Part shown: positions 1 through 64,000 of the stretch, piece by piece | How positions within the stretch are numbered: the first letter of the stretch is position 1 | Layout of the letters: every line of letters starts with the position of its first letter | Source: Lepraria neglecta | Taxonomy: Eukaryota > Ascomycota > Lecanoromycetes > Lecanorales > Stereocaulaceae | Length of the DNA stretch: 64,000 nt | Direction: 5' to 3' | Assembly: GCA_033220425.1 (NCBI GenBank) | Contig: CM065649.1 | Location: 1,736,001-1,800,000, forward strand | Program-made: the position numbers and the translations under genes | The notes under the pieces: model-generated | Told to the model about the DNA's origin: nothing | Database searches by the model: none | What the model saw: only the letters and a program-made list of their open reading frames with translations

Positions 1-760
1 AGCTTAGTAGGAGCCGATAATAACAGAAAAGACTGGACTTATATTACAAGTGTGCCAAAGTCTAGGCCACCTATATTTTTTAATAACACATCTTTCATCT
101 CTTTGGGAGTCAAGTTGGCAGCTCTTCTAGCTCGAAATACTAGTTTTAAAATATTGGGACTTCTACTCTCGTCGAGTGCTACATTTTCAACTCCCCTGGA
201 TCGAATTGTAAGCCTTTCCAGCTCGATATACTAGGGTTAAGGCGTTAAAGTATTGATCGATGAGTGCAGTCTTACCAAAACAACTAACAGTAGGAGCTTA
301 CAGTGGTAGGAAAAGCTGGATTTGCACGGCTACTTTGCCAAAGTTTAGAATGCCTATGCTTACTGAATGGCATCTTTTCAATTTCTTAGGAGCCAAGATG
401 GGGGCCCCGTCAGCCCAAATTGCCAGGAGAAGGGCCTAGAAGCCTTGATCGGTAAGTGCCGTTTTGTCAATAATCGATAAGTCAGAGTCTCCAGTGATAG
501 AAGACGCTCGACTTGCGCCACACCTTTGCCACCGTTGGACTTCTGATCTCGCTGACTGCCATGTTTACAATTTCTTAGGAGCCAATATGGCCAGCTCAGG
601 CCATCAATGACCTCTCTTGACAGAACACAATCAATCACAGCCTGAATTGCCTGATAATGCTAAATTTGCACCAAGATTCCGCTGGTCTCTTAGACATCTA
701 TATTGATTGAATGCCATGTTTACAACTCCTTTGGAATCGAATTGACCCCGTTTCAGGGGT
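1..760. repeat. Degenerate tandem repeat array, about 170-200 bp units
   Basis: Four diverged copies can be followed by eye. Each has a segment like 'gtaggaaaagctggatttgc', then 'ttgccaaagt', then 'tgccatgtttacaa' and 'cttaggagcc' (starting near 1, 290, 480 and 650). The copies differ at many sites, including small indels, so this is an old array. No convincing gene overlaps it; the short reading frames here look like chance. Origin unknown. Confidence 0.5.
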
Positions 761-1194
761 TTGCCGCCTGCGAGATGGGCGGTGGGGTGCCGGGATAGGC
801 TGGGATGGTCGCGCAAGTTTGCTCTAGAGCAGGACCTTTGTCCTTGAGATCCCACGATATCTGATTCTCTCAACCGAAAAGGGAGTACAATCAATCCCGA
901 TTCTCGTTATTTGCCAGAGCCCCCGGGATTTATGTCATCGACTCTGCACGATATCTGCCTTTCTCCAATCAGGTTTGAAGCACACCCGAGTCAAAATATT
1001 GATGTTTGCTAAGGTCTAGATTATATATGCTACCAGCACCCCAATTTTTCTCTCTTCCTTTCTATCTCAAATGGAGCTTCTTCCGACTCAACCGTCGTTA
1101 GAGAAGATCTAGGGCCTCGGCCAGTGAATGTTGTTTCAGCGATCATACTAGCTCGAGAGAGCCCTGAATGACTCCGTACAGGTACGACTTCGAG

Positions 1195-1560
1195 CCGGCT
1201 CGGTTATGAGATGCTCATATATCGGGTGCTGCGTATCGGCGACCCCCTGCTTTGGCTACCGTTCACTAGGCCTTTCCTTCGTCTCCTTTCAGTGCCACCC
1301 GGGGCAATGATAATGCTGACTTGCCTACCTTGGTCATGAGGTCTTTATATATTGGGTGCTCCATTCGGCACGGCCTCTTACTACTCGATCGGGGAGTTGG
1401 CTTGCTTCCTTGAAGGGCTCTTGTAGCCATGAAACCCGCCTTCGTCATGATGCTTCGTGCATAAGGTACCACATTTCACACGGCAACTTACTCGTCCATG
1501 GAAAGCTCGGTTTGTTCTCCTCGAGGGTCGCTCAGGACCATACTGGCGACGATTTCTCCC
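1195..1560. repeat. Second degenerate tandem repeat, about 115-135 bp units
   Basis: Three weakly similar blocks start near 1200, 1330 and 1443. They share a 'gtcatgaggtctttatatat'-like stretch, then 'gggtgctcc', then 'cggcacggcctcttactac'-like sequence and a 'gcttgcttcct' tail. Similarity is partial and judged by eye. No coding potential is supported here. Confidence 0.35.
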
Positions 1561-2906
1561 TTTGTGACGACGTATCGGTCAGCCTCTCGCCCCTTGATTG
1601 GACAGCGATCTTGTCTTCCTCACGAGCACTTTCAGGATTCTGGTGTCGCCGAATGCTTACTCGGTCATGTGGTGCTGGCGCTCATGTTCTCACACATTGT
1701 ATAGCTTCGTATTCGTCGATTGAGCGTCGGCTTCTTTGTGTCTTGGAGGGCCGCAAAGAGCACCTCTCCGTATATGAAGCCCGGATTTCTCCTCTCTTCT
1801 CCTTTTCTTTGAACAAAGTTCAAAGCATCAATTTAGCTGATTAAATCTATCACCATTCCATCATCCACTTTGTCAAGAATTACAACATCCCCACCTCTTT
1901 ACCGCAAAAGAATATTCGAAATGACCATCCGGATATTCGACCACTATTGGGCCCCTACATATAACCGGAAAGGCCTTTTCCTTCTCGAGTAGGCGCCCCC
2001 AAATGTTCAAGTTTAAGACACTCCAGTACTAATTCATACTTACCCTACAGGTATATAAGGTACTCCGGGATTGGGCTGTTCCAAAGTCAGTATTTGAATT
2101 GTGCTGTTCTGATCATGCTTTTGACTTGCCTGATCTAGATCTGCATTTTCGAAAAGCTTTGTATGCGGTCAACTACTTGGTGTCTTGTTTATTAAGGTGA
2201 TAATGGACAAGTGAGGATGGTAGTTTGCTGAAGAGATTGAGCACGTCGAGAGCCCCAATTTATAAATCAGTCTGCGTTTTAGGCAGCTCCTCGACCCCCT
2301 TGAATAGGACCTTTGAGGCGATGTTCTTCAATGCAATAAACCAAAAAAGGAGTGTTGCTCAGCAAAATTCGCCCTCGATGGTGCGAGCGTCCAATTGGAC
2401 TTCGAGGACCTGTAAATAGAAAGCTTTCATGTTTCACTTTTGCCTCCATTAAACTCATCTCAATCATTACAAAGACATCTGTCAAGAAGACCATGTCAAG
2501 AGTCGCCATACGCACGTAAGAGTTGCTTCGGGACTCCGTTCTTTCCCGCTGCAATCCTGTGAAGATAACATGTGTCTTCAAACCCTGACACGTTATGACG
2601 TGTATGACTCCTCTTCTTTCCATAAAAGAGGCCACTCCGTATGCTAAGGCCCAAGCTTAGATCGAGTTGGGAGGCGAACATGACCTCCGATGGGTACTGC
2701 AGCCTGAGTGAACTCCAGGAAGCGTGAAACATAACGAGCCGAGCGGTGCCGGAACCAGAGCTTGAAGGTCTCGTGGATTCTGAATGCAAAGAAGAGTACA
2801 AGCAGCTCATGCAGAAGAGAGTAGGCTGTTGCCTATACACGAAAGACTGGAAAGATTCCCGGATGGCGATTCAAGACTGTGACAAGTCGACGTACCACTT
2901 TCAACT

Positions 2907-3670
2907 TCATACAAAAGTGGTAACCGAGTATTTGAGATATGGCTGCTTGCAATTGGGTGATGAGCAACGCCGGCTGGGAAGGGAGTGTAGCACTCCGAAA
3001 CGACCAAAGCAGGCTTGATATTGAATAATGGTACTCGAAACTTCAGGTTTCGTACCTAGCTTTTCCTTTGACCATTCAATGAGCTCTATCATCTCTCCAA
3101 AGCGGTTCTTAATTCTTTCCAGAAACTCTCCAATACCGAAATCTTTCTTTTGTTTCTGGACAGAGCCTGGCAAGCGAGTCTGTGAAAGGCGTTCACCGTG
3201 CTGCGGAACAGAGGTATTCGAGTCAGTCGGTGCAAGGAGCTCTCCGGAAAGAGATTTATTGTGTGCCAATTTGTCTACTATAAAAAATTTCCATGGGCTT
3301 TTCGAAGCTGGCACTGTTTTATCGGGCTCTTAATAACCTTAACGCATGAGGATAGCTTACTGTTCATCTCTCCAGGCTTGAATAACAAGATTGGCGGCAG
3401 CGGCTTGACTCAATTTGATCCAGCCGAATGAAAAGGGGTCAGTGTTGTCGTGTATCTTGTACATTTCCTGACAGCCGCATGTAAGGAGATCCCTGATTCC
3501 AAATGCGCGAGGCCTTCTGTTTACCCCTTGAACGACTGTACCAAATTTTGCGAATATCTCTCGCAAGTTTTGATCGTCGGTAGAAGTTGGAAGTGGTCTG
3601 TAGGGAATTCGACTTTGCCCATCACCTTTCCCATGGTGACAGCCCCGACGAGAATCCTTGTTGGAGCCAT
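2907..3670 (-). CDS. Possible small gene or remnant, unidentified
   Basis: The minus strand has two open stretches (3357-3566 and 2907-3314) that could be exons of one gene, with a possible start at 3670. The first contains REIFAKFGTVVQG; the second is charged and helix-like (GEFLERIKNRFGEMIELIEW). A GTAAGC donor-like site follows the first stretch. I recognise no family, the join is not certain, and the surroundings are gene-poor, so this may be a remnant or chance. The rest of 761-4860 shows no gene I can support. Confidence 0.2.
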
Positions 3671-4860
3671 GAATCGTAATCGATCTACGTGACCGGCACC
3701 GATCCCTGAACAGGAAGCGTAGGAAAGGTGAAAGTGAGCGGCGTTTGAGTCAGAAATTGTAGATAACTTTCAAATGTGGACAGAAGAATAGGCAGAAATA
3801 TGGAGAACTCAGATCAATTCGGGAGAGAGGGTCATGGCTCTTTTATACGCAGCAGACTTTGATGACACCAGCTCGGTAGTCAAGAAGTGCGAACGACCAC
3901 GTACTTGGAATGACGATCTACTTGACAATCGGTGCATTACAGTATGACTTAGATACTGAGAGAACAGTCGCAGCATGTTATTGGGAGATACAAGATAGAA
4001 GTGGACTGTGCAGATCGTACCAGATGGTAGTACTCATTGGGAAACCAATAGAGGACTCTTGGTGAAGAGAATTGAACTTGGCGTAAGGGCGCAGCATTGG
4101 ATGCTCATTGTCGTAGGTGGTGTTCGGTACGCCCTTGTACTAATTTCGGTGGTTTGAGCGGAATTGGAATGGACGTCGAATGAAATTATTAGGCCAAGCA
4201 CTAGAACGGTACGATACCTTCCGTTGGAAACCAATTTGAATCAACTTCCTAGACGTCCGTCCGTCAGGCATCAAAGATGATTAGGTGCCTTCCGGGTAAG
4301 CTTCACCGTGAGAGTCTTTGGCGAACTGTTTATCGAACTGCCTGCTTGCATTTCCAAGCCTGCTGTCCGTCAACATTGGAAGCGCTGAAAAGAGCCATTC
4401 AGGTGGAAGATTCTTAGGCAGTATGCCATCACCGAGTTCCCAAGCGATATCCTGACATTTAGTAGTCTTTCTAACAAGAACATGATCACATTCACGTATC
4501 GACCTTCCTTCGCCTTTTGCAAAAAGATATCGGTGATGTTTAATCACCTCCTTATTTAGATCTTTGCGTTGCTATTCTGCCCCCATATAGCTGACAACTA
4601 TCCATGCTGGATCTTGAATAATTGCTAAATCAGAACCATGAAAATGGACTGCGTCGACATAAAAATATGCGTGCCTAAACATGAAGAAAATTGGCTCCGG
4701 CACTTCCCGCTGAGCCGCACAAGAAATTCAAAGGCTAAGCCGCTACCTTACGCTCGACTCACTCGATTCGGCATCCCTTCTGACCCGTGACAGCAATCAC
4801 TTCACAACAAGCTGCAACAAGAGGTCGCCGAACTAAGCAGAGCATACGGCCGAAGAAGCC

Positions 4861-7313
4861 ATGAACGGCACCAATGGCGTTGCGGCCCCTCCTGGCCTGT
4901 GGTCAGAAGCCCGCAATGCAGAGGGTCGGGTCTACTACTATAACACGGTAACGAAATCGACGCAATGGACAAAGCCAGCGGAGCTGATGTCGCCAGCAGA
5001 GGTAAGCAAGACAGGTGCTATCAAGGCTGCATGTCAGAAGCTAACATCGCATAGCGAGCCTTAGCAAACCAACCATGGAAAGAATATACTGCGGAAGGGG
5101 GAAGGTGAGTTCTCTCAAGATCACCCATGTCAACGTCACGTCAAGCTCACAGCCAGCAACAGGAAATATTGGTACAACACCGAGACAAAGCAAAGCTCAT
5201 GGGAAATGCCAGAAGTCTACAAGAGCGCCCTTGCTCAAACAACTCCTACTCCGAAAGCTTCAATACCGTAAGTCATACACCGCAAGTCCAAAAGAGTGAC
5301 GGGCTGACATTTGACAGTGCCCCCCAGTTCGTTGCAGGAGGCACGGCCTCTTTCTCTTCTTACCCCCAGCAGCGCGACAGGGATGACTATGGTGAGCGCA
5401 CAGGACCGGATCGGCAGATTGGTTATGGCGATGTGAACGGCTCGAAAGGACCTATCCTCAACGCACAGCAAAATGAGCCAGATTATTCGACGTTCGAAGA
5501 AGCTGAAGCAGCGTTCATCAAACTTCTACGCAGATCGAATGTACAGCCTGACTGGACCTGGGACCAGACCATGCGAGCGACCATCAAAGATGCTCAATAC
5601 CGAGCTTTGAAAGACCCCAAGGACCGCAAAGCAGCATTCGAGAAGTATGCTGTCGAGGTTCGAATGCAGGAGAAAGACCGCGCAAAAGAGAGGCTTGCCA
5701 AGCTCCGTGCAGACTTCGGTACCATGCTAAGAAGTCATCCAGAGATAAAGCATTACACTCGATGGAAGGCGGCGCGTCCAATCATTGAGGGTGAGACAAT
5801 CTTCAGGTCCACAAACGATGATACTGAGCGACGGCAGCTTTTTGAGGAATACATTATCGAGCTCAAAAAGGCACACATCGAACGCGAGGCTATCACTCGG
5901 AAGTCTGCTATGGACGAACTTGTTGGGTTGCTGAAGGCACTGGACCTGGAGCCGTATACAAGATGGTCTGAGGCGCAGGAGGTCATTGAGTCGAATGAGA
6001 CGTTCCAAAGAGGCGATAAGTTCAAAACCCTTAGCAAGTCGGATATTTTGACAGCTTTTGAGAATCATATCAAGTCTCTTGAGCGTACCTTTAACGACGA
6101 GCGCCAGCGGGAGAAGAACTCGAAGCAGCGGAGGGAACGGCAGAACAGAGATCGGTTTGTAGATCTGTTGAAGGAGCTGAAGACGGACGGAAAGATCAAA
6201 GCAGGAACGAAATGGATGGATATATTGCCAGAGGTCCACGAGGATCCTAGGTATGTTGCTATGCTTGGCCAACCTGGTTCTACCCCTCTAGATCTTTTCT
6301 GGGATATGGTCGAAGAAGAAGAGCGAGCTCTACGCCTCGTCAGGAACGACGTCTATGATGTCCTCGAAGACAAGCGCTACGAAATCACTCCCAAAACCAC
6401 ACCCCAAAACTTCTTCGACGTGATGTCTACAGATCGCCGCACTGCCTCTATCCCCCCAGATACCCTCACTCTGATCTTTAATCGCCTACTCGAAAAAGTC
6501 GTCCGCCGCTCCGAAGACGACAAACACGCCTCAGAACGCCAACAGCGCCGCCTAATTGACGCCCTCCGCTCCAAGATTAAGCACCTCGATAAACCTCCCA
6601 TCACCTCCTCCACAACCTGGGATTCCATCCGCCGGCACATCTCTCACTTCGACGAATTCAGAGCCCTTGACAACGAAGACCTCCGCCGTCAAGCCTTCGA
6701 CAAGGTCCTGCGCCGTCTCAAGGAAAAGGAGGAAGACGAGCGCCACTCCAGCAAGCGTGACCGCTCTAGAACCCGAGATCATCGAGACCGCGATCCCCGG
6801 AATGGGCATATCTCTTCCCACCGGCACGCAACTCCAATGGATCGGCACGACCGTCGCCGTGGCAGCCGCACCCCTGAGCTTGATGCTTACGAAGCAGATC
6901 GCCGCAAAGCAATGGCAGATCGCGAGCGCCAATACCACAAATCAGGCTCCACAGGCCTCTCACCACCCCCACGATCCCAGGAGCGCGAACGCATACCCAG
7001 CCATCCACCACGTCTAAGCCACTATGACCGCGAGAGACGCGATAGGGAAGAAGAGAGGGAGCGACTATATCGCACGAGGGGTGATCCAAGAGGAAGCAGA
7101 GATGAGCTTGACTATGGGGGTAGTGGGAGCCAAGGCGGCAGGAGAAGGCGAGATAGCGATGGCGCTAGTGTGGGGAGTGAGAGGAAGAGGGTTCGTAGGG
7201 ATGACGGGAGGAGGAGCAGGAGGGAGAGGACGCCGGAGGTTGTGGTGCCCGTTAGGGAGGAGCCGGCTGTGCATTCGGGGAGTGAGGAGGGGGAGATGGT
7301 TGAGGAGGAGTAG
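4861..7313 (+). CDS. PRP40: Pre-mRNA processing protein Prp40 (WW and FF domains)
   Basis: U1 snRNP-associated splicing factor that bridges the 5' splice site complex to branch-point proteins in the nucleus. I read four exons: 4861-5001, 5055-5104, 5163-5267 and 5318-7313, giving 763 residues. Two WW domains lie at about residues 13-43 (LWSEARNAEGRVYYYN) and 55-84 (KYWYNTETKQSSWEMPE); the second is assembled across the exon 2/3 junction. At least five FF domains follow between about residues 155 and 570. The C-terminus is rich in Arg, Asp, Glu and Ser, like splicing-factor tails. The three introns are 53, 58 and 50 nt with good GT-AG signals, and frame is kept across all. It converges with RLI1. 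Confidence 0.93.
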
Positions 7314-7835
7314 GTTTGGAAAAGAGAATGCGTTGGGGGAGGAGGCTTGACGTTTATTCTGATGGGGAGCCTTTGGCTTGGAGAACCAAACCTCAGCAAG
7401 AAAGCAGTGTAGGCAGCCTTGAGATAATTCGATTCTTTCTACGTTATCAATGTGATTGGAAGACCATATTCTAGATAATCGCAAGCCATATCCTCCAACC
7501 TGTACCTATCATTTCTCGTTTCCATTCCCATCGCACATTTCACCGTTTGGACGGCAGTCACCTAGCTTGACCCATCAAGATACTCCATTGAGTATCACAT
7601 CCTGACCTTCACAGACCAGGGCATATTTCCAGAGCATCATTGACAGGAGGTAGACCGCCGTCGCCATCGTTGGTCATCCTCATCATCGTCCTCTTCAGCA
7701 CAGGCCTCCTCATCCGAGAGACCCGCGCCATGCTTACGGACGCCTTCACCAGCGTCCGAAGTCCTTACCACGCCCGTAGCTGTAGTTGGAGGAGTTTCGT
7801 TGTACTCATTTGGTGCGTTTTTTGGGACGCCCTTT
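7314..7835. other. Convergent 3' intergenic region, PRP40/RLI1
   Basis: About 520 bp between the stop codons of two genes pointing at each other. It should hold both 3' UTRs and terminators. Small reading frames here are short and low in complexity; none is supported as a gene. Confidence 0.6.
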
Positions 7836-9979
7836 TCAACTCTCATTCTCCAGGAAGAAGTACTTCCCATTCAACTTCTGTTCCTGATCCAACTGGCTCT
7901 GGTACTTATTGATGCGAGGACGGAAGTTGTTCGGGTCACGACGGAATGTGACATCAAGGTTCTTCAAGAACTTGTTGCATCCAGTGAGCAAGCTCTCGGG
8001 AGTATTTGCCCTAGCATCGATAGAAGGCTGGCCGTCGAAGACGATGACGCGATCAGCGAGGTAGGTAGCCATAATGAAATCGTGCTCGACGATGAAGGCA
8101 GTCTTCTTCGCATGCATAATGAAGCGCTTGATCACACGAGCAGCGATAATACGTTGTTCGGAGTCGAGGTAAGCGCTTGGCTCGTCGATGAGGTAGATGT
8201 CTGCTGGCATACCAAGCGCCAGGACGATGGCGACACGTTGGAGTTCACCACCAGAGAGATTCTGGACTTCTTGGTCGATAAAGTCGTCAATCTTGAGAGG
8301 CTTGTAGACGTCCGTTTGGAACTGGGGGTTTAGGAATGAGGCTTTGATTTTCTTGAAGAAGAGCTGGCGAACTGTCCCCGTGAACTTGGGCGTGATTTTT
8401 TGAGGCTTCATGGAGATGTTCATTGGAGGCACGGATTTTGTGCCATCAGGCTTTTCGGCACCAGCTAGCATTCTGCAGAAGGTGGTTTTGCCTGTTCCGT
8501 TCTCGCCCATCATGACTATGATTTCGGAATCGGTGAATTTGCCCGGTTCGATGGAGAGGTGGAAGCCGCCTAGGGTCTTCTCCATGGATGGGTAGCTATA
8601 GCTCATTTCCTTGTCGGCCATGTAATCTTCGCCCACTTCGGCAATACGGAACGTCAGGGATTCATCTCGGAAACGTAGATTCTCGGTGGGGATGTGGCCG
8701 TCGAGGAAGATGTTGATGCCTTCTCTTACTGAAGCAGGGAGGGTAACAACACCGTAGGCGGCAGGTTTGCCATAGAGGACGCAGATAAAGTCGGATAGGT
8801 AGTCAAGGACGGACAAATCGTGCTCAACGACGATCACGTAGACCTCGGGACTCAGGAGGCTGCGGATTATTCGTGCGGCACTGAGACGCTGTTTGACGTC
8901 GAGGTATGAGGAGGGTTCATCGAACATATAGCTAAGCCTTTATCAGCTAGCATTCGAGAAGATTGAGTATTGAGGTTGCGTACACATCGGCTTTCTGGAC
9001 GCAAACAGTCCCAATAGAAAAGCGCTGAAGCTCTCCTCCAGAGAGCTTGTCAACATCTCGGTCACGCACTTGATTCAGTTCTGTTGCTGCGTCAGTGCCA
9101 CTGTTTACCTTTGCTGATGCAAGAGTAAGTTACCCAAGACATCCATAATATCCTGCTTGTTGCCCAGCTGATTGCGTGACTCGAGCAATGTCTCAACATC
9201 TCTAACGTTCCCCTTGATGGCTTTCGGTACCTGATCGACGTACTGCGGCTTGATGATAGCTTTGAGATTATCCTCCAGTACCTTGGTGAAATAGTCTGGG
9301 CATGCATTAGCGCGTTTCCAGATTGTTCGTTATAGCGAACCCACTCTGCAGCTCAGACCCGCGAAAGTGTTTCAATATCTCCTCCCAATCCGGGGCATCC
9401 TGATACCTTCCCAGGTTCGGCTTCAGCTTGCCGCTGAGTATCTTCAAAGCGGTGCTCTTGCCTATTCCGTTTGTCCCCACCAGTCCCAAAACCTGTCCTG
9501 GCCTTGGCATAGGCAGTCGATGTAGCTTGAAGCTGTTGGCAGAATATCGGTGGGTGACCTGCGTTTCAAGGTTCGTAGGCAGGTTGATGATGTTGATGGC
9601 ACTGAACGGACACTTCTTTGGGCATATGCCGCATCCGATACAAAGGGACTCGGATATGAAGGCGATTTTGGAGTCTGGGGTGACCTCGATGCAAAGCTTG
9701 CCTGTTCGTACGACGGGGCATGATTTCTTGCATTCTTGGCGGCATTTCTTGAGAGAACAGTCAGCGATGCTGGAGAGCTCAGGGATCAGCTAGTATGAAA
9801 TACCTTTGGCTTGCACTAAGCAACGGTTATTAGCATGGTTCGAGGCAATCGTAGGAGCATGGTCTATCATACCTTGTCACTATTGACAATAGCAATACTG
9901 CCGAGGTCGGACCCTGGTCAATAAATGGCTTTTAGTGGGAAGCAACGGTGAATACATACCGAGTCAACTTGTCCGACAT
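7836..9979 (-). CDS. RLI1: ABCE1/RLI1 ribosome-recycling ATPase with two 4Fe-4S clusters
   Basis: Essential cytosolic iron-sulfur ABC protein that splits ribosomes after termination and supports initiation. Exons in coding order: 9960-9979, 9873-9897, 9804-9815, 9345-9747, 9134-9295, 8984-9080, 7836-8931; 604 residues, the normal family length. The product starts [15 protein letters not shown]. Cluster cysteines are in [15 protein letters not shown] and [13 protein letters not shown]. The first ATPase has Walker [10 protein letters not shown], signature LSGGELQRF and DEPSSYLD; the second has [25 protein letters not shown] and DEPSAYLD. The third exon is only 12 nt (CKPK) and carries the first cluster cysteine. 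Six introns of 49-62 nt. Divergent from CHD1. Confidence 0.96.
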
Positions 9980-10388
9980 TGTGACTGTCTGTTGATTTCC
10001 TTATTGTGGAAGGGAGGAGCTCTTGTCAGGGCTCTGCAAGACCTCAAGAACGTGGAAGGTTCGGTTTATGGATCTTAGAACTTGACAAGATAATGGTTGG
10101 AAGTCCTGGCAGCCCGACTTGCAAGGAAAGGAAGGCAATAGCTTCGTTCCACAAGAGTTGGAGTCACGAATATCTCGTTGAGGACATGCGAGGCTTAGTG
10201 GGGTTGCGCTTTAGCGAAGTGTTACTCCCCGGCCCGCTAGTTGCTAGTACACCTTTCTCCCGCAGCAGCCTCACTCTGGTGAAGTGAAGTTCCCTCACAC
10301 TACCTTATTCTTCCACTTGACACATTCAACCCTCCCACCACCGCACCACACTGACGACAATACTACCTGTTACAATAGGCTCAAGGCC
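9980..10388. promoter_or_regulatory. Divergent promoter between RLI1 and CHD1
   Basis: About 410 bp separate the start codons of RLI1 (minus) and CHD1 (plus), so the region must carry both promoters and 5' UTRs. The CHD1 side just before its start is pyrimidine- and CA-rich (10310-10380). No specific factor site is claimed. Confidence 0.6.
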
Positions 10389-13300
10389 ATGGCTTGTAAG
10401 TACACTACCAATTCCTGTCATTGCTGGTGCACAAATTTGCAGGTCGATACTCTACATCAGATCACCGCTGGACGAGGCCATCTCCACATTTGACCACCCC
10501 TCTGCTACAAACACTATACACTGTCTACACATCAAATAGCCGCTTTTTAGTATGCTGCCTGTTTGGGAGTAGCTATGTATCAAACGACACTGCCTCCAAG
10601 GTTCTCAGAAAGCCTGCATCCCCACACATCGCTATCCGTCAACTTCATCATCAAAACATACTTTTCCATCAGATATCTCTATTTATTCAGCTTCCTGCGA
10701 GTTTACAAGGCTTTTTGGATTGTTTCCTTGGTCGCCTGCTATCTGCACACCTGCACTGAATGCGCGAAGTCTCTGCTGCTGCTCCTCGTTGTCCAATGCT
10801 AACATATTACTATACTAGCGAGCGGCCTAATGTATCAATCTACGCCGTCAACGACCTCCACTCTTCCCTACTCCAATGGGCACCTCTCCCCTCCTTTTAC
10901 CAAAACTGCAACCAATGGGGCTACGACCCCGGACAGCGAAAGCGACCTTTCTGATCCCATTGATCTCCCCAATGCCCCTGCCTCATATCCGGCTAGTGAA
11001 CGATACGACGCCGCAGGGGATAGCAGAATTCAAGAGTCGGATTCGGAATCTTCGCATGAGAAGGATGCCATGGGCTCTGACGACCCCGATTACGACATGG
11101 CAACACCGGCTCATGCCAACACTACATCTCCACGCGACGCACGCTCCTCATCACACGACTCTCCTCGACAACGAAAACGAAAAGTTGGTACCGAGCCTGA
11201 TGAATACATATTGAATAATCCTGAGCTTTACGGCCTGCGGCGTAGTGTAAGTCCCTGTCTGCCAAAGCCACGTCATCCCACTAATCTTGAGATTCAAGGG
11301 CCGACCTCATCAATCACGACAGATAGTATCTACCCCTTTCCCTGAGGAGCTCGAGCAATTTACTAAGTGGATTACCCAGGTCGAGGATGACTCTCAAGAC
11401 GATGACTCTGGCTCGGATATTCGGAGTGGCCCAGTACGCAAGCGACGGAAACACAACACCTCCAATCAAGGTAACCGCCATAGCATCCTGCCCCCAGCCA
11501 TCAGGGCAGCCTTGTCTCATATGATGCTAATGGACCTCTCACAGCATCCAAGCAGCATACACCATCAGCCCAATCACTCTCAGACAGCGATTCGGACATA
11601 GACGCTTACGGAGGATCTCGCCGAGCCCTTGCTGCTAAGAAGCAACAGCGCCGCTCACTACAGCCTGCCCGAGATATAACGCCTGCTCACGGAGAAGTCC
11701 GATTTTCCACAAGGAAGGCTGCAAAGGTGTCAAACTACAATGAGGATGACGATGACATATTTGATGATGAAGACGACATGATGCCTCAAAGTTACTGGGC
11801 TGCTGCGCCAGATGAGAACGTACTTGCGATTGATGCCGTTCTCAACCATCGGCTGCGTGAGGACACCAGTCAGTACGCTCTAATCACACCATCAGAACTA
11901 GAAGATAACCCGAGAGCAGGCAAAGAAGTCACTGACCCCGGGAGAGATGACTTTGAGTATTACGTAAGTCTTCCTGCTTTTTGATATTTTCTACACCCTC
12001 TCAACACCTATGCTAATCCTGCACAGATCAAATGGCAGGGTAAAGCTCATTACCACGCCACTTGGGAGACCAATGCTGCCTTGGCCCCCTGTCGCGGCAT
12101 TCGACGGTTGGACAATTACTTCCGCAAGATGGTACAGCAAGACATACATATGGAGCACGACGAGGATATCCCACCCGAAGAGAAAGAAAAATGGAACCTT
12201 GACCGCGAACGTGACGCTGATGCGTTGAACGATTACGTCAAAGTTGAACGGGTGATTGGAATGCAAGAGGATGACGAGGGTGAAACAGAATACCTTGTGA
12301 AGTGTAAGTTCACACCGTCACTATGCCGCCTGTGGCATTCATTAACAATATGTAGGGAAGGGGCTCTATTACGACTCGTGCACCTGGGAGAATGCCAGTC
12401 TGATAAGCGATATTGCGCAGAACGAAATAGATCGATACCTTGATCGGACCTCCTCGCTGCCCCAATCGAACAAAACCGAGTCCAACTTCGGTACGAGAAG
12501 ACGGTTCCAACGAATAATGGCTCAACCTTCCTACATCAAGCACGGAACACTCCGTGAGTTTCAGATGCATGGTGTCAATTTCTTAGCCTACAACTGGTGC
12601 AAAGGAAACAACGTGATACTGGCAGACGAAATGGGTCTCGGAAAGACTGTCCAAACCGTTGCATTCATGAACTGGCTTCGGCACGACAGACAGCAGCAAG
12701 GACCTTTCATAGTTGTGGTACCTCTTTCAACCATGCCGTCTTGGGCCGAGACCTTTGACAATTGGACCCCCGACATCAACTATGTTGTCTACAACGGCAA
12801 TGAAGCTGCACGAAGCACTATCCGAGAGCATGAACTCCTGGCTGACGGCAACAGCCGGAGAGCCAAGTTCCACGTCCTCCTGACTACATACGAGTACATA
12901 CTTGCGGATGCATCATTCCTGTCTACCATTAAATGGCAATTCATGGCTGTTGATGAAGCTCATCGGCTGAAGAACCGTGAATCCCAGCTTTACGCCAAGC
13001 TACTTGACTTCAAAGCACCCAGCCGCCTTCTGATCACCGGCACCCCCATGCAAAATACATTGGGAGAGCTATCCGCACTCATGGACTTTCTCATGCCCGG
13101 CAAAGTCCACATCGACGACAACATGGATCTTACATCTGAGGAGGCTGGTGCGAAGATCAATGAATTGACTACCGCGATTCAGCCCTACATGCTCCGCCGC
13201 ACCAAGAACAAAGTCGAGAATGACATACCTCCCAAGACAGAGAAGATCATTCGGGTGGAATTGTCCGACGTTCAACTAGACTACTACAAGAACATCCTGA

Positions 13301-15865
13301 CCCGCAACTATACAGCGCTCAACGAGGGTGCAAAGGGCCAGAAGCAGTCTTTGCTAAACATCATGATGGAGTTGAAAAAAGCCAGCAATCACCCATTCAT
13401 GTTCCCCAGTGCCGAAGAAAAGATCCTGAACGGTAGTGAGCGGCGGGAAGATATCCTCAAGGGCTTGATTACAAGCAGCGGGAAGATGATGCTACTGGAT
13501 CAATTGCTTACAAAGCTAAGAAAGGACAATCATCGTGTCTTGATATTCAGTCAGATGGTCAAGATGCTGGATATTCTCGGAGACTACCTGCACCTCCGGA
13601 ACTATCAATTTCAACGCCTCGATGGCACAATAGCAGCTGGGCCTCGTCGTATGGCGATTGATCACTTCAATGCTCCAGACAGCAACGACTTCTGCTTTCT
13701 GCTTTCAACGAGAGCTGGAGGACTCGGCATTAACTTGATGACTGCAGACACAGTCATTTTGTTCGACTCTGACTGGAATCCCCAAGCAGATCTTCAAGCA
13801 ATGGCTCGTGCTCATCGAATCGGACAAACAAAGCCCGTCAGTATCTATAGGCTCGTCTCCAAGGAGACAGTCGAAGAAGAGGTTCTTGAGCGAGCTCGGA
13901 ACAAGCTCATGCTTGAGTTCATCACGATACATCGCGGTGTTACTGACAAGGATGCGAAGGAATTGACGGACAAAATGGCACGTGTGGGAAAGAGCATCGC
14001 AGAGCCCACCTCATCCGAAGACATCTCACGAATACTCAAGCGTCGCGGAGAGAAGATGTTTTATCAGTCCGGGAATCAGAAGAAACTTGAAGAGCTCGAC
14101 ATCGACTCCGTTCTAGAAAATGCAGAAGAGCACCAAACAGAACAGCCAGAAGGCATTGCCGCAGATGGTGGTGAGGAATTTCTCAGAAGCTTCGAGTACA
14201 CCGACGTCAAGATCGATCTAGAGTGGGATCAAATTATCCCCAAAGATCAGCTTGAAGAGATCAAGAAGGAAGAAAAGAAAAAGGCCGACGAGCGCTTCCT
14301 CGCAGATATGGTCGAGCAGAATGCACCAAGAAACTTGAAGCGAAAGCAAGCTGACGAGGAGCGTGAAGAACGAGCCGCAAAGAAGCGTGCAAGAGACCTA
14401 GCAGCCATTGAAGCTGGTGCTGATGATTCCGACCAACGCCCTGGCCAAGATCCCAAGCGCCCACTGAGTGAAAAGGAAGTGCGTAATCTAATTCGCGGCT
14501 ACCTGCGTTTCGGTTCCATTGACGACCGTGGGGATGAGCTGGTTCAGGAGGCTCGGCTTACAACGAGGGATCGCGGGCTTCTGAAAGACTCTCTGCAAGA
14601 GATCATCAATAGAGCTTCAGAGTTGATGAAAGAGGAACAGGACCGAATCGATGCACTAGAACGCCAGCACGGCAAAACTCTTACGAAGAAGGATAGGAAG
14701 GCCGTGCTCTTCGACTTCAAAGGCGTGAAGCGCATCAATGCCGAGACCATCGTCGAACGTCCGGGTGAGATGCGAATGTTGAAGGAGGTTATCGGGAAAG
14801 CACAAGATTCAAAGACATTCCGCATCCCAGAAGCCTCAAAAGGGGCTACTTATTCCTGCGACTGGGGTTCAAAAGAAGACGGCATGCTTTGCGTTGGCAT
14901 TGTTCGACATGGTTACGGCGCATGGGTCCAAATCCGAGATGACCCTGAATTGGGTTTGCAGGACAAATTCTTCCTTGAAGAGCATCGTGTCGAGAAAAAG
15001 GAAGAGCGTAACAAGGGTGAGGAGAAGAGCGTCAAGTCCCCCGGAGCTGTCCACCTTGTTCGTCGCGCCGATTACCTCCTCTCCGTCCTTAAGGAGAAAA
15101 CCAGCAACGGGACCAACCTCGCGGCGAAACGTGCAGTTGAAAACCATCACCGGAATAACAAGAAGAATGGGATGTATGCAAGGATGGGCGAAAATAGGGC
15201 AAGCGTTTCTGCGTCGCCTGCTCCATCTTCGGCTCGACGAGGGCACCGTGAATCCGACAAGCATCGCAATCGCAACAGTCTCGAGCGTCGGATATCCACT
15301 GGAGAGCAGAACGGCCACACCCCAAGGAGTGACGTTCGGTCAAAGACAAGTGGTGATCATGGAAGGCATGAAGACCGTCACCAGCACTCGCAGCACCAGC
15401 ACCGTCCGAGCAACGAACCGGATCAAGTGGTCAATTCACTAACTCGGATGCTTTTCGCTCCAGTCAAAGAAAGCTTGAAAGCTGTGCAAGGAGCCACAAA
15501 GGACTTAGTACCTAACAAGTCTACTCGTGCAAAGATCTTAAGGGCTGAGCTGATCAAAATCGGAGACCATGTGACAAATCTACTGAAGGACCCCGAAACA
15601 TCTAGGGGAGATGAAGATTTGTTTTGGTAAGTTATGTTCTCCTTGTAGACCTGCCAGCTCAGCTAATCATTTGCTCAGGAACTTCGTCGCTGCCTCCTGG
15701 CCCAACGCGGGGACTGGAGGCGCAAGCATAAGGGACATGTACGAGCGAATTGCGGAGGGGATTCGGAATGCTGCGAAGCAGGAAGAAGTTGCTAAGCAAG
15801 CAGCCAGTGCCGAAGCTCCTCAAACCAATGGCCAGGTCAATGGCCTTGTTGTGAAGCAAGAGTGA
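10389..15865 (+). CDS. CHD1: CHD1-type chromodomain helicase (chromatin remodeller)
   Basis: Nuclear ATP-dependent nucleosome-spacing remodeller. Exons: 10389-10395, 10819-11246, 11323-11470, 11545-11963, 12027-12303, 12356-15626, 15679-15865; 1578 residues. Two chromodomains lie at about residues 320-470 (YYIKWQGKAHYHATWE; EYLVKWKGLYYDSCTWE). The Snf2 ATPase has ILADEMGLGKT near 515 and VDEAH near 627, with a helicase C lobe after it. A SANT-SLIDE-like part and a C-terminal CHD1 helical domain follow. I placed the start at 10389: ATGGCTT, then a GTAAGT donor, a 423-nt intron with a GCTAAC branch site and acceptor at 10818, entering in frame just before the Met at 10830. That Met is the fallback start. 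The last intron removes an early TAA at 15628. Confidence 0.94.
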
Positions 15866-16876
15866 TGATTGGTCGACTTCCATTTGCGGACGGACGGAGA
15901 GAGGCCGGTTGTGTCAAAAAAGGATCTCCTACAATGTTGAAGAAATGAATGCAATGATTATGGGTAGAATCTTGATCTAATAAGCGATTCGTGTATTGCA
16001 AGGCGCTGGGGGCATGATGAGGACCACGGGTCCATTGGAGTATCGAAACATTGCAGGTGTTACTGGAGCTACATGTGTGTGGACTATGTTCGCTTTGGAC
16101 TCAAAAGAGGGAATCGATGACTGCAGATAGTCACCGTGTTCGGCATTACGGCACAAGCAGGGGAGGAAACTTGTAGAGCTCTTGCTATGAAATAGTTGAA
16201 ATTGCAAAAATCTAGAGAGGTCAAATGTACAAAACATTTCCCTCCACCGCCACTGTATACACTTAATTGGATCGGCGTATCACGCCTGTCAGTACTATAT
16301 TGAGTCACCAAGCAGGCCAATGTGCGCTCGGAGATGGCATACTAATGCTGTGATTGGCATTTAGCCAGCTGCAGACCGCGGAGCAGCCGACGAATGGTAG
16401 CTTGCAGCAGAGATTTTGGCGGCCCTGCATTCGGGAACGATATCACGACGTTACACAGAGTAACACCACACTTCAAAATTTCGGTTTGCAGAGAACGTAG
16501 AAGTTTTTTGACCCTCATTAGTTAAATCCTCGTTAGCTATGGCAGTGCGACATTAACCCTAAGCCTACGGGAATTTATCGGTCCTTCGCTCAAGCTCGGG
16601 GGCACGATACACAAGTGCAGGGGTGCCGTGTGATCGACTCGTGACCACCATTTGTTGCCGCCGTTTCTTTGCCTCTCCATTGCTAACAGCATCAATATAC
16701 CTACACTCACTTGCCAGTCGCGAAGTTGCTTTTTGGGAGGCTATCTGCACTCCTCTTCGCCAATTGCCCCGACTTTTCATCTTCGAATCCCCATCCGACA
16801 GCCTTATCGCCTTCTCCCGTAGCGTCAATGACCCTGCCCAAGTTCTCTCGACTCAGCAGCGCTCCGAAAGCTCACA
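15866..16876. other. Intergenic, CHD1 3' end and promoter of the next gene
   Basis: About 1 kb between two genes on the same strand. No conserved gene is seen. It should contain the CHD1 terminator and the promoter of the WG/Lys-repeat gene. Short reading frames on both strands have no recognisable content. Confidence 0.5.
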
Positions 16877-19800
16877 ATGGCAGCAGTAGCTGTCAGATCG
16901 CACTGCGACTACAGTCGCGACAATGGATCTCTAGAACAAAAGACCCTGCCACGGAAGATTGGTTTGGATGACGGGGTGGGCTATATATCAACAGAATGGA
17001 TGAGGCGGTGTGCACGCTCATGCCGAGGGCGGGACCTAGCATTGGAGAAGACCACGCCAGTCGAGACCTCCGTAAGAATCCCAGATTCAATTTCAGCCTT
17101 GTCTCCCCTCTTTTAGCATCTCCCAAGAAGCAGGGACACGTCAATGATCGCCCAGCGCAAGCTAGTCTTCGTTTATCTGGGGATACAGCTAACATTTCCA
17201 ACAGCTACAGTGCTTGCACCCTTCCGAGGCAAGCAGATATATATCAGAGATTCTATCTCCCGGTGGTACAGAGAGTACATATCCATTACACACTGAACCA
17301 CCACCTTCCTACTACGAATCAATTGCAGATTTGCCTCCAAGCTATGACCTCGGAGAGGACTTTACATCCACCCAGCTAGCTTCAAAGAGGCTTAATCTAC
17401 CACCAGCCTACTACTATATACCACAAAGCATCATACTACCTCCAGAACCCATGACGGCGCCTGACGTTGACTTCGGTGATACCTCAAACTTCCGCCAAGC
17501 AGCCGGCAAGAAGGCCAAAAAGACTGCAAAGCAGGTGAGTCAAGCAAAATGGGCAGACGACGGTGATGGAGGCAGTAAAGATGGAGGAGATGGGGAGGAG
17601 AACGGTGAAGGAGGAGGTGGTGGCAGTAATGGAGGAGATGGTGGGGCAGGTGATGGTGGTGGGGGCGGCGATGACTGGGATGCTTGGGATACAGGTAAGA
17701 AGAACAAGAAGGGAAAGAAGGCCAAAGAAGAGGAGAAGAAGAAGCAGGAAGAGGAGGAAGCAAAGAAAAAGGAGGAGGAGGAGGAGGCTGCGAATAACGA
17801 CAATCCGTTGTCTTGGGCTGATGAAGTCAATGGTGATGTTGGAGACGACTGGGGCGGCTTCACCACTACAACCAAGAAGGATAAGAAAGGCAAGAAAGTA
17901 AAGGTTAGTCAGGAATGATCAACATGAAAGAGGAGGCAGTACTTACATACAAACAGGCCGATCCTGTTCCTGAGAAAACAAATGGCACCGATTACTTCGA
18001 CAACATCAGCCTCAACGATGTACCGAAGATTGACCTCGATTTTGGTACAAAGGGCAAGAAAGATAGCTCAATCGGTGGTTTCAGCGGATGGAACAGTAGC
18101 AGTTGGAACGCTGGCGGTGACTGGACCTTTGGTGCTGGGGCTGATGCTGGAAGCACGGACATCGCAGACTCTTTTTCTAAGACTACAAAAGATTCTACGG
18201 ATACAGCAGACACTGCTAGTTCCTGGTCATTTGGCGGCAACAAGAAGAACAAGAAAAAGACCACGACGTCGGGCTTCGACTTTGGAGACTTCGGCGCACT
18301 TGAGGAAAAGGCAGAAGACAAGGCAGAAGAAACCAAGATAGGTGGCGACGATGATTGGGGAAATTTTGGCTCAGCTGGCAAGAAAGACAAGAAAAAGAAG
18401 AAGAGTGCCTTTGAAAATACCGCCATCGACCCCGATCTAGCAACCATCGGTACCGCAATTGCAGAACCTGATCCTATGGCAGAGGACACATGGGGCGGTG
18501 GATGGGGGACTACCACAACGAAAAAGAAGAAGGGCAAGAAGGGCGAAGAAGAGACTCCACATCCACCACCTCCACCGCCCGCCGTTCCAGAACCTGCAGC
18601 AGCGGATGAGTGGGGAGGGTTTAGCACCAAGAAGAACAAGAAAGGGGGTAAGAAGGTTACAGAGGTCGAAGAGCCAGCCATCACTACCGTACCTGATCCA
18701 GAACCAGAAGCCGATACTGGTTGGGGCTCATTCGGCAAGAAGGACAAAAAGAAGGGCAAGAAGGAGGCAGATAAGACCAAAGAGGCAGCAATCACTGCGC
18801 TACCAGAAGTGGAACAAGAACCAGATCTAGACTTCGGATGGGGAAGCTTCGGCAAAAAGGACCAGAAGAAGGGCGCCAAGAAGGAAGAACCAGCTGAAGA
18901 GCCAATCACGGTCGTTCCTGAGCCTGAAGCTGAGCCAGGCCTGAGTTTCGGCTGGGGAACCTTTGGCACCAAAAAAGACAAGAAAAAGGCTGGCAAGAAG
19001 GACGAGAAAGTCGAAGAAGACGCAGCCATTGTTGACCCTGAGCCTGAAGCCGATGGCGGTTGGGGTTCTTTTGGTACTAAAAGTAAGAAGAAGGGAGCCA
19101 ACAAGGCCGAGGAACCCGCATTTACAAAGGAGGTTGAGCCAGACCCAAAACCTGACGACGAAGGGGGTGCTTTTAGTACCAAGAAAGACAAGAAGAAGAC
19201 CAAAAAGTCCGCTTGGGATGAGCCCGAGAAAGAAGAGAAGTCGATCGTCGAGGGTACCCCCGAACCTGATACTACCGCAGATACTGGATGGGGTACGTTT
19301 GGCACCAAGACGAACAAGAAGAAACCCAAGAAGTCTATGTGGAACGACCCTGAGACTGAAGAAATGCTCGCTGTTGAGGAAACACCAGAGCCTGATACGA
19401 CTGCAGACACTGGATGGGGTTCTTTTGGCTCGAAGAAGGATAAGAAGAAGGGCAAGAAGGATGATTTCCCGCTGCCGCCGTCAGATCTTGAGCCAGTAAT
19501 CGAAGAGAAGCCGAGTCTGGCACGCACTGGATCGAAGAAAGACAAGAAGGGCAAGAAAAGTCTCATATCAGAAGTCATCGAAGACCCTATGCCAACTGCG
19601 GATTCTAAATCCACCGCAGACGCGACGAGCGTTGCCGCTGACGATGATTGGACGAGCGGATGGGGCACTACTGACAAGAAGAAGGACAAGAAAAATAAGC
19701 GGAATTCCATCGCTAGTTCTACGAAGGAAGAAGCGCCGCCACCGCCACCTCCCGTCCCTGACATTCTAGACGTTTCCTCTGACATTTGGGGTTCAACCAA

Positions 19801-22800
19801 GAAAGCAACGAAGGGCAAGAAAGGCAAAGTGACCGAACCCGAATCAGTGGTCGAAGCTACACCAGATCCTGTCGATACCAAGGACATTCAAGGTGACGAC
19901 GAGTGGGAAGCGAGTTTGGTGGGCCTCACTTCCAAAGAGAGGAGAAAAAAAGAAAAGGAACGAGAGAAGGAGAGGAGAGAGAAAGAGGCAAAGAGGAAGG
20001 AAGAGGAGGAAGCACAAAAGAAGAAGGAAGAGGAAGAGCAGAAGGAGGCGGATGACTGGGAAGCTAACCTCGTAGGCCTTAATCCCAAAGAGAGGAAGAA
20101 GAAGGAAAGGGAACGAGAGAAAGAGAAGAAGGCAAAAGAGCTGGAGGAACAAAAGGAAAAAGAGAGATTAGAGCAAGAAGAAAACGAGAAGCAGGAACGG
20201 GAGGAGAAAGAAAGGCAGGAGGAGGAGGAGGAGGAGGAGGAGGAGAGGGCTAAAGAGAAGGCGAAAGAGGATGACTGGGCTAAAGGTCTTACACCCAAAG
20301 AAAAGAAGAAGAAGGAGAAGGAGAGAGAGAGGGAAAAGAAAGAGAAAGATCGGCTGGAGCAGGAAGAAAAGGAGAGGCTAGACCAGGAAGAAAAGGAGAG
20401 GCTGGAGCAGGAGGAGAGAGAGGGGCTGGAGCGAGAAGAAAAAGAACGCCAGGAGGAAGAGGAGAAGGCCGCCAAAGAAAAGGAAGTAAAGAAAGGCAAG
20501 GGCAAGCTTGGCAAGAAAGGCAAGACTAGCACCTCGCCGGAGGCATCGAAAGCCAAAGATTTGCTGGCAGACTCGGTTCCTGATACCGCTCCAGCAGCTG
20601 AAGAAGACACTTGGGGTTTGTGGGGCGGTGCGAAGAAAACGAAGAAAGGTGGTAAGAAAGACATGAGCTGGGAAGCACCTCCACCGGCTCCGACCCCACC
20701 AGCTCAAGGTCTAACTCCGGAGCCTGAAGAACAAGACCTTGCAGAAGATGATTGGGGTGACTTTGCGCCGGCCAAGACCAAAGGCAAGAAAGATGCCAAA
20801 ACATCTGACTCGAAAGCAGGGAAAAAGGCCGCAAAAGACAAAGTAGAGGAGATTGTCGAAGACGAAAAGTCCCCAAAGGATGACTTCAAGAAGAAAGATT
20901 CATCTAAAGAGGACACGCCCGCTAAAGCAGCCAGATCCTTCTGGGGTGGTATGGGCGCAACGTCCACCTCCAAGCCAAAGACCAGCGCTAAAGATGCTTC
21001 GAAGGCCACAAAGGATGAGGAAGCTGAAAATGATGTCAGTGATCTTGATGAAATCGTTGAGGTCTTTGAGGAGCCTGCGAAAAAGTCTACGAAAGGCAAA
21101 ACTGATTTGAAGCTCACTAAAACTACGACTAAAGACAGCGACAAGAGCAAGTCGAGTGATGCCAAGAAAAAGAGTATTGCGGATGACATTACGGACGCGA
21201 CATCAGCCAAAGGCAGAGATGGCAAATCTAAAAAGGGCCTTGATACGAAAGACAAGGATGATGACGTAAACGAAGATGCCTTCAGTAGCATTTGGGGATC
21301 ATCGAAGAAGACATCTGGCAAGAAGGCAAATGAGGTCAAAACGGAAATTGGGAAACAAGATTCGACCAATCAGAGGTCTACGGGAAAGAAGGGAGCCTGG
21401 AACGAGCCAGAACCTACGAGTACTGAAACTGATGACCAACCCCCAACGCCTCAACCTACAAAATCATCAAAGACAACAATGTCAAATTCAAAGACAGCAG
21501 GTAAATCATCGGTGTTGCAGAGGGCTAAGGAATTCGAGCAGATAGCAAAGGCATCGAAACAGGAGTCAGCGCCACCCGCTGCAGATCCCGCGCCAACTTC
21601 AAATTTCGACAAAAAGGGTGCACTAGGCAAAACATCAAGTAAAGGCGCTTCATCAAAGAACAAGGAGCTATCGCCTGAAGATCTAGATACAAAGAAGGGT
21701 TCAAAGGACTCGGTTCCAGGCAGCTTCCCAGGGGAAGGCATGGACGATCTTGATATGCTAGATTCCCCTCCTCTTGAGAAACAGGAGACCAAGAAGAGTG
21801 CCAAGTCAGCAAAAGAATCGAAAAAGGCTTCGAAGAACCAAGAAACGCCAGAGTCGAAACGACCACCCACGCCGCCGCCAGAGCCCAAGGAAGAGAAACC
21901 AGTCAAGAAGGAGCGCGCACGTGTAAGTAAAGCGGGTGGGCCGACTTCTTGGGGCTTGTGGGGTGCACCGACAAAAGAAGTCAAGAAGGAGACTAAAGCT
22001 AAAGACGACGCCGAAATACCGCCGCCCCCCAAGAAGGAGAAAGTGGCAGGTCTAGTTCGATCAAAATCTACTAAGACGGCAAAGGAAGTCATCAAGTCTG
22101 AGTCCAAGGATTCTGAGTCCGATAAGCCGGAGAAGGTAGAGAAACCCAAGAAGGCAGAATTACGTCCACCAAAGTCTCGAGGCTCTAGCTTTGGCGGTCT
22201 CTTCGGTGGACCTCCAGCTCGAAAGCAATCTGTCAGGCGGGTCAGTACAACTTCTGGTCCAAAGGCGACATCACGTCGGGCGTCTGTGGATCAAGATGCA
22301 AATGGTCTCCCATCTCCTCCAGCTGAAGATGCACCAGAGATTGGCAGCAAAGCAGCAACACTCATGGGTGTCGGTAAACTAGACAGGAAAGCTTCGACTC
22401 GCGGCAAGCAGAAAGCCAAGGGTAAGAAATTGTCTTGGGCGCCAGAAAACACAGAAGACCCTGCTGACGGTGATCACACAGTCATTCCAGATCCCTACGC
22501 CATCGATAGTGATGATATGGTCATGGTCAATGGGATAGAAGATCCCGTTATCAATGCACCAACCCCTAAGAAGGGCTCGAAGTCCAAATCAAGGGCTGTG
22601 GAGCCAGAGCCTGCACCTCTTAAAAAAGTTCTGCCTGATAGAACTCGATCTAAGCAGGACTCGAAGATCGATCCCAGCTCTTCTAAACGGAAGTCCAAAG
22701 CCGGCATTGACCTCGACGATGACGTTGTGATGGTCGACGCAGGCCCTTCGTCTGGCGCTGATGTGGCGGATGGACCTGATGACATGCAATTCATTACGAA

Positions 22801-24043
22801 GCCAAAAGGCCTTCAACGTTCTGCAACGAGCGCGAAGAAGCCCGAAAGCAAAAAGAGTGGTGGACTATTTGGCGGTTTCCTCAAGAGATCTGACACTTAC
22901 GAGCGGCCGAAGAAAGCGATTGTAGAGGAAGAAGTCTCCCCTCGTAAGCGAACTGTCACTGGAGGAGATGACTCTGCCAAGCGTCCGCGTCGTGAGGATC
23001 GCAGGCGCTCTGAAAAGACAGATCGTGCTGCACAGGGCTACGTCTACGACACTGCGCCAGATGCTGGAGCTACTGAGGCTGAAGAAGCCGATGCTCGACG
23101 AGAAGAACGCCGAGCTAAGAAAGCAGACCGAGAGCGTGTTGCCCGTGACGAAGCATTGAAGTATGAAGCCGATCGACGAGCCAAGCGCCGAGACGCAGAC
23201 AAAGCCAAGGTCAAAGACGACAAAGACCGTCGAGCTCGGAAAGAAGAGGAAGCTGAAGCCAAGCGACAAGAAGAAAAAGACGCACGACGAGCAGCTCGCG
23301 AAGCACGCCGTGCCAAGGAAGAAGAAGAAGCCAATAGAGCGCTTGAAGAGGACATTCTTAAACCACGCAGTAGCAAGCGCCGAGACGTAGACAAAGATAG
23401 AGAACTACCAGCCGAATTTTCCTCTCGTCCCCGCAAATCTGACCGCCGCCGCTCAACATACGACAAGCCGATCCCAGACGAAGACGAATCACGTCGTCAG
23501 CGCCACGAAGAACGCCGCGCCAAAGCTGAAAGGCGCAAATCCACAGCCCCAGGCCCAGTGGACGACTACTTCGACCCTCGCAATGGCTCCCGGGGTGCCA
23601 AGGAAGCCAATGATCCCTACGGCGGCAACGAACACACAGCTTCGTGGGTGAAGTCCCAAGCCTCCGACCCACCAGAGCCACCACCACTCGAACCCTCAAT
23701 CGTCGAGCCAGCGCCCGATCTCCGCGCCACCAGTGGAGCCGATGACCTAAAAGCCGAAGACGACCTGCGGCGCTCCTCTCACCGGAAGTCAAAGCGCTCA
23801 AGTCGTATGTACACCGATCCCCTCGCTGAAGATCAGGACCGGCGACGCAGTAGCCGTAGGCGCGAGAAAGAAAGCGAAGGCAGCGCGGAGGGTGAGCGGT
23901 ACAGGAGCGTTGACAGGAGCAGCAGGAGACAAAGTGAGGCGCTGGGAGGTGTGAAGTTGGGTGCGGGGACGAAGACGTTTGATGGGAAGACGGGGATGGG
24001 GAAGAGGAGTAGTTGGTTTAATAGGCTTGGGGGGAAGTCTTGA
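16877..24043 (+). CDS. Large WG/lysine-repeat low-complexity protein, function unknown
   Basis: Three exons (16877-17071, 17205-17903, 17957-24043) give 2326 residues. The first intron is 133 nt with a GCTAAC branch site; the second is 53 nt. The N-terminal part (about 75-135) holds three PPxY motifs (PPSY, PPSY, PPAY), which commonly bind WW domains such as those of Rsp5-type ubiquitin ligases. A long repeat region follows, pairing a tryptophan-glycine core (DTGWGSFG, DFGWGSFG, DDWGDF, DEWGGF) with lysine runs (KKDKKKGKK); I count 20 WG dipeptides. A Glu/Lys coiled-coil-like section lies near 955-1160, and the C-terminal third is very rich in Arg, Glu, Asp and Ser. No signal peptide, membrane segment or enzyme motif is visible. 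I recognise no named family. A 631-codon antisense frame is a composition artefact. Confidence 0.85.
17820..21975 (+). repeat. Internal WG-x-F / poly-Lys protein repeats
   Basis: Coding repeats within the large protein. The most regular copies lie at about 18690-19460, where units of roughly 35-50 codons alternate GWG(S/T)FG, a KKDKKKGKK-type lysine run, then a Pro/Glu/Asp-rich spacer (EPDTTADTGWG). Copies differ at DNA level, so the array is older than the NLR array further along. A pure GAG run (20217-20243) encodes polyglutamate. Confidence 0.8.
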
Positions 24044-24059
24044 AGTTCAGTGGAGAAGT

Positions 24060-25450
24060 TGAGGAGTCCTATTGAGAATATCTATCACACGGAGGTTTTT
24101 TGGCACGTTTTGGGCATTTGAGCGAGCATTGGGTATCACTTCAGCCAGGAGCGATCACTTGCGATTTAGGGGGGCACATTCGTTTCTTTCTTTCTGACAG
24201 TATATACCCCTTTCGCCTGAGCGTGCAAGCAACTAGGTGTCTATAAGATTTGCTAAACTTAATGTATAAGCTTCTCTTCTCACATCCGACAGGCTACAGC
24301 AATCTGCTCCACAAGTGAAAAACCTGATATGCAAAGCACAAGAGTGATGACCCAGATTCCAAATTGCAAGTTCGTTGTTGCTGCAGGCGCATTTGTGGAA
24401 ACGGGTCAAGTAGCTACATAGTATGATGGAAGGGCTTCGCGGTCTGCCTTACGGTGCTTTTGTTTCATGAAAAAACGGATTTCTGAGGCACGTTCCGGGC
24501 ATTTGAATGATTACTGGGTACCTTACCGCTGGGGGCGATCACTTACACGTGTGGAGGGCACGGCACTCAGCCTGCTCGATGGCTGTAGTTTTCGTCCGAC
24601 AAGAGGTATTTGATTTTGATAGTGTACAAGCAGCAGTGGTAATTATCAGTCCCACAATGACATAGAGTATAATTCCAAATCCACCCAACTCCACGGCGCA
24701 TAAAACATTTCGAACTGGCATATCTACTGCTGCCAACTCATCATGCTGTTTCTCACGAAAAGGTATGAACGGATTTACTGGCCAGTATGATAGATGGGCT
24801 TCTCAGGCTGCCTCGCCGCATTGTGGTTTTGTCAAAGGCATCAATCGAATTTTGATGTTGGATTTCCGAGGCATGTTCCAGGCATTTGAGCGGACATTGG
24901 GTGCCAAACATGGGCCATAAGGGAGCACTCAAGGCGCACTCATTCTGTCTGAGATCTGTGGTTATCGTCTGACATCTAAGCCTGCGAGATAGGAGGGGCA
25001 AGAGGATTGAATGAGCACATTCTTCTTCTAATAAATTGTCCTACAAAAACGACATGCAAGAGTAGGGATAACAAATAAATTCCGAATCCACCGAATCCTC
25101 CGAATCCTCCAGTGGGGCGCCACACCTTGAGGCGCACCCCAGAATGGTTGGGGTTGAAATGCAGCATGTTTACTCCTCTCCCTTGTAATTGGTCTTTCTC
25201 GAGGAACAACAGAAACGAGATCGAAAGATCTGTCAGGCTTGCCTCAAAGATATCGATCGACTGCGGTGGGTTTCTGAGGCACCTTTCAGGCATTTGTGTG
25301 GGCATTGGGTATTGATTGTGGTCGATCAATTGCGTTTCAGACAAGGCATACTGATATTTATGGGCCCTTTCTGGACTCATCTCGCCCATATACCCCTTTC
25401 CGCCCACGCCTGCAAGATATGAGCAGTATTGAAGTGTAAAGTGCGCTGTG
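24060..25450. repeat. Decayed tandem array, units of about 385-405 bp
   Basis: A block like 'gaggcacgttccgggcattt' followed by 'cattgggta' occurs at 24101, 24485, 24868 and 25276. Other unit parts recur in the same order: 'gtatgatggaagggcttc' with 'gctttt/ggttttgt' (24420, 24788), and a 'gatatgcaaagcacaagag' block (24327, 25053, 25488) followed by 'attccaaat'. About 3.5 units, diverged and AT-rich. No gene overlaps convincingly. It sits between the WG-repeat gene and the ammonium transporter. Confidence 0.65.
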
Positions 25451-25955
25451 AGCCGCCCTCTTAATCATTGGTGCCCACAAAATCGATATGCAGGGGCATA
25501 GGAGAAACAAAATGAATACCGGCCTTGCATATCCCAGGGTAGGACGCTCAGAACATTTCAAAACGCCATGTCTACCACTACTGCCACCATGGCTGTCACC
25601 ACTGTCGTCATCATAGTATTTCCATTTCCCCCAGACACCAAGACACGGGATGTCAAGAACACATGGCCAGCACCCTTACAAATGAGGGGCATCTCGGCCT
25701 GTCTTTGCGACATTCCCGTTCTGTCAAAAGTGAAAGTCTGGGCTCAATCTGCAGATCATTTGGCTGCGCTTTTTTATGGTCCCCCACGTTCGCCGAATTG
25801 TGCCTGCTTTTCTCGTGCCTGTGTGTTAGAGCCTCTTGGCAGAGGACCCAAAAACCTGCACGCCGGCAACAGCCGGTGCGAAAAGTCACGTGGTGCTACC
25901 AACCTTACTTGACCGTATCTGCAAGCCCGTCACCGCGGAATCCCTCGCTGCTCGC

Positions 25956-26109
25956 CTATCAAGGGTCTGGAAAGAGTGATAATAGATAGTGGTCACCACA
26001 AGGATCCATGTGGGAGAGCGATATAATCGATGTGACAATCTCGATATACGAGTTAACGTAGAGAAGTTTAATGAGAGGAATTGTTATCTTTGTTTCGATT
26101 TGCTGATAA
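25956..26109. promoter_or_regulatory. Cluster of GATA sites upstream of the ammonium transporter
   Basis: Five GATAA/GATAG cores lie 290-445 bp before the transporter start: CTATC at 25956, GATAA at 25978, GATAG at 25985, TTATC at 26084 and GATAA at 26105. HGATAR sites are the known targets of AreA/NIT2 nitrogen regulators, which activate ammonium permease genes in ascomycetes. Binding here is inferred only from spacing and context. Confidence 0.45.
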
Positions 26110-26399
26110 TTCCCTGCCGTGATTGTGCAGTCTCGAAGGAATAGACTACCGTGCCTCATTCGATCTGCACCAGGGTGTGCACGGCCTGAATAAGCGACAA
26201 GGTTGACTGCTCCCGCTCCACTGACAGAACGTCGCTACCAAACCCCTTCCACCTTCACCACTGCACCTGGTCCAAGAAATTAATCAGATCGATTTTGCGA
26301 AGGAGAGCCTCATTCTAACTACCATCATTCTTGTCATTCCTTCAAGTGGCTGTGGAGTCAATACCGACGACTTTGACTGCCATCTGATCTTCCGTCGCG

Positions 26400-28167
26400 A
26401 TGTCTAGGATGTCCAACGGGCCGGTGGTGAATGGGGTCGATCTGGGCATGCTCAACTACACCGAAGAGGTTCCTTACAACGGCACGATCCCTACCGGCGG
26501 TAGCTCACTGATTCAAGATCTCAATGTCTTCTATAATGTACGACCTTGCTTGCGAAAGAGGATTGGGGAGTGACACAGGCTGACCTCACGATCAACAGGC
26601 TGGTGATATAGCATGGATGCTCACATCCACCGCTCTCGTCTTGCTCATGATTCCTGGTGTGGGGTGCGCATAGATGAACGAAACATTGTTTTAGAGGAAT
26701 ACAGGACTAATGCGACAGCAGGTTCTTCTACTCCGGTCTCGCGAGGAGAAAGTCGGCGCTCTCGTTGATATGGCTGTCTATGATGGCTACGGGTGTCACT
26801 TCATTCCAGTGGTTCTTCTGGGGATACTCCCTCACCTTTTCGCATACGGCTGGCAAGTACATTGGTGATCTCTCGAATATCGGGTTCAGGAATACTTTGG
26901 CTGCGCCATCTGTTGGTAGCCATAAGATCCCAGATTTACTCTTCGCTGTTTACCAGGGCATGTTTGCTGCCATCACGTACGTGGACCTTCCTCCAACAGA
27001 GAACCACAACCAAGACTAACACTACGCACAGGGTCGCACTTGCTGTCGGTGCCGTCGCAGAGCGCGGCCGCATGCTCCCCTGCGTCATCTTCATGCTCAT
27101 CTGGTCCACAGTCATCTACGACGCAATCGCATGCTGGACATGGAACCCTCACGGCTGGGTAGCATCAATGGGAGGCCTCGACTTCGCCGGTGGAACACCC
27201 GTGCATATCTCATCAGGCTCCGCAGCTCTCGCATACTCACTCATGCTTGGAAAGAGGAGGGGGCACGGCACCCACGAGCTGAACTTCCGCCCCCACAACG
27301 TCACGCAGATCATCATTGGCACAGTTTTCCTGTGGGTGGGCTGGTTCGGCTTCAACGCTGGCTCTGCGTTGAGCGCGAGCATGCGTGCTGTCATGGCTGC
27401 TGTTGTTACTAACCTCGCTGCTTCGGTTGGTGGTGTCACTTGGTGTCTGCTGGATTACAGACTCGAGAAGAAATGGTCAGCAGTCGGATTCTGCTCTGGT
27501 GTCGTTGCAGGCCTGGTAGCCATCACACCAGGCTCTGGATACGTCCCCGCCTGGTCGGCAGTTGTCTACGGTGTCGCCGCCGGCTCAGCCTGCAACTACG
27601 GCACGAAGATTAAATTCCTCCTCGGCATCGACGACGCTCTCGACATCTTCGCCGTGCACGCTATCGGTGGCTTCGTCGGTAATCTCTTGACAGGCTTCTT
27701 CGCAGCGTAAGTCTCACACTCTAGGCTATCTATGCTCTACTAGACACTGTGACTGACATGACCATAGTGACTACATAGCCCACCTCGACGGCTTCACCGT
27801 CATCCCCGGCGGCTGGCTAAATCGCCACTGGATCCAACTCGCCTACCAACTCGCCGACTCCGTCTCCGGCTTCGCCTACTCCTTCTGCGGCTCCTGCCTC
27901 ATCCTCTTCGTCATGAACCTCATCCCCGGCCTGCGCCTGCGCGCCTCCGAAGAAGCTGAAGTCCTTGGCATGGATGATGCCGAGATTGGCGAGTTCGCCT
28001 ACGATTACGTTGAACTGACGAGGGATGTCATCAACGGCGACGCCTTGGTGGACGAGGGCGAGAGCAAGTTTTCAGGCGATGTGGACAGCCCCATCGGCCC
28101 GCATGAGAAGACTTTCTCGAGTTCAACGGACGAAACGGCGCTGAATTCGCGGATGCAGAGGGGATGA
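26400..28167 (+). CDS. mep: Ammonium transporter, Mep/Amt family
   Basis: Plasma-membrane ammonium permease. Exons: 26400-26537, 26599-26663, 26722-26976, 27032-27706, 27768-28167; 510 residues, normal for the family. It has the typical 11-helix pattern, FFYSGLARRKSALS after helix 1, the family signature DFAGGTPVHISSGSAALAYS, and the pore histidine segment DDALDIFAVHAIGGFVGN. The C-terminal tail (after NLIPGLRLR) carries the conserved EEAEVLGMDDAEIGEFAYDY segment that couples Mep trimers. All four introns are 55-61 nt with good GT-AG ends. GATA sites upstream suggest nitrogen control. Which paralogue (Mep1, 2 or 3) cannot be settled by eye. Confidence 0.95.
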
Positions 28168-29780
28168 GGGATGACACCTGTGGCATGACTGGAGGCTTTT
28201 CTATTCAATTTTCAGCTTGGCGTTCTCGACATGTATTACGACGGCGGCACATTCATCGGAGCTACATGGGCGTTCTTTCCTCAACAGGTTCACAGATGTG
28301 ACTCATAAGTACTGGTGCTGGTGCTATAGAGGAGCTTAATGTCCCTGATTGGACAGCTGGTATCTAATGAGGCGATCTGGATCTGGATCTGGAGCCTGGA
28401 AGGGTGGCTGGCTGGCTCGTTAAGGTACTACAGGATAGGCTTTTTGCATTGGTGTGTATCATAGCTACAGCATAATCTATAAAACAACAACAAAAACGAT
28501 TTAAATTGCTGCCTCGTCCTGTAGCTTGTGCAAGAGTTTCAAAGGGCACACTTCCCTGGCAGGACTATTGTCCGTACATGAATGAATGGCTCCTTGATTG
28601 GCTTCCTTGAAGCTACTGAAATGAACTGTAGGAGTGAAAATAACCGCACTGATGTCGGATAAAGGATTGTAAAAATTTCATGCGCCTGATGCAGAAGCGC
28701 GAGCGATGCCTTTGCGTGCATGCATGATCTGGAATATGCGTAATTACTCTCGTACCTTGCATGAAGGGTTTCATTCCAAATCTCTCGGAGAATACCTAGG
28801 GCTAAGTGGCATTACTGTAGCGTTCAAACGCACCAAGCGGATACGATAATTGCCCTGATACCATGAAGACTAGTGAGTAACGTATGAAGCTTGCACGCTC
28901 ATGCGAAAATGGTCATGTATATATCGGCTCAGAGAAAAGCCATATGCCCACAGATAGCAACAACTTCCTTACGAGTTCTCTCATATTAAAGGAGGTAGGT
29001 ACATCGTTGCTTGGAACTTCCATGTTCAGCTCGCCGGTCCCACTTCTCCCATCCATTCCTGTTCCTTGGAGGTTATGATCCTTGATACACTGATAAAGTA
29101 CATCACCCTGCTGTGCTTGTTTGATGAGAAATGCACGCTTGCTGGCCGACGCCCTTTTTCACATCACATCTCGATTGATGTTTGCGCTAGTCGTCGCGGA
29201 GCTTGAGCTTTCGCTTTCCATGCGAAGATACATGAAGTATGGCAAGTCCGCGATGAGTTTTCTGCCAATAGCACTAAGGCGTGGTAGGAATGAGATCAGG
29301 TGCCGCATCTAGCTGGTCCTGAAGACGAGAAGGGCATGCTTCGTTAGGTGGCAATAGAATGTGGTGATTCCTCAGGAGATTACTGATGAAAGTTTGAACT
29401 TGGAGTTGCGGATGCCATACCTGGGTCCGCTGCGTAGCTTTTGCGGGAGGAGAGGAGCAGGTTCAGGGCTTCGCGATGTCTGATGGAGGAGGCAGTGGGC
29501 CTTGCTGTTGACGAGGTAGCTTGTGCTCCGAGATCTATATGAACATCGCTCCTCGGAGGCGAGACGACGTATTCGTAATTTCTGTAATTGTAATCCCGGT
29601 GAATTTGGGGCCTTAGCGGTGTCGGTGAGGTGTTGTGGTTGATAGTAGTCTGATTGAGCCTGTGGGAGGCGAGGGACCAGTTCACTGCGTTGAGTTGTTT
29701 TAAAGTGTGGCTTTGGGGTTGATCCTGCGACTGGCCGGTGGAGATTGAAATGCCCTTCCGCACAGTAATTGGTATCTCCC
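28168..29780. other. Intergenic, no supported gene
   Basis: About 1.6 kb between the transporter and the HET relic. Reading frames on the minus strand (29372-29920) overlap in two frames and look like chance. No RNA gene or clear repeat seen. Confidence 0.5.
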
Positions 29781-30782
29781 TCATGTGATAGTAAAGATCT
29801 TTGTAGGTATGTGCTCCCATGTCCCGAGCTCGGTCTTCTCCTGGTAGGTAAGCCGACCAGCCTGGTGTGTATGGTCAAGTCTGAATATTCCAACACGCCG
29901 GTATTCATGTCCCGTTTCATCTGTGGCCATCAAGAGCAGTCCATTCACCTGAAAGCCTGCCCATAAAGGCACGCAGACTGCTTCGTGATCAGGGGAGAAT
30001 CCAATTTCATCCAGCCTCACCACGTTAACGATACGAGCGACAACCGGATGTCGGCGCACCGAAATGATTGGGATTGTTCCACAAAAAGTAGGATCACCTA
30101 CATCTTGCAGAAGGATGGGACTCAGGATGCCAGACGCACGTATGTGACCCCGTTTTATAGCGCCATACCTGTAATCCGTGCACAGTTCTACCTCTGCTTC
30201 GAGGATTCTGAAGAGTAGTGTTTCGCTTCCGTTCCCAAAAGTCCAATTAATATCCACTTTGCTATCAATAGAAAGCCATGACCATGAGGGCGCCCGGTAT
30301 TTCGGTCGACTTACACCCGGCCCCCGGTCAACCCACCACAGCAGTTGTTACTCGAGGTACCAGCTTCAAAAACCAGCAAAATAATCGCCTAGAGGAAATC
30401 CCATGGCAGACGTGTCTTCGACGATACCTACGAATACGACGCACTTGTCATCAACTTCGGAATACGCGCGGACCATGTTCTCCCAGTCATTCTGTGAGAA
30501 GTTGTTGTCGTTACACATTAGAACCCCCTTCTTCATATTCTTACCAATGAACTCTCGAACATACTCCGGTATACCATTGGGGAGTGTTTCACAAGCGTCC
30601 AGCTCTCCAAAATGTAGAACACTATCGGCTCGCCTCTGGCTCGCGCCGGTAGGGCTTAGAACTTGTGGGCGTGGGCATTGCAGGAGAGTCGGAGTAAGTA
30701 CAAGGCACACAAGCTGGAGTAACCAGGTACGGAACTCAGAGGTTCGGGGCTGCTCATGGATGAAACGTTTGAAGTTGAACAT
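29781..30782 (-). pseudogene. Broken heterokaryon-incompatibility (HET-domain) type gene
   Basis: The minus strand encodes the hallmark of fungal HET proteins, KYRAPSWSWLSID (near 30255-30295), after an LLWWVDRG block, and before a C-terminal region with VPLWAGFQVNGLLLM and YRRVGIFRL, typical of the family's C-terminus. Upstream, LHFGELDACETLPNGIP and WENMVRAYSE match the central HET region. The reading frame is interrupted a small number of times and no complete HET N-terminal domain was found, so I treat it as a fossil. HET proteins trigger cell death after fusion of unlike strains. The decay fits RIP or relaxed selection, since only point changes were evident. Confidence 0.7.
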
Positions 30783-31118
30783 GACGAGACATCTCTCCTT
30801 GTGCTGGGGAGTAGTCTCTCCCCGGGCGGTTGGATCTGGACCTCCCGCTCATCGCGGTAGGCAGATGCTGACATGACCCATATAGAGAGCCAATTCGCCT
30901 GGTCCCAGGAGTGCCTTGAGCAGATCGTTGGACTGAGGTGACTCACCAGCTGTCATAGAAACAGAATCTCGTAATGCACAAAGGTATTACGAGTAGCAGT
31001 CGGGGATATGAGAATGCTCTTATGTAGACACAGCTTTTAGATCTAGTCGATCTATAGCCACAATCAAGAGAATAAGTCACTCCACTTTGATGAGGACAGT
31101 TACAGTCTGGATAGCCTG

Positions 31119-31292
31119 GCCGAGTGCGGCACGTCATCGCCAAAATAAAAGTCAATGAGATCCCCTAAGCGAGCCCTTAAGGTGCCCTTAAGTTGGTCCC
31201 CTGAGGGACCTCCAGGCGGCTGCCTGGGTGACTCCCGGGCGCCGCCAATGCCCACATTGACTGTTATTTTGGCGATGACGTGTGCGGCTGGC
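31119..31292. mobile_element. MITE-like element with 38-bp terminal inverted repeats
   Basis: The left end (31119-31157) and the reverse complement of the right end (31255-31292) share CACGTCATCGCCAAAATA and then A(A/C)AGTCAATG with one mismatch over about 27 nt; the outer 11 nt are looser. The total is about 174 bp with no transposase, as in MITEs. The middle is GC-rich with short palindromes. I could not fix a target-site duplication. The high similarity of the ends suggests fairly recent movement. Confidence 0.75.
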
Positions 31293-32143
31293 ACTACACA
31301 ACTCTAACTACGCTAAGGAAGCCTAAATGCGAAGTTTAGCCGGTCATCATCTTAAGGCTTTAACTCCAGCTGTCCAGCCAATATGGATCGCGACATCCGG
31401 TAGCGAGGATGTGTCGACAATAACAGCCAGCGTCAAGTAGCTTCTCAACACCGCCTTTTTCAAAGCTTCCACCCCCACCTTTTCCCCGCTCTTGCCTTGG
31501 ATGTACAACTCATACTCCCATCCGAAATACGTTAAAGCAGGAGCGATGAGAGGGTATTTATCTAGCACACTTTCCGGTTGGTTCCTCTTCAAAGAGAACC
31601 GTCATTAATAATTATCCTAAGCGCGACTTTTGGATGTCTCGCGGGGCCTCAGTCCCAGGGTTTTGGCTGGCCTTCCTGCGAACCTGACAATTGGCTCCTG
31701 TACCTTCCCTTGTAAATAAAATAAATAAAACCCCCTTAGCCAGAATACAGGTATTATTGATCCTGAGATTCCCTATTCCTTTATGAGCGGGAGAGCTTTC
31801 ACGAACATCACAGTCAGTAAGTAAGCACTTAAGGTACATTATCGAACTTTAGAAGCCATGGAAATCAAATGAGAGATAGTTTACCTATGCTAGGCACCCT
31901 AATTTACGAGATGATCACGTTACGAAAATCATTGCACGCGTCTTGTTTCTGTGTGCAGGCCAAGACAATTGTTCAACATACAGTAAGTAAGCAATAAATG
32001 AGACGCGTAGATAAAAGACTCTCAGCCAACGTGCACCCCTCCAAGCGACTTTGCAAATCCCTCCTACCCCCCAAACCAACCCGCCGACCCCACCCCTAAT
32101 CCCCCATCTTAAGGCCTCCAGTCTCACACATGACCCAAGTGCC
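31293..32143. other. Intergenic, no supported gene
   Basis: About 850 bp between the MITE and the GH12 gene stop. Minus-strand reading frames of 75-84 codons here have no recognisable content. The last part should hold the GH12 3' UTR. Confidence 0.45.
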
Positions 32144-32963
32144 TTAGTTGCTCGAGATGGTATACCCAATAGTCGTGAACTTTACCCCCTGCCCCGTCAC
32201 CGCCTCAGTCCCCGCATGCACCTCCTGCAAAAAGAGCCCAGCCGAAACGCCCTGGTTGTACACCAAATGATTGAAGAAAGCCATCAAATCCCCCTTATAC
32301 TTATTGACACTATGTTCAGAGACGAAACTATATGTAGTCGTACCCGCATCAGAGCTGTACCCCTTGTAGAGCTTGAAATGAGTGTTGCCGATGGTGGGAG
32401 TAGAGATAGGATTGGGAGCGCCGATTGGGGGGAGGCCGCCGTAGGTGCCGAGCCAGACCATTACTTCGATCTCGTGGGCGCTGTTGCAGGAGGAGCCGAG
32501 AAAGGTGTCGTATGAGACGTCGGCGCGGTTGGGGTTACCCGAATAGCTGTTGAGAATTTCGTTAAGAAAGGTGGGATGAAGAACTGCGGATTGTCTGCGT
32601 GAATAAAGGGCACACTTACTGCCAGTCCCACGTTGTGGGAATATTCTTGTAGTTTTTCAATTCTTTGCAAGGGGTCTTGCTGGATATGGCATTTGCGTAG
32701 CTTTTGACGTTGTCGGGGTTATTCGCCCAAGACCACGTCGTGCTCCAAGCCAATTCATCTCCGTTGAGATGGTCGATTTGTGCGCACTGCATGCCGGAGC
32801 CGGTAGCTTCGCCCCATTTGTCTGGGTTCACGGTGTAAGGACCAGCTTGGACAGTGCCAAATTGGTTGCAAGTGGAGTTGGCCTGGGCCTCGGAGACAGC
32901 TGGTGCCGTAAGGGCAGGTACTACTGCTGTAAGCAGAGCAAGGAGGGAGGCTGCGTTGCGCAT
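32144..32963 (-). CDS. Secreted GH12 endoglucanase/xyloglucanase
   Basis: Glycoside hydrolase family 12 enzyme acting on beta-1,4-glucan or xyloglucan of plant walls outside the cell. Two exons (32620-32963, 32547-32619 intron, 32144-32546) give 248 residues, normal for GH12. A signal peptide spans about residues 1-20 (MRNAASLLALLTAVVPALTA). The likely nucleophile is Glu142 in HEIEVMVWLG and the likely acid/base is Glu229 in AGTEAVTG. Cysteines in STCNQFG and SSCNSAH fit the family disulfides. An in-frame extension upstream of the Met at 32963 is repetitive and would hide the signal peptide, so it is taken as 5' UTR. The gene suggests a plant-associated or litter-degrading life. Confidence 0.92.
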
Positions 32964-33004
32964 ATTGAATGATTGGAATGAGATATGGCTAAATGTCTTG
33001 GGCT

Positions 33005-33105
33005 GATTTATAATTGACTGTTGAATAGCGATTGATTGTTGAGGAATTATTGACTGTTGAGGAAAGAATGATTGCTGAGAAAGGACTGGCTGCTGAGGAA
33101 CAGTA
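33005..33105 (-). repeat. Short imperfect repeats in the GH12 5' leader
   Basis: A 'gattgttgagga'-type unit recurs at spacing of about 15-22 nt (gactgttgaata, gattgttgagga, gactgttgagga, gattgctgagaa, ggctgctgagga) just upstream of the GH12 start. It is probably an untranslated-leader or promoter minisatellite. Function unknown. Confidence 0.45.
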
Positions 33106-35026
33106 TAGGAGAGAAGAGGCACTTATATATCCAGAGATATGAAAGGAGATGAAAAGGCATCGATGAAGTCTTATCTTCCAACAGCGATAAAAATTCGAGC
33201 TCGCTAAAAAAAGAAGTCATTAGAACTGCCTTGGTAGTTACCTTTCGCAAATATACGAGAACATCATTAAAGTGCTTATGTGTCCGGGTGAAACACTCCT
33301 CGAAATGGAGATGTTGGTCGTGAGTGGAGCACCAAAGGTCTCATACGCATCAACCTGGCGTCCCACTGTCTCACGATGTGCACTGATATCGTAGTGTTAC
33401 TGGTTCTTTAGCCAGGCAAGACGTAGGAACAAAGGAATTTTCAGGTTTAGCACCAACATTTAGCCTCTACAGCGATTTCCTGGCCAAGAAGGAATCTCGC
33501 CATGAACACGCCACATTCCTATCGCTTGACCACCTAGGAATACTATTTGACTTCGGCGAAATCTCGTTCTACTTCTCAACAGTCTCGGCCACGCGTTTCA
33601 AGCCCAATATGACCTTAGTCTGCTCGACACATGGTTTTGACAAATCAGAGTCCACGAATTGTGGATGATGCTGCATCGGACTTGACGGCGAGGACACCGA
33701 GAAGCTGTTTAAGGAACCCAAGATGTCTAGATCAAGCCAGTCGGAGGTGAAATCTGAAGGGGCGAGCCTTGCTGGATTTTGGATAATATCTCGCTCAAGC
33801 GTGTAAAGATTTGTGCAAGCAACGGGACCGAAGATACCGAGAAGGGACTGATGGAGATAGACAGCAAGCAATAGCAGCAAGACAAGTAAAGTTTGGTCAT
33901 TTGTTTCAAAACACCACAAACCAACAGTGAGAACGCTGTTGCTCGTAGGATGAGACCACTGTTATTCAGGTGTTCGCTTGGCCAAGCAACCATGCGAAGT
34001 CAAATCGTTCTTCATATTCATTTACTCGACTCTCATCCATACCGGCACGGCAATTTTCAGTGCGGGGCCATAAGCCAGTCTGTCCTGGCCAGACCGAGAC
34101 AAAGCACCCTTCGGATATGCTTCGGTACCCGCGTCTTAGACATTCTCGCCTATTCCGGCGAAGTCGCGCGTGCGGACCGGACTTTTGATAAGATTACTGT
34201 CTTGAATAGCGAGCATGTGATAGACGAACTAGAACATTCTTTTGTCAGGCTGATTTTCCACACGATTGTAACTGCGCCACAATGTTTAGCGGGAAGAAAC
34301 ACCAGGATGTTTCGCAAGCTGTCTTGAACCTTGTAATGAGAAAATCGAGGAAGCGAGTCCTCCAGCTCCCGAATTGACCTGTAACTGTACCCGCATCCCA
34401 TGTTGGGCAATACGTGTCGTATACAGGTTGGCTTTGCACCATGATTGTAGCCTCGATGTGAGGTTTTCAATCTTCCTTTTCGAAAGGATAATGCCGTTGC
34501 CGAAGTGGTGCATCTGTACTCGCTTAGTTCCTCGTTGGAAATTGTCTTGAACGAGTATACATCGAGCTATAATCGCGTGATCGACCACGAGTGTTAAATA
34601 ACTTTAGTGGGGCGTCGAGTGAGCTGAGCGCAAATCTCGTGGTCTTGAACCGCTGGCGACGCCAAGAGCCGCTACTGTTTGCCAAAGGTGACAGAAATCT
34701 GCCCCAGCCTCACCTCCACCGGGTCTAGGGTGAGCGCCGCTTTATCCAGGCGCGACGCGGGTGACCGTCGCGCGAGCCTGTGTTGGAAGTACGGCTGATC
34801 ACAAGTAGTGACGATCTCTATACCTGGCAAATATTACCGGAGAAGCAACACCTCTTTAAGAAACATTTAAGCAAGCATTCGATCGGGGCTTATCGAGAAC
34901 TATGTCGAGGAATTGGTGTTTCATTTGAAGCTGTCCTGGCAACGGAGTCGAACAACGCTGCTGAGAGAAAAGCACACGGGCAGAGACCAGGAGTCAAAGG
35001 ATGCCTACTTCCTGTCGCTTATGCCC
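33106..35026. other. Gene-poor stretch, no supported gene
   Basis: Reading frames at 33569-33919, 34150-34588 (minus) and 33893-34327, 34780-35040 (plus) overlap or lack recognisable domains. The section 34600-34790 is more GC-rich than its surroundings. I assign no gene. Confidence 0.4.
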
Positions 35027-35805
35027 AACTAACGGAATGAATAGAATGGCTCGAGCCTCGAAGTCAGCTTCACCACAGTGATCGAACAGTTAACAGCGGA
35101 TAAGCTCAAACTGACCGCTGAGCTGAGCGAGTCAAACGACCAAACTACAAAGGCAACAGAGATGAAAGAGCTCACTGAAGAAGAAGTGACTCGCTTAAGT
35201 CAATCATACAAGTAGCTGAGATGGACAAACGGATATTACAGCAACAAGTGCAAAACCTTACAGATCTGGTGGAGTACTTTAGAAACACCACGACACAGCC
35301 GGTGGACGAGTTTATAACCCGACTCAAGCTTGACCTGAATCTTTTTACCGCGGGATAATACCTTGGTCGGAAGTTGTACGGGACACTGCAAGATGTATAT
35401 TAGGGTGGAGAGCTGTAAGCGAGAAGCTAGCCTTCTCAAAATAACAATTCAGATCACTTGCAAGAGTAGACCTTGAATGAAATTCCCTGGGAGAATCAAT
35501 CCCCTGCGGCATAAAGGTCCTCATCCCCTTAAAGTCCCTGTTCCCTCAGAATCCTTTAAGAATCCCACTGCATTAAAGCAACGCTGCGGAGCGGAAATTG
35601 CTCGAGGAAAGAACTAAAGTAGATGGACTTGCCGTTGCTCAGCCATGACTAACGGAATGAACGGGATATCTCCAGCCCCGAAATCAGCTTCACCGCAGTG
35701 ATCGAATAGCTAAAAAGGGATAAGCTTGGAATGGCCACTGAGCTGAACGAATTAACTGATCAGGCAATCAAGTCGGAAGAACTAAGGGAACTGGCCGAAG
35801 AATGG
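35027..35805 (+). repeat. Duplicated degenerate module, two copies 620 bp apart
   Basis: Copy 1 (35027-35183) and copy 2 (35647-35805) both begin 'actaacggaatgaa' and share 'gaagtcagcttcaccacagt', 'gatcgaa', 'agctgaacga/agctgagcga' and 'gaactgg/gagctcactgaagaa'. Copy 1 encodes a helical stretch (FTTVIEQLTADKLKLTAEL). Between them is a short open stretch with YFRNTTTQPVDEFITRLKL. Both copies are broken. This could be a remnant of a mobile element; family not identified. Confidence 0.5.
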
Positions 35806-36374
35806 TTGGAAGGTATTATTGGATAGTATAAACACTGTAATAATAATCTCCTGATTGCTGAACGCCAATATTGCAAGAGAATTATCTATTGCAATTGTTG
35901 ATGCTAGACTTACATCGCCAGAGCCGGCGTTAATTGACTTAAGCGCAGCATTATCTTTGGGCTAGGTCTAGGTTCTGATTGAGGTACCCGAAGTATAATC
36001 GGAGGCTTCCTGGCCTGGGTTGGAGCGTCTTTCGATTTGATCATTTCATAATCGATAATATTCGCATAAGGGTCTTCCGTAAATGAATGATGGTTTTGAG
36101 AAACTCTAAGTCACCTTCTTGGACTCAGTAGCTTCCTTTCTGAGGTTCAACAGTTACTATCTATGGAGTTGTAGAAACTGCCACAAACGCAAGATCCAGC
36201 CTTATAGAAGATGTTCCACCAATCCGGAGCTAGAATCATGCCTCGGCGCTTCCTTTGCGGCTGAATTCACCTAGCGTGGAACTACCCGGCTTACGTCATC
36301 TGGTGCACGGCCCCACCTGATGCACGATTTTGACATTTTCCACCATATCTTCCACCGTATATACCTCCACCAAT

Positions 36375-37712
36375 ATGAGCTCGATAGATGCAGCCCTGGC
36401 CTTCATAGATAGCCTATCACCAGACGATCACATTAATATCACTAAGATAGCCAAGCAGTTCGAATGTGACCGTTCTACCCTATCGAAACGATATCGCGGC
36501 AAAACTGGATCCCGCAATACCCAATATCAAAACCAACGAAATCTTAACAACCAACAAGAAAAATCCTTAGTAAAATATATCGATGGCTTATGCGCGCGCG
36601 GCCTACCACCTAGCAAACATATGATTCGGAATTTCGCGCAGGAAATCTGCCATAAAGAGATAGGAAAAGAATGGGTTTCGCGCTTTCTACACCGTCACCA
36701 TGTTGAGCTGGTTTCAAAATGGACAATGGGCCTAGACCATAATCGTTCTCGCGCAGATTCGGCATTCAAATATACATTATATTTTGAGCTATTAAGGAAG
36801 AAAATCGAGCAGTATAGGGTAGAGCCGCAGTATATATACAATATGGATGAAAAAGGATTTTTGGTAGGAATACTTTCAAAGATGAAGCGAATTTTTTCCC
36901 GCAGGCGTTATAAAGAAGGATCGATCAAACAACTTATTCAGGATGGGAATCGCGAATGGATCACGACTATTGCAGCTATATGCGCGGATGGATCAGCTCT
37001 ATCACCAGGGCTTATCTATCAAGCAACTACAGGCCTCATCCAGGATTCATGGCTTCAGGATTTCGATCCAAACGCGCAAAGCTGTTTCTTCGCCTCATCG
37101 CCATCTGGTTGGACTAATAATAAGCTTGGATATCAATGGCTGACGCAAATATTCGACCGCGAAACAAAAGCCAAGGCGCAAAGATCTTGGAGGCTCCTAA
37201 TCCTAGATGGCCATGGATCACATATCAGTATGAAGTTCATCGACTACTGCGATACCTATAGGATCCTATTGGCTATATATCCGCCACATTCAACACATAC
37301 GCTGCAGCCCCTAGATGTCTGTTTGTTTCGGCCATTATCACAGGTATATTCAAACCAACTTGCGATATTTATGGATCAATGCCAGGGCTTTTCATCTATT
37401 ACTAAACGGGATTTCTTTCGACTATTCTGGCAAGCCTGGAACACCTCATTTACCCCTGAAAATATCTATTCTAGATTCAAAGCAACTGGTCTACACCCCT
37501 TTAATCCTGAGCTTATTATCACCAAGTTCACCAAAAAGAATGATGATCGGTCTTCTTCTACCTCTTCTACCCGCTTAGTAATAGCTGCAGAAGATTGGAA
37601 ACGCATTGAAAAGCTGCTATATAATGTGGTTTCCAATATCTATGACAAAAAGGCGCAGCAGCTAAGCAACACGATGTATACGCTATCTATTGAGAATATG
37701 CTACTAAAATAA
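36375..37712 (+). CDS. Pogo/Fot1-type DDE transposase, prematurely ended
   Basis: The start MSSIDAALAFIDSLSP is usual for fungal Pogo transposases. An HTH region (INITKIAKQFECDRSTLSKR), a CENP-B-like second HTH (GLPPSKHMIRNFAQEI), then the DDE catalytic core follow: NMDEKGFLVG (first Asp), LLILDGHGSH (second) and LQPLDVCLFRPL (third). The open frame is 445 codons from the Met at 36375. It ends at a TAA at 37710. Downstream in the same frame the sequence still reads as the family's Lys/Gln-rich tail to about 38240, but with seven further stops. All eight can be explained by CAA/CAG/CGA changing to TAA/TAG/TGA. So the copy is probably inactive, although the catalytic part is open. Confidence 0.88.
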   Translation: MSSIDAALAFIDSLSPDDHINITKIAKQFECDRSTLSKRYRGKTGSRNTQYQNQRNLNNQQEKSLVKYIDGLCARGLPPSKHMIRNFAQEICHKEIGKEWVSRFLHRHHVELVSKWTMGLDHNRSRADSAFKYTLYFELLRKKIEQYRVEPQYIYNMDEKGFLVGILSKMKRIFSRRRYKEGSIKQLIQDGNREWITTIAAICADGSALSPGLIYQATTGLIQDSWLQDFDPNAQSCFFASSPSGWTNNKLGYQWLTQIFDRETKAKAQRSWRLLILDGHGSHISMKFIDYCDTYRILLAIYPPHSTHTLQPLDVCLFRPLSQVYSNQLAIFMDQCQGFSSITKRDFFRLFWQAWNTSFTPENIYSRFKATGLHPFNPELIITKFTKKNDDRSSSTSSTRLVIAAEDWKRIEKLLYNVVSNIYDKKAQQLSNTMYTLSIENMLLK

Positions 37713-38245
37713 CAAAACGATGGCCTCAAATAAAGCCTAGTCAACGAAAAGAAGCATCGAAAGCGTGGCAAGCCGTTATTACTAGATTTTCCTACTCAGG
37801 AAAATGGTGGAGCAATGTTCTATTCACCTACTAAGGTCTAGTATACGCGCGACCAACAAGCTCAAAAAGATGCTAATATAACAGCTCAACATCATTAAAA
37901 AGAGCTTAATAGGGTTCGTAAGGAAGCCGAAAAGGTGGAAAGAGCTCAAAAAGTTGAGGAATGAAAAGCTATCAGGGCAAATATAAGGGAATTGAAATTG
38001 CGTAAACTAGCTGAAAAACAGTAATAAAAAGATGAGGCTATATAAGCTAAGCAAGCTAGTAAGCGGCTTTATAGTAAGCTTACAATAAGAGCTAAGAAGA
38101 TTCAAAAGCCTATCCAAGCTCAAAAACAAAGCGATCATAGGGGTAATAGAGATTTAGTGGTGGTAGAAGATACGGAAGATCCCCCACCCCTGAATACTCG
38201 TGGAAGGCAAATTCGTCTTCCTAAGCGATATCAACCAACTATGTG
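37713..38245 (+). pseudogene. Decayed C-terminal tail of the transposase
   Basis: In frame with the transposase, this region reads NEKKHRKRGKPLLLDFPTQ, NGGAMFYSPTKV, then a coiled-coil-like Lys/Glu/Gln segment and a final GRQIRLPKRYQ. It carries in-frame stops at codons that would be Gln or Arg after a single C-to-T change, the direction expected of RIP on the coding strand. It is host-inactivated transposon sequence, not a separate gene. Confidence 0.8.
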
Positions 38246-38647
38246 ATAGCCTGATAGATGCGCCTAATCCTATAGACCATCCTATCAAAAAATTAGATAT
38301 ATTAGATATGTATGTAGGCGTAGATAGCTTCAAAACTAAAGGTGGTGGTGGAGCCAAAATCGTGCATCAGGTGAGGCCGTGCATCAGCTGACGTAAGCCG
38401 GTAGACGAGACTAAAGAATGACCCCACTATCTCACAGCTTGCAAAAGTGTCTTCCACGTTGAGAATCCATAACAAAATAGCAACGTAGATACAACTATAG
38501 TGACACACGTCCCGTTCATTGTGGCTGACAAATCAACTACAGTAAGCCAATCGGATGCGTGAGTGTTGTGCGACGAAAGCCTCAGCATTGCAAAACATCA
38601 CCCCCCAATCCGTTATCACATTGGCTGCCAGGCTTTTCGATCCTGCA

Positions 38648-41600
38648 ATGGACGGCGTCAGTGCCGCAGCAAGCGTCGTTGCTCTTGTTCAAATATCTGC
38701 CAAGGTTGCGTCTCTCTGTGCAGAGTATTACTCCCACGTGAAGAGTGCCAAAAAAGACATCGACCGATTTCATCTAGAGGTTAAAGCACTTATCAAAGTT
38801 CTTCAGAATTTGCAAGAGCTTGCACAAAAACCAGGAGCAGAAAAGCTCTTTACGTCGAATGCACTTAACGAATCTATCAAATCATGCTTGTCGGAACTTA
38901 CGCACTTCAAGGAGAGGCTAGAGCCGGGAAAGGGTCGGAAGGCTATGAGCCGGTATGGGATTCGAGCTTTGAAGTGGCCATTTGAAAGTAAAGAATTAGA
39001 AAAGGCCATCGGTGTACTTGAGAGATACAAATCTACATTCAGTACCGCTCTGAATATAGATCAGACGTAAGGTATCTCTAAATCAATTTCTAATTAAGCT
39101 AACCTTCACAGCTCTTTGCTCCTTGACTTTGATGTCAAGCTGGATTCAGCCGAGCAAGATCGGTGCCTTTCTAAGCTGCCTTATGCGGTCGGTGCCGACT
39201 TTGATTCCTACGAGCGGCAACACGAGCCTTACTGTCTTCCCGACACCCGTGTGGATATTCTACGCCAGATTATGGAATGGAGCGCTGATCCATGCCACAA
39301 GAGCATCTTTTGGTTGAATGGCATGGCAGGTACAGGCAAATCCACCATCGCTCGGACTATCACACGGACTCTTACCGAGCAAAGGCGATTTGTGGCCAAC
39401 TTCTTCTTCTCCAGAGGTCGGGGGGACCTCAGCCATACTGGTAAACTCTTCAGTACTATTGCAATCCAGCTGGCAGCAACGTGCCGGCCGCTCAGACACC
39501 TCATCTGTGAAGCGATAGCCGAACATGACAACATATCTCGGCAATCTATGCGTGATCAGTGGACCAAATTGATTCATCAACCACTAATGAAATTAAGCGG
39601 CAACCTACAGTCCCCTCCATCCTTTGTGGTGGTGATTGATGCGTTGGATGAATGCGGCCGTCAAGAAGATATCCTGACACTTCTTCAACTCCTGAGGGAG
39701 GTCAAAGATCTCCGTACTGTGCAGCTTCGAGTGCTTGTGACAAGCCGGCCTGAAACTCCAATTCAACTTGGCTTTCAAGCTATCCCTGGAGACGTGCATG
39801 AGGATTTCAAGCTTCATACTATTTCTCCCGCTATTGTTCGACATGACATCGCTATTTTCTTAAGGCATGAACTGAATAAGATCGGAGAGGCCCGCTCGCT
39901 TCCATTGGACTGGCCTGGTGAACAAAAGCTTGAGATCCTTGTAGGGAGATCCAGTGGCCTATTCATCTATGCCGCCACTGTATGTCGATTCGTTCAGGAT
40001 CCGAAATGGCTTCCAGCAAAGCGTCTAGACATTGTTCTTCGAGGGAGTGACGACGGACAAGAGCCGACGCAACGGCTGGACGAGATGTATGTCCAGATCC
40101 TTAAGAGCTCTGTGATTGGGGAGTGCAGTGGAAAAGAGAAATCGATATTGAGTCGACACTTCAGGGACACGGTGGGACCGATTGTGATACTCTTTGATTC
40201 ACTCTCTAGTGTTGCGTTGAAGGGGCTTCTTCCAAATCTATCAGAGGTGATATATATCACACTCGAATCGCTCAAATCCATCGTAAATGTTCCCGAAGAT
40301 CAAAGCTCACCGATTCGATTGCTTCACCCATCGTTTCGTGACTTTCTCCTCGACCGAAATCGATGTTCGGATGGAAGTTTCTGGATTGACGAAGGGAAGA
40401 CTCATCACGATATTGCTCAGCAATGCTTAGATATCATGTCGAAGACCCTGAAAAGAAATATTTGCCACCTAAAGACGCCTGGTATATTGAGGAGTCAAAT
40501 AGAGAGTACCATAGTGGATCGATACCTGCCTCCTCATATTCAATACGCTTGTCAGTATTGGGTTAGTCATCTTCAAAAAGGTAGCCCCCACCTGCACAAT
40601 AGTACACAAGTATACGACTTTCTTCAGGACCACTTCCTTCATTGGCTCGAAGCACTGAGCTTGATAGGCAAGATTGCTGAGGCTGTGCTTATGATAAAAA
40701 TGTTGGGCTCTATACCTGCGGTAAGCGGTTCAAAAATATTTCCGTATATTGTATATACTGATCCGACCAATCTCTAGTTTCAACCCGATTTAGACTTACT
40801 TGCCTTTGTGAATGATGCAAAACGGATCATTCTAGAGTCTAGATATATTGCAGAGACGGCACCTCTCCAGCTCTATAACTCTAGCCTTGTTTTCAGCCCG
40901 GAAGCTAGTATTGTTAAGCGCCAGTTTTCAAATGAACTACCAAAGTGGATTGAAAGACTCCCAATTGTCGAAAAGGATTGGACTCCTTCGTTACAAGCGC
41001 TCGAAGGTCATTCAGGTTCGGTCAGGGCGGTAGTCTTCTCCCCTGACGGCCGGCTTCTGGCCTCTGCATCTGAGGACAAGACTGTCAGACTCTGGGACCC
41101 GGCTACAGGAGCCTCCCGAGGCACGCTCGAAGGTCATTCAGGTTGGGTCAGGGCGGTAGTCTTCTCCCCTGACGGCCGGCTTCTGGCCTCTGCATCTGAC
41201 GACAACACTATTAGACTCTGGGACCCGGCTACAGGAGCCTCCCGAGGCACGCTCGAAGGTCATTCAGATTGGGTCAAGGCGGTAGTCTTCTCCCCTGACG
41301 GCCGGCTTCTGGCCTCTGCATCTTTTGACAACACTGTCAGACTCTGGGACTCGGCTACAGGAGCCTCCCGAGGCACGCTCGAAGGTCATTCAGGTTCGGT
41401 CAGCGCGGTAGTCTTCTCCCCTGACGGCCGGCTTCTGGCCTCTGCATCTAACGACAACACTGTCAGACTCTGGGACCCGGCTACAGGAGCCTCCCGAGGC
41501 ACGCTCGAAGGTCATTCAGGTTGGGTCAGGGCGGTAGTCTTCTCCCCTGACGGCCGGCTTCTGGCCTCTGCATCTGATGAAGCCTCTGTATCTGATGACG

Positions 41601-44600
41601 CCTCTGCATCTGATGACGCCTCTGCATCTGATGACGCCTCTGCATCTGATGACAACACTGTCAGACTCTGGGACCCGGCTACAGGAGCCTCCCGAGGCAC
41701 GCTCGAAGGTCATTCAGGTTCGGTCAGGGCGGTAGTCTTCTCCCCTGACGGCCGGCTTCTGGCCTCTGCATCTGATGAAGCCTCTGCATCTGATGACGCC
41801 TCTGCATCTGATGACACCTCTGCATCTGATGACAACACTGTCAGACTCTGGGACCCGGCTACAGGAGCCTCCCGAGGCACGCTCGAAGGTCATTCAGGTT
41901 CGGTCAGGGCGGTAGTCTTCTCCCCTGACGGCCGGCTTCTGGCCTCTGCATCTGATGAAGCCTCTGCATCTGATGACGCCTCTGCATCTGATGACGCCTC
42001 TGCATCTGATGACGCCTCTGCATCTGATGACGCCTCTGCATCTGATGACGCCTCTGCATCTGATGACGCCTCTGCATCTGATGACGCCTCTGCATCTGAT
42101 GACAACACTGTCAGACTCTGGGACCCGGCTACAGGAGCCTCCCGAGGCACGCTCGAAGGTTATTCAGGTTGGGCCAGGGCGGTAGTCTTCTCCCCTGACG
42201 GCCGGCTTCTGGCCTCTGCATCTGACGACAACACTGTCAGACTCTGGGACCCGGCTACAGGAGCCTCCCGAGGCACGCTCGAAGGTCATTCAGGTTGGGT
42301 CAGGGCGGTAGTCTTCTCCCCTGACGGCCGGCTTCTGGCCTCTGCATCTTTTGACAACACTGTTAGACTCTGGGACCCGGCTACAGGAGCCTCCCGAGGC
42401 ACGCTCGAAGGTCATTCAGATTGGGTCAGGGCGGTAGTCTTCTCCCCTGACGGCCGGCTTCTGGCCTCTGCATCTGAGGATAACACTGTCAGACTCTGGG
42501 ACCCGGCTATAGGAGCCTCCCGAGGCACGCTTGAAGGTTATTCAGGTTGGGTCAGGGCGGTAGTCTTCTCCCCTGACGGCCGGCTTCTGGCCTCTGCATC
42601 TTTTGATAACACTGTCAGACTCTGGGACCCGGCTACAGGAGCCTCCCGAGGCACGCTCGAAGGTCATTCAGGTTGGGTCAGGGCGGTAGTCTTCTCCCCT
42701 AACCGCCGGCTTCTGGCCTCTGCATCTGAGGACAACACTGTCAGACTCTGGGACCCGGCTACAGGAGCCTCCCGAGGCACGCTCGAAGGTCATTCAGGTT
42801 GGGTCAGGGCGGTAGTCTTCTCCCCTGACGGCCGGCTTCTAGCCTCTGCATCTGAGGACAACACTGTCAGACTCTGGGACCCGGCTACAGGAGCCTCCCG
42901 AGGCACGCTCGAAGGTCATTCAGGTTCGGTCAGCGCGGTAGTCTTCTCCCCTGACGGCCGGCTTCTGGCCTCTGCATCTGAGGACAATACTGTCAGACTC
43001 TGGGACCCGGCTACAGGAGCCTCCCGAGGCACGCTCGAAGGTCATTCAGGTTCGGTCAGCGCGGTAGTCTTCTCCCCTGACGGCCGGCTTCTGGCCTCTG
43101 CATCTAACGACAACACTGTCAGACTCTGGGACCCGGCTACAGGAGCCTCCCGAGGCACGCTCGAAGGTCATTCAGATTGGGTCAGGGCAGTAGTCTTCTC
43201 CCCTGACGGCCGGCTTCTGGCCTCTGCATCTGACGACAACACTGTCAGACTCTGGGACTCGGCTACAGGAGCCTCCCGAGGCACGCTCGAAGGTCATTCA
43301 GGTTGGGTCAGGGCGGTAGTCTTCTCCCCTGACGGCCGGCTTCTGGCCTCTGCATCTAACGACAACACTGTCAGACTCTGGGACCCGGCTACAGGAGCCT
43401 CCCGAGGCACGCTCGAAGGTCATTCAGGTTGGGTCAGGGCGGTAGTCTTCTCCCCTGACGGCCGGCTTCTGGCCTCTGCATCTGATGACGCCTCTGCATC
43501 TGATGACAACACTGTCAGACTCTGGGACCCGGCTACAGGAGCCTCCCGAGGCACGCTCGAAGGTCATTCAGGTTCGGTCAGCGCGGTAGTCTTCTCCCCT
43601 AACGGCCGGCTTCTGGCCTCTGCATCTGACGACAACACTGTTAGACTCTGGGACCCGGCTACAGGAGCCTCCCGAGGCACGCTCGAAGGTCATTCAGATT
43701 GGGTCAAGGCGGTAGTCTTCTCCCCTGACGGCCGGCTTCTGGCCTCTGTATCTTTTGACAACACTGTCAGACTCTGGGACTCGGCTACAGGAGCCTCCCG
43801 AGGCACGCTCGAAGGTCATTCAGGTTCGGTCAGCGCGGTAGTCTTCTCCCCTGACGGCCGGCTTCTGGCCTCTGCATCTAACGACAACACTGTTAGACTC
43901 TGGGACCCGGCTACAGGAGCCTCCCGAGGCACGCTCGAAGGTCATTCAGGTTCGGTCAGCGCGGTAGTCTTCTCCCCTGACGGCCGGCTTCTGGCCTCTA
44001 TATCTGAGGACAACACTGTCAGACTCTGGGACCCAGCTACAGGAGCCTCCCGAGGCACGCTCGAAGGTCATTCAGGTTCGGTCAGGGCGGTAGTCTTCTC
44101 CCCTGACAGCCGGCTTCTGGCCTCTGCATCTAAGGACAAGACTGTTAGACTCTGGGACCCGGCTACAGGAGCCTCCCGAGGCACGCTCGAAGGTCATTCA
44201 GGTTGGGTCAGGGCGGTAGTCTTCTCCCCTGACAGCCGGCTTCTGGCCTCTGCATCTTTTGATAACACTGTCAGACTCTGGGATATTAGAACAGGGACTA
44301 TAATTCAGCAAATTGAACATAAATACAACGAATGTCTCTCGTTTAATCAGGATGGGTCCCAGCTGGAGATAGACGAGAGACTTCTTCAGATACCAGCATC
44401 TTCTCTAGAAGTTTCTCCCCATATACAGGGTCTAGCTGATATATTATACACAATAGATATCAAGAGGGAATGGGTGACTTATAAGGGTTGTAATGTTCTT
44501 TGGCTTCCACCTAACCGCCGTCCAGGTGTATATACTATCCGCAATAATATTCTGGCGCTAGGAAATGGGTCTGGTCGAGTTACATTTCTTAAATTCAGTG

Positions 44601-44626
44601 TGATAGTTGCTCCATCCTGTACCTAA
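38648..44626 (+). CDS. NACHT-WD40 NLR (HET-D/E-like, NWD) with 24 near-identical WD40 repeats
   Basis: A STAND-class receptor candidate for non-self recognition. Exons 38648-39066, 39112-40720 and 40778-44626 give 1958 residues without a stop. Residues 1-140 form a fungal STAND N-terminal domain (MDGVSAAASVVALVQIS; KSAKKDIDRFHLEVKAL), of the HeLo-like/SesA type by look. The NACHT NTPase has Walker A GMAGTGKST (about 210-218) and Walker B VVVIDALDEC (about 312-321). WD40 repeats run from about 751 to 1854, each 42 residues and nearly identical at DNA level, as in the hypervariable HET-D/E/R genes of Podospora. Four repeats carry DDASAS expansions. A 100-residue tail follows. Met 38648 is preferred over an upstream in-frame Met because the family starts this way. 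A decayed Pogo element sits just upstream. Confidence 0.92.
41000..44311 (+). repeat. Array of 24 WD40-coding repeats, 126 bp units
   Basis: The unit starts LEGHSGxVxAVVFSPDGRLL, continues ASASxDNTVRLWD and ends PATGASRGT. Differences concentrate at unit positions 6 (G/D), 7 (S/W), 9 (R/K/S) and 25 (E/D/F/N/K), with the rest almost fixed. Pairs of adjacent repeats recur as blocks: repeats 3-4 and 20-21 have the same variable residues. This indicates concerted evolution by unequal exchange. Not a CRISPR: units are coding and unspaced. Confidence 0.95.
41576..42097 (+). repeat. 18-bp minisatellite (DDASAS) nested in WD40 repeats 5, 6 and 7
   Basis: A unit of the form gatgacgcctctgcatct is inserted between the ASAS and DDNTV parts of the WD40 repeat: four units at 41576-41647, three at 41774-41827 and eight at 41954-42097. 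A single unit is also present in repeat 18 (43484-43501). The first unit of each of the three long blocks codes DEAS instead of DDAS. All keep frame. The insert is in a loop, so it would lengthen one surface loop of the propeller blade. Confidence 0.93.
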
Positions 44627-46679
44627 ATCTTTTACATAACGAGCTGTTTCTAGCTAGTTGGGATATTCTCATACATATGCCACTATAACGCCTCCTTGAG
44701 GTTACTAACTTAGAAGACTATATCTCTGGTTTCCGTGTATGAACCCACTCTAGTAATATACTCCACTGCTCCGGTAATCCTAAAATTGAAAGTTGAAAGT
44801 AGACGTCTTAGAATCGCGAGCTATGGTTATCAAAATACTCAAGGAATAGATCTCTAAGAGAGTATTAGGGAATATCGACACATAATACGAAGCCTCTTGA
44901 GGCATTTTCGACTCGTCACCAAAGCTTCTAGCCAGTAGACCGGTGTGTGGAGTGCATGGCTCTTCATTATTCCTACTCTTTCATTATTCCTACCCTTATA
45001 ATTCTTATCCCCTTATTATTTTTACTTGATCAGAGTTCTTACTCCTTGAAAGCTCTTAGCAAGAAGAAATGAGTATAAATCTTATAATTGGCCCTTTCTG
45101 TGAATCAGTGCTTTGCTAGTACTGCGTACTTATTTTGAGGGACGACGCTTGATTGGGTAGCGGACGATGCTCTGTTCTAGAGGCGCTAGCAAAAGTTCCA
45201 TTCTCTCGACAGAGCGAGACTTTGTTCAAGGTTCGCGACGCAGATCGCATTCCGAGATATACCTTCTTACTGGAGATACAGGAAAAGAGCAATAGGACCT
45301 CCAAAGTGTAAACGAGACCCTTCCCCAGTTCTGGACCCACCAATTCTAGAACTCTTAAGAAGTTCTGATCCCTTTTGTCTACTTGAAGTTTACGTAATTA
45401 ACGAGCAAGAAATAAGCCACCTTTACGGGGTCAAACACGTGCCCACTTTCTTTCCCGTCAGCAGAACTATTGAATACTCACCTAGCTATCCACCAGGTGT
45501 GGTTTATCCCAGCCATTGTTTACCATAAGTTATTGGGCAGCGAGTGTAGAATCGTCGAGACTAGCGCGATTACGGCGGCTACTCGATGATCCTGCGATCA
45601 AGGACCGACCACGAGCCAAAATATATATATCTTCCTTGTTCGAATGCGGTTGGGAGATCTCTCCTGGACCTGCTTTCCCACGAGGTCCAGTATAGCTTGA
45701 CCCCGTTTGATCCACAACCCGTTTACCAACAAGCTTATGTGCTTGAGTAGTCTCCTGGGACCACCTCTCTAGGGGGCCAGGGTGATCCAGATGGAGAGAG
45801 GTAGGGGTCCGTAGAAGCTTTAGAGATACCTCGAGGTAATAACAGTAAAGGCTCAGCTCACGTCGTTAGAGAAGCCGATCTAATATAAAAACGGTAGATT
45901 AGCGGGCACGAATTGGTCACGCGCTCCTTTGGACCGGCTATTCGCAAGGCTATTAAACATCATTGGTCAAGATGCTATAAATAGAGTAATGAAAATTCAT
46001 CGATGGAGGATAGAGAGCACCATTTACAGAGACACCGACTAATATAAAACATGCATTGGCGAAATAATCTCTTTAAGTAGCTCCTTAGGTATAGGAAGAC
46101 GGATTGAATAGCTTCCTACCCGTCGGGGAGGCGAGGGTCAAAGCTTATCGCACACAGTGTCATTTTAAGTCCGTCGTCTTCTGCGATTTTTGATCCCTTG
46201 ACGGACGGACATCTGGGCTGGGGCCTGCTTTGGCTGGCTTAGTCGTAGCAACACCTTCGGCTGGGGCCCAGGTTTGGGTTGGCGGATCCGAAGTATGATA
46301 CGAGGTTTGTTGGTCTTGACGGGGATACTTTCCGGTTTGGCGGTATTCTGATCGATCAAATCCGCCGGATAGGGGTCCTCCTCGGCGCAGAGGCAAATGT
46401 CACCGAAGGTTACGGTTTGCGAGTATATTCCTCCATCGCTGTCGTGGTTGCCGCCGATGCCTTATACGGAAAAACATGACGGGGATCGGGAACGTAGGTA
46501 TTGAGAGAACACGGCATCCTCGCCAGGCAGTAGGGACTCGTGTTCATCAGTATTAGTTCCTGGCAAGTCTCAAAACCACTCAAGCTCGATGTGCTAGGAT
46601 CGTTCGACTTCGGTATACCTCCCTAGATCATTCGTTCCTTAGCGAGACTGGATTCTGATTCCTGTCTGTGTTTCAGGAC
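44627..46679. other. AT-rich decayed stretch, no intact gene
   Basis: About 2 kb with many TA dinucleotides and stops in all frames. A short basic minus-strand frame (46165-46359, with PRIILRIRQPKPGPQPK) could be a piece of the neighbouring DUF3435 relic or another element. I see no intact coding region, RNA gene or clear terminal repeats. Confidence 0.5.
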
Positions 46680-47820
46680 CACTTACCATTGACCTTCTTG
46701 CCGAGGTAGCAGCGTATAGTATTAACTATAGTATTGCCAAAGTATCCCGAAAGGTTCAACACAGATTTGAGAATACGATCGAAGGTTCTCTTCGGAAGCG
46801 GCTCTTTGGTGACACTATATTATATAGTAGCGTTGCGGAGTATAGGTAGAGCCTATACAGAACTATTCCATCGAAGGATAAGCTCGTCTTCGCCTGGGGG
46901 TATTTGTAACTACTATAGATCTTCGAATGAATCTATACCCTAAATAGTATTGTCTGCGAGAGCCAAAGCAAGTAGATACTAGGTATTATCGTAGAGCAGC
47001 TTGCTGTGTTAACTAGTAGATATACCGTAACTTCAAATATAAATCATTGTTAGTAAATATATATGAGATAAGGTAGAGAGAAGTATTCTCGGGGTCGCGG
47101 TTATTTTCACACAACGCTGGTCGATCCGATAGATCGCCTTCTAACCACTACTAGGGATACATTTTAGAACAAGGTCAATATCCTGCAAGCAATCAGCGAA
47201 TCTCGCCCTCAAATCGTTCCAGGGAGATATACCCGGTACCGAAGGCCCCCTTTATATTTATTCTCCTTCTCCAGGAAGAAGGCGCCGATTCTTACTCCTG
47301 TCCAGCAGAAGACGGCGATTGCGAAGGGAATTTGAACTTTATTACGTGGATAGATAAATTGGGCGTCGTCGATAGTCCAGAATATAATAGTAAACTGAAC
47401 CAGCTCCTTTTCACCGAATAAGTACTTCGGCTTTTTCTTACTTACGACTAGGCCTTCTCTGGTCAGGGTATTCCTGGTCTACTAATAAAGTTCCGTTCAG
47501 CTATAGGGATATTATTTTCTACTTCGGCATGCACTTATATCGTATACCGCACGTCTATCCTCCTTATCCATACGGTTACCAGTTACTCGAGTAAATCCAG
47601 TAAAGAACCACTCTGTAAAGGTATTTATTGAATCGACGGTGACCTTTTTCTGTCCGTTGTTGATAATTCCTTGGCTGGTAGCGATAATAAAGCGAAGGAA
47701 GTCTAGAGGAGGTAAACCTTGTTGAAGACTCCGTGCTCCGATAGTACAGGAGACGTCGACCGCGGTATCGTCACCGAAAAGTGCCTCTCCTATATCCTGT
47801 TCCTTCTGGGAGGAAGGGTG
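46680..47820 (-). pseudogene. Decayed DUF3435 tyrosine-recombinase-like gene
   Basis: Minus-strand translation in pieces gives LQQGLPPLDFLRFIIATSQG, INTFTEWFFTGFTRVTGN, KKKPKYLFGEKELVQF, IAVFCWTGVRIGAFF, then DIDLVLKCIPSSG and IYRIDQRCVK, and finally RILKSVLNLSGYFGN and RCYLGKKVNG. This order matches DUF3435 proteins as I know them; the Arg in CWTGVRIGAF corresponds to the catalytic arginine of tyrosine recombinases. DUF3435 proteins include the captain recombinases of Starship giant transposons. The gene is interrupted by several stops and at least one frame change, and is AT-rich. Whether it headed a Starship or was a stand-alone copy is not known. Confidence 0.75.
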
Positions 47821-48033
47821 AGCGCGAAGCGTTGATCACCCAGTCGGGGTGTTGCATTACCAGGGGGTGCCGCATCGCCACTGCTTACCCAGCTCCCTCG
47901 CTAAAGCGGCAGCCCCCGAGCGAGTTTTTGTCGCCTTGAGATGCCAAGCCGTGGATACCTGACATTGTACCGTTGAATTCTCTCTGGCTTATCGCGAACC
48001 TCGTTGTTTTTCCCGGCTCCACGATTCCCAGCT

Positions 48034-49703
48034 ATGGCAGAATCCCCAAATCACTCTCCAGCACCTGCTCACTCCAGCTTCCCCCAAAACCCAGAAGAGT
48101 TCGACGCCGACCCCCGCGTCTCCTGGTCCAAGCTTGACAACAAATTCATACTAGAAGCAGACGACGGTCAAGAATACGAGTTCGATGACGGATTGAAGAG
48201 ATGGGTTCCAGTGGTACGCCCTCATCCCCTTATCAATAATGAGGGTCAATCTACGATAGGCCATGTAAGCTATGACTCGGATGGCGAATTCTAATTAAAT
48301 GCTTCGTGGTTGGGTGAGGTACAGTTGGACGATGCTTTGTTAGAACAGCAGAGAGCAGCATATGCCGTCAAGGGTGTGGACGAGTCAGAGCCGGCGCAGC
48401 CTACGAAGAAGAGGAAGAAGCAGGTTTATACCAATGGCGAAGATGTAAGATCCTAAACCTCCCCGTGCATCTTTGCCTACTCGTTCAGTAAGCTAATCTA
48501 ACCGTGTCTCTATTCAGGAGGATGGTGGACGAGCCACAATCAAGAAAGCCAAACCTGCTCCTGAACCTCGCGAACGCAAGAACACAGCCGTCTACGTAAC
48601 CTCCCTCCCTGACTCAATAACTGTCGATGAAGTCCAACGCGTCTTCTCGCGCTGCGGCGTCATTGCCGAAGAGATAGACAGCGGTAAACCACGCATAAAG
48701 CTGTATACCGACGAGCAGGACAAATTTAAAGGCGATGCACTTATAGTGTTTTTCCGTGCCGAGAGCGTCGAACTGGCAATACAGCTACTCGATGATACGG
48801 AATTTAGATTGGGGCAGGGGCCGAAGATGAGAGTTGCGGCCGCTGACTTTAGCTATAAGGCTCAGAAAGAGGCGCCAGCAAAGGGTAATTTGAAAGATAA
48901 GAAGAAGATAATGAAGAAGACTCAGAAGTTGAATAAGTAAGCCATCTTCTGCCAGGGCAAATTTCGAGGCACACATGACTGAAGATGAACAGCAAGCTAG
49001 CTGATTGGGACGATGATGATCCTCAGACGATTCAAGACACAAGCTCGCGCTGGGATAAGGTCGTTATACTAAAGCACATGTTTACCCTGCAGGAACTTGA
49101 AGTACGTACAACACATCACCAATGCCTCTAGCATCTCCAAATCATCCCATGCTTACATCCAATGTGTGTGCAGGAAGATCCCGCGGCCATTCTCGATATA
49201 AAAGAAGACATCCGTGAAGAATGCTCTAAGATGGGCCCAGTCACAAACGTCGTCCTCTTCGACAAAGAGACCGACGGCGTGGCAAGTGTAAGGTACAGCA
49301 ACGCTGAAGCAGCTGATGCTTGTGTAAAAGTATGTACTATGTCCAGTGTATTGTTAAAGTTGCCTCTGCAATCTATGCTCTTTCTAAACCCCCGCTTTTC
49401 TGCTCGTCTTGTGTGTTACTTCGACTTCGAAAGCCATCGCTTCGCTCTGTCCATGCCAAGCAATCTCGCTCCTCATCCCAGATCTAACCAGTGGTCGACT
49501 CGCAGGTCATGAACGGACGACACTTCTCCGGAAAGGTGGTGGAAGCCTACGTCGCCGATGGCAGTGAGAAGTTCAAGAAGACAAGCGAGAAGAAAAAAGC
49601 AATCGAAGACGATGAAGGCGAGGACGAGGGCAAGAGATTGGATCAATTTGGGGAGTGGTTGGAAGAGGAAGGGGGTCCTAAGGAACGACACAAGGGGCCG
49701 TAA
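48034..49703 (+). CDS. CUS2: CUS2/Tat-SF1-like U2 snRNP splicing factor (two RRMs)
   Basis: Nuclear RNA-binding protein that helps U2 snRNP assemble and engage SF3b. Exons: 48034-48213, 48325-48444, 48518-48936, 48993-49101, 49174-49329, 49506-49703; 393 residues. An N-terminal segment (KFILEADDGQEYEFDDGLKR) is typical of the family. RRM1 spans about 125-215 (NTAVYVTSLPDSITVDEVQR). A linker with KLADWDDDDPQ follows, then RRM2, a UHM-like RRM (about 260-350: KVVILKHMFTLQELEEDP; GVASVRYSNAEAADACVK; NGRHFSGKVVEAYVADG). The C-terminus is acidic and Lys-rich. Introns are 56-176 nt. An upstream in-frame Met at 48004 is less likely than 48034. Confidence 0.92.
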
Positions 49704-50540
49704 CGATCACAGGGAGGCTTCCGAGCCTGATGGTCTTCAACATAAGCGAGCTGGCTCTGATTTACTTCCCCTACAAGCAAAAGCCGCGTGGTCTTCGATA
49801 TTTCGAGAGACGAACGTTGATCCAGACCGTTGTCGACAGGTCTTTATCTCAAAGAGGTATAGTCATGGCTGAGCACAGCCACACCTCATGCACAAACTCT
49901 ATCTTTAGCTGTCGCAAACTTCGAACTTTGAGCTGGATACTGCTATCGATAATATTCAATGATTGCAGTACACATTCAATGTGCTCTTTCGCTCTGTGAT
50001 GCTGATTGTTAAAGGCTTGACGACATTTGCTAGGATATCTCGCAGTGACGTCTAGAGAATAGGTTTCGTTGACCGCACATCCGTCATCGCCAAGTTGTCT
50101 GCCAACATTCCCAAGCGACTTGCCGTCTTCTAGCCCGCAGATCCCGGGTTCGTGCAAGCATTGACCTTGGCTTGGTACAATACCCACATTACACCGTCCA
50201 ATCGGCACTTCACGATTCAGCCATGTGTGGCTCAAACGCTAATGATTCGCTTGCTGCAACGGCCATGATCTTCACTCTGTGATGATGGCATAAGTGTGGC
50301 TGCTCTCCCACCTTTCGACTCCTGTTTTGTATCTTGTATCTTCCCTTACCTCTCCTCCTCTCTTTCTAAAGAACTACTTCCTGTATGTCAAGAGCAGAGA
50401 CTCACTCACACGATCTTCAATTTATACTATTATCTTCACCAATTGTGAAATTTCACTCTTGAATTGGCATCGATCACCTGATATTGCTCGCGGAGCAATC
50501 TCCTTAAACCCCACGTCGTCACCACTTGCAACTTTACATC
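49704..50540. other. Intergenic, no supported gene
   Basis: About 840 bp between CUS2 and the membrane protein gene. A 128-codon minus-strand frame (49849-50235) has no recognisable domain and is not supported. The part before 50541 is pyrimidine-rich, as in fungal promoters and leaders. Confidence 0.5.
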
Positions 50541-52157
50541 ATGCAGCGACAAATCCTACTGTCAGCTGCGATAGCTCTGTCTGGCGTTGCCAAAGTAGCT
50601 GGACAAGCTGCCACCACGACTGCCAATCCTCTGAACAACTTCATTGGAGCTGCCGGCGCTGCTGCCAGTCAGATCAGTTCAGCAAATGCTGCAGCGGCCG
50701 CGAAAACATCCTCCTCCTCATCCTCTACCTCACCTTCAACGACACCAACTCCTCCACCACCAGCTGCTACATCAAAAGCCGCAGCTGCCAGCAGTGGACT
50801 CAGCGAAGGCGCCAAGGTCGGCATCATTGTTGGTGCTATCATTGCTGCACTCCTCATCCTCGCCATCATTGCCGGCATCTGCTGCTGTCTCGTCCGCAGC
50901 CGACGCCGCCGCAAGCGCAGAGCTGCTGCCCCCGTTGAAGGCGAGGGTTCACCCAGGCCATGGAAGTCGCCCATTAACCCAGGCCGCCATTACTCCAACT
51001 ACTCTCCTGCCCAGCGAGGCGAAGTCCCAATGGAGCAACATCCTACGGTCCCCCTCATGGCAGCAGCAGCAACAGACTATAACGAGCGCGCTGACAAGCC
51101 TCCAAGTCTATCTCAGCACCCAGCAATGCGCCAGCCTGAGAATCCCTTCGTTCCTGTCCCACCCAGTCCACGCCGTACCGACCCCAACCACCGCAGTGGC
51201 GTAACTGACGGCCTCATCGCTGGCGCAGGTGCCGGTGCTGGAGCAGCAGCCATCTCACACCACCGTCACCACGACCGGTCTCGCTCTCGTGACAATCTTG
51301 AACCCCAATCCACTGGCCTGCCAACCCACCACAACGATCCCAACCGCCCACCCACTCCCTTCGGCCTAACCGCCTTCGGCACCCCAGCTGGGCAAACAGT
51401 CCACCGCAACCAAACAGCCCATACAGACATAGCCGGCAGCCCACCATACAGCGGCATCGGCCAACCCTACGACGACATGCACGTGCACGTTCTCCAAACC
51501 GACGCACCATCACGCGAGCTCCGTCACTCGCTGAATAAACGCGAACAAGGGACTTTCCCGGCAGCCATGTACGACGACCCCAACCACCCCAAATACCCCA
51601 ACAGTCGCGGCTATACCACACCGCCCGAAGTTCCCTCCCGCTCACCAAACCGCCAACAACGTGCCTTAATGTTCGCAGACAGCTCCTACGACTCCAGCCT
51701 CAGCACAACCACCGACAGCAATTCCAGTGGTGAGCGCTACCAACGCCAACCCGATCCCTACGGCCCCGCGCAGCGTGAGTCCGTCCAGCCATGGCAGCAG
51801 CACCAACAGCGCTTCAGCGATTCAACACGCGCATCAGCTCAAATGACCGCTCCGCCGATTCCATGGGAGGAGTCTGAATATAATCAGAATCGACGACAGA
51901 GCCATAGTCCGAGACGGAGTGGCCAGTACGATCGGAGGAGGAACTCGAGGAGTCCGGCTACTAGTATTAATGGAGCGCCGAGACGATTCAGGTTTGAAGA
52001 TTTGCAGGCTGGGGGTGGGGGTGTACCGCAGCAACAGCAGCAGCAGCAAGAGTATAGTGCTGTGCCTGCCCAGGGACATGCGAGTCATGATAGTTATGAT
52101 GGGTATGGGTATGGGTATGATCAGAGGTGGAGTCAGGGGGTTGGTGAGGCGTTGTAG
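50541..52157 (+). CDS. Single-pass membrane protein with Ser/Thr-rich ectodomain (sensor-like)
   Basis: One exon, 538 residues. A signal peptide covers about residues 1-21 (MQRQILLSAAIALSGVAKVA). A short Ala/Ser/Thr/Pro-rich ectodomain (about 22-90) looks heavily O-glycosylated. A transmembrane helix spans about 92-117 (VGIIVGAIIAALLILAIIAG, then CCCLV), followed by a strongly basic stop-transfer run (RSRRRRKRR). The long cytoplasmic tail is Pro/Ser/Gln-rich with low complexity and a CAG-coded glutamine run near 52030. The layout is that of fungal Mid2/Wsc-like cell-wall sensors and many uncharacterised ascomycete proteins. No enzyme domain is seen, so the role is inferred from topology only. 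The Met at 50541 is chosen over one 15 nt upstream because it opens the signal peptide. Confidence 0.85.
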   Translation: MQRQILLSAAIALSGVAKVAGQAATTTANPLNNFIGAAGAAASQISSANAAAAAKTSSSSSSTSPSTTPTPPPPAATSKAAAASSGLSEGAKVGIIVGAIIAALLILAIIAGICCCLVRSRRRRKRRAAAPVEGEGSPRPWKSPINPGRHYSNYSPAQRGEVPMEQHPTVPLMAAAATDYNERADKPPSLSQHPAMRQPENPFVPVPPSPRRTDPNHRSGVTDGLIAGAGAGAGAAAISHHRHHDRSRSRDNLEPQSTGLPTHHNDPNRPPTPFGLTAFGTPAGQTVHRNQTAHTDIAGSPPYSGIGQPYDDMHVHVLQTDAPSRELRHSLNKREQGTFPAAMYDDPNHPKYPNSRGYTTPPEVPSRSPNRQQRALMFADSSYDSSLSTTTDSNSSGERYQRQPDPYGPAQRESVQPWQQHQQRFSDSTRASAQMTAPPIPWEESEYNQNRRQSHSPRRSGQYDRRRNSRSPATSINGAPRRFRFEDLQAGGGGVPQQQQQQQEYSAVPAQGHASHDSYDGYGYGYDQRWSQGVGEAL

Positions 52158-52534
52158 GCCCGCCCTGGGGATGAATGATGATGGAACTTCAGCGGACATG
52201 AATTTTCTTTTGTCGGTCTTGAGGTATGGATGAGGCTATTTATAAGCGAGAGGCGCTGTTGATGATTTAGACAGATTGTTAGATACCCAATAATGCAAAG
52301 CAATCCATTAGTTACTTGCTACCTCTCTGTCAGAACCCTCTGTCTAGTGTGTTTACACCATAGCAACGATGAATTTGGTGATGCCAGGCTTCAAACTCGC
52401 TTTTCACTTTCACAAATTCGACATATAGTCCTTCCACTAAGCTCCTCGACTCTTTACTCCTCCCCGCTATATTTTCGAATAGCTGGAGGAATTCCATGGC
52501 TTTAGGCGTTGGCATAGCGCTGCAGCTGATTACA

Positions 52535-53135
52535 TCAAGCGCTCTGTTTTGTCGATCGAGCTATAAAATATTCAAGTGTTTGTCTGACTGTGAGGTAGTC
52601 CGGATCATGTTCACTGTAAAACTGGTACATTCCAGCATGGTCTCTATGCAAAAACACTGCTTCGTCTCCGTGTGCCTGATCAATATCAACAACCTAATTT
52701 GGGCATGAAGTCAGCGTCCTGCCAGGCTTGAAAAATGCCGGTAGGTCTTACTCTTTTGCCGAGTGGCTTTGAAATGCCAGCTTCATAAAAGCTAACTCTG
52801 CCTGGCCTGCTTTGGAGGGACTTCCATGATGTAGTGATGTTCTCGAGATCTATTGAATTAGCGCTCAGGGCGGCGAAAAGCTCACTCTTGGTCCTTCCTT
52901 CCAACAGGTGCGCACCTGAGCTTTCGAGGCACGAATCGAGTAGCCTTTGAAGGTATCTATACTTTTGACCGTGAATGTCTGGTCCTTCGCTGTCCGGGGA
53001 TCGAAGAAGAACATGCCTATAGTGCTTTCATATATATTCTTGTATCGCGAGTCTTTCTTTGCCACCCTCAAAGCCTGTTTGCCAACGAAGCCTCCAAGAC
53101 TATGGGCAACAAAATGATTCGTCTTTCGTTTCTGT
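52535..53135 (-). pseudogene. Fragment of a SERAC1-like alpha/beta hydrolase gene
   Basis: The minus strand reads TNHFVAHSLGGFVGKQALR, with the nucleophile serine in AHSLGG, then IYESTIGMFFFDPRTAKDQT, where the family usually has FFGTPHRGSD, then a helical part (SELFAALSANSIDLENI) and, after a 58-nt intron (52694-52751), VVDIDQAHGDEAVFLHRDHA and a short C-terminus ending at 52535. Such hydrolase domains stand at the N-terminus of many fungal NLRs or alone. No matching N-terminal half with the oxyanion region (DIVFVHGLGG in the family) was found upstream to 53950, so it looks truncated or decayed. The rest of 53136-54022 shows no supported gene. Confidence 0.6.
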
Positions 53136-54022
53136 CACCCCTGACATGCTTAAGGTAGATAAGTAGCTTTTGACCGGATCCATCATTCTTGTAAACACTA
53201 GGAAAGCGAGGTGCGAGGTGGATCGGACGTGGCCTTGGTTGAAGAGGGAAGGCAATGCCTAACTTGGAACATCATGGTGGGTAAGACAGGACTAGACAAT
53301 CAATGTAGCATGAGACGATGCTCATGGACTTCAGTAGTGGTTACGAGGACGAAGCGGAAACAACTACAAGGCACGGCTCGTGGGTAATTTCGAGGGTACA
53401 GCGAGAGATAGCGATGGAAACAACCCCAACGCTCGACGAGGCTGAAGATGCCCTTCCCCACCATGGTAGTCTTCTTGAGCGCTAGACGCCATATCTCAGT
53501 CTATGCAGACTTCAAACACCTTGTCAAAGCAGTCAGTATAATTCGGAGAGTCGATGTAGGTTTATCTGCTAAGGAGTCGAATAAAATGGCTGTGGAGTAA
53601 AGCTGTCTTTGCCTGCAAAATCTTTCTTGTGAGACTTTTTAGGGCTAGGGCTGGAAAGTTTTGGCGATGCCAAGAACTGGCGACGACATCAACGACATGC
53701 AGAACGCGTCCTGAAGTCCCTTTTTGCGTATCTTTTAAAGCAGAAAGGCTCTCGTTCGCCATCTGACTTGCAAACACAAAACCTTTAAGCCAAGCCAATG
53801 CACAGCCCAGCTTGGCGAAAGGCCGCGTCCACGTACTCGTGCTTTTGCCATTCGGCAAAACGGCAGCATGCTCTGGACTTCAGCGGTTTTTTTTGCTTGA
53901 TTGCACTCATAGGCGGGCACCTCTTATATTCTGATATTTTTCTTGTTTAAGAAGACTCTTTAGTCTCTGGCCTATTACCTCTGCCTGAGAGAGCTTTCTC
54001 CTTGACTCCAGGTTCCTCAACG

Positions 54023-55552
54023 ATGTCGATGTTTTCCTTCTCCGCAGCAGCTGTGCTGCTTTCTTCCGTCATCGTTCCGGTCGTAGGGCAGTCTTCATCA
54101 AGTTGCTCAACCACTCTGACGCCTACAAATTCGATTAAGCCGTCCCTTGCACCTGGATACCGAGCAGCGCTGGTTGCCACGGGGCTCACAGACCCTCGCT
54201 CGATTGAATTCGACAGTTCGGGGAACCTGCTGGTGGTCCAGGCCGGTGCCGGGGTTGAGAGCCTTCAGCTTCAAGACAATGGCGGAACATGCGTTACGGT
54301 TAAGTCGAAGAAGACTGTGGTACAGGCCAGCAGCGTTAGTTCATTTATTCAACTCTACTTGGAAACGCGAATACTGATGTTGGACGGTGTAGCTTAATCA
54401 TGGACTAGCTCTGTCGCAAGATGGCAAGACCCTCTACGCCTCCTCAGCCGAAGCAGCATACTCGTGGGATTACGATCCGGCGACATCTACTGCCAGCAAG
54501 ACCAATACCACCCTTGTGTCGAACATGAAAACGGATGACCACACCACGCGAACCCTTCTCATGTCACAGAAGGTCAATGGCACGCTATTGATTAGCAGAG
54601 GCAGTACCTCCAATATTGATCCCGAAGCGGAGACGCTTTCGTCTGGACACAGCCAGATTCGGGCTTTCAACCTTCTGAATATCACATCCGATGGCTACGA
54701 CTTTGACACAGATGGGCTCAGGCTAGGTTGGGGACTACGCAACTCTGTTGGCGTTGCAGAGCATCCAACTACGGGTGGCATCTACTCGGTCGAGAACTCT
54801 GTGGACCAAGCTACTCGCGATGGCCAGGATGTCCACGAAGATAACCCTGGCGAGGAGATGAACTTTCATGGGTACTTGAACGGGACAGAATATGCCCCCC
54901 AAGGTAGCAACTACGGATATCCATACTGTTTTGCGGCTTGGGCTCCCAGCGATCTACCCATGAACAGCAATCTCACGATCGGGAGCCAATTCGCTATTGG
55001 AAACCAGAACAATACCATTAATGATACCTATTGTGCGGAGCAAACACCACCAAGATTGACATTCCAGGCACACATGGCTCCTTTGGACATCGTGTTCAAC
55101 AACAGCGGCAATGATGGCTGGGTTACCTTCCACGGCAGCTGGTATGTGTTCGTCCGCCTTCTCTGCTTCAACAACTAACATAGCGTAGGGACCGCACCGA
55201 TCCCTCCGGCTACAAAGTTTCCACCATCCAATTCGCCGACGGCGAGCCCGTGGCCCCTGCCAATAGCAATACTTCCTATACTGACATCTTTGCAAACGCC
55301 AATAATGGTGTTTGCCCGAATAACTGCTTCAGGCCCGTAAGCATGGCTTTTGATAGCCAGGGCAGGATGTTCGTGAGCTCAGATGCTAGTGGAGAGATCT
55401 ACGTTGTTGTAAGAGACGAGGCGAGCAATGGTACAGTTGCTGGCAACAGCTCTTCTGGCTCTTCTGGTGGCAAGACCTCCGGAGCTGATAGGCTCGGCAG
55501 CAGTGTCGGTGCGCTAGTCTTTGCAGCGCTTGCGATTTGCATGATGACTTGA
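54023..55552 (+). CDS. Secreted, GPI-anchored glucose/sorbosone dehydrogenase-like protein
   Basis: Beta-propeller protein of the sorbosone/soluble PQQ dehydrogenase type. Exons: 54023-54334, 54393-55141, 55189-55552; 474 residues. A signal peptide covers about 1-22 (MSMFSFSAAAVLLSSVIVPV). Family blocks include DPRSIEFDSSGNLLVVQAGA, LNHGLALSQDGKTLYASS, GLRNSVGVAEHPTTGGIYSV, EEMNFHGYL, YGYPYCFAAW and FRPVSMAFDSQGRMFVSS. The end has a Ser/Gly-rich stretch followed by a hydrophobic tail (SVGALVFAALAICMMT), the usual GPI-anchor signal. It should act at the cell surface as a sugar oxidoreductase; substrate and cofactor are inferred from family only. Introns are 58 and 47 nt. Confidence 0.88.
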
Positions 55553-56492
55553 CGTTTAAGCCTCGCAATCGAATCTATGATTGTATGTGTGTATGAACTT
55601 ATGCTATCTGAGCATTTTGATCTATTCAACTATTTACGCTACACTCCACAATGCCTTCTGCTTCAGCATCATTTGCCGTCCTGGAGAGAAGAGAATTGTG
55701 CTATCAAGCTACACCTCAACGCCTTGAGACGCCGAGTCAGGCCACTCCGACCAATTTAGAGATGACGATTCATTCTGCACACAAGGACCTCCTTGGCATT
55801 TCGAACCACTCAACCAATTCTAGTCAAGTCTTTATAGAAATTCTTTTACCACTGGATGTTCACTGCAGGGAATACAAAAGTTTCGTCGCGATCCGGTTAG
55901 CGACCAGCCTTCACTTCATCGGCATGTGCATGGAGGTAGGTTTTGATGTTATGCCTGGATGATGACCCAGTCCAAAAATTCCTGAGCCGAAGCGTTGACA
56001 CTCAGTCTACTCAAGATATTTCCTTACTGGTTACCATTTCTACATTGCACAATATCTGTGATCATATGCAGCGTTGCTTCTAAGTTTTGAGATGAGCTTG
56101 GTGGTTGGTTGAAATTCACATAGTGGTGTGCGCTCACTTTCATTCCCTCATCGTCAGGGGTTGTTTCAGACCGCCCATTGTCAAAATCTCAATTGGCTTC
56201 CCAACCTCCTCAATTTTCTTACGATCACCCAATTCTCCATCGCTCCTCATTGCTCCTCTTCGTTCTTCTTACTGCATATCGCATCAATCCCACCTTCCGC
56301 CCAACGTTGCTGTCTACTTGGCCAAGGGCACCCACCATAAGACTTCAGCGGCCGGATCGCTATTCTCATCCACCCAACGCTACATTCTATTGGCTTCCTA
56401 CCACAAGGCATTCGACTTCGCTATTTCTCTACCAATACCGTACGCATTGATCGTACCCTTCGAATCGCTTCTCCGTCTCTTAGACCTTCGCA
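55553..56492. other. Intergenic, promoter of the F-box gene
   Basis: About 940 bp. A long open frame at 56105-56800 overlaps the F-box gene in another frame and shows no domain; it is taken as chance. No repeats or RNA genes seen. Confidence 0.5.
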
Positions 56493-58304
56493 ATGGCATT
56501 CAATCTTCTTGCTATCGAGGCAGGTTCACCTTCTCACCGATGACTCTCCACTGTAAGGACTACAACATGACACTGACATCTCATACTAGATCAACGAACA
56601 CATCTCATCATATTTGCCTACGGACCGGGATGTGTGTAACTTCCGACTTGCATGCAAAACAACCAACGCAGCCGTCTCCTCACATCGATGCGGTGTCTGG
56701 CGCGCACTCTTTGCTCGCCGATATGACATGTTGCCAGGAAAGGCCGGGCTTGAACTCAAGATGCTCTATCAGATTCGGGCTAGATTCCTCTACAAGTTGA
56801 CCCCATATTCCACATGGGTCAAGAGTCCAAGGAGATTAGGTGCATGGAGCACTTGAGAAATTTGGTAGTCGGTAAGTTATACAGCTTCTCGCATTCCGAA
56901 GATACTTACGCTGACCCACCACGGAATCGTATGCAGACAAGTCTATCGGCTGCAAGGCCAAGGAGCCATCCAAGAACATTCGCGAACTCCGTCGCTTCAT
57001 GCTGAGAACAAATTTCCTCGACAAAATTCTCTCACGATTCTACGACGGCCCAAATATCAATCCCTTACTACACACTCTGCAACTCGTCTTCACGCACTGG
57101 CACCTCGACCACTTACTGCGAAACCCAACGTATGGATTTTCTCACTCCCAACACGTAGTGTATGCACACCCGACCAATTCTCCCATGTTTCTCGACAGAG
57201 ATCGCTTCAGGGTCAACATCGACTTCTTCCTCCACACGGCGAACTTCTTCAAGTATCACATGACGAGTGAGGGTGAGCAAACACTGTATCCTCTTATGCG
57301 TCAGCTTGAAAAGGATCAGAAACCGAGAGCTTGGGAGGGGCCGATTAAGCAAGCTCGAAGCGTCCCGCTTGTCAAGAAGCTTGGGTCACACTGGAAGGGT
57401 AGCTATGGTGAGTCGTCTTGAGTTTACTCCCTTGCAGGAACCGCAGGCAGCCAGCTAGCTAGGAACTTCATTGCAGATATCACTTACTGACAACTTGATA
57501 GCGTACCTTGATCCAGAAGACATGCCCCATATCCGCGAGATGCCATACACAGACCACTGTCTCTTCACCGACAACATCGACTTCCAGGACGGTTTCCAAA
57601 CTCTCGACCTCGATTTCTCCCGCTCAGCCAGCATCGCACCCTGGCCCCGTGCCTTTGACAGCCATCTTGACGCCCTCCCCAGCAACGCTCTCTGCCGCAC
57701 GTTGCATTCCCTCTCTAAGTGCAAGAAGCGACATATCCAAGGCGCCCATCGCACTCACCATCCACTTGTCGACGCAACGCTCGACACGGGCCTTGAGACA
57801 CCACCTTCGTCCCCGGGCCACATAGTGCAGCAAACCCTCACAATGCCTCATCGCATCCTTCCGACCTCAGCTGAGGACATGCTTCCCTCACCAACCTCGC
57901 CGCCACCAGTGCTGACGCCCAAGAAAGGTGTCAACTACCTCCAATTCGCTGGCTCCGGCAACGACGCAGAGCGTTTCCAATGCTCCGGCATCGTGCATCC
58001 GCTACCGCCTCAGCATGGCATCCCAGGCTGGCAGCGCGTGACAATCATGAAATTCTTCGATCCCATCTCATCTTCATCTGCTGGTGGGATGGGTGGTTCC
58101 ACCACGCCTCTGGCAAGCGATGACGGTTTTGAACTTGATGATGACGTGAACATCAATAATGGGTGCTGGGCCTACGAGGGTGTGGTCTTGCCTGGGGGAA
58201 TGATTATGTTGGGGCGGTGGTGGAGCCCGATGGATGATATGGAGGAGAGGCATTGTATGGGGCCTTTTATCTTTTGGAACGTCGCCGGAGAGGAGGGCCA
58301 ATGA
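56493..58304 (+). CDS. F-box protein, substrate unknown (apparent one-base frameshift)
   Basis: Likely substrate adaptor of an SCF ubiquitin ligase. Exons as read: 56493-56519, 56590-56871, 56937-57407, 57502-58304; about 527 residues. The F-box is built across the first junction: MAFNLLAIE joined to INEHISSYLPTDRDVCNFRL. That first intron (56520-56589) must use a GC donor (GAG then GCAGGT), with a normal AG acceptor. Within exon 2 the frame slips by one base near the C4 run at 56801-56804: upstream reads RARFLYKLTP, and downstream resumes as GQESKEIRCMEHLRNLVV. The C-terminal half has no named domain but has conserved-looking blocks (VLPGGMIMLGRWWSPMDD; HCMGPFIFWNV) of the kind seen in fungal F-box proteins. 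A real pseudogene is possible, but the rest is clean. Confidence 0.8.
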
Positions 58305-59058
58305 GAAAAGTTTCACACCAACCTCGACGGAATTCGAGACCACCACCTCGACAATGATACGCCCATGTTCTGCAACGATTTTGATCGCTATACCTATTTT
58401 TTCTCTATTCTAATCCTGACGATGCAACGATCTTTTGGATCACGACACTCCTTTTCGACTTACTTCTCGCCTTAGACAGCGATCACGACACTCATTTGGA
58501 TCTACGACGATCATTACAGTCATTTCTGGATTTACAAAAACAATTTCATGATACTCATACTGTGGAGAAGGAGCTCACGGGTCCTTCCACTCGCCGCCTC
58601 GAATGGGTCCTTTCACAGCCTTTTTGCAGGCTACCTGAAGGACTCTGAGAGCATCGGCGGGAAGCTTCGCTCTTCTTCACTCGACTTCAAAGGGGGAGGA
58701 GGATGGCATCATAGGTTGATATAGGGGATAATACCTTTGACCCGGATCCTTGGTAGCTCGCTTTCTAAGGCGTAGTTCAGCGAAAGAGAAGCCAAGCTTC
58801 ATAAGATGTAATGCATCTGGGTACTAGCTAGATAGTGTTCGCACTCCGAACGAGCTTTCGCCATGCAAATCCACCTGGCGTGTATTTAGATCTTCTCACA
58901 ATTTCCGATCTTAGCTCAAGCGCGCGATGATAGACAACTCGATTTCAGTTAATGAAAAATGCTTTCCATTTACAGCCCTTACCTATCTAAACACTACTGT
59001 AGTTGCTACTTAAGAAGACAGCCCTAGAAGAATCATCTCGCTCAAAACGTACCGTCTT
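58305..59058. other. Convergent 3' intergenic region, F-box gene/SEC13
   Basis: About 750 bp between two convergent genes. The first part has a repeated 'gatcacgacactc...ttttggat' pattern (58380-58560) with three loose copies. No supported gene. Confidence 0.45.
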
Positions 59059-60253
59059 CTATTCCTCAATCGTCTTCACACAATCCCACTCCCCCTTCAG
59101 ATTCTCCTTCCATAAAGTGACCTTATTGTCTCCCCCAGACACAGCAAGCACGTTCCCGCTCAGACTCCAACTCACTCGCCATATCACAGCATCGAAGTCT
59201 AACGTAAGGCTCTTCCAATCATTAGGTCGTGAAGGGTCGGATGTCCATATTCGCACCATCTTGTCTTGCGAGGCGGAAGCGATGTAGGATTTTTGGAGGA
59301 TGGTGGGCGCCCAGGCTACGTCGCGGACCCAATCGGTATGGCCTTTTAGCTCCACGGTTGGGGAGTAGGTGCGTTCTGTTGGGCTAGACAATCACAAATA
59401 TCAGCATCCCCACAGACCAACAGAGGAGAGAAAGGCAGCCGTTGACATACTTATAATCCCAAATCTTAACCAAATTATCACTCCCCCCGTAACAAACCTC
59501 CTCACCCCCCCAGGTGCCGGCTTCGAACTAACCAAACTCCCCGGCACAACGGCCGGCGCCCAACTAACAGCGTTGACGCCCGCTCCATGCGCAGGAAATA
59601 ACTGATGCGTCCAATTCCCTTCTTGGAACTCTAGTACTGATACTTGACCGTCTGAGGACGCGCAGGCGAGCAGGCAGCCGGATTCGTGCGGTGACCAGGA
59701 GACGATGTTTACGGAGGCGGTGTGCAGAGAGAAGGAGGCGACGATTGTCCAGTGCGATGTGCCGGCTGAGGGGGGGATTCGCGCCAGATTTTTACGGAGC
59801 CGTCATAGGAGGAGGAGGCGAGGATTGCGCCGTACTTGGGATGTGCCTGGAAGAATGCGTGTTAGAAGGAGTGTCTGAGAGGAAGGTGTAAGGGGAAGAG
59901 AGGCGGACCCATGAAACGCACCAGACTGCGCCTTCGTGCCTGGAGCAAAGGTCAGTACATGACACGTGCCTCGTTGGGGGGGAAGATGTTTGAACCTACC
60001 CTCGCAGTGTCTCGGTCAGCTTGTGCGATTCGCCCTCGACCTCAAAGATTTTGATCGTCTTGTCCGAAGAGCATGTCGCGAGGCGGCGGCCATAGTAGTC
60101 GAGCACTGCGTCATGCTGAGCACATGTTAGCTAGCTGCAGCTTCGAGGAGCTTCGAGGTATTTACAATCATGTCATCATGAGTCGAATTGGTGATGACTT
60201 GCGCCTATACCCGTCAGTGAAGTGAATAGAGGGTGGCCATTACGACTGACCAT
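59059..60253 (-). CDS. SEC13: Sec13, COPII coat and nuclear pore WD40 protein
   Basis: Six-bladed WD40 protein of the COPII outer coat and the Nup84 complex. Exons in coding order: 60251-60253, 60166-60204, 60000-60115, 59909-59939, 59451-59846, 59059-59383; about 303 residues once frame is kept. The product starts [33 protein letters not shown]; the first exon is only the ATG. Later blocks are [45 protein letters not shown] and [20 protein letters not shown], with [19 protein letters not shown] at the end. Exon 59451-59846 breaks frame twice, each time at a homopolymer: the G7 run at 59770-59776 and the C6 run at 59483-59488, each one base short. As Sec13 is essential, sequence error is the best explanation. 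Confidence 0.93.
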
Positions 60254-60887
60254 CTTGAGTCCCCTCCTGTGGTTGTTGGTTCCGAGAGGAATAAATGACA
60301 ACAGCGCATAAATGTTTCCCTCAACAGGTGCGATCTCGAGTCTTGGCATCGACTTTCTGCGGTCTATCAAATATTGATCTACATTTTAGGGGCGAGTTCC
60401 AGGTAGCTTCCAGGCTGCCTGGCCTAAACCCCCAAATTTTTTAATAAATTCGAGTCGTGATGTTTAGATGCGCGACCATAAAAATTTAATTAAATTCAAT
60501 GTTCTGATTAAGATATTCTTGATTTGCCTAAAAGTAATATTTCGAGGTTGAAACTTAGTCAATAGAATTTAATTTGTATGAAGATATAACGAAAACGAAT
60601 GCCAAGCCGCAATACATTTCCGATGTTACGATATCGGGACTCAAGGATCCATGCCACAGAAATGGACAGTGATGCTGCGGAAACATTTGGTATGCATTTT
60701 GCAGCTACTTCCACAGCTATCTTGGGCGAGATAGGCACAATGACTCTATTTATGACGTTGGTATACCCAATTACAGAGCTTAGTCCTGTAAAGACTGATG
60801 TTTTGATGATGACCAAATGCCGATTCGTGGATTGAATGTATCGGGGAAAAGATAGCCCGTCTTTTCGGAGAAGAGACAGAGAGAACC

Positions 60888-61301
60888 TTGGGTGAGAATG
60901 ACTTTAAGGAATTGCAGCACTTCTTGAGCAAGTCCCCAGAAAGGCAGGATTCAGGAACCCTCCACGACACAATTCTCGCGAAACTTCAAATATTCTTTGC
61001 TGCCGAGATTCTAGAATCTGGTGAACCAATGAACAGATTGGGGGCTCCTTCTGGACCTGAAAATGCCAAAATGGGCCTCGTCATGCACTGCCAGTCAAAA
61101 GAAGGCGAAGTCGGAGAATTCTGGGATATGGAAAGCAGGATTCAGACACTGGCCGAGAAAGGTCTAAGCAATGACTGCGTCTTTGGTTTTGATTGGCATT
61201 GGCGAGGAGAAACTTCTGCCCGTGGAAGAGGCCCTTGTCCAGCGACGCAGTGGACCAAGAACCAACGCGACCTGCATAACGCATTGTCTCGCGATGTTTG
61301 A
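60888..61301 (+). CDS. Hypothetical protein or upstream exon, unidentified
   Basis: An open frame of 137 codons (MGENDFKELQHFLSKSPER) overlaps the start of the next open frame in a different frame. It could be the 5' exon or a frame-shifted part of the same gene. I recognise no domain. A further open stretch at 60599-60835 lies upstream. The region just before (60390-60560) is very AT-rich. Confidence 0.3.
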   Translation: MGENDFKELQHFLSKSPERQDSGTLHDTILAKLQIFFAAEILESGEPMNRLGAPSGPENAKMGLVMHCQSKEGEVGEFWDMESRIQTLAEKGLSNDCVFGFDWHWRGETSARGRGPCPATQWTKNQRDLHNALSRDV

Positions 61302-62217
61302 GAGATCTTGCCGCTTCCTTTGCTCCTCGTCGCCGGATCTTGTGCGAAGGAGCAGTCCCGCAGAACATTATCAAGCAGAGCTAGAAAGAGAGCTTGTTGT
61401 AAAGCCAAGCTCCAGTATCGAAATCGACCTTGCCTTCAGACCAGATGGTCTGCGACGCATCACAGCTTACATGGATTATCCGTCAGCAAGCTTCTTCCGC
61501 CCGAATTCTGCTGAACAAAGATCTGTCTGCCAAGATGCTAGCCTGAACTTCTTATGGCTTACAGGCAAAAGCTGCAACCCTACGACGTTCTCGCAGATCC
61601 AGCGCGGGCACCAAAGGGGCGTCTCTGGGTCAGCTCCTCTGAAGGAGCTACGGGAATACGTCAGACTGGAAAAAGGTCTCGATAGAGGATTGGAAAAGCA
61701 GGAGTACGAGCCATCTTTCTGGACCTGGGCGCATGGCTTTTTGAAGGAAGATCCAGCTGCTGTTCTGGGAAGAGAGGATTCTGTCGCGGGGACCATCCGT
61801 GATAAAATACACAACCGCATTCGAATTATCAACCTCGGAGCAGAACAATCAGCAACACGGGCCAAGCTAAATCGCCAGCTCGATGTATCACGGTACGGGT
61901 ACGCTATCCGAGTTTACTGGCATGGCGAAGCCGTCCGCGTCCCAAAGAACGGAGACTTTCGAATTTGTGTCTTTGCTGGTCGACCAGCATCGTTACTAAG
62001 GTTAGGCAAGACGTTTTTGAGTAAAACCCTAGCATATGGGAGCACTATCGTCATTGAGTTCTGGGAGATAGGTCTCGCGCTAAAGATTGGAGAGCATGTT
62101 GTGTATAAGAAGTCTAGGAAACTGCTCTTGTGTCTCAAACATGGGGTAGAATGGGTTGAACAATTGGATAGAGAGGTAATTCACGAGAGGCTGAAGAGTC
62201 GAGGAAAAGGTCAATAG
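61171..62217 (+). CDS. Hypothetical protein, 348 codons, unidentified
   Basis: The longest open frame between SEC13 and PEX20. The product is mixed alpha/beta in look, with charged segments (KELREYVRLEKGLDRGLEKQ; RIINLGAEQSATRAKLNRQL) and no signal peptide or membrane helix. The first 50 residues are doubtful, since a competing frame overlaps there; the true start may be later or the gene may be spliced. I recognise no family. Codon use does not look strongly selected, so it may be an orphan or a decaying gene. Confidence 0.45.
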   Translation: MTASLVLIGIGEEKLLPVEEALVQRRSGPRTNATCITHCLAMFERSCRFLCSSSPDLVRRSSPAEHYQAELERELVVKPSSSIEIDLAFRPDGLRRITAYMDYPSASFFRPNSAEQRSVCQDASLNFLWLTGKSCNPTTFSQIQRGHQRGVSGSAPLKELREYVRLEKGLDRGLEKQEYEPSFWTWAHGFLKEDPAAVLGREDSVAGTIRDKIHNRIRIINLGAEQSATRAKLNRQLDVSRYGYAIRVYWHGEAVRVPKNGDFRICVFAGRPASLLRLGKTFLSKTLAYGSTIVIEFWEIGLALKIGEHVVYKKSRKLLLCLKHGVEWVEQLDREVIHERLKSRGKGQ

Positions 62218-62225
62218 GAATCATT

Positions 62226-62515
62226 CTAGAAGGGTTCACCCCCCCAACCGTTCACCTTGCTCTAACTCCACAGATACGGAGTTTGACAATATACATTTGC
62301 GTATAGAATTGTGGATTTTGTACGTCTCTAAAAGGTTGGTATAGAATCTTTTGTCGAAATTCGCCTGGTTGGTGAATTGTAGAGCTCTGCAAATTTTCGC
62401 TGCCTGCGCCCCTAGGAGAGCCCTAGCGTTGTACCCCGGAGCAGAAATATCGATAATACCGGGAGGCAGCCCTACAAGGCTGGCCGGTGGGGTTTGGGCA
62501 GGTGAACCCTTCTAG
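62226..62515. mobile_element. MITE-like element, 290 bp, 15-bp perfect inverted ends
   Basis: CTAGAAGGGTTCACC at 62226-62240 is matched exactly in inverse at 62501-62515, and the match continues loosely inward (ccccccaac against the inverse of gtttgggca). The interior has no open frame. Size and structure fit a non-autonomous DNA transposon; the CTAG at each end may include a TA target duplication. It lies 115 bp before the PEX20 start codon. Confidence 0.65.
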
Positions 62516-62629
62516 TTCTAGGGTTAGGGCTTAGAAGAGCCTCGGCTTCTCTCCGCGGTTTGCCTACAAAGCCTTTCGTACGGGTCCTTGCTTTCTCTCT
62601 TGTTAATTCGTCGACTAAACAGAGGCATC

Positions 62630-64000
62630 ATGGCAGACCATCTTTGTGGGCCCTCTAACCCGCTACAGACTTTCCAAAAGCAGACCGCTGTCGATAGAAC
62701 TTTGCAGCAGGACCGACTTGCCGCACATCAAGCACAGGCGGAGGTATGTTCTAGCCATGTCTGCTGGTTTGAACAGTGCTGACGAAGTTCATAGTCATTC
62801 AGATCTGCCCCGGGTCCAAACGCCGGTATACTTGATGCCGAGTTCGAAGCTTTCCAAGCGGGCTATGGCCTTGAAGCTGGATATCCCGACCCTCAGTACT
62901 TCTCTAACGGCCCCCAAGCACAACTATTCCAATCCAACGCCAGCCAACCCCAACTCCCGAACTGGGCTTCCGATTTCCAGAATCTTCACCTAAACGAAGC
63001 TCAAGCATCACCAACTCGGCAGTTCCAATTCCGTCAGCATGCACCGCTACAACGAACTGCACCCGGAGGATGGCACCAAGACTTCATGCGTCAGCAGGGC
63101 CAGTCTTCGCCATATCAGCCGCAGCAACAGCAAAGACCGGCTAGCGGATGGGCATATGGTTACACTGGTGGTCTCATGCCACAGAATAATACCACACTAT
63201 CTCCGATAGCACAGCAAAAGCAGCCTGAAAGACATGTGGAAGCTGATCTCGACGAAGCCGCATTTGAGAGGGCCTTTGAAGCCGCTACATCGGAGATTCA
63301 ACAGTCAGAAAAGCAAGGACTTCAACAGGATACTAAGCTTAGCCAGGACATGTATGGTGGACTCAGTCCAGAAACGGAATGGTGGCTTGATCACAATCGA
63401 ATAGGCTCTGACAGGATACTTGATGAGGCTCAAGAGGAAGAAAAGGATCAAAATGAGCACGACGAAGCAGATGAGCTCGCACGGACGGCTGGTCAGCTGC
63501 TTGAGAATGTGAAAGGTGATCACAGTCAGAAGTTCCAGGAAAGCAACTTCTTGTCCTTGATGCGGCAATTGCGGGACAAGGAGGTACGAGTTGAGGGTGA
63601 CAAGCTTGTCGATGTCAGTATACCATCTTCTAGTTCTTAGGTGGAGCAGGAACAAGTACGCTTTTTCGTGCAGTATGCAAGAGTGCGAGTTGTGACGGTA
63701 GCTGACAGCAATCAAGGTATCGCAGCCCCTCCATCCTGGCGGCGAGAACTATCCGAACGAAGGAGCTAGTAAATCTGATGGTGAAGCCTTTACGAGTAGT
63801 CTTGAAGGACCCGATCATTCATATAGTATGGCCTTCAACAACCAACTAGATAACCCGGACTCGCTTGAGGGCTACAACTTCGGTCAGGGGATGGCCGGGC
63901 GAACGATGTTTGGACCAGCTGCCACCCGAGCAATAAATCTATTGATGGAAAGCGGAATCAATCCAGATAATCTTTCTGAATCCCAGTTTGCCTCCTTCCA
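62630..64000 (+). CDS. PEX20: Peroxin Pex20, PTS2 co-receptor (3' end outside window)
   Basis: Works with Pex7 to import PTS2 proteins into peroxisomes. Exon 1 is 62630-62743, exon 2 starts at 62795, and the last visible exon runs from 63717 to beyond the window. The N-terminus MADHLCGPSNPLQTFQKQ has the conserved Cys6 used for receptor recycling, followed by VDRTLQQDRL, shared by Pex20 proteins. Two WxxxF motifs (WASDF, WHQDF) should bind Pex14 or Pex13. The C-terminal part has DELARTAGQLLENVKGDHSQ and NFLSLMRQLRDKEV, then VSQPLHPGGENYPNEGA. Near the end of exon 2 a 15-nt exon at 63641-63655 (VEQEQ) appears needed; the intron before it is either 57 nt (63584-63640) or an implausible 27 nt (63614-63640). 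Pex5 was considered, but it has TPR repeats and a different start. Confidence 0.87.

Follow-up and report, generated by a model that had tools for sequence, protein, structure and literature searches.

A receptor gene in the window (the whole 64,000-nucleotide stretch of Lepraria neglecta DNA that was analysed) carries one tandem array nested within another, with four of its 24 WD40 repeats containing additional copies of an 18-bp unit at one and the same place. The unit is a duplicate of a short segment of the WD40 blade itself, the four blades that contain it bear marks of a shared origin, and the number of inner units has changed since whole blades were copied. The preferred explanation, which is given about an even chance, is that the segment ASASDD was duplicated once in a blade with GAT at codon 25 and spread with the blades, making loop length and charge a second source of variation between alleles.

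The receptor gene and its two repeat layers

The gene model is of the NLR type and consists of three exons encoding 1,958 amino acids (PigL_N, NACHT, and 24 WD40 repeats; Table 1), with two introns of the GTAAG..AG type (GTAAGG..TCACAG and GTAAGC..CTCTAG). Exon 1 is matched by PF17111 PigL_N alone (Pfam, E up to 0.001; 47.1 bits, cut-off 27.2), a putative effector domain, as N-terminal domains of this kind act as NLR effectors. A NACHT domain is present according to both PF05729 (36.6 bits, cut-off 26.7) and PF24883 (114.5 bits, cut-off 24.8), with the exon 2 matches computed on the frame 39116-40777, and superstructure-forming repeats are present at the C-terminus as 24 PF00400 stretches. Exon 3 encodes 74 amino acids, then the 24 repeats, and then a tail of 104 amino acids, and the reading frame is open across the whole repeat array. 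These Pfam matches bear out the first-pass annotation of the gene as an NLR-type receptor, and by its domain make-up the gene is identified as a fungal NACHT-WD40 NLR (STAND) sensor with highly similar repeats.

Table 1. Coordinates of the exons and repeat features, numbered within the window
Feature	Positions	Strand	Evidence
Exon 1, N-terminal domain PF17111 PigL_N	38648..39066	+	Pfam E 2.5e-12; start ATG and splice model
Exon 2, NACHT / NPHP3_N nucleotide-binding region	39112..40720	+	PF24883 E 7.3e-33; PF05729 NACHT E 5.1e-9
Exon 3, WD40 sensor exon	40778..44626	+	24 PF00400 stretches; ORF to stop at 44626
Outer array, 24 WD40 repeats, 126-bp base unit	41000..44311	+	Tandem Repeats Finder and repeat parsing
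176-bp stretch, repeat 4 into insert of repeat 5	41405..41580	+	Identical to 43313-43488, repeat 17 into insert of repeat 18
Inner array, repeat 5, 5 units of 18 bp (4 extra)	41564..41653	+	Tandem Repeats Finder, 5.0 units, score 166
Inner array, repeat 6, 4 units (3 extra)	41762..41833	+	Tandem Repeats Finder, 4.0 units, score 130
Inner array, repeat 7, 9 units (8 extra)	41942..42103	+	Tandem Repeats Finder, 9.0 units, score 317
Inner array, repeat 18, 2 units (1 extra)	43472..43507	+	Tandem Repeats Finder, 2.0 units, score 72

All 24 repeats of the outer array (40998-44283 as delimited by Tandem Repeats Finder) begin at LEG[HY]S, and across 23 repeats the cores differ on average by 5.3 of 126 bp. 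The repeat length is 42 amino acids in 20 of the 24; repeats 5, 6, 7, and 18 reach 66, 60, 90, and 48 amino acids. Since a normal blade already has one 18-bp unit, the extra copies number 4, 3, 8, and 1, so that Tandem Repeats Finder and the repeat lengths both agree with the nested copies that had been described at one place in these blades. The scores of the four inner arrays (Table 1) make a chance origin unlikely. Minisatellites are built from units of about 10-60 bp that are repeated in tandem almost without change, and the inner array has this form, with an 18-bp unit in up to 9 copies that match at 95-100%. The inserts add 24, 18, and 48 residues to three neighbouring blades and 6 to a fourth, and the 16 extra units contribute 32 acidic residues, two per unit.

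Fifteen of the 20 inner-array units consist of one and the same 18 letters. In repeats 5, 6, and 7 the first unit deviates by GATGAA, and the two remaining deviations are GTA (repeat 5, second unit) and ACC (repeat 6, fourth unit). The last two variants are each private to one array, which, together with the presence of whole, in-frame units in every inner array, argues against an assembly error that displaced or multiplied repeat copies. One account (PMC12222747) reports short-read assembly to be unreliable for arrays of this kind, but no inner array exceeds 162 bp, even if errors in the precise counts are possible, and the 11 contigs of the genome suggest a high-grade assembly; an artefact is thus considered very improbable.

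Probable shared origin and spread of the inserts

Codon 25 is GAT in all four blades with inserts and in none of the 20 others. The cores of repeats 5 and 18 are identical to each other, the GATGAA first unit is common to blades 5-7, and blades 6 and 7 share one core sequence, yet differ by five units (3 versus 8 extra). The 176-bp identity between the 4/5 and 17/18 junctions (Table 1) also fits the preferred explanation. The GAT codon and the identical cores of blades 6 and 7 suggest that the inserts had a single origin, spread by copying at the level of blades, and subsequently changed in copy number. The first-pass annotation had proposed two independent length-variable layers. Two layers are indeed present and changed at different times, but they are coupled rather than independent, since the inner array travelled with whole blades, and differences between blades within one gene of one genome point to an inner layer that is variable in length.

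Under the preferred explanation, the starting event would be a tandem duplication of codons 21-26 in one blade with GAT at codon 25. This segment comprises the last part of strand b together with the b-c turn, where hypervariable codon 25 lies on the binding face. As a coding minisatellite of 18 bp, it would then have been carried along when unequal exchange, the process that homogenises such arrays, copied entire blades, and inner copy number would have changed again in place, leaving 3 and 8 extra units on identical cores.

Several other sources for the inner arrays were considered and rejected. A mobile or dispersed 18-bp satellite found no support, as the only four inner-array matches in the 42-Mb genome all lie in the receptor gene (the search skips simple repeats) and a 36-base pattern had no matches in viral contigs. 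Among the 92 blades counted in paralogs, which were judged by blade spacings with the last blade of each array inspected separately, none contained inserts, which weighs against the preferred explanation. Eight Staphylococcus plasmid records align with 14% of the query (identity 68-75%), with an annotated feature beneath the match in four (one SdrD B-like, three E domain) and none beneath it in the other four; these matches most likely reflect coincidental coding repeats of the Ser-Asp type. RIP was discarded as the source of variation, given that only one of 64 kilobase bins (47,001-48,000) passes both thresholds (TA/AT above 1.1 and (CA+TG)/(AC+GT) below 0.9); bins 43,001-44,000, 44,001-45,000, and 45,001-46,000 pass the first only. 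A DNA hairpin as the cause of slippage was also set aside, the folding signal being too weak for a claim: for the 144 bases of the repeat 7 inner array folded as a single strand, z was -1.94 for the + strand, with 6 of 200 shuffles at least as stable, and +0.71 for the - strand, and the repeat 5 array gave -0.88 versus -0.96 for a plain control stretch.

Predicted position of the inserts on the propeller

According to the available part of the Podospora study (PMC1805685), codons 7, 9, 25, and 27 of receptor repeats are under diversifying selection, and codons 25 and 27 lie in the b-c turn on top of the propeller, at the binding face. The same four codons take 38 of the 66 codon deviations in the present array, a number reached by only 3 of 100,000 label permutations, with codon 25 the most variable of the blade and codon 27 weak (3 deviations). 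The crude pN/pS at these codons, however, was only 1.1, on one synonymous change. The position of the turn in Podospora and the variation at the same codons here indicate that the inserts extend the b-c turn on the putative recognition face. The location originally given for the inserts, a loop of the blade, is retained, the structure model placing them between strands b and c, with the correction that the duplicated segment is ASASDD (codons 21-26).

Structure prediction with AlphaFold2 and a 75-row alignment returned a propeller of seven blades in which the inserts have low confidence (pLDDT 84.7, pTM 0.81); 61 of the 63 residues with pLDDT below 50 fall in four runs, all inside the inner arrays. 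The PDB entries that match this model best, with a TM by target of up to 0.97, are WD40 propellers, and several are labelled 7-bladed. The alignment was built from segments with blade spacings of 40-52 amino acids, leaving out 15 of 87, all of at least 900 bases, so that no other row contains such inserts and the model is steered towards rendering them as loops. A model from a shallow alignment of 16 window rows was poor throughout (pLDDT 45.4, pTM 0.32) and was excluded from interpretation. Disruption of the fold, which the first-pass annotation had named as a refuting result, is not seen in the 75-row prediction, giving moderate support in view of the poor 16-row model. The structured acidic, Ser-rich arm that had been envisaged is not borne out, as pLDDT below 50 over large parts of the inserts is read as disorder. 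The propeller is thus predicted to keep its fold, with flexible inserts.

This low confidence over large parts of the inserts is also what would be expected if the inserts, with the same origin and spread, were slippage products that a flexible turn tolerates and that leave recognition unchanged, an alternative regarded as quite possible, if doubtful. The near-identity of the inner units, which are not diversified in sequence, fits such neutral passengers equally well, and coding minisatellites commonly change copy number. Furthermore, some bacterial WD40 relatives have single inserts of 5-8 amino acids in the same b-c turn, with the same insert in four blades of one protein, indicating that the site tolerates insertion. 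Among 80 bacterial loci, 2 of 43 within-blade Tandem Repeats Finder arrays reach three copies, both weak and short (L110, 6 bp, score 33; L111, 8 bp, score 32) and overlapping the end of strand b. However, the turn that holds the inserts also holds the most variable codon of the blade, and 18 to 48 flexible acidic residues on each of three adjacent blades would hardly spare the binding face.

Known systems and possible consequences for recognition

The closest parallel is provided by the HNWD/NWD receptors of Podospora anserina (het-d, het-e, het-r). The shared features are a NACHT domain, 42-amino acid (126-bp) WD40 repeats whose internal identity is very high, variability at codons 7, 9, and 25 (27 being weak here), signs of exchange between repeats, and, beyond the similar repeats, a C-terminal stretch that diverges. 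In contrast to HNWD, the N-terminal domain here is PigL_N rather than HET, there are 24 similar repeats rather than usually 11, and the 18-bp arrays are nested, a feature unmentioned in the available parts of the Podospora accounts. Fungal NLRs with internally conserved WD, ANK, or TPR repeats (Dyrka et al. 2014, PMC4986451) belong to the same class and, in the portions available, vary in repeat number and have diversifying codons on their binding face; the variation described there is in repeat number of the outer layer only, and the words insertion, indel, and minisatellite have no occurrences in the main text as retrieved. No description of an NLR with nested repeats was found in a literature search of titles and abstract openings. 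Bacterial highly repetitive WD40 proteins (e.g., L101, Nostocales cyanobacterium HT-58-2, which has the b-c turn insert in four blades; PDB 2ymu) likewise have very similar blades, whereas their inserts are single and short. The inner arrays resemble other coding minisatellites in their in-frame unit, near-perfect tandem copies, and counts that differ at sister sites, and are distinguished by being nested in the unit of a second, larger coding repeat whose product is a folded domain.

Under the preferred explanation, the protein would retain its propeller and acquire flexible, acidic, Ser-rich loops, and the most likely consequence would be that loop length and charge vary between alleles, altering or masking ligand binding by the sensor. 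The receptor surface may therefore vary among strains in loop length besides blade number. Long loops might instead cover the binding face and abolish recognition, leaving an allele comparable to the non-reactive het-e and het-d alleles of Podospora, where other repeat numbers or combinations are non-reactive in the portion of the account available (PMC12222747). The acidic residues added by the extra units would suit such a masked or dead allele, but all 1,958 codons are open, the introns are canonical, and no kilobase bin of the gene passes both RIP thresholds (43,001-45,000 passes the first), making this outcome improbable. A more far-reaching and rather unlikely proposal is a two-tier length diversification with no dedicated enzyme, in which unequal exchange would vary the number and order of blades and the inner minisatellite would tune both length and charge of the ligand-facing b-c loops, somewhat like loop-length variation in the binding sites of antibodies.

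The known diversification of repeat-rich fungal NLRs combines shuffling of whole blades with substitutions at a few binding-face codons, and a change in loop length through a repeat within a repeat would constitute a third route. If copy number differs among strains, receptor alleles could be told apart by a simple size assay of the inner arrays, and the strains would provide a natural test of whether recognition is set by loop length. The array also suggests how far a blade may lengthen at the b-c turn, which is relevant to propeller engineering.

Anatomy and history of the nested repeat

The window (C4:1736001-1800000, within a 42.0 Mb genome of 11 contigs) contains a receptor gene whose product carries, in order, a PF17111 PigL_N domain, a NACHT/NPHP3_N region, 24 WD40 repeats, and a 104-aa tail. 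The gene's structure and domain content suggest a filamentous fungus as its source. Four splice combinations left the frame open; the model adopted has a GTAAG donor in each intron. The outer unit of the WD40 array is 126 bp (42 aa), and 20 of the 24 repeats (blades) are exactly 42 aa long; repeat lengths differ only in multiples of an 18-bp unit (GCCTCTGCATCTGATGAC), which codes for ASASDD and duplicates blade codons 21-26. The 4, 3, 8, and 1 extra copies reported in the first-pass annotation were confirmed in repeats 5, 6, 7, and 18 (66, 60, 90, and 48 aa, versus 42 aa). With two acidic residues per unit, the 16 extra units add 32. Each of the 20 units in the inner arrays also contains an S-x-x-[DE] motif, which resembles the minimal casein kinase 2 site. 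Elsewhere in the window, an open transposase frame ends ~0.9 kb upstream of the gene, and both RIP-like dinucleotide thresholds are reached in only 1 of the 64 kilobase bins.

Coordinates of the receptor gene, its inserts, and related features
Feature	Location	Strand	Description
Exon 1	window 38648-39066	+	exons 1-3 from splice model, joint product 1,958 aa
Exon 2	window 39112-40720	+
Exon 3	window 40778-44626	+
Inner array, repeat 5	window 41564-41653
Inner array, repeat 6	window 41762-41833
Inner array, repeat 7	window 41942-42103
Inner array, repeat 18	window 43472-43507
Region aligned with L031	window 40746-44622
Transposase frame	window 36330-37712		DDE_1/HTH_Tnp_Tc5
RIP-like bin	window 47001-48000
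L033 copy	L033:4884-6650 (contig C2)		matches window 44142-45472
Further L033 piece	window 62373-62497		matched by 128 bp of L033
L122	C6:1514748-1516292		NACHT relative
L122, second match	window 46588-47230		0.65 kb
L123	C9:42298-43908		NACHT relative
L032 blades	L032:361-4251	-
L031 antisense frame	L031:2459-4765	+
L101	L101:3017-7034		bacterial WD40 protein
L106 duplication	L106:5649-5702		27 bp
L112 duplication	L112:5345-5397		27 bp

The insert-bearing blades share features indicative of a common history. All four have GAT at codon 25, which the 20 other blades lack there (Fisher p = 9.4e-5, a descriptive value only, since the blades are related), and GATGAA in the first unit is common to blades 5, 6, and 7 and absent from blade 18. 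With the inserts removed, blade 6 has the same core as blade 7, and blade 5 the same core as blade 18, compared with an average of 5.3 differences. A 176-bp segment that begins in repeat 4 and ends in the repeat 5 insert also has an identical counterpart between repeat 17 and the repeat 18 insert. The simplest account of these sequences would be a single duplication founding the inner array, which would then have been transferred together with its blade and grown further, followed by duplication of an insert-bearing blade and separate copy-number change in blades 6 and 7. At least three of the four inserts would be consecutive with a probability of 0.04 under random placement, in line with blade duplication. 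The first-pass annotation had proposed two independent length-variable layers; blades 6 and 7 differ by five units with no core substitution, and the layers are distinct but coupled rather than independent. Both the anatomy and the history of the nested repeat are well supported.

Insert position, predicted fold, and recognition

The available text of PMC1805685 describes strong positive selection on repeat codons 7, 9, 25, and 27 in the Podospora family (the same codons appear in PMC2873952), with codons 7 and 9 placed in the d-a loop, codons 25 and 27 in the b-c turn, and both pairs on the top binding face. The repeats studied here share the Podospora register, and their variability is highest at codons 25, 7, and 9, followed by 29 (mostly silent), 6, and 34. 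Across 23 repeats (repeat 24 was excluded because its end diverges), codons 7, 9, 25, and 27 hold 38 of the 66 departures from the most common codon, a share reached by 3 of 100,000 random four-codon choices; codon 27 accounts for only 3 of the 38. Crude pN/pS is 1.1 for these four codons and 1.8 with codon 6 added, both values resting on one synonymous change, and 0.70 for the rest, so that the position of the variable codons hints at selection but does not prove it. The most variable codons are 7, 25, 6, and 9 in paralog L034 (also 27 and, to a lesser degree, several framework codons), and 25 and 6 in paralog L031 (less so 9, 12, and 27, with two residues at codon 7). The shared register, the matching variable codons, and the placement of 25/27 in Podospora together imply that the insert lengthens the recognition-face turn itself.

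For structure prediction, repeats 3-9 (384 aa) were the analyst's choice, and the real seven-blade closure may use other blades. An alignment of 16 rows, all from the gene itself, gave an unusable model (pLDDT 45.4, pTM 0.32), and one of 75 rows gave pLDDT 84.7 and pTM 0.81; 281 of its residues score 90 or higher. Three of the 75 rows came from the window (including the query) and 72 from a set of 87 bacterial seven-blade segments preselected for blade spacings of 40-52 aa (the 15 dropped were all at least 900 bases). In the 75-row model, the inserts fall between the strands corresponding to b (19-24) and c (29-33) of a normal blade, in agreement with the loop placement originally claimed. Of 63 residues below pLDDT 50, 61 lie in runs 120-132, 185-192, 243-257, and 259-283, all inside the inner arrays, whose edges score higher. 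Foldseek hits for this model are WD40 propellers (target TM as high as 0.97), and the descriptions of several give seven blades. On the earlier question of whether the insert breaks the WD40 fold, the 75-row model is biased to treat inserts as loops because no other row has inserts this large; it shows the inserts to be compatible with the fold but is not proof.

A loop that changes in length at the recognition face should matter for binding, and the chance that insert length affects recognition is judged about even. Near-identical units are explained equally well if the inserts are neutral passengers without effect on recognition, a reading considered somewhat less probable; a masked receptor allele is thought improbable, and an artefact more improbable still. 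The nested-repeat reading predicts length differences among strains in 18-bp steps.

Bacterial relatives and published fungal receptors

Among 80 bacterial loci (the best 80 of 573 confirmed relatives), single 5-8 aa inserts occupy the same b-c turn in a few blades of L037, L052, L056, L081, L083, L087, L101, and L105. The 1,375 pairs of neighbouring blades include 115 with long spacings, 23 of which a rough rule assigns to extended b-c hairpins; several of these assignments are false by eye. In L101, a WD40 protein of Nostocales cyanobacterium HT-58-2, the same 6-aa insert (GNIFSS) occurs in the b-c turn of four blades, a bacterial parallel to the present gene in the spread of an insert by blade duplication. 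Blade-bearing frames of the same 80 relatives contain 123 TRF arrays of period 6-60 bp, 43 of them within one blade. Among these 43, three or more copies occur in a 6-bp array of L110 (4.5 copies, 76% matches, score 33) and an 8-bp array of L111 (3.1 copies, score 32). The two arrays coincide with the end of strand b, the point at which the insert of the window gene begins, but are short and weak. No arrays resembling the 4 to 9 near-perfect units of that gene were seen in these 80. L106 (SVESVSFSP twice) and L112 (RLWDTATGM-type) each carry one in-blade tandem duplication, possibly the first step of in-blade expansion, so in-blade duplication does occur in relatives.

In PMC12222747, the similar repeats usually number 11 and are modelled, with three cryptic repeats, as two propellers; repeat-number polymorphism and the unreliability of short-read assemblies are also reported there. 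No tandem insert inside WD40 repeats is mentioned in the available portions of PMC12222747, PMC1805685, PMC2873952, PMC4986451, PMC9815663, or PMC12258605. A literature search found no paper on such a nested arrangement, which is weak evidence, as most subscription papers and preprints fall outside its coverage. The gene belongs to the known repeat-rich fungal NLRs, and its nested inserts are a variation on that kind.

Paralogs and fragments in the same genome

All four genomic matches to the inner array lie inside the window gene, in a search that skips simple repeats, so that further copies are possible. A protein search of the genome with the NACHT exon returned 32 places, including the gene itself; nine of the other 31 (the remainder being weaker) and two further WD40 places formed a sample of 11 paralog loci. 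Eight of these yielded 92 blades (22, 8, 20, 7, 12, 4, 9, and 10), the count omitting L033 (a fragment with four irregular matches) and L122 and L123 (no blades). Blade spacing is 42 aa in 83 of 84 cases and 35 aa in one (L121), and no insert was found in the 92 blades, the last of each array included (4/24 versus 0/92, p = 0.0015, descriptive). With the inner arrays left out, the WD40 exon shares ~82% DNA identity with L031, starting within intron 2, and protein identity is 48% in the NACHT exon, 80% in the stretch before the repeats, and 55% in the tail. The contrast between WD40 and NACHT identity may mean that paralogs have exchanged or converted the sensor region, but the lower identity of the tail argues against a clean swap of the whole exon.

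Several fragments were also observed. L033 holds a truncated, rearranged copy of the 3' end of the gene and its flank (pieces 93-98% identical), as well as a further short piece matching the window. L122 and L123, with 19 and 26 stop codons within the match, are probably decayed pseudogenes, and L122 has another stretch in common with the window. Eight insert-free WD40 blades lie in one long open frame of L032, with other kinds of sequence downstream, perhaps a sensor fragment inserted elsewhere. In L031, the antisense strand of the WD40 array has an open frame of 769 codons, as is to be expected where the length of the repeat unit is divisible by three.
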